DNA of 64,000 nucleotides from Ustilago trichophora (taxonomy: Eukaryota; Basidiomycota; Ustilaginomycetes; Ustilaginales; Ustilaginaceae): assembly GCA_900323505.1 (NCBI GenBank), contig OOIN01000016.1:558001-622000 (forward strand). Direction: 5' to 3'. Positions 1-64,000 of the stretch are shown piece after piece. The position numbers and the translations under genes were made by a program. Each line of letters begins with the position of its first letter. The first letter of the stretch is position 1. Below the pieces are notes generated by a model. The model worked only from the letters and a program-made list of their open reading frames with translations. It was not told where the DNA came from and did no database searches.

Positions 1-2029
1 ATGCTGGTGACATGAATGGGCTGGCCGAAGTAACTGCCGGACTTTTGCGCATGTCGAGATCAGCGGCAGTTGTAGAAGTGGCGGCAGCAACAGAGGGTGG
101 GTTGGTTTGTGTTGCCTCCAGCGTTGTGTCAGCGTCGTCACCCTGCGATGCGCCTGCCGGCACAGGCGCTTCGTGGTCTAGAATAGTGATAGGTCGGACA
201 GCGGGCGACTTGGACATCTGAACGAGAGAAGCGCTGTCTGTTGAACCGGATCGAGCACGTGGCAGATGCTGTGGCTCGGTGTAGCTACGGAGAAAGGGTG
301 GCGGTTGCCCAAATTGCCTACTGCTTCCGTGAACGCGCCTTGCAGATGTCTCTGCTGCATGCGCTGCTTTGACAAAATTGGTGAGCGCCGTAAGAGGACC
401 CACTTTGTGAGCGGGACGATTGCGAGCGGCGAGCTTTTCGGCTTGCTTTCTTGCCTTTTCACGTTCGCGCATTCGACGCACTCCGAGTAGGCCTTCGAAA
501 CTGGATGCATCGCTGCCGTGATCGTCAAGCAGGGGAGGTGGCAGGAGCAAAGCGCCTTCTTCAAAGCCATCGCCCGGCTTGGATCGCCATGATGAGCCGC
601 CCTGCCATGCTCCAGGCATCGCAACGGGGCTAGGAGGAGCTTCGGGGAGCGTTTGGTCGTGGTATGCCGAGCCGATGCCAAACTCCGACTTGGAGAGCTG
701 CGTGAGCCTTGGACGACGACCAGCTTTCAGCACGATGGTGTCTGGCAGCCGAGCTGAGTCGGTGCTACCTGAAGTCACAGGGAACGAGCTAATCGGGTCT
801 ACCTTCAGCTCGGCGTTGCTATCGAGCTCTTGCAGCTGGGTGTTGAGCCTCATAATTGACGATGCTCTCTCCTTGCCCTTACCGCCAGGCCTGTAGTTGT
901 CCATCTGGAGCAAGGTGGATGGTGTTTGCTTGCGGCTGACCGTACCGACTTCGAAGCTGAGGCCTCCTCGTCTGCTGCGAACTTTGGAGAATCCATCGTG
1001 GCTGTTTTCGACCACGGCGCCTTGACGAGTAAGCATCTGGTGCCACATTTGAGCTCGACGCTCGGCAATGGTTGCGCCATTCTTGGATGAAGATGCTTTT
1101 GACTGTTCGCGTTGCGGCAGCTGAAGACGCAGCCCTTTTTTGCCCAACGAGCCCAGCGCGCTGGTCCAGGCCTGAACGCTGTTCTTTGGCGCGGCCTTCC
1201 CTTTTCCGTCTGTCGTGAAGCCATTGGATGCATGGACGTCTCTGCTTGAGCTGTCATCATCATTGTCTCGAGCGAAGGATAGGTTTGCTACCCTTCCTGA
1301 ACTGTCCTTTCGCAGCAAAAGCGCGCCTAGTGCTTCTATGGCACTTCCATTGCTGGGTCGCTTTCGTTGGGGTTTCCTTCTTCGGAGGCTTCCGAGCGGT
1401 TCGGAGGATCCCGATGGCCACGGGTATGGAGTATGCGATTGTCGAGCATCGGCAGGCATTCCTTGCGGTGATCGAAGGATGTCCCAATGGTCGGAAGACT
1501 CCGGTGCGTAGTACATTTCGGAGCGTGAAAGGATGGCAGAGACTGTGACATAGCGTGCGGATGGCGTAGCTGCCAATGGTGGGGGCACGTCCTGTTGTTC
1601 TTGGTCTGGTGACGCTTGCTTGTCGGTGCATTCTGGAGATTGATGTTGGACTGTATGCGGTGTCTGCTGGTGGTCGTCCTTGCCTATGCTGACGGACTGC
1701 GCATGTGAAGGGGTGAAATTGGGGCTGTTCTCGGGGTATGGAGAACTTGGAGGCGAGCCCTCCAGCCGGAAGGATGAAGGCGCAGCACTCAGTGCTGGAG
1801 AAGCTGCGACAGGGTGTGAGAAGTCCGTGCCTGAAGCAGCATTGCGCTTGAGGGGCGATATGCGCTCTATGGATGCAGACTTGCTGGTGGAGAAGCCTTG
1901 TGCTGGTGGAAGTGGGGAGAGCTCGTCAAGATCAAGGTCCGGAAGCTCTGGGCGCTTCGAAGCCGCCGTGACATGGCTATCCGAGGCCTGCGTCGCTGCT
2001 TTGTCGTCCATGTTCGCTAATGACGACAT
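1..2029 (-). CDS. Ser/Pro-rich low-complexity protein of unknown function, 3' end off the window
   Basis: An uninterrupted minus-strand reading frame runs from an ATG at 2029 to the left edge: 676 complete codons and no stop, so the C-terminus is missing. An in-frame TAA at 2059-2057 lies just upstream, which supports this start; a second Met is codon 7. The protein is mostly disordered, with an acidic, proline-rich N-terminus followed by Ser/Pro/Gln-rich stretches. Near residue 517 there is a short, strongly basic, charged segment (MREREKARKQAEKLAARNR) that could form a helix. I see no enzyme motif, signal peptide or membrane segment and do not recognise the family. The frame stays open over 2 kb with coding-like third positions, so a real gene is likely; the function is unknown. 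An intron in the missing 3' part cannot be excluded. Confidence 0.75.
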   Translation of the reverse strand, partial: MSSLANMDDKAATQASDSHVTAASKRPELPDLDLDELSPLPPAQGFSTSKSASIERISPLKRNAASGTDFSHPVAASPALSAAPSSFRLEGSPPSSPYPENSPNFTPSHAQSVSIGKDDHQQTPHTVQHQSPECTDKQASPDQEQQDVPPPLAATPSARYVTVSAILSRSEMYYAPESSDHWDILRSPQGMPADARQSHTPYPWPSGSSEPLGSLRRRKPQRKRPSNGSAIEALGALLLRKDSSGRVANLSFARDNDDDSSSRDVHASNGFTTDGKGKAAPKNSVQAWTSALGSLGKKGLRLQLPQREQSKASSSKNGATIAERRAQMWHQMLTRQGAVVENSHDGFSKVRSRRGGLSFEVGTVSRKQTPSTLLQMDNYRPGGKGKERASSIMRLNTQLQELDSNAELKVDPISSFPVTSGSTDSARLPDTIVLKAGRRPRLTQLSKSEFGIGSAYHDQTLPEAPPSPVAMPGAWQGGSSWRSKPGDGFEEGALLLPPPLLDDHGSDASSFEGLLGVRRMREREKARKQAEKLAARNRPAHKVGPLTALTNFVKAAHAAETSARRVHGSSRQFGQPPPFLRSYTEPQHLPRARSGSTDSASLVQMSKSPAVRPITILDHEAPVPAGASQGDDADTTLEATQTNPPSVAAATSTTAADLDMRKSPAVTSASPFMSPA

Positions 2030-3420
2030 CTTGCTGAGCAGCAACCGAGCCAAGCTTTAGCGCTGTTCGAAACTTGAGAGATGGAATACTTGGTCGTTGG
2101 AACGAGAGAGCTCCTCCATCCTGTCACCGACGTACTTGGAGAGGTGTATGTTGAAGCTTTTGGGCCCGAGTCGGTGCTACAATGGCATGGTGATGGAGTG
2201 ATCGGAGGGATCAGCGACAAATTTCCGAGCCTAGGGGAGGCGCTTGAGGTTAAGTTGTTGATGAAGTTGATGAGGGGATGGCAAGGCGAGCGTTTGAGTG
2301 TGAGTGATTCGAGGGGAAAAAAAAGGGTTCAGTCTTGCAGTTCGGAAATGCCGCAGATGAGCGTTTGAAGCCTTGAGAATCCCAGACTGCATGTCGTGCG
2401 CTGCAGTTGCATCTTTTGTAGCAACAGCATCGGATCCACCGACACCTGAAGCGCTCCACTTTCATCTGCCGCCATGACTTACTGCCCTCCAAAGCACAGT
2501 CACACCGACACAAGGGCTTCAACCCTTTCTCAGCTCTCTCTTCTGTAGAACAACTCAAGGTCAAAGTCGAAGACCCTGGATTTCTCTCTCCCCTCTCATT
2601 TCTTTCTTTTCTTCTATTTTTTTCTATTTTTTTTTTTTTTTGCGCTGGAATGCATGCACTGCTGTGTAATGCCACAGCCAAGCTTGCAGTTTGGGTCAAG
2701 CACAAACGCCCAATCTGGAATCTTGTTCGGGCTTTCGCACACCGACGCTCGTCTTTGCAACAAAAATGCAAGCGAGCGGAAGCGTGGCATTTTCGGTGCT
2801 GCCGATCCGGCGTCGACTGACACGTCCGATCGGTGCTCACCGTCACATTTTCTGCGCGTGGCTGCTGTACTGTAAGCACAATTTCGGCATGGCCTCTGAC
2901 TCGGTCGGTCAAGTCTGTCTTCACATCGTCACAAGCTTCATAATCAGAGAGCAGGAATAGATCAAAAAGACGGCAAGAGAGCGTTCGAGCTGTGTCGTGA
3001 CCAAATCAGAACCAGACCTGGTCTTACGATCAAGACTCGACCGTGATTGAGGTGTCGAGTTCGGCTAGCTGCCTTTCCCCCACAGATCGGACCCTGTTTA
3101 TCGTAGCCCCACTTTTTGGCGGTCACATGCTGTAAGCTCATCGTCATCCGCCGGTTCCATTCTCATCCACTTGCTTCCAAGGAGAGAACCTGCATCGGGA
3201 TCTTGCCCGATTCTACTGCCGTGGCATCCTTGCCTCATCAATCCGGATGAGCGGGATCTTCCTTACCACCATTCACACGCATTCACACACATGCTCTACA
3301 GATTTCTATGAAGCGGCATTCCATAAAGCGATCCAACGACGAGCAGTGACAACATGTAAAGACAAACGAGAAAGAGACAAGGTCGCCCACCACCTGCGCA
3401 GACTTGGGCTGTATAGCAGC
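2030..3420. other. Intergenic: 5' side of the truncated gene, 3' side of L-fuconate dehydratase
   Basis: No supported gene. A CT-rich stretch at about 2560-2641 ends in a T-run of about 15, the kind of tract common in leaders and promoters of smut genes. The 224-residue open frame on the minus strand here (2924-2250) is low-complexity and matches nothing I recognise. Confidence 0.5.
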
Positions 3421-5056
3421 TTAGTGCCCCGAAGGAGGGGCGGTGCGGGCGGTACCGGTCTTCCAGTACGAGCCCACAGGGAAGCTGTAGTCTTCGATCG
3501 AGCTTGTGAGCATCTCGATGCTGTATCCGCCCTGAGGGTCCATAGGTGTGTTGTAGCAGCCAGCGCCGTTGATGCTGACAGGGTAGACAAAGTGCTCGTG
3601 CAGGTGGTCGACCCACTCGAGCACGTTGCGCTCGTTGGTGGCACTGATGCAGATGTAGTCGATCAGGCTCAAGTGCACGACGTACTCGCAGAGACCGACA
3701 CCACCGGCATGCGGGCAGACAATTTTGCCAAACTTCTTGGCCATCAGCATGACGGCGAGGATCTCGTTGACACCCGCCAGACGGCACGAGTCGATCTGAA
3801 CAACATCGATAGCGTCGGCCTGGAGCAGCTGCTTAAAGGTCATTCGGTTGTGTGCGTGCTCACCGGTAGCGACACCGATGCCGAGGTGCTGAATGCCACG
3901 GCGAATGGCAGCGTGACCGAGAACATCATCCGGTGCAGTAGGCTCCTCAATGAACCAAGGTCGGAGGTGAGCCAGCTTCTCCATGTAGTCGATCGCCTCT
4001 TGCACATCCCAAACCTGGTTGGCATCCACCATGACCACACAGCCGGTGGGACCAGCGTTCTTGCCGGCAAGGCTTTCCGCCGATGGCTCCTTGCGTCCTG
4101 CAGGCATCTCCTTGGGGTCATCGACAATGGATCGCATCAGCGACAGTCTGCGGATGTCGTCGGCTACATCCGATCCCACCTTGAGCTTGAAGTGGTTGAA
4201 GCCCTGCTCCAAGGCAGATCGAGTTAGGCGAGCCACCTTGGCGTCGTCGTAGCCGGACCAGCCTGCCGATGTCGTGTAGGCCTTGTAGCCGTTGGCGATC
4301 ATCTCGGCTTCGCGGTCTGACTTGCCCTTGGCAGCGTCTTGCAGAATTTGGAGGGCCTCGGCGGGGGTGATGGCATCGGTGATGTAGCGGAAGGGAATGC
4401 ACTGGACGAGCTCCTCGGGCGACATGTCGCAGATGAGCTTCCAGAGAGGCTTGCTGCGCGAACGGGCGTAGAGGTCCCAGATGGCGTTGATCACGGCGGC
4501 GGTGGCGAGGTGGATGACACCCTTCTCAGGGCCGATCCATCGCAGCTGGGGATCTGACACCATGAGCTGCCACGTCTCGCCCATGTTGGCGAAAAGAGGT
4601 TCGATCTCACGGCCAAGCAGGAGCTCTTCCACGATCGAAGCGATCGCCTGGCAGCAGATCTCGTTGCCCTTGCCGATGGTGAAGGTCATACCGAAACCGC
4701 GGAGCGAAGAATCCTCCTTGACCGGTGCATTGATGGCCTCGCTCTCGCGTCCACGGTAGGAGACGATCTCGGCAGTGTCCTTGGGACTTGTGTAGAGAAT
4801 CAGGTAAGCAGCCGAGTAGTCGCAGGCTGTAGATGAAACGGGAAAGGAATGGGCAGCCTAAATGTCAATAAAATGGCTTCAAGAGCACGACAATGAAAGT
4901 TACTCGGTAGATGCGACCGTCATCGGCGAGGCTTGAAGGAGGGCGGAACAACTCACTCTTGTTCATGGCATCGGTGCCGTCCCCTGTCAACGAGGTAGGG
5001 AAGCGCACATCGTGGATCGAATACGACGAGACGATCAATGGCGAAGATTGTGTCAT
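3421..5056 (-). CDS. L-fuconate dehydratase (mandelate racemase/enolase superfamily, ENOSF1-like)
   Basis: Predicted to dehydrate L-fuconate to 2-keto-3-deoxy-L-fuconate in sugar-acid catabolism. Two exons: 5056-4957 and 4826-3421. The 130-nt intron has donor GTGAGT and acceptor CTACAG, giving 501 aa. The first exon encodes the conserved HDVRFPTSLTGDGTDAMNK start seen in human ENOSF1, and the junction regenerates the conserved DYSAAY segment. Superfamily residues are present: KxK base near K249, metal ligands D301 (VDANQ), E327 (IEEPT) and E356 (TGEHAHN), and general acid/base H406 (CPHAGG). Relative to ENOSF1 there is an extra segment of about 25 residues just before the first metal-binding Asp. 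No signal peptide. The family call is strong; the substrate is inferred from overall resemblance to the fuconate dehydratase branch. No other L-fucose-pathway gene lies in the window. Confidence 0.93.
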
Positions 5057-6715
5057 GGCTGGCGATGAATGTGGTGAATCTTGGTGATGGGGAGATCTGA
5101 CGAAAAGCGAACAGAAGGAGGGGATAGCAAAACATGCGCTCACACGCCCCATCCTCGCCTATATATGCTTCTGAACTAGGACAACGACCTGCCATTGCCG
5201 AGCGCCCCTGCCTCTCGTTCGGGTCGGTTCAGGGTGGAGGATGACCACGACCAAAGTGGCGGCCTAAGCTCAGGCACGCATCTGGTTCAACTTCGGAACC
5301 CTTCGCCCTGTTCAGCGTTGTGCGACTCCGCAAATCTTCGACTTGCCCGGTGTGGACGACGACCGCTGACGAACTACCAACTCACCGTCTCATGCGAAGA
5401 AGCCCTGGATCGGACTGCGAATCGGTCTAGATTTCGTTCAAATCCCCTCACATTTTCCACTCGAAACAAGCTGCTGCACTGTGCACGACGCGGGAGCATG
5501 CAGCAAAGGTGCTCCAACAGCCGTGTTGGACTGAGATTTCGCCTGCTGCCTGTTGCTTCTTCCAACAGCCCAATTTGTGCAGCCGCAAATGCGCACTTTT
5601 TGTGGAGTACGTCCGTCGCCGTGGGGGAGAAAGGGTAAAAAAACACGGCTGTATGTCTTCTCCTTTGTGTAGGCTTCGCGAGACTTGTGCAGGCCTCCTT
5701 CAAGCACGGATATCGACACCGGTGCCTGAAAGCTTCAGCCTGACTTGCCATTGGGAAAACGTGTTCATTTCGGATCAAAGCGCCGACGCAGCATCCGAGG
5801 CTTCTGGCAACGTTCTTCGATAAGGAACCGAAACCAACACCAACCACCACCAGATTGGTGGGACGGAGGACAAGTCGAAGGCACGATGGACCAGAGCGCG
5901 GGGGTGAATGGTGTGAGGTCAAAGACGATGCCGAATTGGCCGACCTAGTCGCCAGTGCTGGCCGGACTTGCTAACCGATCCGAAGACGACTAGAAGTTCT
6001 CCGGCCAGAGCATGCGTCACTCAAGCCTCCTGTGTTCGTACCATTTCCTACGTCGTCGTCGTCTTTCCGACATCATGCAGCCATGCAAACGAGATGAAGC
6101 CTGGAATCTAATAAAGCCACGCGACAGTCCATTTGCTCGTGCTGTTGGACTGGACGTGGTCCAACGAGCGTCGAGACAGGATATGAAAGAAGGAAATCGT
6201 GAAGCGTGGCAAGCAAACCAAAACAGGCACACGCAAGTCTGCGGCCTCACCCCGCAAACGGAGCTCGAGCTCGCCGGTCGCTGCGACTTGTTTGGAAACA
6301 CGGAATTTTCGGCGTGGGGGTGGGGGAGAAAATCCAGAGAAAAAATGGGAAAAAATAGCCTGAAAAAATAGCCTAAAAAAATAGAGAGCTGCGTGGGGTT
6401 GAGGAAGTTCTCCGCTGTTGAGCAACTTTATTCAACGACGATCTTCCGCTTAATAAGACCAGCTTGATCTGGTGTTGAGACTTGCCTTGACGTCCTATCA
6501 AGCTGCCTCTTGCAGGAAACATTCTGACTTGCTCTCTCAATGGCCATGAGCTTGCGCCACTCACTTTTGGAAGCTCATCGCATCTCAGGCAGAATAAAGC
6601 GGCGGATAGCGCGTAAGGTTTATTGAAGTATTCGAGGATCTCTAGCGCGAAAAGGTGTTGAATTTCACCTACAAGTGTGGGTAGAAGAGATCAACAAAGT
6701 ATCGGAGAGACGAAT
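5057..6715. other. Intergenic: promoter side of fuconate dehydratase, 3' side of the hydrolase
   Basis: About 1.66 kb without a supported gene. The open frames here start at non-ATG codons or overlap each other on opposite strands, and none shows a recognisable motif. AT-rich tracts occur near 6330-6390 (repeated aaaaaatagcct). Confidence 0.5.
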
Positions 6716-7726
6716 CTACAGCTGCTTGGACAACCAGCTCCACATGCCATCAATCTCCTTCTCGGGCTCCATGTCGAACAGATGGTCGGCACCCTTCTCC
6801 TCTACCACCAGCAGCGACTTGTCATCGTAGCCGACGCTCTTGAGGGCTTCGACCACATGCACCGACTGCGAGTGGGGTACCTTGGGATCCGAGTCACCCC
6901 AGGCAACCAGCACGGGCGGTGTTGTTCCCTTGACCTTGGACTTGATCAGACTTGGAGTGCAGATGTGTGGGCTCTCGGAAGCGTCTTGCAGGATGAGGCT
7001 GGGATAGTTGCCTTCCTGACGTGCAAAGTTGTAGAGTGCAGCGCGGACGGGGTTGCTGGCGGGCGGTGCTTCCGTGCGGATCTTGAACAAGGATGAAGAG
7101 AGGAGTTGGTGGTTGGAGTCGAGGCACTTGTGGAGATGACCTTCCTTCTCCAAGGGTTCCTTTTCGATGAGCTTGCCGTCGACAGCCCAGGAAAGAGGCT
7201 TCTGAGGCTCGTAGAAGAAAGGAGCCAGGTCCTGAGTGACGGTGGTGATGGCGTAGATGGAAAAGACGGCGCTGGGCTTCTGAGGAATTCGCTTGGCCTG
7301 GTCGTGCAGGCCGAGACCGAGGAGAAGTGCAGGCCAGCCACCGGCACTTGAGCCACCTAGAATGTACTTGTCAGATGCGACACAGTCCGACTTGAAGCCG
7401 GAAGCGGCACGCGCCTCAGGGTCGAGCGTCCATCGAATACTGTCCGTCACATCCTCAAGCACTTCAGAGATCGAGACTTGTGGGCAGAGACGGAAGTCGG
7501 GTGCTACAAGGGCCAAATTGTGCTTTGCCAGCGCTCGGAGGAAGTGAGGAGGGACGAACTTGCGTGTACCTTGAAGGAATCCACCGGTGTGAACCCAGAC
7601 GACGGGCGTCAGCTTGGACTGACCATCGGTCTCGGGAATGTAGACATCAACGGGGATGGAGGTCTGCTCGCCGTCGGTGTTGGCGAACGTCTTGTAGGTA
7701 AAAGTCTGAGGTGTTGGGACAGACAT
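6716..7726 (-). CDS. Alpha/beta-hydrolase fold-3 esterase/lipase-like protein
   Basis: Intronless, 336 aa, ATG at 7726. It carries the hormone-sensitive-lipase type layout: an oxyanion-hole HTGGF at residues 46-50, a nucleophile elbow GSSAG with Ser127, an acid Asp around 278-280 in WGDSDPKVP, and His315 in GADHLFD. Length and motif spacing fit cytosolic short-chain ester or lactone hydrolases. There is no signal peptide or C-terminal targeting signal, so it is probably cytosolic. The substrate cannot be deduced. It shares a 958-bp divergent promoter region with the membrane-protein gene at 8685. It lies downstream of fuconate dehydratase in the same direction; a lactonase role in sugar-acid breakdown is possible but speculative. 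Confidence 0.9.
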   Translation of the reverse strand: MSVPTPQTFTYKTFANTDGEQTSIPVDVYIPETDGQSKLTPVVWVHTGGFLQGTRKFVPPHFLRALAKHNLALVAPDFRLCPQVSISEVLEDVTDSIRWTLDPEARAASGFKSDCVASDKYILGGSSAGGWPALLLGLGLHDQAKRIPQKPSAVFSIYAITTVTQDLAPFFYEPQKPLSWAVDGKLIEKEPLEKEGHLHKCLDSNHQLLSSSLFKIRTEAPPASNPVRAALYNFARQEGNYPSLILQDASESPHICTPSLIKSKVKGTTPPVLVAWGDSDPKVPHSQSVHVVEALKSVGYDDKSLLVVEEKGADHLFDMEPEKEIDGMWSWLSKQL

Positions 7727-8684
7727 GGCGATGTTTTGGAATGCGAGAGTCGTGGCTAGATGGTGGCAGGTCGAGACGAAGACACCAAGTGCTACTTTGA
7801 AGTTCAGAGTGTAGCTCCAACTTTGGAGGTTTGCGGGGAAGCGAAGGTGAGCTTTCAGAAGTAGATAACCGGGGCAGCTCCGCGGTTTGCTATCCGAGCG
7901 ATGATGTTGACCATAGCGTGCCTCGAAAATGGCGCCGAGGCATTCAATGCTCGGTCTAACACTCTTGCAATTTCCGCCTGAAGCCTAAACTACTGCATCT
8001 GTCCGCGGCTTGACTCTTCTGGAAAGAGATGCCGAAGTGCCGAAAATGCGTGACTGCCAAGAGAGAGTGGCTTGCAAGGCTTTCTTCCAATCGCATCTGC
8101 CCGATCCGTTCAACACGCGTCTTTTGCACAGTTCTCATGAATCAAGGGTGCATGCACCAGACCATCTTCCGACAGCCGAAGAAAGCTAAAAGTGTTGGCG
8201 ACACCTTTTGACTTGGCATTCACACACCCATCAACCACACCCACCGTCACTTTCATCTCGCTGACAGCAGCCACGCACAGACTAAAAAGCACACACGTCG
8301 AGGCAATCTCTCGTTCAGGGAAACGCAGCCAATGCGGACGGTGGCATTTGTCGCTTCTTCAACTTCTCCCGAGATCGTCTTATAGAGCCTCGTCCTGTTA
8401 CTACAGCACGGTTCGGGTCCGCGTAGCGAACTTAGCATAGCTGGAGCTGCATCCACATGGATACAGTGGTCTAGAGGACGACACACTGCGACGCTACCAA
8501 TAAACAGCGAGGAGCGAGATCTGTAGTGCACGGTCAAACCCGAAAGCATGCTCTCCGAGCCAAGCGACACATCTCAGTGTTCAGATCGCTTCCGACGCTA
8601 ATGGATCAACCATCCAGCACAGGCCCTTCAACCCCCACCTAGGTCAAGGCTGTAAGCCGCAGTTCACGAAAGCCAACGCCAACA
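7727..8684. other. Divergent intergenic region (esterase / tail-anchored protein)
   Basis: 958 bp between two divergently transcribed genes, expected to hold both promoters. No coding signal or distinctive repeat was seen; the short open frames here overlap each other. Confidence 0.5.
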
Positions 8685-9806
8685 ATGGCAATCACATTAC
8701 AGACAGTGCTGCCGCACAAGGTTCTGCCCCGAGCACCTAGCCCAAATGCATCTTCACCCAACCCAGGCATCCGTTCCGCGATCACACAGTTCATCCCAGC
8801 ATCTCCTGATGCCAGTCTTGATCAAGATGCTCTCACTACACCCATGGTTGAATCAAGCTCGAACGGCTTTGCAGCTCGTCAGAGTAGCAGCATGAATCGC
8901 GCTCGCGCACTTAGCGGTAGCTCACAGGGTCACGTCGAAGCAGCATTGAAAAGTCCGGGTGGATCCTCTACGATCGGCCGCAAATCGATGTCCGCTGGAG
9001 CTGGATCGAGGAGAGGTATTGCTCACAGTAGTCGCATCCTGGGAGTAGACGCAGACACGCAAGAGGCATTTGCTCTGTCTCAGCTCACGAATGGCAAGGT
9101 CGACGTCTCCTTCGAAGGATCGTTAGGCGGCGGCTTACCGCCAATGTCTCCTTCCCTAAGCAAGGGAAAGGGAAAGGCACGTGATGGCGAGGAAGAGCTC
9201 GGTCAGATACCACTTTTTGACGTCGACCTCGAGTCGGGCCAGCCGACAGCATCCAATTCTTCCCACACCTCACGAGCAGGCAAGTTGTTGCAGCCTCTGA
9301 CCAAGTCGATGCCTTGGAACAAGTCCAAGTCGAATCCGACGCCAGCGTATCAAGCAGCAGCGCCAGCACAAGATGGCATGCTACCCGACACATCACGCGA
9401 TACTCTTGCGAACGACTCACGGGACGACTCGCTCGATTTCGCCCGTCCACACACCAGCGCAACGGCAGACTACAGCGCCGATGATGGACATAATGAAGAC
9501 GACGACTATCACGAAGGCCTAGGTGCCTTTGACGATGACAGAGAGCAGCTCCTCTACGCCGGTGCAGATGACGCGGAAAGACCAGGCTATTTTGCGTCCG
9601 GCGACAGAAGCTTCGGGTACAACTCGCTGCAAGGTAGCGCCGGCCTGGGGGGATACGGCGGTGCGGTGGGATTCGAGGCCTTGACGTGGATGGAGAATGG
9701 CTGGATGGTGTCCAGCAGCATTCTGGTGGCTGTACTGGTGACGGTAGCTGTCTTGATCAGCATTGATGTGATCGATTGGCCTGGTGATGGGCTTGGCAGG
9801 AACTAA
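8685..9806 (+). CDS. Unknown protein with a single C-terminal membrane segment
   Basis: Intronless, 373 aa, ATG at 8685 in a good context (aacaATGg). Residues 1-330 are polar and probably disordered: Ser/Pro-rich at first, then acidic around 240-285 (DYSADDGHNEDDDYHEG). A hydrophobic stretch at about 341-364 (SILVAVLVTVAVLISIDVI) is followed by only nine residues, the topology of a tail-anchored protein with a cytosolic N-terminus. No catalytic or domain motif is recognisable. The reading frame and composition make it a real gene; function unknown. Confidence 0.8.
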   Translation: MAITLQTVLPHKVLPRAPSPNASSPNPGIRSAITQFIPASPDASLDQDALTTPMVESSSNGFAARQSSSMNRARALSGSSQGHVEAALKSPGGSSTIGRKSMSAGAGSRRGIAHSSRILGVDADTQEAFALSQLTNGKVDVSFEGSLGGGLPPMSPSLSKGKGKARDGEEELGQIPLFDVDLESGQPTASNSSHTSRAGKLLQPLTKSMPWNKSKSNPTPAYQAAAPAQDGMLPDTSRDTLANDSRDDSLDFARPHTSATADYSADDGHNEDDDYHEGLGAFDDDREQLLYAGADDAERPGYFASGDRSFGYNSLQGSAGLGGYGGAVGFEALTWMENGWMVSSSILVAVLVTVAVLISIDVIDWPGDGLGRN

Positions 9807-11879
9807 GATTGTGTCAGAATGGCATTCCTCGCATTTGGTCTGTCAGAGTGCTCTTTTGGCACCGACAGCATTGGTCAGGTTTTGCGGCACCTGCTGCACG
9901 CATATACGCATTTGTACTTGTATCTCGAAAACAAGGCCATACATACTTTCTCTCGATAACGAAGGGGCAGATTGAGTGAAGTTTTCAGACGAAGCATACC
10001 CCGGATTCCGGCTTGATACAAGAAGCCGACTCCGGTGAAAACTTTTCGTCTCAGATTTGGCGATGATCACGGCGTTGACGGTTGTAGGCTCCCTAGGTGA
10101 CGGCGATTCGTTGAAGCTCAGAACGTTGTCTCGACCAACACAGAGAGAGAGTGTGTGTACGTTCGGAATTCGGAAGATCCCGAGCAAATGGTGACAGGCT
10201 AGTCGTAGTCACCTCGGCAATCTTGATGCATGGATAGACCGCTTTCCCGAATAGGCAAGCGAACAACGTGACCATGCCTTTCTGGCTTTCTACACGGCAG
10301 TTGCTCTGACATTTGTTGCTTCTCTAGAGTTAGAAAAGAGGTGATGGCCAGTTTGTTATGGTCAAGGTCGATACATCCACCCCGGACTGTTGTCCCGCAG
10401 CGGGGTCGGAGTTGAAGGGTTGACGTCTGAGCACGAATGATAGTGGCGTTGACGCGTGGGGAAAGTGGCGTGAAGGAGGGTCAATCTAAGATGCTTGTTC
10501 ATCGTGAGATGCAGTGAGTTAGCAATGGGGGATGGGGGATGCAGTCGGCGATTGACTTGGTACCTTTTCTCTCTCATCGATCTCGCCTACTGTTGATCTT
10601 GGTGACCATCTCGGATGACAGTTCAACTTGGCTGTACCATACAAAGTCAACGTGATTCGGAGTTGACCGTTCCGCTTTGCACCCATCGACTTGCATCTCT
10701 ACAGCATCAAGTCTGTCTTTTGGAAGGATGGATCGGAAGGATTTGCTCCTTTTATGTTATGGATTGATTTTCCTTCTTCGACCAAAGGAGCTCTAGCCGA
10801 TGTTGCAAGGGACGACGCTATCAGATCTTTCTCATCACAAACCTTAAACCATGTGCTACACTCTATAGGCATCGACCAGCTTCAATGGAGCATTGAGGTC
10901 CGGATCACCTGCTTCCGTCCGGAGTTTGGCCGATCTCCTTACAGTAGACCTTCTGCCATTGTTCACGTTGTTTCCGATGATGTTTGGTCATACTCCATCG
11001 ATGTTGACAATATGAAGAGGTGTGAGGGATGTGCATCTTTCTTGAACCGTGAGAAGCTGCAACAAGAAGTAACGATCAGAATGGCGCTCGAACTCGACAC
11101 AGACAAAAGGGAGTAAAAAAAAAGTGGCGGATCGACGTTCATCATCGACCTCGATTTTGGATGGAAGCAGATCCCGACTGAGACCCTTCTAGAGTTCTGG
11201 TGTTTCTGTATGCTGGACCCTTGAAACGCACATCTTGACCTAGAAAAAGGCACTTTGCAGCAGCGTTGGGTCTAGAGATGGCAGAGGGTCTGTGTCTTGT
11301 CAATTTAGCGCCAATTTATTTTTATTTTGATTTCTTTCTCTAGATATTTCTTTGCATATCTCAAAGAGTGCCTGCCAATGCGGCGCGCCTCTGCTTTCGC
11401 TTTGCGCCCAGAACTCGCTCGGAATGTCGCTTCCATCTTATCCCTGTGTGTGAGTTAGTTGTTGCCAAGCTTGACTGGCATCCCATCCGACGCTACTATG
11501 CTGTAGCTTCAAACGACTGCCGCTCTCCCCCCCCTCTTTCTCACTTTCTCTTTGCAGAACATTGTGTGCATCTCTTGCCGTTTCGGGGTTCCGGTTTACC
11601 GTTGCCTTGTGGCGCCATATGCTCTTGAGACGGTGGCTTCCTGCTCGCTTTTGCTGCATGACTGCCGTGCAACTTGCTACGGACACCACATGCGTCCGTG
11701 ATGTCCATATAACCATGCCCAGATTCGAGCTTGGGCGGATTGAACCACTTCACATCCTCCCCACCTCTAGCTCGAAAAGCAGCCTGCTGCGAAGAACGTT
11801 GATCGTCTTCCATCCCGGCTTAGGCTTCCTTGACCATCCCTAGACACCATCCTCCCTTTAAACCCTCCTCCACCACCAT
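9807..11879. other. Intergenic region upstream of the secreted lipase
   Basis: About 2.07 kb without a supported gene. A 141-codon frame at 10691-11116 begins with TTG and has no recognisable motif. The sequence around 11290-11345 is AT-rich. The unusual length upstream of a secreted enzyme gene would allow a complex promoter, but no known site was identified. Confidence 0.45.
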
Positions 11880-12854
11880 ATGGATTCCCGCACGATGAAG
11901 CTCCTCCAGGTCGCCTCTGCCGTCGCTGTTGCTGCTCTCTCGGTCTCGAGCGTCACTGCCAGTCCTCTCGAGACTGAGACGCTGAACTACCCCGCTGGTG
12001 TACAGCGCTCGGTCGGGGCTAGGGACATTGAGCGTCTCTTTGTCCGCGACAATACCGCCCCCACCACCCCTTTGACCAACTACCAGCAGTACTCGTACCC
12101 TGCCCAGCTCTCGCAGGCCGCCTACTGTGGTCAGCCCGTCGGTGCCAAGGTGGGAGATGCACAGCTGCTCTGGACTGCCGGTGACGGCCGATCGACTCCC
12201 ATGGTCTTTGTAGCCTACTCACCAACCAAGGGTGTCATCGTTTCGCACCAGGGTACCAACACCTCGTCGTTCTCTTCGATCCTCAACGATGCCGATTTTG
12301 CGCTTGACCCCGTCAACTCGCGTCTCTCGTACCTCGGAAGCGTCAAGGTCCACGGTGGATTCCAGGACACCTGGTTGCGCACTGCCGACTCTGTGCTGGC
12401 ACAGGTCAAGTCGGCTCTCGCCGCACACCCCGGTTCGGCCGTCCTCACCGTTGGCCACTCGCTCGGTGCCTCGATTTCGCTGCTCGATGCTCTGTACCTC
12501 AAAAAGCAGCTGCCGTCGACTTCGGTCAAGTCGATCGTGTTTGGTCAGCCCAGAACCGGTGACAAGGCCTTTGCCAACGCTGTGGATGCCAACCTGCCTG
12601 GCTTTGTTCACATCAACAACGGTCGCGACCCTGTGCCCCGTCTTCCCCCTGCGATCGACTACCAGCACGCCTCGGGTGAGATCTGGATCAACCCTCACAA
12701 CGGCAACAGCGCCGTCATCTGCCCCGGTCAGGAGAACAAGAACTGCATCCTCTCGGTCAACCCCTTCACCTACGATGTTGATGACCACACTGGCACCTAC
12801 TTCAACGTCCACATTGCTGGTCGTGGTCAGAACTGCCCGGCTGTCATCGGCTAG
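11880..12854 (+). CDS. Secreted class-3 (fungal-type) triacylglycerol lipase
   Basis: Intronless, 324 aa. Two candidate starts: ATG 11880, and ATG 11895 (codon 6), which has a purine at -3 and begins a textbook signal peptide (MKLLQVASAVAVAALS... cleaved near SVTA-S). The mature protein has the class-3 lipase pattern: a lid/oxyanion region with SHQGTNTSS, nucleophile elbow GHSLG with Ser194, Asp250 in NGRDPVPRLPP, and a likely catalytic His303 in DDHTGTYF, followed by a C-terminal Cys-containing tail. Numbering is from 11880. Several cysteines fit extracellular disulfides. It resembles Rhizomucor/Thermomyces-type lipases and feruloyl-esterase relatives, so the exact substrate (fat, host lipid or ester) is open. 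Confidence 0.93.
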   Translation: MDSRTMKLLQVASAVAVAALSVSSVTASPLETETLNYPAGVQRSVGARDIERLFVRDNTAPTTPLTNYQQYSYPAQLSQAAYCGQPVGAKVGDAQLLWTAGDGRSTPMVFVAYSPTKGVIVSHQGTNTSSFSSILNDADFALDPVNSRLSYLGSVKVHGGFQDTWLRTADSVLAQVKSALAAHPGSAVLTVGHSLGASISLLDALYLKKQLPSTSVKSIVFGQPRTGDKAFANAVDANLPGFVHINNGRDPVPRLPPAIDYQHASGEIWINPHNGNSAVICPGQENKNCILSVNPFTYDVDDHTGTYFNVHIAGRGQNCPAVIG

Positions 12855-13742
12855 ACTGTGTCACCGAGCTTAGAGAGTAAGATGAAAGATGGAAGCAGAT
12901 AGGTACGAACGGCTCGCTCAGAGCTGCTCCCGTCTGCCTTCCTCCTCTGCTGAGTTTCCTATGTCCAGAGAGCCAACCAAAAGGATCACGGATTTGTCGC
13001 AAGCAAAATCGCTAGATATTTAGTCGCGTCTGTCTTTACTGCAATGGAAGGGAGGTACTTTTCGCTTGTTTGTTGTTAGGATGTGGTATACATGTGTGTC
13101 AGTGAGGAAAGCCCACACACAAAGATGGTGGTGTTGTTGGTGTTGGTGGAGGTTTCGGATGCAGTCAAAAAGCAACACCTGCAGCCAACGCTAATGTTAA
13201 TGTTGACACCTGACAGAGCGGGGGTGTGACTTTAGGGAGAGAGGAACGCGTCGTTGGGCAACAACAAGCCCTGTTTTGACCGGTTGTATTCAACTTTTCA
13301 GACACGTTTGTGGAGTGAATACAAATTTCAAGGCATAGCAAATGTCGGTCAATTCAAAGACGTGTGATTTCAGAGAGAGAGCAACAAGCTTTTTGGAGAT
13401 GTGACGTTTTGGTGGTCTCAGCGGCGACTTTGGGTTTGTGCACACTGTAAACACGGCCGGAAAATCCGAAATCTACAGACTGAGTGTGTGTGTGAGAGAG
13501 AGAGAGGTGGAGAAGTCAAGTGTCCAAAATTGGAACTTTGCTGCGCTCTCTCTCTCTCTCTTCCTGCTCATTCCGAATCGTACAGCAGAAGCACAAGCAG
13601 CAACTGCAGCACATCGTGCATTGATCCATTCAGAGGGCGATACCTCCACCTTCCCTTTCAACCATCATCCTTGGTCGCCATCCACTTACACAGCGTGACC
13701 GTATTCCATCAGAAGATCATCATCATCACTTCCACTGTCACA
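12855..13742. other. Intergenic region with GT/GA and CT microsatellites
   Basis: 888 bp. Contains a (gt)n(ga)n tract at about 13482-13506 and a (ct)n tract at about 13546-13561, the latter probably in the 5' leader of the downstream gene. A 114-codon upstream extension of that gene's frame is open but begins with a low-complexity stretch and would bury the mitochondrial presequence. Confidence 0.5.
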
Positions 13743-16261
13743 ATGTTGCGACGAATCGCCAGCCGCACTCTCAGGGAGCCCGTCCTCCGACCCTCCTCTC
13801 CTGGTCCTCAGCCTGCCGCTGCCACCTCTGCAGCCGTCCTCTCGTACCAGTACCAGCTTCTTCAGCAGTCTCGAGGTCTCGTCTCCTCGGTCCTCCTCAG
13901 CAGCACTCGCGATGCCTACGAGAGCAAAAAGATGGCCGAGCTCAAGGCTGATCTCAAGTCGCGTGGTCTCGCTTCCTCTGGTCGCAAGGAGGACCTCATC
14001 AAGCGTCTTGTAGACCACGACTCTTTCATCAACGGCAGCACTGCCAACATGGAATCTGCCCCCGGTGCTCGTCCTCAGCTTCGCAAGAAGTCGACCTTGG
14101 CCTCGCTCCGCAACGGTGAGAACGACGCCAAGAAGAAGGACGCCCCCGCTCCACCTGCCCCTACCTCCCAGTCCGGCCACACCACCGTCAAGGGCACCCC
14201 ACCTCCCGCCAACGCTCATCAGTCCGACGGCCCCACCGTGGACGCTGACACTGCAAAGGCCGTTGCTAAGGCCAGCAAGCCTCTCGGTAGCATGAAGGAG
14301 TCCGAGACGCCTTCCAACCTCGAACCTGGTACAGTCCACAATGCTGCCGCTGACGGTCTTGCTGGTGACACCACCGCCAAGGCCTCGCCTTCCCAAGCCG
14401 AAGAGGGCCCTGCCAAGAAGACCACCCCACCTGGTCTTCCCCCTCAAAAGGCCCCTGTTGCCAAGGAGACCTTCAACGTTCAGATTCCCTACTACCCTGA
14501 CCCCCCCGTTCCTGGCGCAAAGATCCCCGTCGTCACCTCCTACACCTCGCCTCACCTGCGTCAGTCCGAAGAAGCCGACCACACCGAGTCGTCGCCCTTC
14601 GTGCCCAAGGCCATCAGCGTGTCGGCAAGCTCAGCGATCTCGCACGCCTCTGACATGGCCGATCACGCCGAGTCGAGCAAGCAGGACAAACCTAAGGGCA
14701 TCCTCTCCGAGATTCTTGCCGATCTCCAGGCTTCGACTGGATCCAGCAGCAATAGCTCCCAGTCTGCACTTTCCGGCATCAACAAGAGCGTCGATGCTGC
14801 CAAGGAGGCATTCAGCAATGTCGCAGAGCAGGCTAAGGGCGCTTTTGCTTCGGCCACTGGTGAATCGTCTTCCTCGCCCTCCTCCTCCTCTTCGTCTTCG
14901 GGCTCATCATCTTCTTCTTCTTCGTCGTCGTCCTCTTCACGAAAGAACGCCAACCGACCACTGAACGACCAGGAACGTACCGGAGCATACGTTCTTGCCG
15001 GTATCGTCGCTGGTGGATTCTTCCTCGGCGGCCTTGGCAAGTCTAGCAAGTCCAAGGACCACGACCATCATGACCACCACGACGATGACAAGTCTTCCTC
15101 AAAGTCGGCTGGCAACACCGCCGACCCTGAAGGCAAGACCGTCGTCCCCAAGGTCGTCCCCGTCGCCGCCGTCCCCCGAGGTGATGGTGCCAACAAGGCC
15201 GAATCCAAACCCACCGGCTCCTCGATCCCAGCCCCTACAGGAAGCAAAGTCATGGCGCCCATTATGTGTGTTCCCAAGGGCACTCAGCTCTCCACCTCCT
15301 CTCCCTCCGGAGCATCCAGCAGCATTGCCAACGAAGCAGCGGCAACACTGGCCAGACTTGCCCAGCTGTCCACTTGCGAGGTGAGCAAGTAAAAGATTCC
15401 TCTCCCCTTGCCCCGTCATGTAGATACACTCTTGGCTTCGGCCTCGGAAAACAACAAACAACCAGCGCTGTTTTTTTATGCATATGCACAATCACATGAA
15501 TGTTTCGCTTTTCTTTGCTCGGATTTGCTTTGTTTGGATCAGGATGTGCTGACGAAGTGTTTCTCTTGCTTTTGTGGGGTGGGGAAAAGGTGTCGGATGC
15601 GTTGCTCAAGTTGAAGGTGAAGGAGGGTGGATATTTGGCTGGGATTGAGATGTACTCTCCTAGCTATTTGGCTTCTCCGGAGGTGAAGGTTTGTGGGCCG
15701 GCGTATACGGTCAAGATGGTTTCTCAGCAGGATACGAGTGCTCCCAAGCCAAAGGAGCATTTTGTGGATGCAGCTCAGGCGTATCCAGGACATGTTGTGG
15801 TAGTGACCGCTCCTTCGCTCAACCGTTCCGCTGTGTGGGGCGGTTTGATGACTGCGAGGGCTCAGTATCTCGACCTGAAAGGTGTCGTGCTCGATGGAAG
15901 GTGTAGGGATCTGATGGAACACAGGGAGGCAGGCTTTGCCGTGTTTGCAAGAGGCCACTCTACGCAAGGTCAAAGTCCGTTTACTAGGCCTTCCGAGCTC
16001 AATGTGCCCATCACGATTACCGATCCCACCACGGAAGGAATGCAAGGTGAGGCGATCAAGAATCCTAAAATGCCCAGCGTTACCGTGAGACCAGGTGACT
16101 TGGTGCTGGCGGATATGGATGGCGTCGTCATCGTTCCACCATCTGTAGCGGAAGACGTGATAAGACAGGCAGAGAAAGGTCGAAGGGAGGACGAGAAATG
16201 CATGCAAGACATCAAGGCGGGTATGCCTGTCAAGGAGGCTTTTGCAAAGAACCGCACCTAG
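13743..16261 (+). CDS. SAP-domain, membrane-anchored mitochondrial protein fused by splicing to an RraA-like aldolase domain
   Basis: Two exons: 13743-15380 and 15590-16261. The 209-nt intron has donor GTGAGC, a CTGAC branch-like site near 15550 and acceptor AAAAG. The product is 769 aa. N-terminus: an Arg-rich presequence (MLRRIASRTLREPVLR), then a SAP motif at about 63-95 (MAELKADLKSRGLASSGRKE), resembling yeast Aim34. Next come a long Pro/Ser/Ala-rich linker, a poly-Ser run (about 377-402), one membrane segment at about 414-432 and a His/Asp-rich patch. The junction joins LARLAQLSTCE to VSDALLKLKV, exactly the conserved RraA/HMG-aldolase N-terminus. The RraA core follows, with DGRCRD at 648-653. 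Read without splicing, the first frame stops at 15392 and would give a 549-aa protein. RraA relatives cleave 4-hydroxy-4-methyl-2-oxoglutarate or decarboxylate oxaloacetate; the activity here is inferred. Confidence 0.8.
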
Positions 16262-16461
16262 AAAAGCAAGCTGCTCAATAGACTCTTCTTGTGTAGATAC
16301 CTCACCATCCATGGAAGGAAACCGTTTTTTGAAAGCAGATTCTAGCGCCGAGACGTTCGGTTCTGGTCGGGTCTGCCAAAGGTCACGGGTGCCTGGGTAG
16401 CAATGTGGTATGCGAGCTGACAATTCAAGCGGTATGTACAGATGCGAAAGAAGCGTCTAGA

Positions 16462-17170
16462 TCATGCAGTAATAGCAGAGTTCTGCAGCCAGTCCAATGA
16501 TGGGTCTTCAAGGTGGTCTGTAGTGTCACAAAAGGAAATGCATAGCGTGAGTCGGTTGATCTTTCCCGTTCATGCTCAACTCTCGCACCTCTATCGTACT
16601 ATACTTACCATCAAAGTCAACAATCTTCTGCCAAATCCTCTCCTTCTTCACCGCACTTTCGAGCTGCTTTGCCTTGTTCTCATCCTGCAATGTCACCGCT
16701 GACCCTTGAAGCGGCTTTGACTTTGCCTCTCCTTTGCCCGAAGCATTCGCTGAAACGGAATACCCGCTCAACGAGTGGTTGTGAGGGTTGAGCAGAGTTG
16801 CATTGTTGACCAGGAGGAGTAGGGCCTCTCTGTTGGCGAGGGTGGCGATCTTCTCTGCGAGCTTGCTGGCTTGTTGGGAGGGAGCGCGATCGGAGACCAA
16901 TTCGGGTGCTTCGTACAAGCCAACAACGGTGAGGTTCTTGGATGAGGCGTAGGAGGTGGCGAGCGACAGGGCGACTTCAGCCATGGGTGCGAGAGCTGTC
17001 CAGTGATGCGAGAGTGGAATGGAATCGGAGATGGTGACAGATCCAGAGGGGGAAGAGGTGGAGTCGGCGAGGAGGAGGCCAAGAACGCGAGCGGTTGGGT
17101 ATTTGGCTGTGTGCAGGACCAGCTTCTTGTATGCGAGCGGGGAGACGCTCACCGAGGAGATGGTCGACAT
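16462..17170 (-). CDS. EMC8: ER membrane protein complex subunit 8/9 (EMC8/EMC9 family)
   Basis: A soluble MPN-fold-like subunit of the EMC, which inserts tail-anchored and multipass proteins into the ER membrane. Two exons: 17170-16609 and 16517-16462. The 91-nt intron (donor GTAAGT, acceptor CTACAG) gives 205 aa. The start encodes the typical N-terminus with YKKLVLHTAKYPTARVLGLLL; TVVGLYEAPE (residues 81-90) is also characteristic. Splicing is needed to build the conserved C-terminal signature VDFDDHLEDPSLDW; the unspliced frame replaces it with an unrelated tail. No signal peptide or membrane segment, as expected. Convergent with the SAP-RraA gene (200 bp apart) and divergent from the FIST-like gene. 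Confidence 0.93.
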
Positions 17171-17615
17171 TGTGAGCAGTAGGCACTATGTAGTGAGTAG
17201 TTAGACAGAAAAGGATGTCTGACACACGGAAGAAGGAGAGGGTCGAGGAGTCGGTGGAGGATCAAGCAGCAGTAGTGAGGTGTAAGGAGTTGGTGCTGCA
17301 CGCGTCCGTGCGGAACCCTTTCTTCGCAGAATCCATCGGGCTGAATATCGAAAGCTTTAACCCGATGCGATTGACGATGGGATCTTCGGCATCCAAATTT
17401 AGCCTTCGTTCAGGGTCCAGCGTCACAGCTGAGCTCAGCGATTTGCAATCCTTCTCACTCCACTTTCTTCCAACACAAACCTTTCCGGCTTTGTGGAACG
17501 AGCTGCCTCGTTACCCGATTTCACCCTTTCACCACCAAACACTGGCACCTCTTGGCCATCACCATTGTCACGCCATCCAACTAGAGATTGACAAGTCAAG
17601 GTCGAAACATACACG
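17171..17615. promoter_or_regulatory. Divergent promoter region, EMC8 / FIST-like gene
   Basis: 445 bp between divergent start codons, so it must contain both promoters. No specific element was recognised; CT-rich stretches precede the plus-strand ATG. Confidence 0.5.
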
Positions 17616-19688
17616 ATGCTTCCTTCGGCCGCAAGAACGACAATGCTCACCAGGGCGAGTTGGGCTCCTGTCCAACGACACACGTATACTGCGATTCAGC
17701 AGCGTCGAAGCTATGCAAAGGCAGCCGAACAAGTTCCAGGATTGGACGGCAAGTCTGCTGCTGGAAGCTCTAAGCAAGGCGGTCAGCAGCAATGGCAGCG
17801 AAAGCAACCCTTGGCGACAGCACAGACTCTCACGCTCTTCTCAGAGACACCGCAAGGCCTGTTGATCGCATTACGGTCCACATTGCAGAGCATGACTTCG
17901 CTCTCATCGAGGCTCGGACCAGCACCCAATGCCAACACAGCTGCAAAGAAGGGACATCACGACCACGTATTACTCTATGCTCTTAGCAAAGACCTACCAT
18001 CGCAGTATCTCAGCGAAGCCGTGTCCATTCTTCGAGGGCCCGACCCGGCTCCAGAGGCATCGTCACAAGCAAAGAAGAAACGCACGAGCAGCATGACAGC
18101 AGCCCAGATCGCTGCAGCCGAAGCAGAGGAAGCGAAAGCGCAGCAATCGCGCAACGATGCAGGGTCGAGAATCGCAAGAGTCGGGATTTTGTCCTCGCCG
18201 CTTCCTGCTTCTTTGATTCCTGCAAATGCGATCGAGCCAGGTTCGCCGCCCATTGCGACTCCTACACTTTACTCGGCTGCGCTCTCCTTGCTTCCGGGTG
18301 TCAATGCGATTCCGTTCAGATCGACCATCCCAGGCAGAGCAGAAGTTGCAGTGGGTCGTTGGATGGACCGTAAACCGTCGTGGCAGCAGGGTGCTGAACG
18401 CAGAGCTGACCTTCTCGACGACGGCAATGGTGCTTTGCCAGGTGGTAGCCGCGACTGGCGTGACATTTGGGGCCGCGAAAATCTCGAGGGTAAAGTTCCT
18501 GAAGGTCTCGAAACGCTTAATCCCAACTCGGCTGCTTCGTTCATCTTCTTCTCCGACACTTCGCCACACGGCCTTATGGAGGGACTTGCGACCCAGTTCC
18601 CCGCCAGCTCCGTCCTCGGCCTCACCGCCCCACCAACACCTTTCGAGACCGGACGAGACCAGACCCTCCTCATCTCGCTGCCCCAGGGCACCCCTTCTGG
18701 CGTTCAACCGCACAGCAGTGTCCACACAAGCGGTGCAGTTGGTGTAGCCCTCGTAGCCAGCAATGACGCTCGCGATGCAGACCATCTTCCTATCCCTAGC
18801 ATCAAGACCGACTTCGAAGGTCTGCTGCCCTTCGGTCCTCGCCGCGAGATCACTGCGGCTCAGGGCAACATCATCTCCGGTCTCGACAATGCCAATGCGG
18901 CGCAGCAATTTTTGCGTGACATTCAGACACGGGAGCATCCTCTCGACCTTGACTCCACGGGTAAAGTTGCAGGATCAAGCGCGCAGAAGCAAGCTGAGCA
19001 GATGTCCGAGTTGCAAGCTCGACAGATTGCATCCAAGGTCAAGAAAGAGGAAGATTTCTTCATCGCCATCTATGCGCAGCCTGCCTCCAATTCAGCCGCT
19101 GCTCAACCAGAGCCGCTCATGCTGGCCCAGATTCTATCTGGTCATCCATCCCGCGGCACTCTCTCCGTCGATACCCAGGTCGAACTCGGTCCCGGTCCAG
19201 GACAGCCTCAAGGTACGATGAAGACCTACGCCCAGTTCTACCAGATTGACCCTTCCTTTGTGTCCAAGTCTAAGCAAGGAGGCGGCGAAGTCAAGGCGGA
19301 AGTGAAACTGATCAGCCCGAGTGCGATCGAGATTCCAGGACCGGATCCGAGCGTATGGGTCACACCTCGATTCTTGTTCCTCTCACTGCCGGCGTCGAAT
19401 GAAGACCTGCCCAAGATGGACCAGGTGCATCAGGTCAAGAAGGGCGGGAAACATCAGGTAATGGCTTTGCCGAACTTGTTCATCGCAGCCTCGGAGCGCG
19501 GATGGATTGCAGGAAAGGGTCAAAAGTCGCCCCTGACCCAGGCACAGGTGTCGCATCAGAAGGGAGAGGGGGACAAGGTAAGCCCTGTATTGGGTCTTCA
19601 GAAGGATGGATCTTCGATTGTCACTTGTACTGTTCCGCTCGCCAAGGCGACGCTTTCGCTCCGAGCTGGTTCGCAGGAGTCCAAGTAG
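17616..19688 (+). CDS. Mitochondrial FIST-domain-like protein (tentative)
   Basis: Intronless, 690 aa, ATG at 17616. The first 35 residues are rich in Arg/Ser/Ala/Thr without acids (MLPSAARTTMLTRASW...RRSYAKA), a typical mitochondrial presequence. The body carries segments reminiscent of fungal FIST-domain sensor-like proteins: RIARVGILSSPLP, the NAIPFRSTIPGRAEVAVGRW block at about 231-250, SFIFFSDTSPHGLMEGLATQFP and GAVGVALV. An Ala/Glu-rich basic insertion occurs at about 150-180. The C-terminal part (about 480-690) has alternating hydrophobic segments like a FIST C domain. No membrane segment. FIST proteins are thought to bind small ligands, but the fungal mitochondrial version is uncharacterised to my knowledge. 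The domain assignment is from memory of the family pattern and needs a profile search. Confidence 0.7.
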   Translation: MLPSAARTTMLTRASWAPVQRHTYTAIQQRRSYAKAAEQVPGLDGKSAAGSSKQGGQQQWQRKQPLATAQTLTLFSETPQGLLIALRSTLQSMTSLSSRLGPAPNANTAAKKGHHDHVLLYALSKDLPSQYLSEAVSILRGPDPAPEASSQAKKKRTSSMTAAQIAAAEAEEAKAQQSRNDAGSRIARVGILSSPLPASLIPANAIEPGSPPIATPTLYSAALSLLPGVNAIPFRSTIPGRAEVAVGRWMDRKPSWQQGAERRADLLDDGNGALPGGSRDWRDIWGRENLEGKVPEGLETLNPNSAASFIFFSDTSPHGLMEGLATQFPASSVLGLTAPPTPFETGRDQTLLISLPQGTPSGVQPHSSVHTSGAVGVALVASNDARDADHLPIPSIKTDFEGLLPFGPRREITAAQGNIISGLDNANAAQQFLRDIQTREHPLDLDSTGKVAGSSAQKQAEQMSELQARQIASKVKKEEDFFIAIYAQPASNSAAAQPEPLMLAQILSGHPSRGTLSVDTQVELGPGPGQPQGTMKTYAQFYQIDPSFVSKSKQGGGEVKAEVKLISPSAIEIPGPDPSVWVTPRFLFLSLPASNEDLPKMDQVHQVKKGGKHQVMALPNLFIAASERGWIAGKGQKSPLTQAQVSHQKGEGDKVSPVLGLQKDGSSIVTCTVPLAKATLSLRAGSQESK

Positions 19689-19972
19689 AATGTTCCAACT
19701 CGCAATGATAGACGAATTTTTTTGTTCGTTTTTTTCAAATGTCTGCCTTGCAAATGGTTTGCTGTGTGGCGTGTTGGTGTCGTAATTGGAAGCAGATGTG
19801 AGTCATGAAGGCTTCAGAGGATATGAGCGCCAAGGCACCAGGTTCAAAGTCATCAGAGCTGCCGTCTACAAAGGCCCCCACCTCGGATCCAAGTTTGCGA
19901 TAATACACTTGTGATCATGCAGTCGAGCAACTGCTCTAGAATTGAGATGCAAGGGAGAGAGGTGTGATGGAT

Positions 19973-21100
19973 CTAACGGAACATTCGGAGGTAGGCCAAG
20001 AGCAAGGCACCGGCACCTGTTGCCACACCGACCAGGTACTGTATGAAAGGACGAGCGCATCAACAGTGCGAAAAGAAGTAAGAGGTCATGTCAATATTCT
20101 CCTCCAACGTCTATGAGAGAAGGAGTACATAGAGGGGGTTGAAGATGAAGCTCACCTGCAAAACGTTGAACTTTGCGCTCTGGATACTGGTTCGGAGACC
20201 GGCGATTTCGGATTCGATACGCGTGTCGACTTCCTTGATCTTGAGTGCGTGTACTGCTGATTCGTCTCGGATCCGACCTGTTGCAAGAGACCGATGTGAG
20301 GTTTTCGGTTAGATTCTGACCCTTTGATCCGATGCAATGCTTGGAAACTTACCCTTTTCGAGGTTCAAATCGAGCCTAACTCCCGCCGTAGTCCTGGTGA
20401 TCTCCTCCCTCAACCTCTGTTTCAACTTTTCGACGTCTGCCATCAGTCTTTCATTTTCGCTCTTCATCAGGGCGAAATCGTTGCGTTCGAGTAGCTGCAG
20501 TTCGGACTTGAGCCGGGTGAAATCGACCTTTTGGGTGTAGTTGGTCTGGTCGCCCTCTTCGCGCGTGACGAGGCCTTTGGCAAGGTTGGAGATGCTCTCG
20601 TCGATGACATCGCGCAAGGCTTCGGTGAGGACGTCGGCCTGTTCGCGAGAGATGCCGGAAGCTTCGAGTCGTTGGGCGAAGGCTTGTGTGTCGAAATGGT
20701 GCGAGGCGTAGAGGGAGGTGGTGGTAGAAAAGTGCTTCGAGTACGGAGGGTGGGTGGTGGAGGATGAAGAGGATGAGGAGGATGAAGAGGAGGCGTTGGA
20801 GAAGACGCGGGCTGGTAATGGGTGTGGTGGTGGTGTTTGCTGTTGTGGAGCACCGTAAGTTTGGTTGTTGGAGGGTGGGGGCGGTGAGGACGTCCAGGAG
20901 GAGGAAGAAGTGGACCACGAGGAGGCGCTGTCACGAATGAAGGTGCGGAGCGGGGCAGGAGATGTGGCAGGTACTACCGCCGGGATGCGGGGACGGAGGT
21001 GCATTCCTGATGCTGAGGACATGAGCGACCTTCTGGTGGTTGTTGCCAAGGCAACGGCACCTCGTGAGGTCGATGCGACGTTGAAACCGATTGAAGCCAT
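19973..21100 (-). CDS. FMP32: Mitochondrial coiled-coil inner-membrane protein, DUF1640/FMP32 (CCDC90/MCUR1 family)
   Basis: Three exons: 21100-20353, 20277-20156 and 20038-19973. Introns of 75 and 117 nt (donors GTAAGT and GTGAGC) give 311 aa. An upstream in-frame extension to 21298 is open, but the ATG at 21100 starts a good presequence (MASIGFNVASTSRGAVALATTTRRSL). Residues to about 130 are Ser/Pro-rich. The conserved family block starts near 135 (HFDTQAFAQRLEASGISREQA), continues as coiled coil (KVDFTRLKSELQLLERNDFAL) and ends with one membrane segment at about 291-309 (YLVGVATGAGALLLAYLRM), encoded entirely by the last 66-nt exon. Yeast Fmp32 and mammalian MCUR1/CCDC90B act in respiratory-complex assembly or calcium-uniporter scaffolding; which applies here is unknown. 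Confidence 0.93.
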
Positions 21101-21595
21101 CTTTGGTGCTTTAGTGCCAATGAGGAAAGTCAGAGACGATATGATCCTGATGCTTGGCGAACAAATTCGACCTGCTGTTGTGCTGTTCTTGTCTTTGTTC
21201 GAGAAACCGAGTTGAGCTAGAGTTGAGGAGGTGGTTATCGAGTCGGAGGGGCAAGAAGCAAAGCTGTGGTGATCAAGACAGCGCGACAATGGTCTCAATC
21301 GGGTTCAAGTTAGCGTTGCTGCCGAGGTGAAGGCTGGCGTGTGAGTTCATCCGTGGCTGCGCTCTTCATTTCGCGTGGCAAGGCAGCCAAGGATCGGATG
21401 AGATCGACTTTATACTGAAATCGGGATCCGATTCGAAGATGTCGGCTTTCAAAAAAGTCCAACACCCAAGAAGAGGCGTTGTGTGTGTGGAGCTGAGTCG
21501 CAGGGTCCACACGCTTCACTTCCTTGCTCAACGTTGCAATCCGACTGGCTCTCAACGTATCGTCCAGCTCCAGGACATCGGGCTTTCAAGTCACA
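21101..21595. promoter_or_regulatory. Divergent promoter region, FMP32 / Arl3-like GTPase
   Basis: 495 bp between divergent ATGs. No particular site identified. Confidence 0.45.
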
Positions 21596-22611
21596 ATGTA
21601 CCACCTCATCACAGGCCTCTACGCCGAATGGACCAAAAAACCACGCTACAACGTCCTCATCGTCGGCCCGTCGGGCGTCGGCAAATCTTGTCTTCTCGAA
21701 AAGGTCAAAAGCCTGTATCTCAAGAGACCAGCACTATCTCCCAACAAGATCAGCCCTACAGTCGGACAGAATGTGCTCGAGCTTACTCTACCCACCATGC
21801 ACATGCACTTTTGGGATCTCGGCGGTTCCCCATCCGTCCGCACGCTCTGGAGCAAGTACTACGACGAATCCAACGCCGTAGTGTGGGTCGTCGATGCGCG
21901 CAACTTCCTCGCAATTCATAAGCAGAGTCAGAGTCAGCAACAGCATCAACATGTAAAGGGCAAAGGAAAGGCTTTGGATCCAGATGTAGGGTCGGAAGCT
22001 TTTGACGCTCGAGAGTCGGCTTGGAACCTCCTGTGTACGTTGTGATCCTTGATTTGGTTCGATAAAGCCATGACGCCGACAAGTGGTGCTGATACTCCCG
22101 TGTTCTTTTTCCCTCGCCCTCACAGCCGAACTCTTGATGCATCCGAGTCTGGAAGGTCGCCCAATCCTTATCGTAGCCAACAAAGCCGATGAGTGCGAAT
22201 CAAAATCGTCCGACCTCGCCGGTACTATCAAGAAATGGTTCGCCAATAAGCTCGCCCATATCGACGATGATCCCGAACCATCAGCATCACAAAGCAAGAG
22301 GAAGCAGAACGGCAATATCTTTGCCGATGCCGATGACGATGACGATGACGATGACGATTACCGTGCTCCAGCACGGGCAGGTTCAACGCTGAATGATAGG
22401 GAGTACGAATGGGATGTCCTCCTCACAAGCGCTATCGAAGGGTAAGTGTCCGCTACATCTTGAGCAAGGCTGATCACAAGGATAAAGTGCTGACGAGATA
22501 ACTTGATTTTGTCAACGAATGAACTGGGATGCGAACAGAACTGGAGTCCACGACACGGTGGATTGGCTCTCGATTCGTGTACAAGCTTCCAAGAATGGGC
22601 GTGCAAGGTGA
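21596..22611 (+). CDS. ARL3: Arl3/ARFRP1-type Arf-like small GTPase with atypical nucleotide-binding motifs
   Basis: Three exons: 21596-22034, 22126-22441 and 22539-22611. Introns of 91 and 97 nt give 275 aa. The start MYHLITGLYAEWTKK matches the ARFRP1/Arl3 N-terminus, which lacks Gly2 and is normally N-acetylated for Golgi targeting. Conserved: ISPTVGQN (switch I, T55), HFWDLGG (74-77), LWSKYYDE, VANKAD (about 165-168) and TSAIEGTGV. Odd features: the P-loop reads GPSGVGKS (24-31), more Rab-like than the Arf GLDNAGKT, and the Gln after DLGG is replaced by Ser78. A Gln/Lys-rich insertion follows VVDARNF (about 105-138), and a (GATGAC)n tract encodes a run of seven to nine Asp before the SA motif. 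Length is 275 aa against about 200 for the family. Expected role: Golgi/endosome trafficking. Confidence 0.9.
22327..22358 (+). repeat. In-frame GATGAC microsatellite encoding an Asp run
   Basis: Tandem gatgac units in exon 2 of the Arl3-like gene encode consecutive aspartates. Such a tract is prone to length change in whole codon multiples and probably varies between strains. Confidence 0.8.
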
Positions 22612-23371
22612 CAACTTCACAACAAACTAATCTATATTTGCACTATGTTGGTCCCTGACAGTCCTCTGATAGCGTTGATGGACATATTGTGAGCCGGGAA
22701 GCTAGAGCAACAATCTGCTGGCGAACACACGATCTGTGCGTAGAATATGAGCAGCTTCAGAAGGTGGAGCTTTGAGCGTCACGTGTTCTTTTTTTCTGGC
22801 AAAACCCTTTTTTGGTTGGTTGTAGCGCGCCCAATTCTTTCGACACCTCGTCGTTCTGGCTTTCTTCTCTTCTTCCACCAGCACCCACTTGACAAGGTAA
22901 GTCTTTTTCCCATCGACATTCGAGTTGTCCCACTGCTTCCGCCCCGTATCAAATTGTCCTATCTTCCCTCCAAAACCTCCCTCCTCCCTTTTGAAATGAT
23001 GCAACACTTCAATCTAAATGGGTAGAACGACATTGTCCTGCAAGACGGTCGTCTCGATGCACTCTTTTACAAACATACAACTTTAATATACTCTGATTCT
23101 CATTCTTCCATATCGGACATGAAAAGGAACGGGAAGCGCAAAAGGACACAGACAACGATGTTCGAGTTTTACTGACAGCGTCTTTCCATCTCTGCTCCTT
23201 TCGATTGCTTGCTTTTGGCTCGCTCAGATTTTCATGCTGACTCTTCGGAGCAATACAACGTTTGATGGTCATACCGAGAAAGAGTGCGAATCCGGATCGT
23301 GCAAATGTGTCTGATTACTCGTGCAGTGGATGTGTATACGAAAGAATGAATGCCTGTGCTTGAGGAAAAAT
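22612..23371. other. Convergent intergenic region, Arl3-like / 3-hydroxyacyl-CoA dehydrogenase
   Basis: 760 bp, long for a convergent pair. At 22800-22905 it has a pyrimidine-rich, promoter/leader-like segment ending in a consensus donor (acaaG-GTAAGT, 22899-22905), but no ATG-initiated frame of useful length follows. Either chance, or a non-coding transcript. Confidence 0.4.
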
Positions 23372-24554
23372 TCACTTGGCGGGATAGTCGTAGAAGCCCT
23401 TTAAATGACAAGTGCCGAAGAGAAAGTAGAGGTCCGTCGTGTTAGTCAACGCGCTTCTCGCGTTACAGCATCATCTCGCACCATCTACGATACATACCTT
23501 TCCGCTCTTCTTACCGTACCAACCGGCATCTACCATCCTACCGAGCAGCACTGCGGGTCTGTACTTGCTATCCGCCGTCTCCCTGTACAGCGTCTCCATG
23601 ATGCTCAAGCAAGTGTCGAGGCCGATAAAGTCTGCCAAGGTGAGGGGGCCCATGGGGTGGTTCATGCCAAGACGGAGGGTCTTGTCAATGTCCTCCTTGG
23701 AAGCGATGCCCTTTTCGAGCGCCATGACGGCTTCATTGATGAAGGGCATCAGGAGACGGTTGGAGACGAATCCGGGGACGTCCTTGGAGATGGTAACTTC
23801 TTTACCACAGGCCTGGGCGAAGGCGCGGGATCGGTCAACAATTTCGGGGCTCGTTTGGATGGCAGGGATCAGCTCGACAAGAGGCATGACGGGGACAGGG
23901 TTGAAAAAGTGGATTCCCAACGCCTGTACAATGACCAAGACCGCAACGACATCAGATGAAAATGGAACTTGTCAGTTGAGTACATCAGTCCTGAATGTCA
24001 CAAGCCGAAGCCAGCCGCAAATTGAGGGAGAGAAGAAGACACAGAGCGAGAGGAGAAGGACAACTTACACGAGCGGGACTCTTCCAAGCCTCCTCCGAAC
24101 CAGGCTTGACATTGGCACCTACGGCGCTAGCGGCGATCTTGCTGACACTGATACTGCTTGTGTTGGTAGCCAAGATGGTTTCGAGGGGCAGATGAGATGC
24201 GAGCGTACCAAAGATCTTTTGCTTGACCGAAAGGTTCTCTGTAGCAGCCTCGATGACCATGTCAGCGGCACCTTTTCCTCCCTTATCGACAAAGTCTTCG
24301 AGCTTCTCGACGGTGATCAGGCGTGCACGGGCAGCGTCGGCGTCAGCCTGCTGAATCTTGCCCTTGCTAACATCCTTCTTGAGGAGCGTTTCGAAGAAGC
24401 TTACGCCCTTTTGAAGCTGTGCGGGCGAAGCATCGCAGAGAAGAACCGCAGGGATCTGGGCACGAAGTGCAGCAACGTAGGCAATGCCGAGACCCATCTG
24501 GCCCGCACCGACCACGCCGAGCGTCTTTACGCCATGAGCTACTGTTGAAGCCAT
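23372..24554 (-). CDS. 3-hydroxyacyl-CoA (3-hydroxybutyryl-CoA) dehydrogenase
   Basis: NAD-dependent oxidation of L-3-hydroxyacyl-CoA. Three exons: 24554-24069, 23923-23498 and 23398-23372. Introns of 145 and 99 nt (donors GTAAGT and GTATGT; branch-like CTAAC in the second) give 312 aa. The N-terminal Rossmann fold has GAGQMG at 16-21 and VIEAATENLSVKQ at about 100. The second exon begins with ALGIHFFNPVPVM, whose His167 matches the catalytic His of the family, and continues with DVPGFVSNRLLMPFINEA and NHPMGPLTLADFIGLD. The final 27-nt exon encodes only GFYDYPAK, the usual C-terminus. No peroxisomal SKL-type end and no strong presequence, so cytosolic or weakly mitochondrial. It is not linked to the enoyl-CoA hydratase 26 kb away. 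Confidence 0.94.
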
Positions 24555-25371
24555 CCTTATTTTGGTGGAGAGAGCTGGTGAGAATAGGAATGTGGAAGGC
24601 GGTGATGGTGGAAGAAACTGGAAGCACTTAAGAAGTTTAAGCGGGACCTACAACGCACGGCAACAACGCTTCTGAGCTAACTTACCACACTACTGTGTCT
24701 TCGGAATGCGTCGGTAGCTCTGGCCAACTTTCTGGGGCTCCAACCTCGAAAGAAAGCCCGGACCTATGCTCGGTGGAGATGGCATATTTCGAGTCAAAAA
24801 TCAGTCTCGCTCCTCGGCTTTGGCCCGGCCCGTGTCCCCTTTTTTAACATTCCAACTCTTTGGTTGAAACATCACGTCCGCTAAGACCGAATTTACCACC
24901 ACGCATCTTTCTGCTACAGCTTATCGCAGCATGCCTTTCGTGCCATCTACTCTATGCTTTCTTGGTTCACTAGACTTCGCTTGCAACAAAAAAAAAGAAG
25001 CACGCAGTCGTTCATGAAAATGTGTGGATATCAAAGGTGATGTGATTAGAGAGCCGATGTAGATCAAAGACCAAAGGATACAACCGCGCATTTCGAATGA
25101 GGCGGGATGACAAAAATATTAGCAAGAGGCGGATGGAGAGGGAGAGGAGAGGAGAGGAGAGAAAGACAGAGAGACAGAGAGACGAAAGCTGTGATGTAGC
25201 AAAGACATTTCGAGCTTTTTGAGAGAGAGAGAGAAATTCATGATAGTCGTAGCAGATGTGAACAGGGATAGAGGAGAGGGTTGTGGCTGTTCGGGAGGCC
25301 TTCTCATCGGAGAGACCTGGTATCGGAGTTGATCAAAAGCCCAGCAGCGACGCAAATGGAGGTCTAGGGCG
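24555..25371. other. Intergenic: HAD promoter and 3' side of the RGS gene
   Basis: 817 bp between two minus-strand genes. Contains GA-rich microsatellites at about 25134-25182 (gagaggagagg and gacagagagacagag) and 25222-25234, near the RGS 3' end. No gene. Confidence 0.5.
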
Positions 25372-27660
25372 TCAGCTGGCAGCTGCATCATGTGTAGCAT
25401 GCGCAGGGATCGGGGGGACCGCAGGCACCGACTTGGGCGCCTTCTGCGGACTGGAGATAGGACGGTGAGCACCAGAGTCGGCCGACTTGCGACCGTCGTT
25501 GCTGTTCTGCGCGAGCATGTCGGCTGACTTGAGCTGCATGGCTTCGAACACGGCCCTGCCCACCGCTGGACCAGCGTGTTGCTGAGGATCGATACGACCT
25601 GCCTCGAGGGCTTCCGTGTACTCTTCGACGGATCGCACCAGCTGGATGAAGCGCGCGTCCTTGATGAAGCGTGGCACCGAATCGGTGGCCATCAGCCTAA
25701 AGATGTAGTCTTGGATACGCTCGTACAGTCTCACCATGACCTGAAGCTGACTGGCGTGCAAGGGAATGCGGATGCGCTTGGCAACCACAGCGGCCTTCCT
25801 CTCCTCGATGGAAGCCGCTTCGCCTGCAGAAGCATGCGGCGTGTCGCTGCCTGTCAATGTTGCGCTGAGCTGCGTTGTGGATGCCGCAGGAGATGCGGTC
25901 TGGGACGGACCGGACGCAATCTTGGCTTCCGAGAGAATCTTGTCCATGTAGAGAATCAGCTCGGTGCGCAGATTGTGGTCGATGTTGAGCTCACAAGGCG
26001 AAGAGGGCGCAAGGTAGGTGTCGTAGATGACAAAAGCCATGCTCACCAGATCCTGCTGGTGCTTCTCCATGGCGCTGAGACCCTGACCGTCCTCGTCATT
26101 CTTATCCTTGTTCGCACCGCCCAAGGCACCAGTGACACTGCGACCGAGACGACGACCAACACCGCCCTTCGACTCCTTGGAAGAAGGCTGCACGGCGACG
26201 GCGCTAGAGGTGGTGTGGAAACGACGCTTGAAGTCCTGCACGTCGAGCCAGAAGCTGAGGTTCTCTTCGCAAAAGTTTTGTCGTAGGAACTCGCGGAAGA
26301 GCGAACGGAGCGCCGGTTCGTCCAGGATGTTCTTGAGTCGGTTGGTGTTGCTGTCTCTGTTGCTGTAGGAGGACGAGTCGTGCAATCCTTGGCCGATGCC
26401 GGCTGCGCCACCGGTTGCAGGAGCAGCAGCAAATTCGTTGCGCAGCTTGGTGGATGGTTTTCGTGCGAGGCGGGAATCCTGCGATCCTGGACTACCCGAC
26501 TCGCGCGTAGCCTGAGGCAGACCAGTCTTGGCGGCATGAGAAGATGTCACCTCGTCGCCTAGTCGGTGGTGGTCGTCCCTTGCAGGGCTGGCAACGCCGG
26601 AAGAAGGCGTGTCGGAGCCATCCCATCGAGCCACCTGACGACCTTTGTCGGTGACGCCATACACAGTCTTGGAGTGGCATCGGAAGTGACCGTCGCTGAC
26701 ACCTCCGCGCCCATCTTCAACGCGGATGATGACATCGCGGTCATCGTATGGCTCGACCTCACGTTTGGACTTGTCCAGCACGAGACGAATCAAGTCGAGA
26801 CGCTGGAAGTGTGCCATGATTTCGGCGGCCTCATCCTTGCCGCATACGGTTGTAAAGTCGCAGAGCCAGTCAAGCGCACCCATCGAGTTGAAGGTGTGCT
26901 TGACAGTACGGTATCCACGACCCTTGACCTTTTCCTGGACGTCGCCCATTTCCATACCCAAAGTTCGATCGATGCTGCCCTCAGCGTGATCGCCTGACCT
27001 AGCACCAGCTGCTGCTGCATTCTCGTAGTTGGGCGCACGACCGACAAAGCGACGGAAGATGACTTCGAGCACAGGAGTGTTGATGAGCAACTCGTCGTCG
27101 GTAGCTCGCCTTTCTAGATGAAGCAGCTTCATGCATATGGGTTGGGACGAGAAAACTTTGAGCAAGTGGTCGCCGTTGATGCCGTTTTTGGTGATGAATC
27201 GCTCGAGAATGTGAAGACCCTTTGGTGTGAGTACATAGACACCCTTGTCCTTGAAGATGGGGTTGGTGGCATCACCTGCATTCTCGATCAGACGAGCATC
27301 CATGAAATGTTGGCAGATGCCCTTGGCCATGTCGCGGTTCATGCTGAAGGTGGTGGTTGTAGTGGTAGTGACAACACGACTTGGCTCATTGGGGTCGGGT
27401 ACACGATTGGACTGGGAGAACTTGAGGTGCGAGAGATTCTCAGCCGCCTCATCGGTCGTGAACGAATTGTGATAGGTTTTGAAATACTGGCGGTGCGTGC
27501 CGAGCTCGAGGGAGACGATGAGAGTGGCGAAAAGATCGTGAGTATCCTTGGCAAAGGGACGACCTCGTCTTGTGGTCTTCATCATGCGGCTGGTGGTCTG
27601 CTGTTTGGTCCTGTGCGCCAAGTCACCAGGAAGGCTTCCAGAACTGTCGGTGGGAGCCAT
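25372..27660 (-). CDS. RGS protein with N-terminal DEP domains (Sst2/FlbA type), regulator of G-protein signalling
   Basis: Intronless, 762 aa, ATG at 27660. Accelerates GTP hydrolysis on heterotrimeric G-alpha subunits, typically to desensitise pheromone or nutrient signalling. Domain order: a fungal DEP-like region (about 33-160, RGRPFAKDTHDLFATLIVSLE ... VLTPKGLHILERF), a second DEP (about 245-345, with LDWLCDFTTVCGKDEA), a disordered linker, then RGS at about 438-672. The RGS domain carries the signature NFCEENLSFWLDVQDFKR and the C-terminal helices LMATDSVPRFIKDARF. It is split by an insertion of about 60 residues (KESKGGVGRRLGRSVTGALGGANK...), common in fungal Sst2 relatives. The C-terminal 90 residues are disordered. 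The leader side is very long (3.3 kb to the next gene). U. maydis has characterised RGS proteins; which one this matches was not determined. Confidence 0.93.
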   Translation of the reverse strand: MAPTDSSGSLPGDLAHRTKQQTTSRMMKTTRRGRPFAKDTHDLFATLIVSLELGTHRQYFKTYHNSFTTDEAAENLSHLKFSQSNRVPDPNEPSRVVTTTTTTTFSMNRDMAKGICQHFMDARLIENAGDATNPIFKDKGVYVLTPKGLHILERFITKNGINGDHLLKVFSSQPICMKLLHLERRATDDELLINTPVLEVIFRRFVGRAPNYENAAAAGARSGDHAEGSIDRTLGMEMGDVQEKVKGRGYRTVKHTFNSMGALDWLCDFTTVCGKDEAAEIMAHFQRLDLIRLVLDKSKREVEPYDDRDVIIRVEDGRGGVSDGHFRCHSKTVYGVTDKGRQVARWDGSDTPSSGVASPARDDHHRLGDEVTSSHAAKTGLPQATRESGSPGSQDSRLARKPSTKLRNEFAAAPATGGAAGIGQGLHDSSSYSNRDSNTNRLKNILDEPALRSLFREFLRQNFCEENLSFWLDVQDFKRRFHTTSSAVAVQPSSKESKGGVGRRLGRSVTGALGGANKDKNDEDGQGLSAMEKHQQDLVSMAFVIYDTYLAPSSPCELNIDHNLRTELILYMDKILSEAKIASGPSQTASPAASTTQLSATLTGSDTPHASAGEAASIEERKAAVVAKRIRIPLHASQLQVMVRLYERIQDYIFRLMATDSVPRFIKDARFIQLVRSVEEYTEALEAGRIDPQQHAGPAVGRAVFEAMQLKSADMLAQNSNDGRKSADSGAHRPISSPQKAPKSVPAVPPIPAHATHDAAAS

Positions 27661-28819
27661 GATGATGATGGCGAGGCTGGCTCCCTATATAAGGCGCAAG
27701 CGGGACAGGGGCGGAGCAGCAGTGTGCAAACAGTGCGTGCGAGCGGAAGGTGACCGAAGCAAGGAGGGAAGCGATCTATGCGCCTAGTCTGAGCGATCCG
27801 ATTTGAAAGGCTCAAGCAACCGCGGCTATGCGAAGCTGCCAGGTCAGAGGGGTTTAAAGGTGAGGTGGGGGCTGTAGTCGCTATCAATGCGTGTGACTAG
27901 ATGCACAGCACGCAACAATGAGAACAGAAGGCCCAGGCGCACAGGTGGTAGGAGCAGGCTCTTTCCAACCGGGGATGATCGCTACAGAAGAAAAGAATCG
28001 ACTCTGTTGCGTGAGTCTGGGCCCGCGAGCAAAAGGAGCGAAGCGCGGAGATCTCTGTGTTGTTGCGTGTGGGATGGTACCGAAGTGTGCACGAGCGCGG
28101 CCCAAGCGTATGCGAACGGCGGGGTCGATGAGGCGATGTGGCTTTGCTAAGGCGTAGTCAACGGGAAGATACACGGAAGCAAACAGGAGTGACGAAGGGT
28201 TGGTGCGACGTTGGCAAAGCAATGGTTGCTGGACAGGAACCGGAAGGGCGGGGCGGTCAAGCTGGAATGAGGCCAAGAAGTTGGTTGGGTCGGAAAGGTA
28301 GGCGCGGCCAACTCGTGATGGGATTAGGAGAGAGTGGTCGCTGTCGAGGTTGCGACTAGCGCGATGTTGAAGGGATCAAAGCGGTCCAAGATGAATGCAC
28401 CTGTTGGACAGAAATGAATGCAAGTGAGCTCGGGCCTCTCGGCCAGCAAGATTGCGTTGTGTCGGAGAAAAGAGAAACGAAAGAGAAACGAGACAAAGGC
28501 CAAAAAGGAAGGATGATGTTGAAAGGGACCGAACTGAATGTGAAGAAAGGAGAGAGAGAGGAAAAAGGAGAAGTAGAAGAGGATACGAGGCCGGCCGAGC
28601 GTGGAACGGAATGAGATGGGGGGAAGGAGGGAGGAGGAGTAGTAGGAAGAGGATCAAGTGTTGCGAGAAGTCGACACACACAAAGGGGAATGCTGTTGGC
28701 GCGTGGGAGTTGGCCAGACAGCTCACTCTGAGTAACTCGACGCAAAAAGCGATGCCAATTTTGGTGTGAGTTTTGACAGAATTACTGGCCAACTCGAAAT
28801 TTGCCATATTTTTATTTCA

Positions 28820-28821
<2 letters not shown>

Positions 28822-28853
<32 letters not shown>
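28822..28853 (+). repeat. Poly(T) tract of 32
   Basis: Uninterrupted run of 32 T on the plus strand in the RGS/PTPA intergenic region. Long dA:dT tracts exclude nucleosomes. It may also mark the 3' end of a minus-strand retroposon, but no element body was recognised next to it. Confidence 0.9.
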
Positions 28854-28854
<1 letters not shown>

Positions 28855-29648
28855 ACAGACCGCGCAGGATGGTGAGGAGCTGGAATTGATTATTCAAGAA
28901 AAAGTAAAATAAAACTCAAAAAGGAAAAGCGTTCACCGATTCAGTCGGAGTGCTGTCTATGCAGCGGAACCACCACCAAATCCAAAGGTTCACGCCAAAA
29001 ATAAATCTCTCTTCTCTCCTCAGAATGATGCCCTATGATAGACAGCTTATCGAAACAAGAACAGCAACACAACAGCGAAGACGGCGAAGACGATGACGAC
29101 GACGCTACACCTACCTCTCTCTCTCTCTCTTTGCATCTTTCATGGTGTACAGCGCAAGAGAGTGTGTTTCTGTGTAACCGGGAGCTGACGGCTTGTACGA
29201 CTCAAGCAAAGGTTCTCAAACAGACGCTCCCGCTACGTCGACTGTCCCGTCTAGCGTGCAAGAAGCGCTCTCTGCTGTCAAATTAAGTTTCCAAAGACGA
29301 CCAAAGAGTGGCGCAAAACTGGCTCTTGTCCCCACGCCTCTTTGACGGCCCCACACATACGGTAGCAACGCATTGATGTTGTTGCTTGGAGCGAAACACT
29401 GAAGCATGAGAGCAACAGTCTCGCCCCACCCCCCACACAGACTCGAAGACACGACAATTGAGATGATTTCTCCATAAGTTAACTGACTAACTCACCAGTT
29501 GTGTGCTCTGCTGCTGCACTGGCAGCGATTTTCTGAAACTTTCAAACAAATTGCAAAATTTCCCGACGGGGTCCATACAGGGCAGGACGGTATAGGCCAC
29601 TTTTGACTGTTCCACTGCACCGGCGCATGAAGTGCATTCCTGTCGAGC

Positions 29649-29661
29649 AAAAAAAAAAAAG

Positions 29662-29699
<38 letters not shown>
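29649..29699 (+). repeat. Poly(A) tract, A12-G-A38
   Basis: A 51-nt tract with one interrupting G on the plus strand, about 800 bp from the poly(T) run and in the opposite sense. Same possible roles: nucleosome-depleted element, or the tail of an inserted reverse transcript. Confidence 0.9.
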
Positions 29700-29703
<4 letters not shown>

Positions 29704-30969
29704 CTAAATGCACGCTAAGCTCGAGCGCGGCGTCCTGTCACGTAGTCAACACTTCGTAATGACCTTATCAGCAGCAGCAGCAGCAACTGGCGGCGGCCTC
29801 TTGTTCATCATCAACTTCATATTTGCTTCTGCCTGGTATCGGTTACTGCCATTGTCAAGTGAAAGCTGCCATGCCACCATTATGCCAAAGCGGCGCTGGT
29901 GCTGCTGCAGAATTCGCTCTTGGCTCTGCTCCATCTTGGAACAACAGGGTCTAGCGGGGCGCCGGGACGCGCGGGCGAAAGCAAGCCATGCTGCCCAAAC
30001 GTGGCAACTTGCCAAGCAACCGGCCAACAACTTGTCATCAAGCAACCAACCAACGGGCCAATCCTTCTCTCCCGAACGCCACGAGTCACTTGCTTGATTG
30101 GCACATGCTCTATTTCGCTCTTGGCAGCTTTCTCGCATCGACGTTGCTTCTTTCATTTTGTGTCGCCCCACACTGACCGTCTTAGCTGAGAGAAGTTCCT
30201 GCTCCCCTTCGACGGAGCCTTTTGAGCTGCACGCGTGTATTGCGTCTCATTGGTGAATACGAGAGCAACAAATCTGCCAGACTGATAGGACAACGAATCG
30301 GAGGAGTTCATCCACCGTCGAATCTAGCTGATGCAGCACAACTGAAGCTGTGAAAGGTGGTCGTTTCCACGGCCAAAAAAAAAGGGTCTTTGGACCAGCC
30401 CTCCCTACAGCATCATTGCGAGACTGGCATCAGCTTTCAGACGACCGCTTCTTGCTCTGTTCGGTGTTGAGCTGCGAGAGGTTCCTCGTGCGAGCGATCA
30501 AAGGAACGCGAGCAAAGTGGAAAAGAAAAACTCGTGTGCCGCTCGTCCGCGGTTCGCTTGCTTCAGAGCGGCTGCAGTTGCTGTTGCTGTGTTTGCCATT
30601 TGAATCTCTCGGCAAATCTTCCGACCCGAAACCTTGTCTGCTTTGGATGGTTTAAGCGAAATGGTTGGAATTCGCCGCAATTTTGTTACCCCTCAAAGTC
30701 TAACAAGCCAATTTTCCGCCGTGGAAGACCCTTGCGGTCTTGAATGCGCTCGCCGTTGCTTCTTGGGTGTGGAGGCGTGTTTCATTTTTGAGGCTTCCTG
30801 GCCCTGCAAACCTTCCAGACCCTTGGCAGTTTTCAAGTGTTTGTCTGCTTCGGCTGAGCACCAACACCTCTGCTCAACACCTCTGCTCAGTCGCATTCAA
30901 GTATCTCTCGGCTCTTCCATTACCTGCTCCTAAGGAAGCCAAGTGCCACTCAAAGTCACAAGTCACAAG

Positions 30970-32449
30970 ATGCCACCCACAGCTCTGCCAGCGCCTGTTC
31001 CAGATGCAGCAAAGGACGCCATCATCTCCAAATTGCGTCAGCCTACCGCAGCTGGTACATCCTCTGAACCCAATGCAGCCATTCCAAGCCCACTAGCAGC
31101 AGCAGCATCATCCCCATCCTCTTCCAGCAACGCAGAGACACAAGCCACAGCAAGCGATATCGAAACCGTGTCGTTACAGCAGCATACCTTCCAGGAACCG
31201 CGAAAACGCATCGTCTCACCCGCATCGCTCAACAGATTCGAGCACTCTGGTGCCTTTGCCGAGATTCTCGCCTTCATCCGCGTCTGCAACACCAGTGTAG
31301 TCGGCAAGACACTCACTGACGACATTGAGACATCATCGGTCTGTCATGCGCTTCTTTCCATCCTCGACGAGGTCGCTGCGCTGCGCAAATCGACGCCACC
31401 AGATGCATCCATCGGCTCTTCTCGTTTCGGCAATCCCGCTTTCCGCACCTTCTACGCCAAGATTCGTGACAATAACGACAGATTGCATCGCATGATCCCA
31501 GGACTCGACGACGATTCGGAAGCATCCCGCACCGCTCGTGCCGAGCTGGCTGTCTACTTGCAAGAAAGTTGGGGCAACGAAAAGAGAATCGACTACGGAA
31601 GCGGCATGGAACTCAACATGGCTTGCTGGTTGTAAGTATCATACGTGGAGCTGAAGAAGTGCAGACTCAACTCGATACCGAACTCTGACCCGAACTCTCT
31701 CTGTATCTCCTTCTGACAAAATCAGGCTCTGTCTGTGTAAGCTACGCATCTTGCGTCTGCCCGAGGATGGACCAGCAATCGTCCTTCGCGTCTTTTGGAG
31801 CTACATTCAGGTGATGCGAGACATCCAGTCTTCCTACTGGCTCGAGCCCGCAGGCAGTCACGGTGTATGGGGACTCGACGACTACCACTTCCTTCCCTTC
31901 CTTTGGGGAGCTGGTCAGCTCAGCAACCATCGCCATCTTCGACCCAAGGCAATTCACGATGCTGAAATCGTCGATGAGTTTGCCCCCAAGTACATGTACT
32001 TGGCCTGCATCCAATTCATCAATTCGGTCAAGACAGCTTCGCTCCGCTGGCACTCGCCCATGCTCGACGACATTTCCGGTGCCAAGTCGTGGGCCAAAGT
32101 CAACGAGGGTATGATCAAGATGTACCGGGCCGAGGTGCTCAAGAAGCTTCCCATCGCACAGCACATTTTCTTTGGAAGTTTGATCCGCTTCCCAGAACCC
32201 GCTGCAGGCGAGTTGGAGGAGGAAGACGTTGAAGAAGATGCACACGGTCACATACATCCTGCTGGCAAACCTCATGCTCACGGCACTGGTGAAGGTCAAG
32301 CGGCTGGTTGGGGCGATTGCTGCGGTATCCCCATTCCGAGTGCGTTTGCAGCCGCTGAAGAGGAAAAGAAGCGCCAACAGGGATTCAGTTCTACTCTGCG
32401 CGGTGAGAAGCCGTTTGGTTCTGGCGTTCGTCGCATTCCATTTGACTGA
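30970..32449 (+). CDS. Serine/threonine-protein phosphatase 2A activator (PTPA, Rrd1/Rrd2 family)
   Basis: A PP2A activator with peptidyl-prolyl isomerase activity that helps load metal into the phosphatase. Two exons: 30970-31631 and 31726-32449. The 94-nt intron (donor GTAAGT, acceptor AATCAG) gives 461 aa. The upstream in-frame codon at 30943 is GTG, so ATG 30970 is taken as the start. The N-terminal 75 residues are Ala/Pro/Ser-rich. The conserved core begins near residue 95 (FEHSGAFAEILAFI), continues with YGSGMELNMACW across the splice site, and has the family signature WGLDDYHFLPFLWGAGQL at about 269-286 and the KMYRAEVLKKLPIAQHIFFG block. A His/Gly-rich insert is followed by a C-terminal GDCCGIPIPSAFAA. 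Longer than yeast Rrd2 because of the N-terminal extension and C-terminal insert. Confidence 0.94.
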
Positions 32450-33167
32450 TGCATTCATTCTCCCTCATTGCGAATGAATGTACAAATGAATGTACTGTAT
32501 ACTGTCCCGACCATCTTCTTGGCATCGCACTCGTACTTGAAGCTTTTGCAGCGAATGGCAAGCTTGATCTTGGCCGCAAAACCTATTTTCGTGTCTCCGT
32601 GCTCCGTGCTCCGAATGCTGCGCAGTCTTGCAAGCATCCTGTGAGTCTCCTACCTGCTAGCAACAGTCTAAGGGCCTCGTTAGCATTGCGATGGATGCTG
32701 TGCTTATAGGGAAAAAAAGTTGGGCTTGGTCGAGCTGAGCAAATGGGCGCAACTGAGCGCAGAAGCCAAGTTTGGTGTCGCAAAGGTGCACGGCGCGTGC
32801 TCGTGCGTAGAGTGCGCAGTGCCCAAGCTCGAGTCCAGGGTCCATTTTTTGAAGCTTTCCCAAGCTTCCCAAAAATCGCGAGCCGTCAATCTGTCAACCT
32901 GTTGATCTCTCATCTCTCGTTGCTAACCCCGACTTCCATCACTTGTGTGCATACAAGCATCCGCTTTTCCTCATCCTCGTCTCCCTCACTTCAACGCTGC
33001 CCTGGTCTCCTTCGAACGGACAGTCCGGATTTCAGCATTTCTCATTACGACATTCCACCTTGAGATACCACATCAAATTCAACGGTCATTTTCCTTCTTC
33101 TTCCGGCCCTTGTTGAACCCTGACGCGGGGAGCCCTTCGGCGTAGTAGACATATAGCCAGCACCAAG
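32450..33167. other. Intergenic region between PTPA and HDA1
   Basis: 718 bp in tandem orientation: 3' end of PTPA and promoter of the deacetylase gene. Small direct repeats occur just after the PTPA stop (aatgaatgtac twice near 32471-32494; gtgctcc twice near 32598-32611). No gene. Confidence 0.5.
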
Positions 33168-35561
33168 ATGCCAGAACCTGCACAAACTCTACCTTTTTCC
33201 AGCAGGGACGAACCCATCGTCCTCGACGACGATGATGAGGACGTTCAGATGGCCCCTGCCGCTCAGCCGTCGGCGCCCTCCCCTTCCGGGTCGCTTCGCG
33301 ATATGACGCCCGCCGTGTCAGTTTCAACCTCATCTTCTGATGGCAACGGTCACATCAACGGCCTCGCAACGAATGGTGCCAACCTTGCATCTCAGGTTCG
33401 TGCACTCGGCTCATCTTCTCCCTTCGACCAATACCGCACCGGCTACGTCTTCAGCTCCGAAATGACGCTACACACGAATCCTATCGACCCCGAACATCCT
33501 GAGAAACCATTGCGCATCTGGAGAATCTACCAGCAATTCCAGGCAAATAGACTCTTTCAGCGCATGAAGCGCATTCAGATCCGAGAGGTCACAGAGGACG
33601 AGGTCAAGCTCGTTCATGATCAAGGCATCTGGAACGGTGTTTTTGCATCTGCCTGTAAGTTGGCTTCCATCATTATCGCATCCATGTTTACTTGAGCGTC
33701 TCATTGACATTCTGGTCTGTCCCTTCATAACAGTCATGAACACCGACTACCTCAAGTCCCACAATCCCATGCTGGAGAGCAGCAGCTCTCTGTATGTCAA
33801 CGAACATTCCGCATATGCTGCCAGACTATCGTGCGGAGGAGCTATCGAGCTCTGTGACGCCATCGCCTCTGGACGCATCCGAAACGGCTTTGCAATCGTC
33901 CGACCCCCCGGTCATCACGCCGAACCCCACAAAAGTATGGGTTTCTGCTTCTTCAACAATGTCGCCGTTGCGACTCGATACCTTCAACAAAAGCATAAAA
34001 ACATCAAAAAGATCCTGATTCTGGACTGGGACGTCCATCACGGCAACGGCACACAGCGCGCTTTCGAGAGCGACGCAGACGTGCTCTACATCTCGTTGCA
34101 TCGATATGACGAGGATGGCAGTTTCTACCCCGGGTCAACGTACGGCAACTACGACAGCGCGGGTACGGGGCCTGGACTCGGTAAGTCGGTCAACGTACCG
34201 TGGCCTGTCGAAGGCATGGGCGACGCCGACTATCTGTATGCATTCCACCATCTCGTTATGCCGATCGCTCAGGAATTCGCGCCAGATTTTGTCATCATCT
34301 CTGCTGGCTTCGACGCAGCAGAAGGCGACCCGATCGGACAAAACCTGGTTTCGCCCGGCGGTTTCGCCCAGATGACACACCTTCTTACTTCGCTGTGCGA
34401 CGGCAAGGTTGCGGTAGTCCTCGAGGGTGGATACAACCCCGATGCCGTGGCCGACAGCGCAGTGGCCGTCACCGACGTACTTTTATCCCTGAAGACGGCT
34501 CAGCCCAACGAGACGGTCTGCAGCAGCATCGCCGCCGCCACGGTGAAGCGAGTGCGTCGATATCATTCAAAATGGTGGCGATCCCTTCGCCTATCCAGCA
34601 TCGAGGCCGACGATGTGAACCAGGACTCGCCTAATGCACCTTCTATCATCGCCATCGGTGAGCTGCTTGCCTCCTATCGCAGCACCGTCATCACGCGCGA
34701 TTTCGAGCTGCTCGAGATTCCCCTAGCAGAGACGCGGCATAGCAAATTTGCCGGCGATGTTTTCTGCTCGGAAGGCATTCTTACTGGCTACCAGACTATT
34801 CTCTTCTTCGTCCACGATATGGGTAATTTGCGCACGGATCGACCACGACCCACCAGATCGTACGAGGATACGGCTATGCAACTCGTCGATTCTTCCAGGC
34901 GCATCCTCGAGTACGCCCACGATCGCAAATTCGGCGTTGTCGATATGAACATCATCAAGGAGTTTTCGGCGACGAATCCGAACCTCCCTGCAAGCATGCG
35001 CAGGACGTTGAATTCGGAGGAGGTCGAAAGCAAAGCCGAGGCGTGTCGTGCTGCTGCTTTTGTCTGGGACAATGTAGTATCGCTGGCGAGGACTTCGAAT
35101 GGGTCTGCAAAGAACGTTGTGTTGGTGGGACTTGGATCGGGATGTAACGTATTGGCGTCGCTTATCGATCAACGAGATGTTCAATCGTCCGTTCGGGCGG
35201 TGGTCAACGTCGTCGGATATGACGATATGCCGCATGTCTCGTTGGGATCGGATCTGGCTCGTAAAAAATGGTACTATAGCAAGTCAAAAGTCTTTGCACC
35301 TGCAGACCATCGACATCTTCTTGAGAAAGGCGATCGAGCACCACTGAAGAGATTTGGACGTATCACTCCCGTTAGTAAGTATCGCTTACACATCAGATTT
35401 GCACCATTGAATGGTTTAAAAACTGACACAGCATCTCTTCTCTTTCTACTCTCGTTATTGCAGACGATGTTGCAGCGATCAATATTCTGGGTGAAAACTT
35501 GGAAAGTATTAAAAACTTCATTGATAAACAGATTCGCATTGCAAATGCTACCGCTGCGTAA
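33168..35561 (+). CDS. HDA1: Class II histone deacetylase, Hda1/Clr3 orthologue with Arb2 domain
   Basis: Zinc-dependent removal of acetyl groups from histone tails in gene silencing. Three exons: 33168-33654, 33734-35374 and 35464-35561. Introns of 79 and 89 nt (donors GTAAGT; acceptors AACAG and TGCAG) give 741 aa. The N-terminal 85 residues are acidic and disordered (IVLDDDDEDVQM). The deacetylase domain (about 95-430) has RPPGHHAEP with the His pair at 223-224, DWDVHHGNGTQ (D262, H264, H265), Asp356 in GFDAAEGDP and EGGYNPD at 393. The C-terminal part (about 470-735) is an Arb2-like domain (ILFFVHDMGNLR, VVLVGLGSGCNVL), the layout of S. pombe Clr3 and S. cerevisiae Hda1. The last 98-nt exon supplies the helical end (NDVAAINILGENLESIKNF); without it the frame runs into intronic sequence. 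Convergent with the next gene, 287 bp apart. Confidence 0.95.
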
Positions 35562-35848
35562 GAACTCAGTCACCTTATGTTCTGTATTTGCCAATACAAT
35601 GCAATGTAAGGCTGCTTCCCATTCTCACTTTCTCATCATGTTCAAGCTCGTCTTGAGAAGCTCAAACGCGCATCACCTCCACAACCAACAGCAAGACCAA
35701 AAGCGACAATGAGAAACAATGTAATGCAATCAAATCAACAAACCAACAAGGAAGACAAAAAAAAAAAAAGACAAAGTTGCAAAAGAGTGTACTGTGATTC
35801 AAAGGACGATCCTCTAAAAGAGTGTTAAGATAAGGTTCAAGATTCCAC

Positions 35849-38188
35849 CTAATCCAGCGCCGTAAGCGATGCTTCTTGCAGATGCTGTTCAACCGGTCTG
35901 CCAAAGTGACGTTTGCGCATCTTTTGAGTGCCAACCTCAACGCGATGATGACGGTGTCTCTTAACGAGATCCTGCGTATCGACGGGTAACGAGCGGGAAT
36001 AGTAGTTGCTAGATGTGGATGTGGATGTAGCCTTGGCTTTTTTGCTGGTGCTAGTGGCGTAAGCGGATGCGGTGAGGCTGGAAGATGTGGCTGGGTTACC
36101 CTTGGCACCGAGATTCGCCTTGTAGATCGAAGAAGGTTCATCCGAGGTGGAGCCGGATGGGGAGACGATCTCTCTCCATACGATAACGCCGACGATGATT
36201 CCAACGAGCGAGACGAGAGCGATGATTCCCATGACAATGAGCTTCCGCCTTCCACTTGCCATGGAGGCCATCCAGGCCTTGCTGCCTTCTTCGAGCTTTT
36301 GCGAGCCAGCATTCTTCTGAGCCATCGAGAAACGGCGCCAGAACTTTGCGCCTTCGCCGTTGGTGTCCCACTCGGCTCCCTCGCCGCCCGCACCGAGGAA
36401 TTGCGACTTTCGCGGATGGTCAGGCTTCTCCCAATCGTTCTGCAAGCCTTGGACTCGTGGTGCCGCTGGAGCACGTGGGGCATTGGGAGCTGGCATACGC
36501 ATCTGCTGACCGCCCTGAGGAGGTGGAGCGCCTCCATTGTTGTTGTTACCCCCGGTGAGCAAGGCCATGCTTCGTCGGAACAACGACTGACGCTTCTGCT
36601 GAGGCTGTCCTCGTGGTGGACCATTGCCGGGAGGACCCGCCTGGGGCCCTCCACCAAACATGGCCATGGACCGGCGGAAGATGGATTGTCGCTTTGATGG
36701 GCCGGGAGCATCGGAGAAAGAGGGGCCAAAGTTGCCGTTGGATCCAGGTGGACCTCTGTTCTGAGGAGGACCATTCTGGCCTTGCGGGCCGGGGCCTCGC
36801 TGCATGCTGTTGGGAGGAGGCCGCGCGCCGCCCGCCTGGAGCGAGGAAGGATGCGCTCCATTGGGACCACCATTTGGAGGACCAGAGCCAGGACCTTGAC
36901 GAGTCGGGCTAGTGTTGTTGTAAGGGTGCTGATTTCCCCTGCCAAAGTCACCGGGACCGCTTGGGCCGCCAGGAGGGCCTCGCTGTCCGTAAGGCGAAGG
37001 GGGACCTCGCTGCAGCACATTGGGTGGCATTTGTCCTTGTCCGTGCGGGTAGTTAGGTGATGGCATGCCATCAGGGCCGTAGCCCGGAGAACGAAGGGGC
37101 GTAGCGCTGTTGGGAGTGGAAGCGGAACCCATGGGTGAGGGCATGCCATGATCATTGCGCTGGGCGTAGGCGTGCTGTTGAGCTCGGTTGACATCGATGG
37201 ATGGTGGGCCAGCGTTGCGTGGTGGCGATCGAGCTGGAGTGGCGTTGGGTGCGCGACTGTCAAAGTAGTCCTGCGGCGCGGCACGCTGATTGGGAGAAGC
37301 ACCACGACTTTGTGACGCTCCGAATGCCTCGGGATTTGGACTGGCGAGACCAAGCTGCTTGGTCAGGGCTGTACGCGCGCTCAGGCGTTTGGAGCTGTTG
37401 CCGGCTTCAGCTGATCTGGAGGGGCGCTGGTTGTCCATGGGGTGTCCGGCGAAGCCAATCGTGCTGCCGTGACGCGATGTGCGGTCGACAAAGTTGTTGT
37501 CGACGGCGAGACTGCTGTTTCTTTCATCTTGGGAGGAGCGGGAAAGGTCAGCGCGCTCCTTTGCCGACTTGAGCGCCATGAGCTTGAGAGATGGCGGATT
37601 CTGAGAAGCATTGTCAGGAGGACGATGACCAACGGCGTTTGCACGGTCGGTCCAACTGTCGGGTCTATCCGAATCTTTGGCACGTTTGAGCTTGTCGAGC
37701 GCAGGATTGTTTTGTGGCGAGCGATCATCATCGCTGTCAGTATCTGATTCCGAGTCGCTTCCACCGAGCATTCCAAGACCTAGACCAAAAGCGCCAGAGT
37801 CTCTGTCGTAGGTGTCGCTATTCTGGTTCGGAGACGCGCTGGCGTAGCTGGGTCGCTGATTGTGAGATGGAGGGATGTGAGATGAAGCGGTGTGACCGTC
37901 GGTGATCTTTGTGTTTTGGGAGAAGGCGATGCTCTTGCGTTGGGCAGGACGAGCGTTGGAAGGGCCGCCGGAGCGCAAACCGTTGGCGTCCATGTCGTTG
38001 GCAGGACGACCGTGAAGTTTGAGCTGGCTAGCTTTACGAGCTAGTTCACGGCGACGGGGATCGGAAGACTCGAGATCTTTGGGATCATAGAGATACTTGT
38101 CGTAAATGCTGACGACACGGGAATCGCGGGGGTTCATCGAGAATGCTATGCTGGACTGTGACTCGCCCACCCAGTTATTTGAGGGCAT
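35849..38188 (-). CDS. Single-pass membrane protein with a Gly/Pro-rich region and a duplicated basic motif, unknown function
   Basis: Intronless, 779 aa from ATG 38188; the frame is open further upstream, but only from a TTG. The N-terminal half is polar and probably disordered; a conserved-looking start SSIAFSMNPRDSRVVSIYDKYLYDP may be functional. Residues about 380-500 are rich in Gly, Pro, Asn and Gln (GPP repeats). Two copies of a basic motif, KRQSIFRRSMAMFGGG (about 497) and KRQSLFRRSMALLTGG (about 531), lie 34 residues apart. One membrane segment at about 649-671 (IVMGIIALVSLVGIIVGVIVW) is preceded by GRRK, suggesting a cytosolic N-terminus and a 108-residue outside tail rich in Ser/Thr. 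I do not recognise the family. The composition is reminiscent of basidiomycete cell-surface or cell-polarity membrane proteins. Confidence 0.85.
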   Translation of the reverse strand: MPSNNWVGESQSSIAFSMNPRDSRVVSIYDKYLYDPKDLESSDPRRRELARKASQLKLHGRPANDMDANGLRSGGPSNARPAQRKSIAFSQNTKITDGHTASSHIPPSHNQRPSYASASPNQNSDTYDRDSGAFGLGLGMLGGSDSESDTDSDDDRSPQNNPALDKLKRAKDSDRPDSWTDRANAVGHRPPDNASQNPPSLKLMALKSAKERADLSRSSQDERNSSLAVDNNFVDRTSRHGSTIGFAGHPMDNQRPSRSAEAGNSSKRLSARTALTKQLGLASPNPEAFGASQSRGASPNQRAAPQDYFDSRAPNATPARSPPRNAGPPSIDVNRAQQHAYAQRNDHGMPSPMGSASTPNSATPLRSPGYGPDGMPSPNYPHGQGQMPPNVLQRGPPSPYGQRGPPGGPSGPGDFGRGNQHPYNNTSPTRQGPGSGPPNGGPNGAHPSSLQAGGARPPPNSMQRGPGPQGQNGPPQNRGPPGSNGNFGPSFSDAPGPSKRQSIFRRSMAMFGGGPQAGPPGNGPPRGQPQQKRQSLFRRSMALLTGGNNNNGGAPPPQGGQQMRMPAPNAPRAPAAPRVQGLQNDWEKPDHPRKSQFLGAGGEGAEWDTNGEGAKFWRRFSMAQKNAGSQKLEEGSKAWMASMASGRRKLIVMGIIALVSLVGIIVGVIVWREIVSPSGSTSDEPSSIYKANLGAKGNPATSSSLTASAYATSTSKKAKATSTSTSSNYYSRSLPVDTQDLVKRHRHHRVEVGTQKMRKRHFGRPVEQHLQEASLTALD

Positions 38189-40448
38189 GTCGAATTGGGA
38201 CGAGACCGAGAGAGTGTGTTGGAGCAAAGTCTACAAAGCAAGACTATGGATGTGGGACTTGAATAAAGAAATGGAGGGAAGACGACTGGCTGGGTAGAAA
38301 CCACTTGGGTTGAGGGATTGAGTCGCGACGACAGAGAAGAGCAAGAAGCCGCCTGGGCTTTAGAATGCTTGAAATGGTTGCAAGGAAGGATAGGGTGGAC
38401 GATAGGTTGGAAGAAGGGTTTTCAGGTGCAGAGGTTGTCAGGTGGTGGCGATAGAAGCAGCAGATGAGGAGATGGAGGTTGCAGATGTCCTGAGGATGTG
38501 GTGAGGTGGTGAGCTGAAGAGCTGAAGAGCTGGTGTACTAGCGAGGGTGTAAGCTGAAGGAGCGACCGGCGTCGAACAGAGATGGAACGTGGAGAATGCG
38601 TGGAGAACGAGAGAAAGAGAGTGACAGACAGTTGGTTCCGGTTTGGTCGAGATCGAGATCGGATTGCGATACTTTTGAGAAGGGAAGGTGCAAGGTGAGA
38701 GGCTGAAAGTATCGGAAGGGAGAGGGACGAGAAGGAGGTGGATGAGTGGATGGGTGGAAGAGTCAAAGGGAGGATGAAGGCAGACAGGGAGGAAAAGACA
38801 GAATTGGCAACAGTCAAAGTGGCAGCAGAGGGCGCCAAGGAGTGGGAGGAGGAGCAAGGGAGAGAGAGAGTGTGTGTGTGTGTGTGTGCAAACCCAAGCA
38901 TGTGCATGGCGTTGACTGACCTCTCTGTGTGTGACAGAATTGGCCGCTCGTCTTGTCCCCCACACCTCCCTTCACGCGACGTCCCTTTGGCTTTGTACAA
39001 GAGCAGAGCACAAATTTGTTTGCTTGACCGCCCGTCACAGCCTTTGAGAAGAGCAACATCAAGGGTCGCCAGAGGGGGAGAGTGCAGATTTTGGACAGCC
39101 TCAAAGCGCCAAAGTGAGGGGCCAACAAAAGAGACTTGAGTCGGTGCTGCCGAATCGACGATCTGGGATTGGAATGTGACAGGCCGAGTGCCTCTTTTGA
39201 GAATCGACTCGGACAGTGTGCCGGAGGAGTGGGCGCGTTGTGCATGAGCTGCAGGCTGCGTGATGCTTGATGCGTGGTGCGTGGTGCGTCTCGAGAAATG
39301 CACGCCGCAAAGCACAAAGCACAGAGAAAGGGGGAAAAAGCCAAGACAAGAAAAGAGAAAGAGAAGCGCGTTTTGACAAGGTTCGCCGACCAGCAGCAGT
39401 ATTGTTACCCGTTCCCAAGGACTGCACAATCCAACCTTGGAGCCGCTGTCGCCTAGTGCAGCAAGAAACAGCTTGGATCTTCTCGTCGGAAGCCCTCGTC
39501 CTCACATCAAGAAGGTAGGGTCACAGTAACTTGACGCCTCCTCTTCTTTTGGTCTTGTTTGCGAAGCACAAGCATAAGTGTGTCGGCTAGCGTTCGCTAG
39601 TGTGCGTGGCGCTGACGGCCTCTGCGTTCGAAGCAACAAAGTTCTGATCTAGCTGTGCCTCTCTTCTCTGAGAAAGAGATGTCTTGAAGCTTGTCAAGTG
39701 TAACACGACATGTGGTTGCTGCTTCATCAAGTGAAATCCGCAATCAATCTTGAAAAATTTCCATCTCCGAGTTGCCATGTTGCGGAATTTGTGCTGCAAC
39801 AACCAACGCCTTCATTTTCTTTTTTCGAGATGCGACTCGGTTTCAAGCAGCCTGGTGGGAAGATTTCAAGTCGCACTCTCTCAATCTTGCAGCTCCGCCT
39901 CACTCCGGCCTCTTTTTTAGAGCTTTTTTCTTCTTCTCTCTCAATATGCTGTAGTCTTGTTGTACATCGCCGGAATCTGTTAGACCGCATTACGGACAAA
40001 GATCTGCTCGCTACCGACTTTTAGCTCATGGATCCAAGATTCGATGCGTACCTCTTGTGCAGCTCGGTGCCCTGCTGTCAGCCTCGCAAATCATCATTTT
40101 CGCCTCGCTTAAGCAGCCCAGATCGACACCACTGACACAATGTGCCAGAACAAAAGCCAAAAAAGGGTCTGTTGGTTTCACAGCCAACCACGCGTTGGCA
40201 GAAGGCTGACTTACATAATCATGACATTGGACCGCCGAGTCCAACACTTGCACAAACCAACACACACACACACACACACACGCATGCCTCACACGCATGC
40301 AACTTTTCCAAATTCCAGCTGAGCACAGACTAGTCAGCACACAGGAGTAGGTGTCGTGCGTATCACCCTATCATCATCTTCGATAGCGATTCCACCTTTT
40401 ATTCCTCCATCTCTTCTGCAGAACCCCTCTCGAGAGGTCTCACTCGAC
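38189..40448. other. 2.26-kb divergent intergenic region with GT/CA microsatellites
   Basis: Separates the membrane-protein gene (-) from upa1 (+). Contains a (ga)n(gt)n tract at 38863-38888 and a (ca)n tract at 40260-40280. CT/GA-rich sequence near 38400-38850 is probably the leader of the minus-strand gene; a 335-codon minus-strand frame there starts with TTG and is low-complexity. No further gene. Confidence 0.5.
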
Positions 40449-43400
40449 ATGCCCGCTCCGGACCCGCTCAACGATGGTGCAAACGCATCTTCCCACGACG
40501 TTTGGGGTGACGTTGGCACTTCCTCCGCAGAGCCTGCAGAGCCTCAACCAACTCGCTCTCGCTTCGATGACGCCAATGGAGGAGCCAGCGCCAGCATGCA
40601 TGCACCAGCTCATCTCAGGGCCGGTCTCACTACTCAATCCCCCAACGATGCTTCAGGCTTTCCTTCCATGGGTCTCTCCACTCGACTTTCACGCGAAGCC
40701 TCTTCTTTCGGCTCCAAATCCAACACAAACGCTCGCAAGCCAGTATTCGCTCCCTACGAAGCCGAGAACCTCGACTTGGCTTGGGGTTCATCTTCACATT
40801 CCAGCAAGCTTTCAACAGGCACTTTGTCTGCAAGTGCCTCCGTCTTCAACCCATCCAAGCATCTCCATGATCAATCCGATCTTACCCCCAACGCCAGTGA
40901 CTTTCACGACCCTCTCACCAGCGCATACAGCTCCAATACATCTCCGTTGCAGAACCAGCAATCCTTGCCCCCTCATCAAGAACCACAGCAGGCTTCTGTT
41001 CAAGACCCTCCTACCGCAAGAGACGCTCAAGAGCAGCAGGGCGACGAGACAATTCGCCGAGAATACGATCCTTTAAGCGACACCGCAGCCAACGCAACGG
41101 CCAAACTCAGTGCGGATCCCAGTGCAGAAGCATCTCCCGCCTCTTTGCACGCCAAACAAGAGCAGGTAGATGGTGATCATACCCAACAACGGCCAACAGA
41201 TGCAGTAACCGAGGCGGAAGACACGGAAGACGATGAAGACGAGGGTTTTGTCTACCCTGGCGCCGCCGACTCAAGCGATAATCAACCGGAAGCCTCAGAT
41301 CAACACGATCCTCAGTCTCCTTCCCTGTCTGCAGAGGCCCAGCATCCGACCAACAACATTTCAAGCGATCTTCCGGCTGCGGCTATCAACCCTGAAGCAG
41401 AGACGGAAACCCATCCACCGGAGACGGCCGAGGAACAGCCCCCTGCTTCTATCCCGTCCACCGAGCCAACATCCAGTATTGACTATGACAAGCTCGCCGA
41501 ACTTTGCAGCCGCGGCAACCTCACCGATCTGCAATCCTTCGTCCAAGCGGCATGCTCTACCGGCGTCTCCATGTTTGCCATCGCCAACGATCCAAATCCC
41601 AACAATGGTCTCGTTCCTCTCCACTTTGCTGCCAAGGAGGGCAAGACCGACATTGTCCGATGGCTTATCACCGAAGCAGGCGCAATCGTCGAGATGGAGG
41701 ATCGCGAGGGCGAGACACCTCTGCACAAAGCAGCCATGGCCGGAAAGCTCTCAGTCACCTCCCTGCTTCTTTCTCACGGCGCCGACGCCAATGCCAGAGA
41801 CACGGACGGCTGGACCGCGCTACACAATGCCTGCAGTCGAGGCTACCTTGATCTTGTCCGTCTTCTCATCGATCGTGGCGGCGCTGAAATCGACATCCAA
41901 GGCGGCAGAGGTGCCTGGACTCCCCTCATGAACGCCGCATCAAAAGGCCATCTCCCCGTCGTACGCCACCTCACCGCCAAATACCATGCCGATCCCTTTG
42001 TGCGAAATGCTGCAGGAGAGACAGCCTTCGACGTCGCAGCTGCCACCTTTGAAGTCTACATCTGCGAAGTCCTCGAACGCTACGAGGCCGAGCGATGGAA
42101 CGCATCCAAGTTCACCTCGGCCGCTCCTTCTAGGCCTGGCCAGATCGTGCCCGGTCGCGGCCCTTACGAGCCGCTTGCATTGCATACCACCGTACCTATT
42201 ATTTTGCACGAGAATCAGCGCCTCGACACCCGCCTACAGACCCTTGCCATGAACGGTGCAAAGCCGCGCTGGAGCTCCTCGAGCGCCGCACGTGCTCACA
42301 AGCCGGACCGACGCTCACCCAGTTCAATGCCGCCCGGTCCCTTGGCTCCTAGCCGCACACGCCATGCGCCCATGCGTCAGGATGATGTTGGTCTGCCATC
42401 CCGCTCCGTCCCATACAAGCTGCGTCTCCGTTCTCGTATCAATCCAGCCGCTGCTCGACGAAGAGCCGCTGCTCTCGCCGCGCAACGTGGATCGCATCCC
42501 CAGAACGGTCATGAAGACGACCTGGCAAGCACACCGACACCAGAGTCTGTCCTGCAAGCTCGTCGTGGCGGCAACGGGGCCGAGGAAGAGAGCTCTCATT
42601 TCTGGCTGTCTGAATGGCAGCTGGACACCACGCATCCGCTCGTCGATGTCGAGCACGGATGGCAGTATGCTCAGTCCTTTGACGCCCTTGACGACAAGTG
42701 GTCGTCACAGCCACCACCTCCTCTCGAGCGTTTGCTCGAAGGACGTGGTCTCAGTGCCTCTGTCACAAGAGCGTTGACCGGTGGAGCAGGTTTGGCCAGC
42801 GCCCAAGGCGATCAAGAAGCCTCGTCAAGCGGCTGGGTCCGCCGAAGGCGATGGATCCGTGTTCTACGACGCCGCCTCGACATCGAGTTTGGTGATGACT
42901 TGGAAGCTTGCGAAGGTGCTCTCTCAAGCGATGCTGATGATCTCGGAGAGGGCAGCGGTGCCGGTACGCACGGAGCCGAAAGCCATGGTCTGTCGACTGC
43001 TGCCATCATGGCCGCACAGGAGGCTGCCAAGCTCGAATGCTCGCAGCTGGGCCCCGACGCCGACTACGTCAGCAGAGCCAAAGCTCTCGCTGGTTCTAGT
43101 GCAGCCTCTGGCGCCACGCCAGCTGATGCTCTCGGCGATGACCGCGATGAGCTTGCAAGGCGCATCGCTCGCCTGGTCATGGCCATCACAGAGCTTCGCG
43201 CTGCCTTTGAAGACGATGACGTCGAACGCAGAAGCCGTGCTGAAGACTTGCGTAAAGAATATACGCTGCAGCTCGGTCAGCTGCGCCAGGCCGCCGGCCT
43301 CGACGAGGATGAGGATGAGGATGCCGCCGATGACGATGACGATGAGTTTATCTATCCAAACTCGTACAAGGACGATGGCGCCTCCGTCTTCACTCGTCTC

Positions 43401-44348
43401 GTCAATGGAGAGACCTCTGGCACCATCTCTAGACCTCCTATCTCGCAGCGCCAGAGCAGCGCTGCCTCGTTGCTGCGAAACAACGTTGCACCCTCCGAGG
43501 CCGGCACGTCGCTCGCCGCGGCACGCAGCGCCGATCTTGCAGCCAATCGCGAGTTCCGTGTGCCCACCAACGAGGCGCCGAACAAGGTCACGCTGCGTCG
43601 TGGACCAGCGATGCGCGAGCAAAACCTGCAGCCGCAGTGGGAACGCGATGAGGAGGCCAGAAATTGCAGAGGCTGTGGCCGTCATTTCACCTTCTTCCTC
43701 CGCAAGCATCACTGTCGACGTTGTGGTCGAATCTTTTGCGATTCTTGCTCTTCGAAACGTGCCCAGCTCAGACTCGCTGAGATCGTGGTCGACCCCAGTC
43801 TTCCTGGCATGGCCGCCTCGGAAGCACTTGTACCGACGCGAGTCTGCAATGGCTGCCACGCCGAGCTGCAATTGCCTCCCCAACTGCAGAACATGCGGGG
43901 AGCGGAGGCCATGATGGCCGCCTCGCGCACTCGGTCCGGTGGTGATCCCTCCAGCCGAAGCGGTGTAGAAACCCGTCTGGATGAAGATGTGCTCCAATCG
44001 ACGCTGGCACCCCCGAGCGACGTCTCGAGCCGGGCCAGCGAGCTGACAGAGTGCCCCGTCTGCACTACTACGCTCTCTACGCTCGGCGGCACCGAAGAGC
44101 AGGAGGCGCACGTGCGCAACTGTCTCGAAAATGGTGGTGGAGGAAGCATGCAAGGTGGAAGGTATCTGGTCTATAAGCTGCCCGAGAATTCGCCCATTGT
44201 AGGCAAGGAGTGCTCGATTTGCATGGAGGACTTTGTCGCCAACAGTACCATTGCACGACTTCCTTGTCTTTGCTATTTCCACCGTGGATGCATTGATTCG
44301 TGGTTCAAGCGTGGAAGGGAGTGTCCTGTTCACGCGAGATCCTGGTAG
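40449..44348 (+). CDS. upa1: Upa1-like endosomal adaptor: PAM2-like motifs, ankyrin repeats, FYVE and RING
   Basis: Intronless, 1299 aa from ATG 40449 (the open frame begins earlier, but at GTG). In U. maydis, Upa1 sits on early endosomes through its FYVE finger and recruits the RNA-binding protein Rrm4 and Pab1 for long-distance mRNA transport. Features in order: a PAM2-like stretch at about 123-137 (LSASASVFNPSKH); an acidic PAM2L-type motif DEDEGFVYPGAAD at about 262-274; ankyrin repeats at about 385-545 (LVPLHFAAKEGKTDIVRWL, GETPLHKAAMAGK, GWTALHNACSRGY); a second PAM2L-type motif DDDDDEFIYPNS at about 961-972; a FYVE zinc finger at about 1070-1135 (CRGCGRHFTFFLRKHHCRRCG ends in CNGC); and a C-terminal RING-H2 at about 1255-1294 (CSICMEDF ... 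CYFHRGCIDSW ... CPVH). Length and domain order match Upa1 as described. Confidence 0.93.
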   Translation: MPAPDPLNDGANASSHDVWGDVGTSSAEPAEPQPTRSRFDDANGGASASMHAPAHLRAGLTTQSPNDASGFPSMGLSTRLSREASSFGSKSNTNARKPVFAPYEAENLDLAWGSSSHSSKLSTGTLSASASVFNPSKHLHDQSDLTPNASDFHDPLTSAYSSNTSPLQNQQSLPPHQEPQQASVQDPPTARDAQEQQGDETIRREYDPLSDTAANATAKLSADPSAEASPASLHAKQEQVDGDHTQQRPTDAVTEAEDTEDDEDEGFVYPGAADSSDNQPEASDQHDPQSPSLSAEAQHPTNNISSDLPAAAINPEAETETHPPETAEEQPPASIPSTEPTSSIDYDKLAELCSRGNLTDLQSFVQAACSTGVSMFAIANDPNPNNGLVPLHFAAKEGKTDIVRWLITEAGAIVEMEDREGETPLHKAAMAGKLSVTSLLLSHGADANARDTDGWTALHNACSRGYLDLVRLLIDRGGAEIDIQGGRGAWTPLMNAASKGHLPVVRHLTAKYHADPFVRNAAGETAFDVAAATFEVYICEVLERYEAERWNASKFTSAAPSRPGQIVPGRGPYEPLALHTTVPIILHENQRLDTRLQTLAMNGAKPRWSSSSAARAHKPDRRSPSSMPPGPLAPSRTRHAPMRQDDVGLPSRSVPYKLRLRSRINPAAARRRAAALAAQRGSHPQNGHEDDLASTPTPESVLQARRGGNGAEEESSHFWLSEWQLDTTHPLVDVEHGWQYAQSFDALDDKWSSQPPPPLERLLEGRGLSASVTRALTGGAGLASAQGDQEASSSGWVRRRRWIRVLRRRLDIEFGDDLEACEGALSSDADDLGEGSGAGTHGAESHGLSTAAIMAAQEAAKLECSQLGPDADYVSRAKALAGSSAASGATPADALGDDRDELARRIARLVMAITELRAAFEDDDVERRSRAEDLRKEYTLQLGQLRQAAGLDEDEDEDAADDDDDEFIYPNSYKDDGASVFTRLVNGETSGTISRPPISQRQSSAASLLRNNVAPSEAGTSLAAARSADLAANREFRVPTNEAPNKVTLRRGPAMREQNLQPQWERDEEARNCRGCGRHFTFFLRKHHCRRCGRIFCDSCSSKRAQLRLAEIVVDPSLPGMAASEALVPTRVCNGCHAELQLPPQLQNMRGAEAMMAASRTRSGGDPSSRSGVETRLDEDVLQSTLAPPSDVSSRASELTECPVCTTTLSTLGGTEEQEAHVRNCLENGGGGSMQGGRYLVYKLPENSPIVGKECSICMEDFVANSTIARLPCLCYFHRGCIDSWFKRGRECPVHARSW

Positions 44349-44883
44349 AAGCCTTTCAACCATTCCACAGCCCCCAATTTAGATATCTTACGCAGCAGCT
44401 TGTTTTGCAGTTCCATTGTTCTTTCGATAGCATCACAAGACGCATCTTGCCGAATATAGTCTTCTCGCAAACCGTCTCTTGCGATGGATCTGTGATGAGG
44501 AATACTATGTATGAGGAGCAGGGTCGAATTTCTTGGTTGTGTTAGGGCTCCTTGACTGAACACGAAGGCGAATTTTGAGCCTTGGGAGGCGCGTCACGCG
44601 TTGAGAACAACAGATGCAAGCTATGGACCAGCACCCTGTTTGTGCATTTTTGGTTGTCTGCCTCCACCATCTCGATGCGCAAAGCTTGCATCCTACCACC
44701 ATCCAAGCCCTTTTTTTCGACCATCACAGCACCAATACTGGCACATATACCCTCGGCACCATACACAGCTACCAGAATTGCGTCATCTCTTTGCCAGTAG
44801 CTCCGTAGGATCTCCAACGTCCCACAATCCAAGTCGGTTTTCCAACTTACACCAGCAAAACATTTACCGCCGCATTCTTCAAC
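44349..44883. other. Intergenic region between upa1 and the Nnf1-like gene
   Basis: 535 bp in tandem orientation, holding the upa1 3' end and the promoter of the next gene. No other feature seen. Confidence 0.5.
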
Positions 44884-45978
44884 ATGTCTTCAGAAGGGGA
44901 TTTCGCCACGGAATCGCATAAGACGGATGAACAGGTTGCAATTGAGCAAGAGAGGGTAGATGAAGAGCGGGAGACGTCGTTTCAGTTTCAGAAAGAGGCA
45001 CGAGGTGTGGTGCCGGAAGCGGATGCGCGAGCTGATGCGGAGGTAGAGAAAGCTGCATCCTCAGAACCAACACTACCACAAACTTCGGCAGAGACCAGCG
45101 AGAAACCAGCAGCAGCAGAAGAAGAAGAAACAGCAGCGGTAGAGGAAGCGGCCGCGGCATCTGGTAGCAAGCCCTCACGCAGTTCTCGAAAAAGCAGAGC
45201 GTCCGGCACACGAGCAGACGAGGAGGATCACGCTCGCAAACGAGCACGCAAATCTGCCGTTACCACCGCCACCACCATCGATCCCGACATCAACGCCAAC
45301 GTCCGTCTCGATCGACTTCGACAAGCCCTCTACCGATTCCTCGATCTAATCGAGCATCGTGCCACTCGAACGAGCTTTGTTAAAGCTCTGCCGCACATCG
45401 ACCCTGAATCCGTCGAAGCGCTGCGTCAGCAGTTTGTCAGCCAACTTAAAGAGGCGATCATTGACGAATCCGAGAAGCTGATCGAATCCAACGATTTAGA
45501 AGCCAAATTGGCCTCTTTGCATCGTTTGGCACACGAAGCAGACGTTCGATATCAAGCGGGTTATCAAGAAGGAGCAGACGAGATCAAGGATGTTTGGAGG
45601 AAGGATTTGGATCTAGAAACCGCCATTTCGGCAAAGGCCATTCCGGATCAAGAGCGAAGAGTCAATGAGCTCAAAATCGAACTTGACCAAGTGAGACGGC
45701 AGAATAGCAGGATTCATGCAGAACTGATGGATACAAAGGCAAGATGCGACGCGATACAGAGAGATGCAAGGGACTCATTGGATGCTCTCGAATCGGTAAG
45801 TACACTTCTTTTTAACTCTGTGCAATCAGGAATCCATGCAGACTCTGACATTTCATCATCTTTCGTCGTATCACCACCATACCAGGCAACCAAAGGTCTC
45901 GAAGCTTCACCAGACATGCAGAAACAACTTCGACAAACCATGGACGATCTTCTCCAAGATCTTGGCGCACGTGTATAA
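44884..45978 (+). CDS. NNF1: Nnf1-like kinetochore subunit (MIS12/MIND complex), tentative
   Basis: Predicted to belong to the four-subunit Mis12 complex that links centromeric chromatin to microtubule-binding Ndc80. Two exons are proposed: 44884-45795 and 45886-45978. The 90-nt intron (donor GTAAGT, CTGAC branch-like site, acceptor ACCAG) is a multiple of three with no stop codon, so the unspliced frame also reads through (364 aa against 334 aa spliced). The N-terminal 130 residues are acidic and Ala-rich, ending in a basic cluster (HARKRARKS) that could be a nuclear signal. The conserved part (about 140-225) reads RLDRLRQALYRFLDLIEHRA and SFVKALPHIDPESVEALRQQF, followed by LASLHRLAHEADVRY and a long coiled coil. 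This matches the Nnf1 pattern of two helical blocks and a coiled coil, but the similarity is weak by eye. Confidence 0.7.
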   Translation: MSSEGDFATESHKTDEQVAIEQERVDEERETSFQFQKEARGVVPEADARADAEVEKAASSEPTLPQTSAETSEKPAAAEEEETAAVEEAAAASGSKPSRSSRKSRASGTRADEEDHARKRARKSAVTTATTIDPDINANVRLDRLRQALYRFLDLIEHRATRTSFVKALPHIDPESVEALRQQFVSQLKEAIIDESEKLIESNDLEAKLASLHRLAHEADVRYQAGYQEGADEIKDVWRKDLDLETAISAKAIPDQERRVNELKIELDQVRRQNSRIHAELMDTKARCDAIQRDARDSLDALESVSTLLFNSVQSGIHADSDISSSFVVSPPYQATKGLEASPDMQKQLRQTMDDLLQDLGARV

Positions 45979-46299
45979 TCCTCTCACACTTCACAGTCTC
46001 AATCGTACAATGCAGTCACCTTTCATCGCGGGCTAGAGTGGCACGCAGCTGTCACGCTCTCAACTTGTCAGAACACGCTGAACGGGCCGAATGCTTGATG
46101 TGTCTTTGACATTTTGATGAAAAAAAAAAAAAAATGATGTTGTCGGGAAACCAATTCGGATGAATGAACCGAGGCGCAGGCCGCAGACGCTGCTCGTGTT
46201 GAACGGCAGATGCGGGAAGGGTATAGCTTTGTTGAATGGACTGCACGTGGATTGCGCCTCAGCTGTGCGGATTGTCTTTATTTTGGGGTGGAAAGTTCC
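45979..46299. other. Convergent intergenic region, Nnf1-like / PSD1
   Basis: 321 bp between the stop codons of two convergent genes, with a short A-run near 46121-46133. Presumably the two 3' untranslated regions. Confidence 0.5.
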
Positions 46300-48276
46300 T
46301 TATACTTGACGGCCGTTCTTTTTCTCCTCAGACTCTTCGGGTGTAGGTGGTCGGATGTCGCCCAGGCGCTCACCGACCTTGACCTTCTGGTCTGGCTTGA
46401 GGTCGAAGCGGAAGTCGTTTGGCGCCTCAAAGACGAGCACGATGGTCGAGCCGAGGAGGAACCCTCCCATCTCGTCTCCGGCAGCCAGAGGTTGTCCGCC
46501 GAGCAGCTTGCTTGCGCCCGAGTAGGAGGCCTCGGAGTAAGTGCCTGCGAGGTAACGTTGCATTCGAACGTTGGTGCGCAGTGCCTTGTCAAAGTTGATA
46601 CGAATCGAGCCGACGTTGGTGGCACCGACGGGGACCATACCAAAGAAGCCGTGTCTCCAGCGACCAAGCAGGGCAACACGCTCGTTGAGTACAAACAAAT
46701 TGGCAAGACGATTCGCCATGTACGGGGAAACAGAGTAGAGTTCGCCACGGAAGTGTCGGCGACGTTCTGCGACCCAGTTGGTGGGACTGTGGAATCGATG
46801 GTAGTCACCGGGGGCGAGGTAGATGACGCAAAAGAAGAGTTTGTTCCCTTCCTTGACACTCTTGGCGCCATGCGAGTGTGGCTGCAGGAGGGGCGGCAGA
46901 GCGCTGACACCCATCTCGTATGCGACATTGGCGTATCGACCCAGTACCTCGGGGGTATCAGGCTCTGGCATACCGGCATCGTCGATTTGCTTGGGCTTCT
47001 TCTCTCCTGCTGGGGTGGTACTGGGCTGATCGGCGTCCATGGCATCGTCGTCGGAATCATCCAAGTCGGTGGCAGTGTTGGAAGGCGGGATGCCCGTCGT
47101 GTTGGAACCTTGAGCTGGTTTTCGCTGAACCCAGGACTTCCAATAGGATGCCTTGACGAATCGCTTCCACTTGGACTTACGCTTTGGCGCATCTTCAGGG
47201 TCGGGTACAGCCGATTTGCTCTTTGCGTCGCCCAAAAGTTCGTCGAGAGTATAGTCGATGCCGTTGACCGAGGCAAACTGTCGATCATCGATGCGTTCGT
47301 GCTCCGACTCCTCATCAGTCTTGCCGACAACGTTTTCTGTGGCCTCTGGGGCGCTGGTGACACCGAGCAGAGCGTCAAGCGAGTAAGTGATACCCTTGAC
47401 CTGCTCGACACGACGACCGACGATCTCACCAAAGTGCAAGACCTTGCCATCTGCAGGTGACACGAGGATGCTGTCGTCGATCTCGCGAGCGCCTTCCTTG
47501 AGCTCGCGGTAGAAGAACTCTCCAAGACTCTTGTAGTGGGTCAGATCGGGATCCTTCATCTCGTCCAGATTGCAGCCAAAGATGTAAGCATAGAGTTTGA
47601 AGCCAAAGGGACGGAACCAGACGGGGAGGGTGAGGTTGTTGGCCCAGCCCCAAGCGCGCGAGATGGCGTTCAACGGAAGGGCTCCGATGACGTATACTGT
47701 CCAAGGACCTTGCATCTTGACGACCTGGCCGTTCTCGTCCACAATCTTGGTTCCAACTCCCTTGCCGTCTCGTTCAGCCACATAGTTCCGGCGAGCCTGT
47801 ACACCAACGAGCACTACGGCTCCGAGTAGGATAGGAATGGGATACCACTTGATCTGGGTGCCGGACCATGATCTTGATAGTTTCTCTGTAAGGTAGGATT
47901 GAGTGCGATTAAGAGTTAGAGCACGTGGAGCTGATTTGATTCAAAGTGGTTGTAAGAACTCACGCTTGTAAGAGCCGCCGTCTTCCTTTTGCTTGCCTTC
48001 CTGGTACTGTCGTGCCTGCTCTTCGGTTCGACTTCGAGCTGCGCGATTGCCTCGTACCGTGTTGGCCTCATGTTCGGCCTGGAGCGGGTCGCGACTATAG
48101 TAGCGCCTGGATGAAATTGAGGGGAAGCGAGTACCTTTGAGCAGGCTGCCAGACCCGATCGAGAGTGGTGCTGCTACTCTACGAGAGACGGAACGTGTGG
48201 GTTGCAGTGAGTCGACCAAAGCCAAGGTCCGGAGAAGGTCGGCGCGGCCTCGAGGCCGCATGAGTGTTGCTCGCAT
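46300..48276 (-). CDS. PSD1: Mitochondrial phosphatidylserine decarboxylase proenzyme (Psd1)
   Basis: Converts phosphatidylserine to phosphatidylethanolamine at the mitochondrial inner membrane. Two exons: 48276-47964 and 47885-46300. The 78-nt intron (donor GTGAGT, acceptor TTACAG) gives 632 aa. Exon 1 encodes an Arg-rich presequence (MRATLMRPRGRADLL ... SRRYY). The junction SYKQKLSRSWSGTQ leads directly into the single membrane segment (WYPIPILLGAVVLVGV, about 117-132). The catalytic body includes SPADGKVLHFG, CVIYLAPGDYHRFHSP and HGFFGMVPVGATNVGSI. Autocleavage is expected at LGST, residues 582-585, giving an alpha chain beginning at Ser584. An acidic, Lys-rich insertion of about 110 residues separates SPADGKV from the rest, typical of basidiomycete homologues in being low-complexity. 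The call is firm. Confidence 0.96.
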
Positions 48277-48993
48277 CTATTGTGGTGTGCCGATCGTCTC
48301 TCAAGGCGGTTGACTTGGGAAGACGACTGTTGCGACGATGGTGTGAAGTTGCGAATGTGTCTGGAGAGCACTCAACTTGAAAAGCCTAAAGGTTGATGAT
48401 TTAGCCAAAACTGCAAGATTGCTGGAAGAACACGCTCTCTGCGTTTGTGGCTGAACGTGAGCCGAGCTTGGGCCAATTTGCTGCACATGTGCCCTTTCAA
48501 AGTGTTGAAAAAAAAGAAAGAAAAAAAGAAAGTGACTGACACTGCTTAAGAAAGCGGGACCCAGTGCAGGTGCGTGTGTGTGATTGTGCTGTGTGCTGTT
48601 GCTGGAAATTTGCACGCGTCATGGGTCCCCGATTAGCCTCCGATTCGGCACCCCACTGGCTTGGCGTACAGCGTGCTGGTGCTGATCCTGCTGTTGCGCT
48701 TTCAAAAGTGTGTGGCTCTACGGTTTCAGTGTCCCGCGATGTCAGCTCCAAACCGAGATGTCGGGTCTACCTCAACACCTTGCTATAAGTGACATTCCAG
48801 TAGTCATGTCTGAAACGCTCTTTCATCAAAGAAAATGTCGATTTCAAGGAGGAGCGCACGGCACAAGAATACAAGAAAGAATCAAGACGAGACCAAGGGG
48901 AACGGAAATCACGCTCGCGATCACGGCAATGTCATAGAAGACGGTTCGAAGGAGGTTGCTAGCGTACCCATGTCATTGCGACTGGGTGCGACT
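48277..48993. other. Intergenic: PSD1 promoter and PMP3 3' side
   Basis: 717 bp between two minus-strand genes. Short A/G tracts near 48507-48531. No gene. Confidence 0.5.
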
Positions 48994-49695
48994 TTACTGA
49001 GTGGCTCCGTACGAAGGGGGCGGTGGCTGGTAGACGGGCTGGCCGTATTTGGGAACCCATTCGCCGTTGCCGGTGTACTGAACAGCACCATTGTAGCGCT
49101 CTTCGGCCTTCATCTTCTTGTAGATCAGCCAGACTGCAGCAAAGCAAGAAGAAAAGTGGAAGGAAATTTCGCGTCAGAATCGGTCAAAGCTATCATGATT
49201 GGGTCGTCGAGATGCATCAACTTACAGGCATGAATGTGTCCGGGGAGGTAGCTGTGAGTGATGCAAAGAAAGCAAAAGAGGATGTTGCGAGAAACGGTCA
49301 ACATGAGAAGGCGGCTCTGGTGCGCCCAGTAGCGCTCCGACAACGTCACAGACTTACCCAAGAAGAGTCAAGAGGATGTTGATCATAAGGTCACAGGAGC
49401 ACTATCATGATCAAACGAGCGAGAGAGCATAGATTGTGTCAGTGGGAATGTTTCTCAAGTGCCCCTGATCGTGCGTCATGGTGTCTGTCTACTTACACCC
49501 GTGATGAAAGCCACCGCTGCCGGCGGGAAGATGAGCGCCACTATGCACCATGAAGCAAAAATCGTTGGACAAAGTAAAGTCGGGGAAAGGTTAGAAATAC
49601 TCAGCTTGCACTGACCAGACTGCAATTAACCTGAGCAACTCAGCATATATTCTCGACTTACCAAGGATCAAGATGATGTCGCCGCCGTCGGTCAT
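48994..49695 (-). CDS. PMP3: Plasma-membrane proteolipid 3 (Pmp3/SNA, UPF0057), five exons
   Basis: A tiny two-helix membrane protein that in yeast limits cation influx by affecting membrane potential and is stress-induced. Exons: 49695-49662, 49540-49497, 49401-49358, 49251-49226 and 49133-48994 (34, 44, 44, 26 and 140 nt). Introns are 121, 95, 106 and 92 nt, all GT-AG with GTAAGT donors. Summed coding length is 288 nt, or 95 aa. Helix 1 is DIILILVALIFPPAAVAFIT; then comes GCSCDLMINILLTLLGYLPG, the family signature, and HIHAFWLIYKK. The start MTDGGDIILI is typical. The C-terminal tail of about 38 residues (RYNGAVQYTGNGEWVPKYG, then a QPPPPSYG stretch) is longer than yeast Pmp3 and hydrophilic, like the longer SNA2/SNA4-type members. 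Every junction is supported by in-frame conserved residues. Confidence 0.95.
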
Positions 49696-50333
49696 TTTGG
49701 AAATCGTTTGTGGAGGATTGGAATGCGTAAAAGAATGCAATCCGTCGTGTATCGAACAGCGAGTGTTTGGATGATGGTGGTACAAAATAGACAAGCCGCA
49801 CCAAGACTCAGGATGATATCACCGCTGCGTGAAATAGAGCTTCGCCAGAGGCGGTGCACACCCCTTGAAGCACGCCGCCGGCGCTCAACCACTTGCAGCT
49901 GCCCAAAACATATTCTGGCAGTTGGCCAGCCATGCGAGAAGCGAGGTCGTATCAAAGCCCAGCATGTGGAGGAAAAAACTTAGATCGATCGGGTGCAATG
50001 AAACAGGTCGGGGTATCGGGCTCCCTTCCCCGCATTTCTTGGAGCTTTTCGCTTGAGCTCGTTTGGTTGCCGGACACGAATGGCCGGCGACCGGCTCGAC
50101 CATGTGCCATCCCTTCTGGCCTGGTCCATGCGGAATAACACCTTTCCGTTTCGTTGAGTACGGCAATACTTCAAGACTCACTGGCATATAAACAGGTTTC
50201 AACGCAGCTTGTCTTGCGTCCACGACAGAAAATCCTTGAAGAGGAAGTGCTGAGCATACTTCTCACAGCTCGATCACTGCAAACCGCATCACCCAACACT
50301 TTTCTTCGTACAAGAACCCCGCATCTATCCATC
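49696..50333. promoter_or_regulatory. Divergent promoter region, PMP3 / enoyl-CoA hydratase
   Basis: 638 bp between divergent ATGs. No specific element recognised. An in-frame extension of the plus-strand gene to about 50154 is open but starts at a non-ATG codon. Confidence 0.5.
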
Positions 50334-51560
50334 ATGTCTTCTCCAAAGCTGGTCATGCCCAAAGTGGGGTCCCACTTGATCCTCTCTACCCCGGCACGTC
50401 ATGTGCTCCAGATGACGCTCAACAGGCCAAAGCAACTCAACGCCATGACGGATGCCATGGAGGAAGACATCTGCCGTGTCTTCGAATGGTTCGAGACCGA
50501 GCCTTCGCTCTGGGTCATCATTCTTGCTGGTAAAGGTCGAGCCTTTTGCGCCGGACAAGACCTCAAGGACTGGCTCAGCAAGAATCAGACATCCGAGACC
50601 GTTAGACATGCGTCGGGAGAGCCCATGCAGTCCGACGCCGAGGTCAACAAGTCGATCCAGAGGCTCAAACGCGGCGGCTTCGGAGGCATGAGCACCCGAC
50701 GTAGCGCCAAGCCCATCATCGCTGCAGTCGACGGTATCTGTATGGGAGGCGGTACCGAGACAATCCTCAATTGCGACATGGTTGTAGCTAGCACTCGTTC
50801 CGTGATTGGCTTGCCCGAAGTGGCGAGAGGTGTAGTCGCTGCCATGGGTGGCATTCCTCGACTGACTCAGTTGTGTGGTCACGTAAGTCAAATCACAAGA
50901 GTCAGGGACAGCATCGAAACATCTGTGACTGCAAAGCTGACCTTTTTACCCCTTTCTTGCTTTCAACCTTTGTCTCTGTTGCTCGCTTGGTCACTCTTGC
51001 TGTCACGATCTTGTTCAGCAACGTGCCTCGGAGCTGCTACTCCTCGGCAAGCCCATCAGCGCCAAAGAGGCGCATGACCGATACAATATGGTCAACCGTC
51101 TTGTAGATGTGGCCAAGTCCACGTCAGACGAGCTCGGCCAGGCTGCCGTCGATCAGGCTGCCATCGAGATTGCCATTCAGCTGACGCAAAACAGCCCCGA
51201 CAGTGTGCTCGTCACCAAGTCGGCACTGGTCATGGCCCGCGACGCAACTGACGGCGACATCGATGCCTCGGCCAGGGACAACATGCTTTCCGACAGGAGT
51301 CGACTCCTGTACGTCGGCAAGAACATCAACGAAGGCCTGGAAGCGTTCAAAGGGGTAAGTTCACAATTCACCACTACCATCACATCTGAGCCTCTGCGCA
51401 GGCCTGAATATCGCAACGTCCCTGACTCAACTGAGCCTTTACTTACCATTGGTTCCCTGTCCTCTTTCTGCGCTTTCCTCGACGATAGAAACGCAACCCG
51501 AAATGGTTTAACCCTGTGCCCCTCGCGGCGGCAGTCAGCGATCCAAGGTCGAAATTGTGA
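50334..51560 (+). CDS. Peroxisomal enoyl-CoA hydratase/isomerase family protein with C-terminal SKL
   Basis: Crotonase-fold enzyme, presumably hydrating 2-enoyl-CoA in peroxisomal beta-oxidation. Three exons: 50334-50882, 51019-51354 and 51489-51560. Introns of 136 and 134 nt (donors GTAAGT; acceptors TTCAG and GATAG) give 318 aa. Family motifs: TLNRPKQLNAM, AGKGRAFCAGQDLKDW (oxyanion hole), CMGGGTETILNCD with the first catalytic-type Glu, and GLPEVARGVVAAMGG with the second. The last exon encodes KRNPKWFNPVPLAAAV and ends in SKL, a canonical type-1 peroxisomal targeting signal. If intron 2 is retained the frame stays open to 51624 and the protein ends in EIKE without SKL. The fold is certain. 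Hydratase versus isomerase or another crotonase activity is not resolved. Confidence 0.93.
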
Positions 51561-53342
51561 CCGAGCAATTTCGCCCATCTTGATAGGCGTTGTGGAACGT
51601 TTCATGTATGAGATCAAGGAGTGAAGAATGTCTATTTCTACGGCATGGATGTTCTGCAAGGCGTTTCACGTTGATACTATCAGAATGGCAAAAAGAATTC
51701 TCCGCAGTACGGGGCTGACCACGATCATGCCGGCGTATCCACACTGCAGCACAAACATACGAGGGTTCTGATGTCGAAATCCAGGCAACGCCTTTCTTTG
51801 AGATCGACTCTGCTAATGTACCTGTACCAGTCTGAGACCACGCCTGCAGAGCATCAGTTGAGTAATTCAGATCTCCTAAGGGTTGGTCTGCAGCTTCCAA
51901 CCTGTATCACCGAAAGAAGCAGCGTCTGAAGAGGTATGCCCTCGCATTTTGATCTTCCTGCTGTTGTGAGGGAAGATCCCCAGCGAGCTGATCGTGGACG
52001 GAAGTTTGACACCGGCATTTCTCGGTGTCGTCTGCGTTGCTGTTGTCAGTTGTGCTCATGATGCCCTGACCTCTTTCGACCAGTGAGCATCTATAGATTT
52101 CGTTCCGTGAGATCTAGACGTTTCCGTCGCTTCTGTTGCTTTGTTGCTAGGCTTGTAGTCGGCTCCATCGAATTCCTTCCCATCACGACGCAGGATTTTG
52201 TCGGACACATCAACCTCAGTCTGCGAATGACGTAGGCTCGTATGAGCGACTGATGGTGACTTCAAGCATCGATCCTGGGATCGGGAAGGCCGAGACACTC
52301 CGATGATCGGGAAGGCTCTTATCTTTTGGCCATCGGAGCCTCTCAAACTCTGCGAGAGCCGTATCTCGTCTCTCGACAGAGATGTGTTCGTCGAGCCCCT
52401 GCCAAACTCCGCCGCTGATCTCTGAGACCACCAATATAGCATCTGGATATCTGCGAAGGGAGCCGCACTCCAAGGCTTTCACACACTGCTAGCATTTAGA
52501 TCTCAGCCTGGATGGCTATGGCACCTACGACGTGGTAGCGAGCAGCGGACGACGCTATACCAGCGTTTAGTGGGTGGACAGAAGTTTCGCGTAGACGGGG
52601 CGTACCTGAGACGAGAAGGATTCAAGAGAAGCGAGGCTGAGCTACAACGTGGCAAGAGGGCGGACGAGGAAGTACCGACAGCACAACGCTGCACGATTCG
52701 GGCTTCTGAGACGAAGGAGCCAAGCATGAAGAAATGGTGCAAGACAAATATTCTGCAACCATGTTGGTCTCGGCAAGCGTGCGGAAGAGAATTGACGCTA
52801 TGCACATTGGTCTCGGTGGTAAGAGACTGATGGGAGAGTCATAATCGTTGGAGCTAGTGGTTTAGGCAGGCAGAGAGAGAGACGCCATCGGAGTGCTTTG
52901 ATGCTAAAAAGGTGCACGTTTGAGACAACGCCCAAGGTAACTTAGCCCTTGCCATAATGCTCGACAGCGAGAATTCCGGTGCGTGTTCAGATGCTGCGAG
53001 ATGGAGCCAAGGTACAGAACAGTACTGTACGTAGCGGAAGCAGCCGAAGCATCTACACTTCGCTTGAGCACTCATCCGCACAACCGAGCTGTCTTGTACC
53101 TGAGGGACCGACCGAGGCACCAAGCAGGCACGAACGGGAAAAAAATTCTGCCTCTGTGCAGATGGGTGTAGACACACGGCTGAAGGGAAGCTAAAGAACG
53201 AGGGAAGGTGCAGCTGGGTTGGTGCGGTGCCAGGGCCGCCGAAGTGTGCCTGCTTTGTGAGATGGCAAGAGTGCTGCCGAGATCGGATCTGCTGTCGAGA
53301 GCTGTATGGCTGCAGATTTTTTGTAAAAAATTTCCAAATCTT

Positions 53343-53354
53343 GTACAGCTGTAC
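53343..53354. repeat. 12-bp palindrome GTACAGCTGTAC, copy 1
   Basis: Perfect palindrome, identical to the copy at 57184-57195 and built from the two orientations of the hexamer that is abundant in this segment. Confidence 0.85.
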
Positions 53355-54084
53355 GTATGTGCCTGCAATTTTAGTGCGATGTGACAAGTTCGAGCGTTGA
53401 GATCAGGCCAATTGCAACTCTGCCCCTTTCGTTGGCCACGCGAGCGGCGGAACAATTCTTCCCTTGTTCTCCTCGTGGTCGTGGTTCAGGGCATGAAGCC
53501 GAATTGTGAGCCACGTTCGGTATCATCGCTCTCTTCTATCTGCTGGACTGCATGCCTAGTCCATCTCGTTGAAGCTCCGCTTCACTCTGCAGGTACGGTC
53601 TACACCAAGTAGTTGTACTGGTTGTCCCACACCCGGTCGATGCCTGTGATTTCACCTACCTGGTATAACGTCGGGTGCCTGGAATTCCCATCAGCCGCAC
53701 AATGTGCAAGCCAAGATGGCAACTCGAAACTGTCAAAGCAAACGGTTCTGGTAGAGGCAATCGGGATCCAGGGCCATGCAGAAACCGAACTCGGGTGTGT
53801 CTTGCACTTGTTCCCACTGGCTCACATAGAACAGCCGTGGCACAAGCGCGGACCGAGCACGGCCGTCGCCCACCCAACAGACATGCCTCACCGGGATCTA
53901 GTCTCAGCAACAACGTCACCGGCGTGCAATTACCTGTCACGTATTCACTCCAGTGAGGATCCAACGACTGTTGGCTAGTGAGACGTGGCCATGCTTAGTC
54001 GCACTCGCACAACAGGATGCAACCACTTGTCTCTTTTGGCTAGTCGCTACTAGGCTTCTACTGTACATTGCAAATCAGCGGGTC

Positions 54085-54113
54085 CCGTGAGCCACCGTCG
54101 GAAGGGCTCACGG
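54085..54113. repeat. Perfect 9-bp inverted repeat with 11-nt loop
   Basis: CCGTGAGCC at 54085-54093 and GGCTCACGG at 54105-54113. A GC-rich stem that could extrude or fold in RNA. No T-tract follows, so it is not terminator-like. Confidence 0.8.
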
Positions 54114-55990
54114 TCGGCGTGGACGTTCTCATCGAACATACAGCACCCTCTGAACTAAGCGAGCGTCGGACGGCGGAGTGAGCGGAGCGAGCGTTACCCT
54201 GTGCCTTGATACAGGAGCAAGTAGGGTGAATGCGTAAAGTGGCTGTCTATTTCTCAAGTCCGAAGAAGCAATTAAGGCACAACGTGGATCCATTGCCCGT
54301 GTCTTCAGATTATGGGCAGATCTGGCGATGGGAATCTGGAAAGTGGCGCTCGCACATCGAGCAGTCGAATCAACTCATCAGCCTTTGGTTCCCAAAATGG
54401 CAAGAGAAGCGGCTAGCGCGGACGTCAGACGGGATTTCTCGCAGCGGGGGAATGTCGAATCCACGACGAAGAGATAAAATCTTAGCGTGGCATCTCAACC
54501 CGATAGTGGCGCTTGTGTATGTGGTGTGTGAGAGATCCGTGGTACAAGGCGCGGTGCCGCTAATCCACCCCTTTTTTCCTGGTCGCGTGGCAAAGGCGCG
54601 ACGCCAAGGGTCTCTGTCGTACGCTTCCTTCCCTTCATCCTGCACGCTCCAAAAGTCTGTATCACACGTAGGTATCGTGACACGGTCGTATAGAAGTAGC
54701 GGCCCAGCTATCTCTTGTCGCCTGCTGAGAGCGGTCAACTTGTCGGGCTTGCATATCCGCCAATCCGATATGCCCAGTGACGGGAACGGTGCAAAGTATA
54801 AGGCGAATGTATGCATCTGCTCAGACAAAATCGCATTGCGCAGCAGCTGATTTGATTTGAAAGTGTTACTTGTCAGAGCATGCTGGAAGATCCAGCCTGG
54901 CTGGCATCCAGACCAACTCGCAGAAGGACTTCTTGTCGAGGCGGGACGGTCGGTCGGCTAAAGCGAGAGTTGTCACCTCATGACACACCAGTCCACAATG
55001 TACACCCAGCATCTGCTCGCCTCACGGTCGGATCGCGATAATTTGGCGAGCCAATCCATTGCACTGTGTACAGTCCACAGTTTTGATGAGAAGCGGTTCG
55101 ACGGCCGGGAAAGTGATTGGAGGATTGCTGAGAACATTTGGAGAAGGGGCGAACAGTCCTGGCAAAAGGGCATGAAAGAATCTCAGATTTTAAGATCAAG
55201 GTTCTCAAGGTAGGTCGTGCCTGTGTACTGTATCTATCTCCCTTGCTGAGGTGCAAATTCGCAGTGCGTTGGCCGGCTAACCGAGCCCTTTGCGGAGTTG
55301 CGGATCAACGACCCCGAAGTCTTTGTCGCTGCAGACGTGGGAATCTAAATAAGCCAGAGGGGCAAATCGCCTCAACGGCGTCGGCTATCCCATGTCCCTT
55401 TCGTCTGCGGCGACGGCTAGCAGAGAAGACATGCTTGAAGATTCGTTGAGAAATCGAGCTCACATCGTCACCCCGAGCATGAAGAAAAAGGCTATCGTAA
55501 GAAAAGAAGGTCGCAGCTCGCGGATCTGCGGACAGCGGGCACCGACACAATGGATTGCCGAATTTTCGTTCTCCGCTTTGCCAGGAATTTCGGTGTGAGA
55601 GAGAAGAGAGCTTCTGCGCCGCGAGTCGTGGACTAAATATCATAGAAAAGACACTGGAGAGATGGCGTGCTTTGCCCTTGATCCTCGAGACGGCTCTGTA
55701 TTGCTCTTGTCTTGTACCCCGCACTTGCCTCCCCTCAGCTGCCCCGCCGCCCATACCCCATTTGCAGCTCGACATCTGCCTTCTGGATGTGTGTTTGATT
55801 ACGTTTTCACCTTCTCGTGCGGGTCAAGGTCAGTCTTGTGTATCAGTAGCTCATGTAACAAACAGCTTCGGCTTCGAATCAATGTGACCTGGACCAAGAC
55901 TTGACGTGCTCTTCGTGCTGCGTTGGGGTATCGACCACCTCGCCCTGTGAAGGAGGATCTTCGAGCTGAACCTGAATTTTTGCGCCCTTA

Positions 55991-56039
55991 TTTTTGGCGT
56001 CAATTTTTGACAGCTTGTCAAAAAAGGAGGTGCCAAAAA
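55991..56039. repeat. Nested inverted repeats
   Basis: Outer arms TTTTTGGC (55991-55998) and GCCAAAAA (56032-56039). Inner arms TTTTTGACA (56004-56012) and TGTCAAAAA (56016-56024) with a 3-nt loop. Both arm pairs are perfect, giving a potential long hairpin in an AT-rich patch. Confidence 0.8.
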
Positions 56040-57183
56040 CGACATTTTGGTCTCAAAGGGACGAAGTGCGCATTTTCGACAGAAAGCAACTTTAGGACCG
56101 CCCCTTCCTAGACCCTGGAACAGGATCATGAACTCCCAGCAAGAGGCAAAGTATACATAGCGAGCTCGATGCTCTTGATCGAGACGATACATTGTCGGCT
56201 GAATCGAGGCCGTACACCTAAATATGAACCTTGTTCCACGACATGAGAACCGCAACGACGCACATAGGAAACCTGGACTTGTGTACAACCCCGATCTTGA
56301 GGGAACTGGTCGTTAGCCGACAAAGATGCAGAGTGATGCTCGAAATCGCTGCCAAGTTATACTCATCAAATTGACCGAGCCGCGAAACTAACGTTCTGTC
56401 ACTAGATCGGGCTAAATTTTAGCGTGTTCTGCGCCAAAGAGATCCTCCTGCTCTGCACCTGATCGCAAACTTGCACCGGCTCAACACGAACGATTCTCAA
56501 TGTTGAAAAGAGCCTCATCTTCGTCATACAAATGTCCGACTGACAGTCATAGCCTCATCTCCCCGACCAGAGTCGAGACTGGAGAAAGAGATTCTAGACA
56601 CTATTGGCAGCTCCACGCAAGCAATCGGGATAGAGCAGGCGCTTACTGTACTGGCGCGCGGTTGTACCAGATTTTTGTTTTCTTTTAGAGCAACCATTTT
56701 TAGCGTGTGTCGTTCACGAACAAATGACTGCTTGGCAGATGACACCGAACAAGGTTGACTACCGCACGTGTTTGACGAGCCCTAGCGTCATCCAGAGTGG
56801 GTGACATGCTCTGCCACCGCCACCCATTGGTGGCGACGAGGGCTAGACTGTGGCAAAGAGCTCCGACCAGCCGAGGACGGCTGCCCTTAGTTCCCACGAC
56901 TGACGTCGCATGAGCATTAAACTCGACTAAATCCAGTGCGTGCTTATATCCACCCGGCCTAGACACGGCTCACGCCTCATGCCATAGTGCGTACCTATGA
57001 CCGAGGCACCCTCAATGTCGCCTCGAGCTTGATGCGTGCATGAAAGCACCCACGTATGAGCCTCCGTTTCATTCCCGATCACGAGGGTTTCAAGCTGTTT
57101 TCTTGGCTTTCAGACGAAGAAAGCCGCCATCGGCTACGCACAACCGCAGATCGATCGGCGGTGACCTTGATTTCGCTTAAGAC

Positions 57184-57195
57184 GTACAGCTGTAC
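57184..57195. repeat. 12-bp palindrome GTACAGCTGTAC, copy 2
   Basis: Second exact copy of the palindrome at 53343-53354, 3.8 kb away. The flanking bases differ apart from short ends. Confidence 0.85.
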
Positions 57196-58141
57196 CTCTT
57201 TCACTTTGCCGGCTCTTTCAATACGTAAACGACATTGCCGAGTCTATCACAGAAGCAGAAACACACGACTGCAATAACAGAGAACGACGGAGGCCAGACT
57301 CGCTCGATTGCTATGAGAGGACATTTTCGACTGCCCTTAATGCTCCAAGTCGTTCGCTGATGTCGGAAAAGACGGCTGTCGTCCACGTTGGGCGGCTGCC
57401 AAATTGTCCTTCCATGCGATGCCGTAATTGCAAGCATAGGCATGCTTGTCTGTACATGTTCGCTGCAACACTGTACACTTTACTCACAACAGAGGTTGCT
57501 CCTGCACAGACGATTCGCCTTGCGTCAACTTGAAGGTGCTGAGGGAATGGCAGCTGAGAGGACGGGCTTACATGAGAGCGGCAAGCGGACCAAGAAGAGC
57601 CAATCAGCCAAGTAGATTGCCGCCACATCGATGGTCGTTGCAGCCCTCAGATGCGAGCTGGACGATGAGAAGCTCGCTGGAATAAACCGAGAAAGGCGGT
57701 GGGCATGAGCAGTAAAGAGACAGGATGCCCGGCAGGGCCGAATGTCTCTCCGTCGAGACAGACAAGGGGAGAAGAAGACAGTTCCAGCGTCTCTCGATGG
57801 CTTTTGCAGCGGACCTTGAATAGAAGCAGAGCATGCCTTGGGATGGCAAAAGGTGGCTTACGAGCATTTGGACGTTGTCTGCTTCCATGCAGCTCATATC
57901 CTAGCGATGGTTTGTAAACTCAAAAATCCGAGCATCTTTTCCCGCGGCGGACATCACCCAGATTCAAGCAAAATACTGGATTTTCTTTGTCACCCAAAAA
58001 ACCTCTGTGCGGCCACGAGGCAGCGAAACTTTTTTGAAAACAAAAAATTAAAAAATTAAAAAAGCTGGTACCTGGCTCTTTATACAGGTACAGGCAAGAT
58101 CACAGTGAATTCGCGAGACCAACACTTTTTTTTCCCTCTTG

Positions 58142-58194
58142 CGACGCGTTTCATCGTCAAGCTCACGCGTCGGACGTGCGAACTGAACGTCCGA
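58142..58194. repeat. Two overlapping 8-bp inverted repeats
   Basis: CGACGCGT (58142-58149) pairs with ACGCGTCG (58165-58172). The overlapping TCGGACGT (58170-58177) pairs with ACGTCCGA (58187-58194). The shared bases mean only one stem can form at a time. Confidence 0.75.
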
Positions 58195-61100
58195 ACTAAC
58201 GATTGGTGCCACGTTCCTGCCCACTTTCGTCGATGCTGTGCAGGCCCTAGTTGCGATTGCGACCGGCGTTTCCAGAGACCAACACCTTCCATAGCATTCG
58301 CTTACGGAAGCTGCACTCCCGTTAGCTGGCTATACATGATGCTTGCTGTCCCACGGAACGAGCGAGTTTCACACTGCATCGTGAGTCCGAGATACGATCG
58401 CAGGGCTCGTTCGGCTCGATGATCGGGGGTAGTTCGCGTTGTTCTGATCGTGTCCTGTACAATGATCGTGACGGAGCCTGAATGCAATCCGAAATACCAC
58501 GTACGTGGCGAGCCTCGATCGGGATACGTGACACTTGTCGTGACAGATTTGCGAGTGCCAAACCACTTTAACCTCTGTCAGAGTTACGATGCTGCTCGGT
58601 GCCGTCAGACTGTACAGAATTGCGCTCGACACGAGTCAACCATTGCCCAACCGCTGCAAGAGAGCTCCGGGTCGCGTCGGAGATTCGACCGCGGTATCAT
58701 TACGTGGTTCTGTTAGGACTGTCGAGAGGGTCATGAAGGGGGCAATCCAAATGGCGATTGCTCGACAATCTTGTCAGATCCACTGCGTAGGCGGCTGTCT
58801 TCGGCAGAGCGGTTCTGCGCTCCACTCGCCGTATCCTGAAAATTTCAAAAGGCGATTGAATCTCCCGCTCCCTTCTTCTCCTGTCACAGCTTACCTAGCC
58901 CATATCTCACACTGAAATGCTTATACCTTGAATAAGCACTCCGTCACGCTTTGACAGGAGCAAACCAGCCAATACAATGATAGCTTAGAGTCCTAGATGT
59001 CTCGAGGCGTCGCGGGCGCAATGCCACAGCTTCACATGCTGTGCTGTATGTCCGACTGGATCAGGGGCATTACCGTTCGTGCCATTTTGAGACACCGCTT
59101 TTCCAACGCGACACTTCCGTAAGGCGGTCCTTCCCAGGCCTGAGAACCTTTCCCTTTCCGACCAGACGAAGCTTGAGCTATTGACAAGAGTTCAGACCGA
59201 CAAGCTCTTACGCTGGAATCAGCGTGATGGCCGGACTCGAACGGGCAATGCTTTTCGTATGGGGAAGGTCCGCTTTGCACTGCAATCTTCACCGCAGAGA
59301 GCCAAAGCTGCGGAGCAAAGGGAGCACTGAGACCTTGACTAGGAGTGAATATGTTTCGTCGTTCTTCGCATTGTCGCACATGCACATTTGCTTGTGGACC
59401 TGTCTCGGCTGCCAAGCGATATCAGCAAAAGGCTCTCTCCGCTGTACGCCTCTTCTTGATCACTTGAAAAATCAACAATTCGTGTGTGTGTGTGCGATGA
59501 AAATCCGATTTTGTTGCTGGCAAGAGCGTGCTATCGATCGTAAGGTGCATCTTACAAGGTGAGGATTGCTATTTTGAGCTGGCCTCGCACACACTGACCG
59601 CTGCAATCCGTTGATTCATCCCCCTCACTCTCCCACTGCCTTGAAAGCGTCACGGGAAAGACTTGCAAATCCATGCACCTCTTTTGACGTCCGCACCCTC
59701 GCTTATACTAACAGCGATGAACAGCGTACCGAGCCAGCTCGCTAACGCGGAAGTGATTGCTTCCGGTGCAAGCCGCTTCTTGAAGCGCCTTGCTCCGCTG
59801 CCCGTCGAGCGCTGGTGGGCGGATTGGCGGCCAAGCCTGCAACCCGTGGGTGTGTATGCCCCACTCGATCTAAGCGTGCGCGTCTGCCTACGCAAATCCA
59901 AGATGAGGCGACTAGAGTACTGTACCGCCTTGTGCTGCTTGGCGTCCACGTTTCCCAATCCGGTCCATTCACATCACAGTAGCCGGTAGATTGGTTGAGA
60001 CCGGCCCGGAAGGATTTGCAGCCAGTGTCATAGTCAATTGACCTCAATCTATGCAAGTCTGTCCGTGCACCGCCTCACCTCTACATATTGGCCTGTTCTG
60101 CGTCATTGTAAGATTTCATGATGATGAGTATCAATCTCACATCTGGTGTTATTGACTGTTACTGAGGCATGAGCTCGAACAATACAATGCCCTGTCCAGT
60201 TCACATCATTGTTGCAGAGTGATATTGATACGACACAGAGTTGACGAACATGGCCGCCCTTGTTATCTGTACAAGCTGCCCTGAACAAAACTGACCGGTC
60301 AAAAAGCGGCCCGACTTCAACTTGGGTATGTCGAAAACTGGAAGCATCACCCGCTATTGGCAAAGGTGGGGAAATGTGTTTATTTAGGTTCAAGGCCAAC
60401 TTGGTACAGCTTTGTCGTGGGCAGGCAGAGCAACAAGGTTTTGCTGAGGAGTGGGTGGACGGCGGATCGGCGGTGTTTCCAGCGAGGCTCGTGAGGCACA
60501 CGGGAAGCGGCTTTTGGCTGCTCTGGCGTCGATGGTCCAGATCAAAAGCTCGTCGCTGCCAATTGAACCCGATTATCCAGCCGATCTATCAATGCTTGTT
60601 GCTGCTGCCCACCGTAAAAACTCCGTCGGGGGCAGTTGATCTCTCGAGTGTAAATTGTCCCCCAAAATCGAGCGTGGTCAGCTGCACATACTCTCTGGCA
60701 AAAAATGTGGCGCTTTTCAAGCAGCCATGCAATTTGAGTTCAATCCTTTTTAAGTTTAAGTGGCTTGAGTGCGTGTTCGAAGGCAACGATGCTGGAGCAC
60801 AGAAAAGAGGCGTTTTCCGTCGGCTTTTCGTTCGCTTGCTCAAAGTTGAGCGGCATGAATAATGACAGCCTCGAGGCGCAGAGGCGAGGCTCGCTCGCGG
60901 CCTTTCGTCTAATTCATGATATAGCGTCTGGATGTCACTCTTGTCTGTCCAGTCTGGAAGGTCCCATCTTCCGAAGATTCTCTGGAGCGCCACGGACAGT
61001 AACAAGGAACACTTCCCAATGGCTTTGGGCGATGCTGTGGTCGCCCGAACTTTGACCGACGAAAAAAAAGCCTCTTTGCAGAGGATAGAAAGGATCTCAG

Positions 61101-62595
61101 CTTGAACTCGTCCCCAGTTGGGTTTCTGTGCGGACTGCTTTTTGTTCTTCATCAGAATAGAGCAACAAGACACTCGGTCAAAGCCGACACAGTCAGTTGT
61201 CCAGCCGTGTGGCTTGTGCCGGTAACCTTGGCCTAATTATCGTGATGATGTCGGCCGGGCTAATCGTGAAAAGAGAGCAACGTTTTGCCATCTAGTACGT
61301 CAAAGGTCGGACGATGGTTTCGGTCGCGGGAATGAATTGTCTGCTCCGTTCATGACCTTGTGGCGCTCTAATATTGATCTTGTGTCGATCCGGGCTTACT
61401 GTAAATGAAGGAAATCTGCTAGCTTCGATCGGCTCTTGCCGAACACTGTGTCCCGCTCATGCCCGCTCATAGCACGACACGATCAGCTCCGTACTACAGC
61501 GGAGTCGGTCTGAGTTGGTAGGAAGGGTGCGATCGGATAGGAGCAGGCTGCAAAGTTGGAGGAGCGCAGACTGTATGAGCGTCTCAGCCATGTGAACGAG
61601 CTGCAACTCTTACCTCGGAAATTCCGTTGCACGGTGTGCGAAAGTGCAGAACCCGCAACGCGGTTTTTGTGAGCTCAGTCATTCTGTTGAAATGAAGGGT
61701 TTTGCGGCCAAGACGCCCTGCCCTAGTTTGACATTTGTGTGTTGGTCTCGCCTGAGTATGAACTTTGTTCAAGGTGACAGGTTCATGAATCCTCGATCAA
61801 GGATTCTTCATATCTGGCACCTTCCTCGTCTCTGCCTTTGCCTTCCCCGCTCCCCAGTTCTCTTTTCCTCTCAATGGAAGAACCAAGTTCCCTATCTGAG
61901 ATAGCCGTTTCAATGATGAAGCAGTCCGGCAACTCGTTTCAGAACTCTCTGCTGGAAAGGAGCACCGAGATAAGCTAATCGCTTTCGCACGTAAACATTC
62001 TGAAATTGGAGCACTGTTTGTCCTTGAAGCTTGCTTGCAAAGCCAGCTTAGATCGAGGGGGATTGCAAGCGCTGTTCGGTCGGGGACTTAAACTGAGGAG
62101 GCCGGCGCGGGATGAGCACCGATCGGGACTGATGTGGTGATCTCGTTGCTACGCCGCTTGAATTCACGAGCCTTAACGCAGTGCACCTCGGCCACCTTTT
62201 CTTTTTTTTTGGCAACCCCACTTACGGCGTGATCGACGTGCTTAGCAGAAGGTAAGGCCCAGCTTGCTTCAAGGTGTCAGGTCTAGCCTCTATGACCTCT
62301 GAGCTTTTCACACTTGAGCCGAGGTCTAGTTCGCCGACAAGCTCAAGCGAATTTGCGAGCAAAGACAATAGATGCTGTACATCACCAAGGATTGAGTCGA
62401 GAGCACGAGAGAACGAGGTTTGATCGGCACTACTTTAGCTTGCGTGTGTCGGGTCAGCCCGATCGAGTTTGAGGGTCGCTGATGTACGTAGAGAGCTGCA
62501 GATTGCTGCTGGCTGCACCAAAAGTTCGTTCGGGAGACTCGTACAGATGGCTACAGTACCAAAAGCTGTACCTTACAATGTATGTACGTACAGCA

Positions 62596-62620
62596 CAGTA
62601 CAGTACAGTACAGTACAGTA
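62596..62620 (+). repeat. (CAGTA)5 tandem repeat
   Basis: Five exact copies of CAGTA, flanked by further GTACAG words at 62541-62593. This is the densest cluster of the hexamer that marks the right-hand segment. Confidence 0.9.
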
Positions 62621-64000
62621 CAATACGAAGGACTGCCGCTGCCCGCGATTGCATGGTTGCACAAACTGGGCTGTACGTTACACTCGCACGCTCAACAAGC
62701 TCAGCACCAGTCGACTCCAAGTCCGATCGGGTTGCAGTGCGATGATGAGCAGCGTGCACCTGCTTGCAGATTTCCAATTTGCTCTTATTCTGCTTGCATG
62801 TCACCGCGGACCGGTGCGGAAGATCCGGCATAGTTTTGCAGAAAGAGAGAGACAGAGACAGTGAAAAAGCCCAAGACGCATGCTAGCGGATTCTGAAAAA
62901 TTGAGAAAAAAAAAAGCCAATTCCCACACTCTGAATTGGGAGATGCCGTCGATTTTATGCGAAAAAAAAATAGGGTCCACAGTTCTCACAGAACGCCAGC
63001 TAACTTAGCTAGAAAAGTGGCGGCGCTTCTTGTGTGTGGCTGGGGATCTTCATTGCTCCTCCTCGAGGTCAAGCGAAAAAGCGCCTTCCCAACCCCCCTT
63101 CTTTCTTTTTTGGTCTGCCATCGTCCAGTATTCCATTCAGTCGCACCTCGCCCGCGGTCTCTTCCCCCTTGACATGGCCCAAAAGGCCTCGTATTCATTG
63201 CATAGCTCAATTTGGCTCGATCGATCCACTCTCTTCACTAGGATCAGGCTCGGTTTGACGTCAAGTCCTGTCTACTGTATATCTTTGTTCAGCGACAAAA
63301 TCCCAAAAAGAAAAGAAAAAAAAAGAAAGTCAAAAGTCAAAATTAAGGAACAGCTGGCATCAATCTTCCTGAAACATGACGGACTTTGATTGCGAATCTC
63401 TTCATGTAAGAGCACTGATATTCGCCATTGTATGAATACATGTCATGTACTGTACTGTACAGTACCGATACGGTCGCTCTACAAAGACCGAGCGGTGAAC
63501 CGATCATCTCTTGTCGCAGCACAATTCGGTTTCAAAAGTACATGTCGATGCCCACCGTCGATGCCACACAGCTCTTGTCGGTGAAACTGTCCCAAGTTAG
63601 CTTCGCTGGCACCAATCTATGCTGGATCCACCACGACCATTTCCGACCATGTGCCTCTCGATCAGACACTCTAGTACCACCAACACTCTTATCCGGTGTT
63701 CCTGCGCGGCTGTGCTATGCTACCTTGTCGCAATGTGTACCAATCTCCCTTCCTCTGAGGGTTAGCTTTTGGTCACTCAGAGACACACGATTTTGACTTG
63801 ATCTCAGCTGCGCTCGAGCGATCACAGCAAAGCATTTCGGTTGGTGCGGCTACCGCTTAAGCAGGCAAAGGTAAACCACATGCGCCAGAATGGAAAGCCG
63901 GTGTGAAGCGCCCTTCGGCTGTAGTCTGCCATGGCACCGATGAGCCAGAGGGCAAAAAGGGGAAAACCTGTTTCGTGTGTTGCAAGATTCGCAATCGCGT

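What the first reader, a model, noticed from the sequence alone, without database searches (positions are those of the whole stretch)
13743..16261. SAP-domain mitochondrial protein spliced in frame to an RraA-like aldolase domain
Seen: the 549-codon SAP/membrane frame contains, just before its stop, LARLAQLSTCE followed by a consensus donor GTGAGC. The next frame, behind an AG acceptor at 15589, starts VSDALLKLKV. Together they rebuild the highly conserved RraA/HMG-aldolase N-terminus with no phase conflict. Known: RraA-like enzymes are normally compact standalone proteins, and Aim34-like SAP proteins are separate mitochondrial proteins. Inference: this gene makes a 769-aa membrane-tethered aldolase/decarboxylase in mitochondria, or alternatively a short SAP form (intron read-through) and a long fusion form from one locus.
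Basis: partly seen in the sequence, partly recalled or inferred. Interest (0 to 1): 0.75.

Follow-up and report, generated by a model that had tools for sequence, protein, structure and literature searches.

The report
Smut mitochondrial SAP protein–RraA enzyme fusion
In smut fungi, two genes that most database entries list separately appear to be one: a protein with a mitochondrial-type address joined across an intron to a small enzyme of the RraA family, the only such gene found in this genome, so the enzyme has probably moved into mitochondria.

Summary
Exon 1 (13743-15380, SAP, 546 aa), a 209-nt GT-AG intron (15381-15589) and exon 2 (15590-16261, RraA-like, 223 aa) join in phase 0 to 769 aa. 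The first 12 residues of the RraA domain lie at the end of exon 1; of 59 in-frame GT-AG introns tried, only this one rebuilds that N-terminus. The genome, apparently an Ustilago trichophora assembly with two diverged chromosome sets, has a second copy of the same structure. Kalmanozyma brasiliensis and Violaceomyces palustris carry fused gene models; ten other SAP entries or frames stop 3-6 residues past the donor. The RraA domains form one clade, so the fusion probably arose once. It is the only RraA-like gene found, one copy per set. The metal-site motif is intact, so a metal-dependent HMG aldolase/oxaloacetate decarboxylase is likely. Mitochondrial import, membrane side and activity are inferred; no transcript data were at hand. 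A short SAP-only product by intron retention is not excluded: an in-frame stop lies within 7 codons of the donor in 12 of 12 sequences. I file it as a new architecture of known domains, largely hidden by split annotation.

The parts
13743..15380 (+). Exon 1 coding part: SAP/membrane half, 546 aa, including the first 12 residues of the RraA domain
   Evidence: C16 copy 94% identical in protein
13743..13877 (+). Arg-rich N-terminus (aa 1-45), presequence-like
   Evidence: 7 Arg, 0 Lys, 1 Asp, 1 Glu in aa 1-58, first acidic residue at 12; mean column conservation 0.86 in 10 sequences. Targeting untested
13917..14021 (+). SAP domain (PF02037), aa 59-93
   Evidence: 35.3 bits, cut-off 23.9
14982..15038 (+). 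Hydrophobic Gly-rich stretch GAYVLAGIVAGGFFLGGLG, aa 414-432, possible membrane span
   Evidence: Best Kyte-Doolittle 19-mer, 1.64; conserved block
15255..15284 (+). Conserved linker block APIMCVPKGT with Met codon at 15264, role unknown
   Evidence: Mean conservation 0.85 against 0.55 and 0.44 around it; Met in 13 of 14 sequences (for 12 proteins, for the two copies)
15345..15380 (+). TLARLAQLSTCE, start of the RraA domain encoded by exon 1
15381..15589 (+). Intron, 209 nt, phase 0, GTGAGC...AAAAG, branch-site-like CTGAC at 15549
15381..15392 (+). Read-through tail VSK and TAA stop if the intron is retained
   Evidence: early stop in 12 of 12 sequences
15419..15426 (+). TGTAGATA (Puf-type motif, recalled), 26 nt past the short-form stop; lead only
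   Evidence: present in C16; general enrichment not significant
15590..16261 (+). Exon 2: RraA-like domain (PF03737), 223 aa and stop
15842..15919 (+). Metal-site motif G631-x20-R652-D653-x2-E656
16292..16299 (+). TGTAGATA, 30 nt past the long-form stop; lead only
   Evidence: also present past the C16 stop, at a shifted place

Best explanation
One gene makes one spliced mRNA for a 769-aa protein: an Arg-rich, presequence-like N-terminus, a SAP domain, a long low-complexity linker, one short hydrophobic stretch, and a complete C-terminal RraA-like domain whose first 12 residues are encoded before the intron. Inferred: the N-terminus takes it to mitochondria, the hydrophobic stretch anchors it, probably in the inner membrane with SAP in the matrix and the RraA domain on the intermembrane-space side, and the RraA domain acts as a metal-dependent HMG aldolase/oxaloacetate decarboxylase like yeast Yer010Cp. 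The fusion probably arose once, before Ustilaginales and Violaceomycetales split, with loss of the SAP gene's own 3' end. As the only RraA-like gene found in the genome it ties the whole activity to this protein. Most smut database entries seen here stop or start at the intron and so miss the fusion.
Against: No transcript evidence. Seven named species have the SAP half annotated apart. The V. palustris fused model has 21 extra residues at the junction, so that model or that splice differs. Pfam does not decide for the splice: the unspliced frame from 15500 scores almost as well. The hydrophobic stretch is short and moderate (1.64). Import, topology and activity are untested. The folded protein was the K. 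brasiliensis relative; outside the RraA domain its SAP part has block means of 71-84, the part with the hydrophobic stretch 71-77, and most of the rest is below 60.
Confidence: 0.82

Rival explanations
1. Dual output: the spliced mRNA gives the fusion, while intron retention or polyadenylation inside the intron gives a 549-aa SAP-only protein as a used second product.
For: In-frame stop within 7 codons of the donor in 12 of 12 sequences (10 relatives; C15 and C16), against 36 of 228 intron-like sites in 264 kb of this genome (many of those are probably not real introns, and the 12 are not independent). The longest identical run between the two copies over the compared 5 kb, 74 nt at 15324-15397, spans donor and early stop. 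[quoted passage not shown] maydis (PMC2219887, passages read). TGTAGATA lies 26 nt past the short stop and 30 nt past the long stop, and TGTANATA is nowhere else on the + strand of the window.
Against: Donor, branch-like site and acceptor look normal, while retained introns in U. maydis had more degenerate sites. Early stops also serve decay of unspliced mRNA. The motif was picked after seeing the sequence and its enrichment past ORF ends is not significant: 3 of 182 ORFs, two of them this gene and its neighbour, and 21 of 139 permuted motifs reach 3. The SAP tail seen in Tilletia (GIVGxGxRK) is absent from the short form.
Confidence: 0.25
2. A free RraA protein is made as well, or instead, from the conserved Met in the linker (15264) through an internal promoter or leaky scanning, giving an untargeted enzyme that still needs the splice.
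For: Met in 13 of 14 sequences inside a conserved block; A at -3 of the ATG; the yeast homologue is a compact protein.
Against: The SAP frame has no stop before the donor, so any SAP transcript spliced there is a fusion; six in-frame ATGs, counting the start, precede this one in C15; the block could be a processing site instead.
Confidence: 0.12
3. Two separate genes as annotated: SAP ending at 15392 and RraA starting at an internal Met (for example 203 aa from MYSP).
For: Separate entries in U. maydis (SAP half), S. reilianum, Melanopsichium, Testicularia and the U. trichophora RraA half UTRI_10576.
Against: Such a RraA lacks the N-terminal helix; the SAP end carries that helix in the relatives with no other known reason; the intron ATG at 15500 is not conserved in C16.
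Confidence: 0.05

Closest known systems
Yeast RraA-like protein Yer010Cp (PDB 2C5Q)
   Same: Whole C-terminal domain, from its residue 2 on, and fold (both with relative P0001)
   Different: Stand-alone; here fused behind a SAP/membrane protein with a presequence-like start
HMG/CHA aldolase of Pseudomonas putida (3NOJ)
   Different: Uses the D-x20-R-D form of the motif (recalled); here G-x20-R-D-x2-E
SAP-domain proteins P0140-P0142 (two from Tilletia, one unnamed)
   Same: SAP domain and the RPLN..ERTGA hydrophobic block
   Different: No RraA domain found by Pfam; own GIVGxGxRK tail
DnaJ-RraA models of Tilletia (P0012, P0013) and ankyrin-RraA of Parajaminaea (P0129)
   Same: RraA as C-terminal domain behind another protein
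   Different: Other partners, other branches (P0013 not in the tree); gene models only
Fused models of Kalmanozyma brasiliensis (P0001) and Violaceomyces palustris (P0009)
   Same: Same SAP-RraA architecture
   Different: V. palustris has 21 extra residues at the junction

Membership tests
RraA-like / HMG-CHA aldolase family (PF03737) | Pfam profile above its curated cut-off | tested here: met
   98.4 bits for exon 2, 102.5 joined, cut-off 24.5
RraA-like / HMG-CHA aldolase family (PF03737) | RraA fold | tested here: met
RraA-like / HMG-CHA aldolase family (PF03737) | Metal-site motif G-x20-R-D-x2-E/D (recalled from Mazurkewich 2014, not read) | tested here: met
   G631, R652, D653, E656. In A4: G in 65 of 68 ungapped rows, R 66 of 66, D 64 of 66, E 64 of 67; the exceptions are all SAP-only rows P0140-P0142, and a few of the counted letters must be SAP-only rows too, since A4 has 12 of them
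RraA-like / HMG-CHA aldolase family (PF03737) | Metal-dependent aldolase/decarboxylase activity | not testable with these tools
   No assay
RraA regulator of RNase E | NCBIfam RraA models above their cut-offs | tested here: not met
   31.9 bits against 136 (NF006875) and 29.9 against 123.8 (TIGR01935)
RraA regulator of RNase E | Binds and inhibits RNase E | not testable with these tools
   No assay
SAP-domain proteins (PF02037) | Pfam profile above its curated cut-off | tested here: met
   35.3 bits, cut-off 23.9
Aim34-like mitochondrial proteins | Orthology to yeast Aim34 | not tested
AIM34 is named in one passage of PMC2648979
Mitochondrial membrane proteins | Location in mitochondria | not testable with these tools
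   Only sequence hints

The most novel reading that the evidence does not exclude
The intron works as a switch kept since the fusion: spliced, the gene makes the membrane-bound RraA enzyme; unspliced, it makes a SAP-only membrane protein whose 3' untranslated region is the intron, each form carrying its own Puf-type element just past its stop. One locus would then set the ratio of a mitochondrial SAP scaffold with and without the cell's only RraA enzyme.
Probability: 0.15. Interest if true: 0.65.

Novelty: new variant of a known kind. Interest (0 to 1): 0.45.

Why it matters
RraA-like proteins in fungi are compact enzymes whose cellular role is poorly known (my knowledge). A lineage in which the only RraA-like gene found is fused to a protein with a mitochondrial-type N-terminus points to where the activity may be needed (oxaloacetate or pyruvate metabolism near the inner membrane) and gives a testable handle. 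It also corrects gene models: most smut entries seen here end the SAP half at the intron or start the enzyme without its first helix, so work based on them would use a truncated enzyme or miss it. U. trichophora is known as a malate producer (recalled), so an oxaloacetate decarboxylase in or at its mitochondria would be of practical interest.

Tried and rejected
A Puf3-type regulon was tested as support for two mRNA forms: in 264 kb, 3 of 182 ORFs have TGTANATA within 200 nt past the stop (two of the three are this gene and its neighbour; the site past the long-form stop was not counted, because another frame was kept there), and 21 of 139 permuted motifs reach 3, so no support. A mitochondrial-carrier set for the same test gave places but no sequence. 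The first fold, P0001 without an alignment, was poor (pLDDT 39.7) and was not used. Rfam gave nothing for 13000-17200; bacterial promoter and terminator scans of the intron gave nothing and do not suit a fungus. A start at the intron ATG 15500 was rejected because the frame is broken in C16. Chance joining was rejected. A peroxisomal ending was considered, because U. maydis is known for such hidden tails (recalled): none of the short-form ends nor the long-form end NRT looks SKL-like by eye (recalled rule, no tool). Paper searches that could have shown this fusion or gene (listings seen) showed none in the held library, which lacks most subscription journals. PMC4654594 was searched for basidiomycete terms: 0 occurrences. 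In one search, 2 of 30 rows were dropped for lack of an anchor (Malassezia vespertilionis, Melampsora). In one search only proteins of about 242-770 aa could be candidates; only 120 of 1093 hits were listed.

Full report
What is in the sequence. Exon 1 (13743-15380) encodes 546 aa with a SAP domain at aa 59-93. A 209-nt intron follows, with donor GTGAGC, acceptor AAAAG and a CTGAC whose A lies 37 nt before the intron's end. Exon 2 (15590-16261) encodes 223 aa of RraA-like domain. The join is in phase 0 and gives 769 aa. The length fits U. maydis introns, given as 170 nt on average (PMC2219887, passages read).

Is the join real? I built a 14-position profile from the N-termini of 75 RraA proteins (28 proteins of this group were left out; 75 of the remaining 116 had the anchor motif) and scanned all 88,065 stop-free 14-mers of the window. 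The end of exon 1 is the best by far: 26.6 bits, then 10.0. Of 59 in-frame, stop-free GT-AG introns with donors at 15100-15599, only 15381-15589 rebuilds the N-terminus. The Yer010Cp alignment of the fused relative P0001 starts at residue 2 of the yeast protein and runs across the junction. Pfam alone does not decide: 102.5 bits joined, 99.0 for the unspliced frame from 15500, 98.4 for exon 2.

The second copy. The genome (38.8 Mb, 45 contigs) holds a second copy on C16: exon 1 at 637130-638758, exon 2 from 638980, both 94% identical in protein. DNA identity without gaps is 0.91 and 0.88 in the exons and 0.78 in the intron. Donor, acceptor and early stop are kept; the in-frame ATG of the C15 intron (15500) is not, since the C16 frame has a stop and no ATG between it and VSDAL. 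The C16 RraA half is entered as UTRI_10576 of Ustilago trichophora, 203 aa, on a contig of C16's length, which is how I name the organism.

Relatives. One search listed 19 proteins: 11 with SAP, of which 2 also carry RraA (P0001 Kalmanozyma brasiliensis, P0009 Violaceomyces palustris). The other nine (seven named, two unnamed) and the unnamed fragment P0143 stop 3-6 residues after CE. TLARLAQLSTCE has mean column conservation 0.92 in 10 sequences while the stretch just before it has 0.44. I fetched 17 RraA halves of this group (P0020-P0035, P0051): none holds an uninterrupted CEVSDAL; 9 reach SDAL, 8 of these have residues upstream of VSDAL and these look unrelated to each other (by eye). Named halves are 200-204 aa from an internal Met. 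No RraA half named for U. maydis was among the 120 listed of 1093 hits. So the only uninterrupted SAP-to-RraA sequences I saw are the two gene models.

Origin. In Tilletia the SAP protein is separate and has its own tail, and RraA is instead joined to a DnaJ protein in the gene models; in Parajaminaea it is joined to ankyrin repeats. In a tree of 28 RraA domains the ten rows of this group including Violaceomyces form one clade (97/91) among the other Ustilaginomycotina rows, which part from the seven Agaricomycetes rows with 100/99; root by midpoint. The RraA domain was thus inherited vertically and the fusion probably happened once. The family profile finds two RraA-like places in the genome, the two copies.

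How it probably works. Shown by sequence: presequence-like N-terminus, SAP domain, one hydrophobic stretch, complete RraA domain with motif G631-x20-R652-D653-x2-E656. The model of P0001 on a 76-row alignment has a confident RraA domain (block means 82-98 from residue 511), a SAP part at 71-84, low values for most of the rest, and Yer010Cp as best match. From print: most homologues contain one of two metal-binding motifs and likely act as class II pyruvate aldolases (PMC5065237, passage read). HMG aldolase and oxaloacetate decarboxylase activity of Yer010Cp is recalled from Mazurkewich 2014, not read. Inferred: import into mitochondria, anchoring by aa 414-432, RraA on the intermembrane-space side, and activity.

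The short form. In 12 of 12 sequences (10 relatives; the two copies) the unspliced frame stops within 7 codons of the donor; in this genome 36 of 228 intron-like sites do. The longest identical run between the copies, 74 nt, spans this place. TGTAGATA stands after both possible stops, but the general test of that motif gave no support. Selection for decay of unspliced mRNA explains the early stop as well. I leave the short form open.

Verdict. It is a conserved, mostly split-annotated fusion of known domains, moderately interesting because it would relocate the product of the only RraA-like gene found in the genome.

Noticed in passing
G000 contigs C15 and C16, and other pairs such as C4/C8, C9/C42, C1/C2: The 38.8-Mb assembly looks like two diverged chromosome sets: this gene differs by about 9-12% in coding DNA, and many carrier-gene matches come in pairs. 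Two nuclei of a dikaryon, a hybrid or mixed strains.
   Followed up: no
P0012, P0013, P0037 (Tilletia): RraA is joined to a DnaJ protein in Tilletia gene models (P0037 is a partial entry that seems to hold the end of it): an independent capture as C-terminal domain, if real.
   Followed up: partly
P0129 (Parajaminaea), P0067: Ankyrin-repeat protein with a C-terminal RraA domain, a further partner.
   Followed up: partly
P0014-P0019 (Rhizoctonia, Ceratobasidium): RraA models joined to other proteins, some with an Mmc1-type domain; may be gene-model errors.
   Followed up: no
window 15255-15284: Conserved linker block APIMCVPKGT of unknown role between variable stretches.
   Followed up: partly
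window 16433-16440, minus strand: TGTACATA 85 nt past the stop of the convergent UPF0172 gene (EMC8/9-type, recalled) at 16526-17185, also in C16.
   Followed up: no
window 17616-19688: Next gene: presequence-like start by eye and a sub-threshold FIST N match (17.8 bits, cut-off 23.2).
   Followed up: no
window 15477-15506: 30-nt block TATGCATATGCACAATCACATGAATGTTTC identical in both introns although much of the intron diverges.
   Followed up: no
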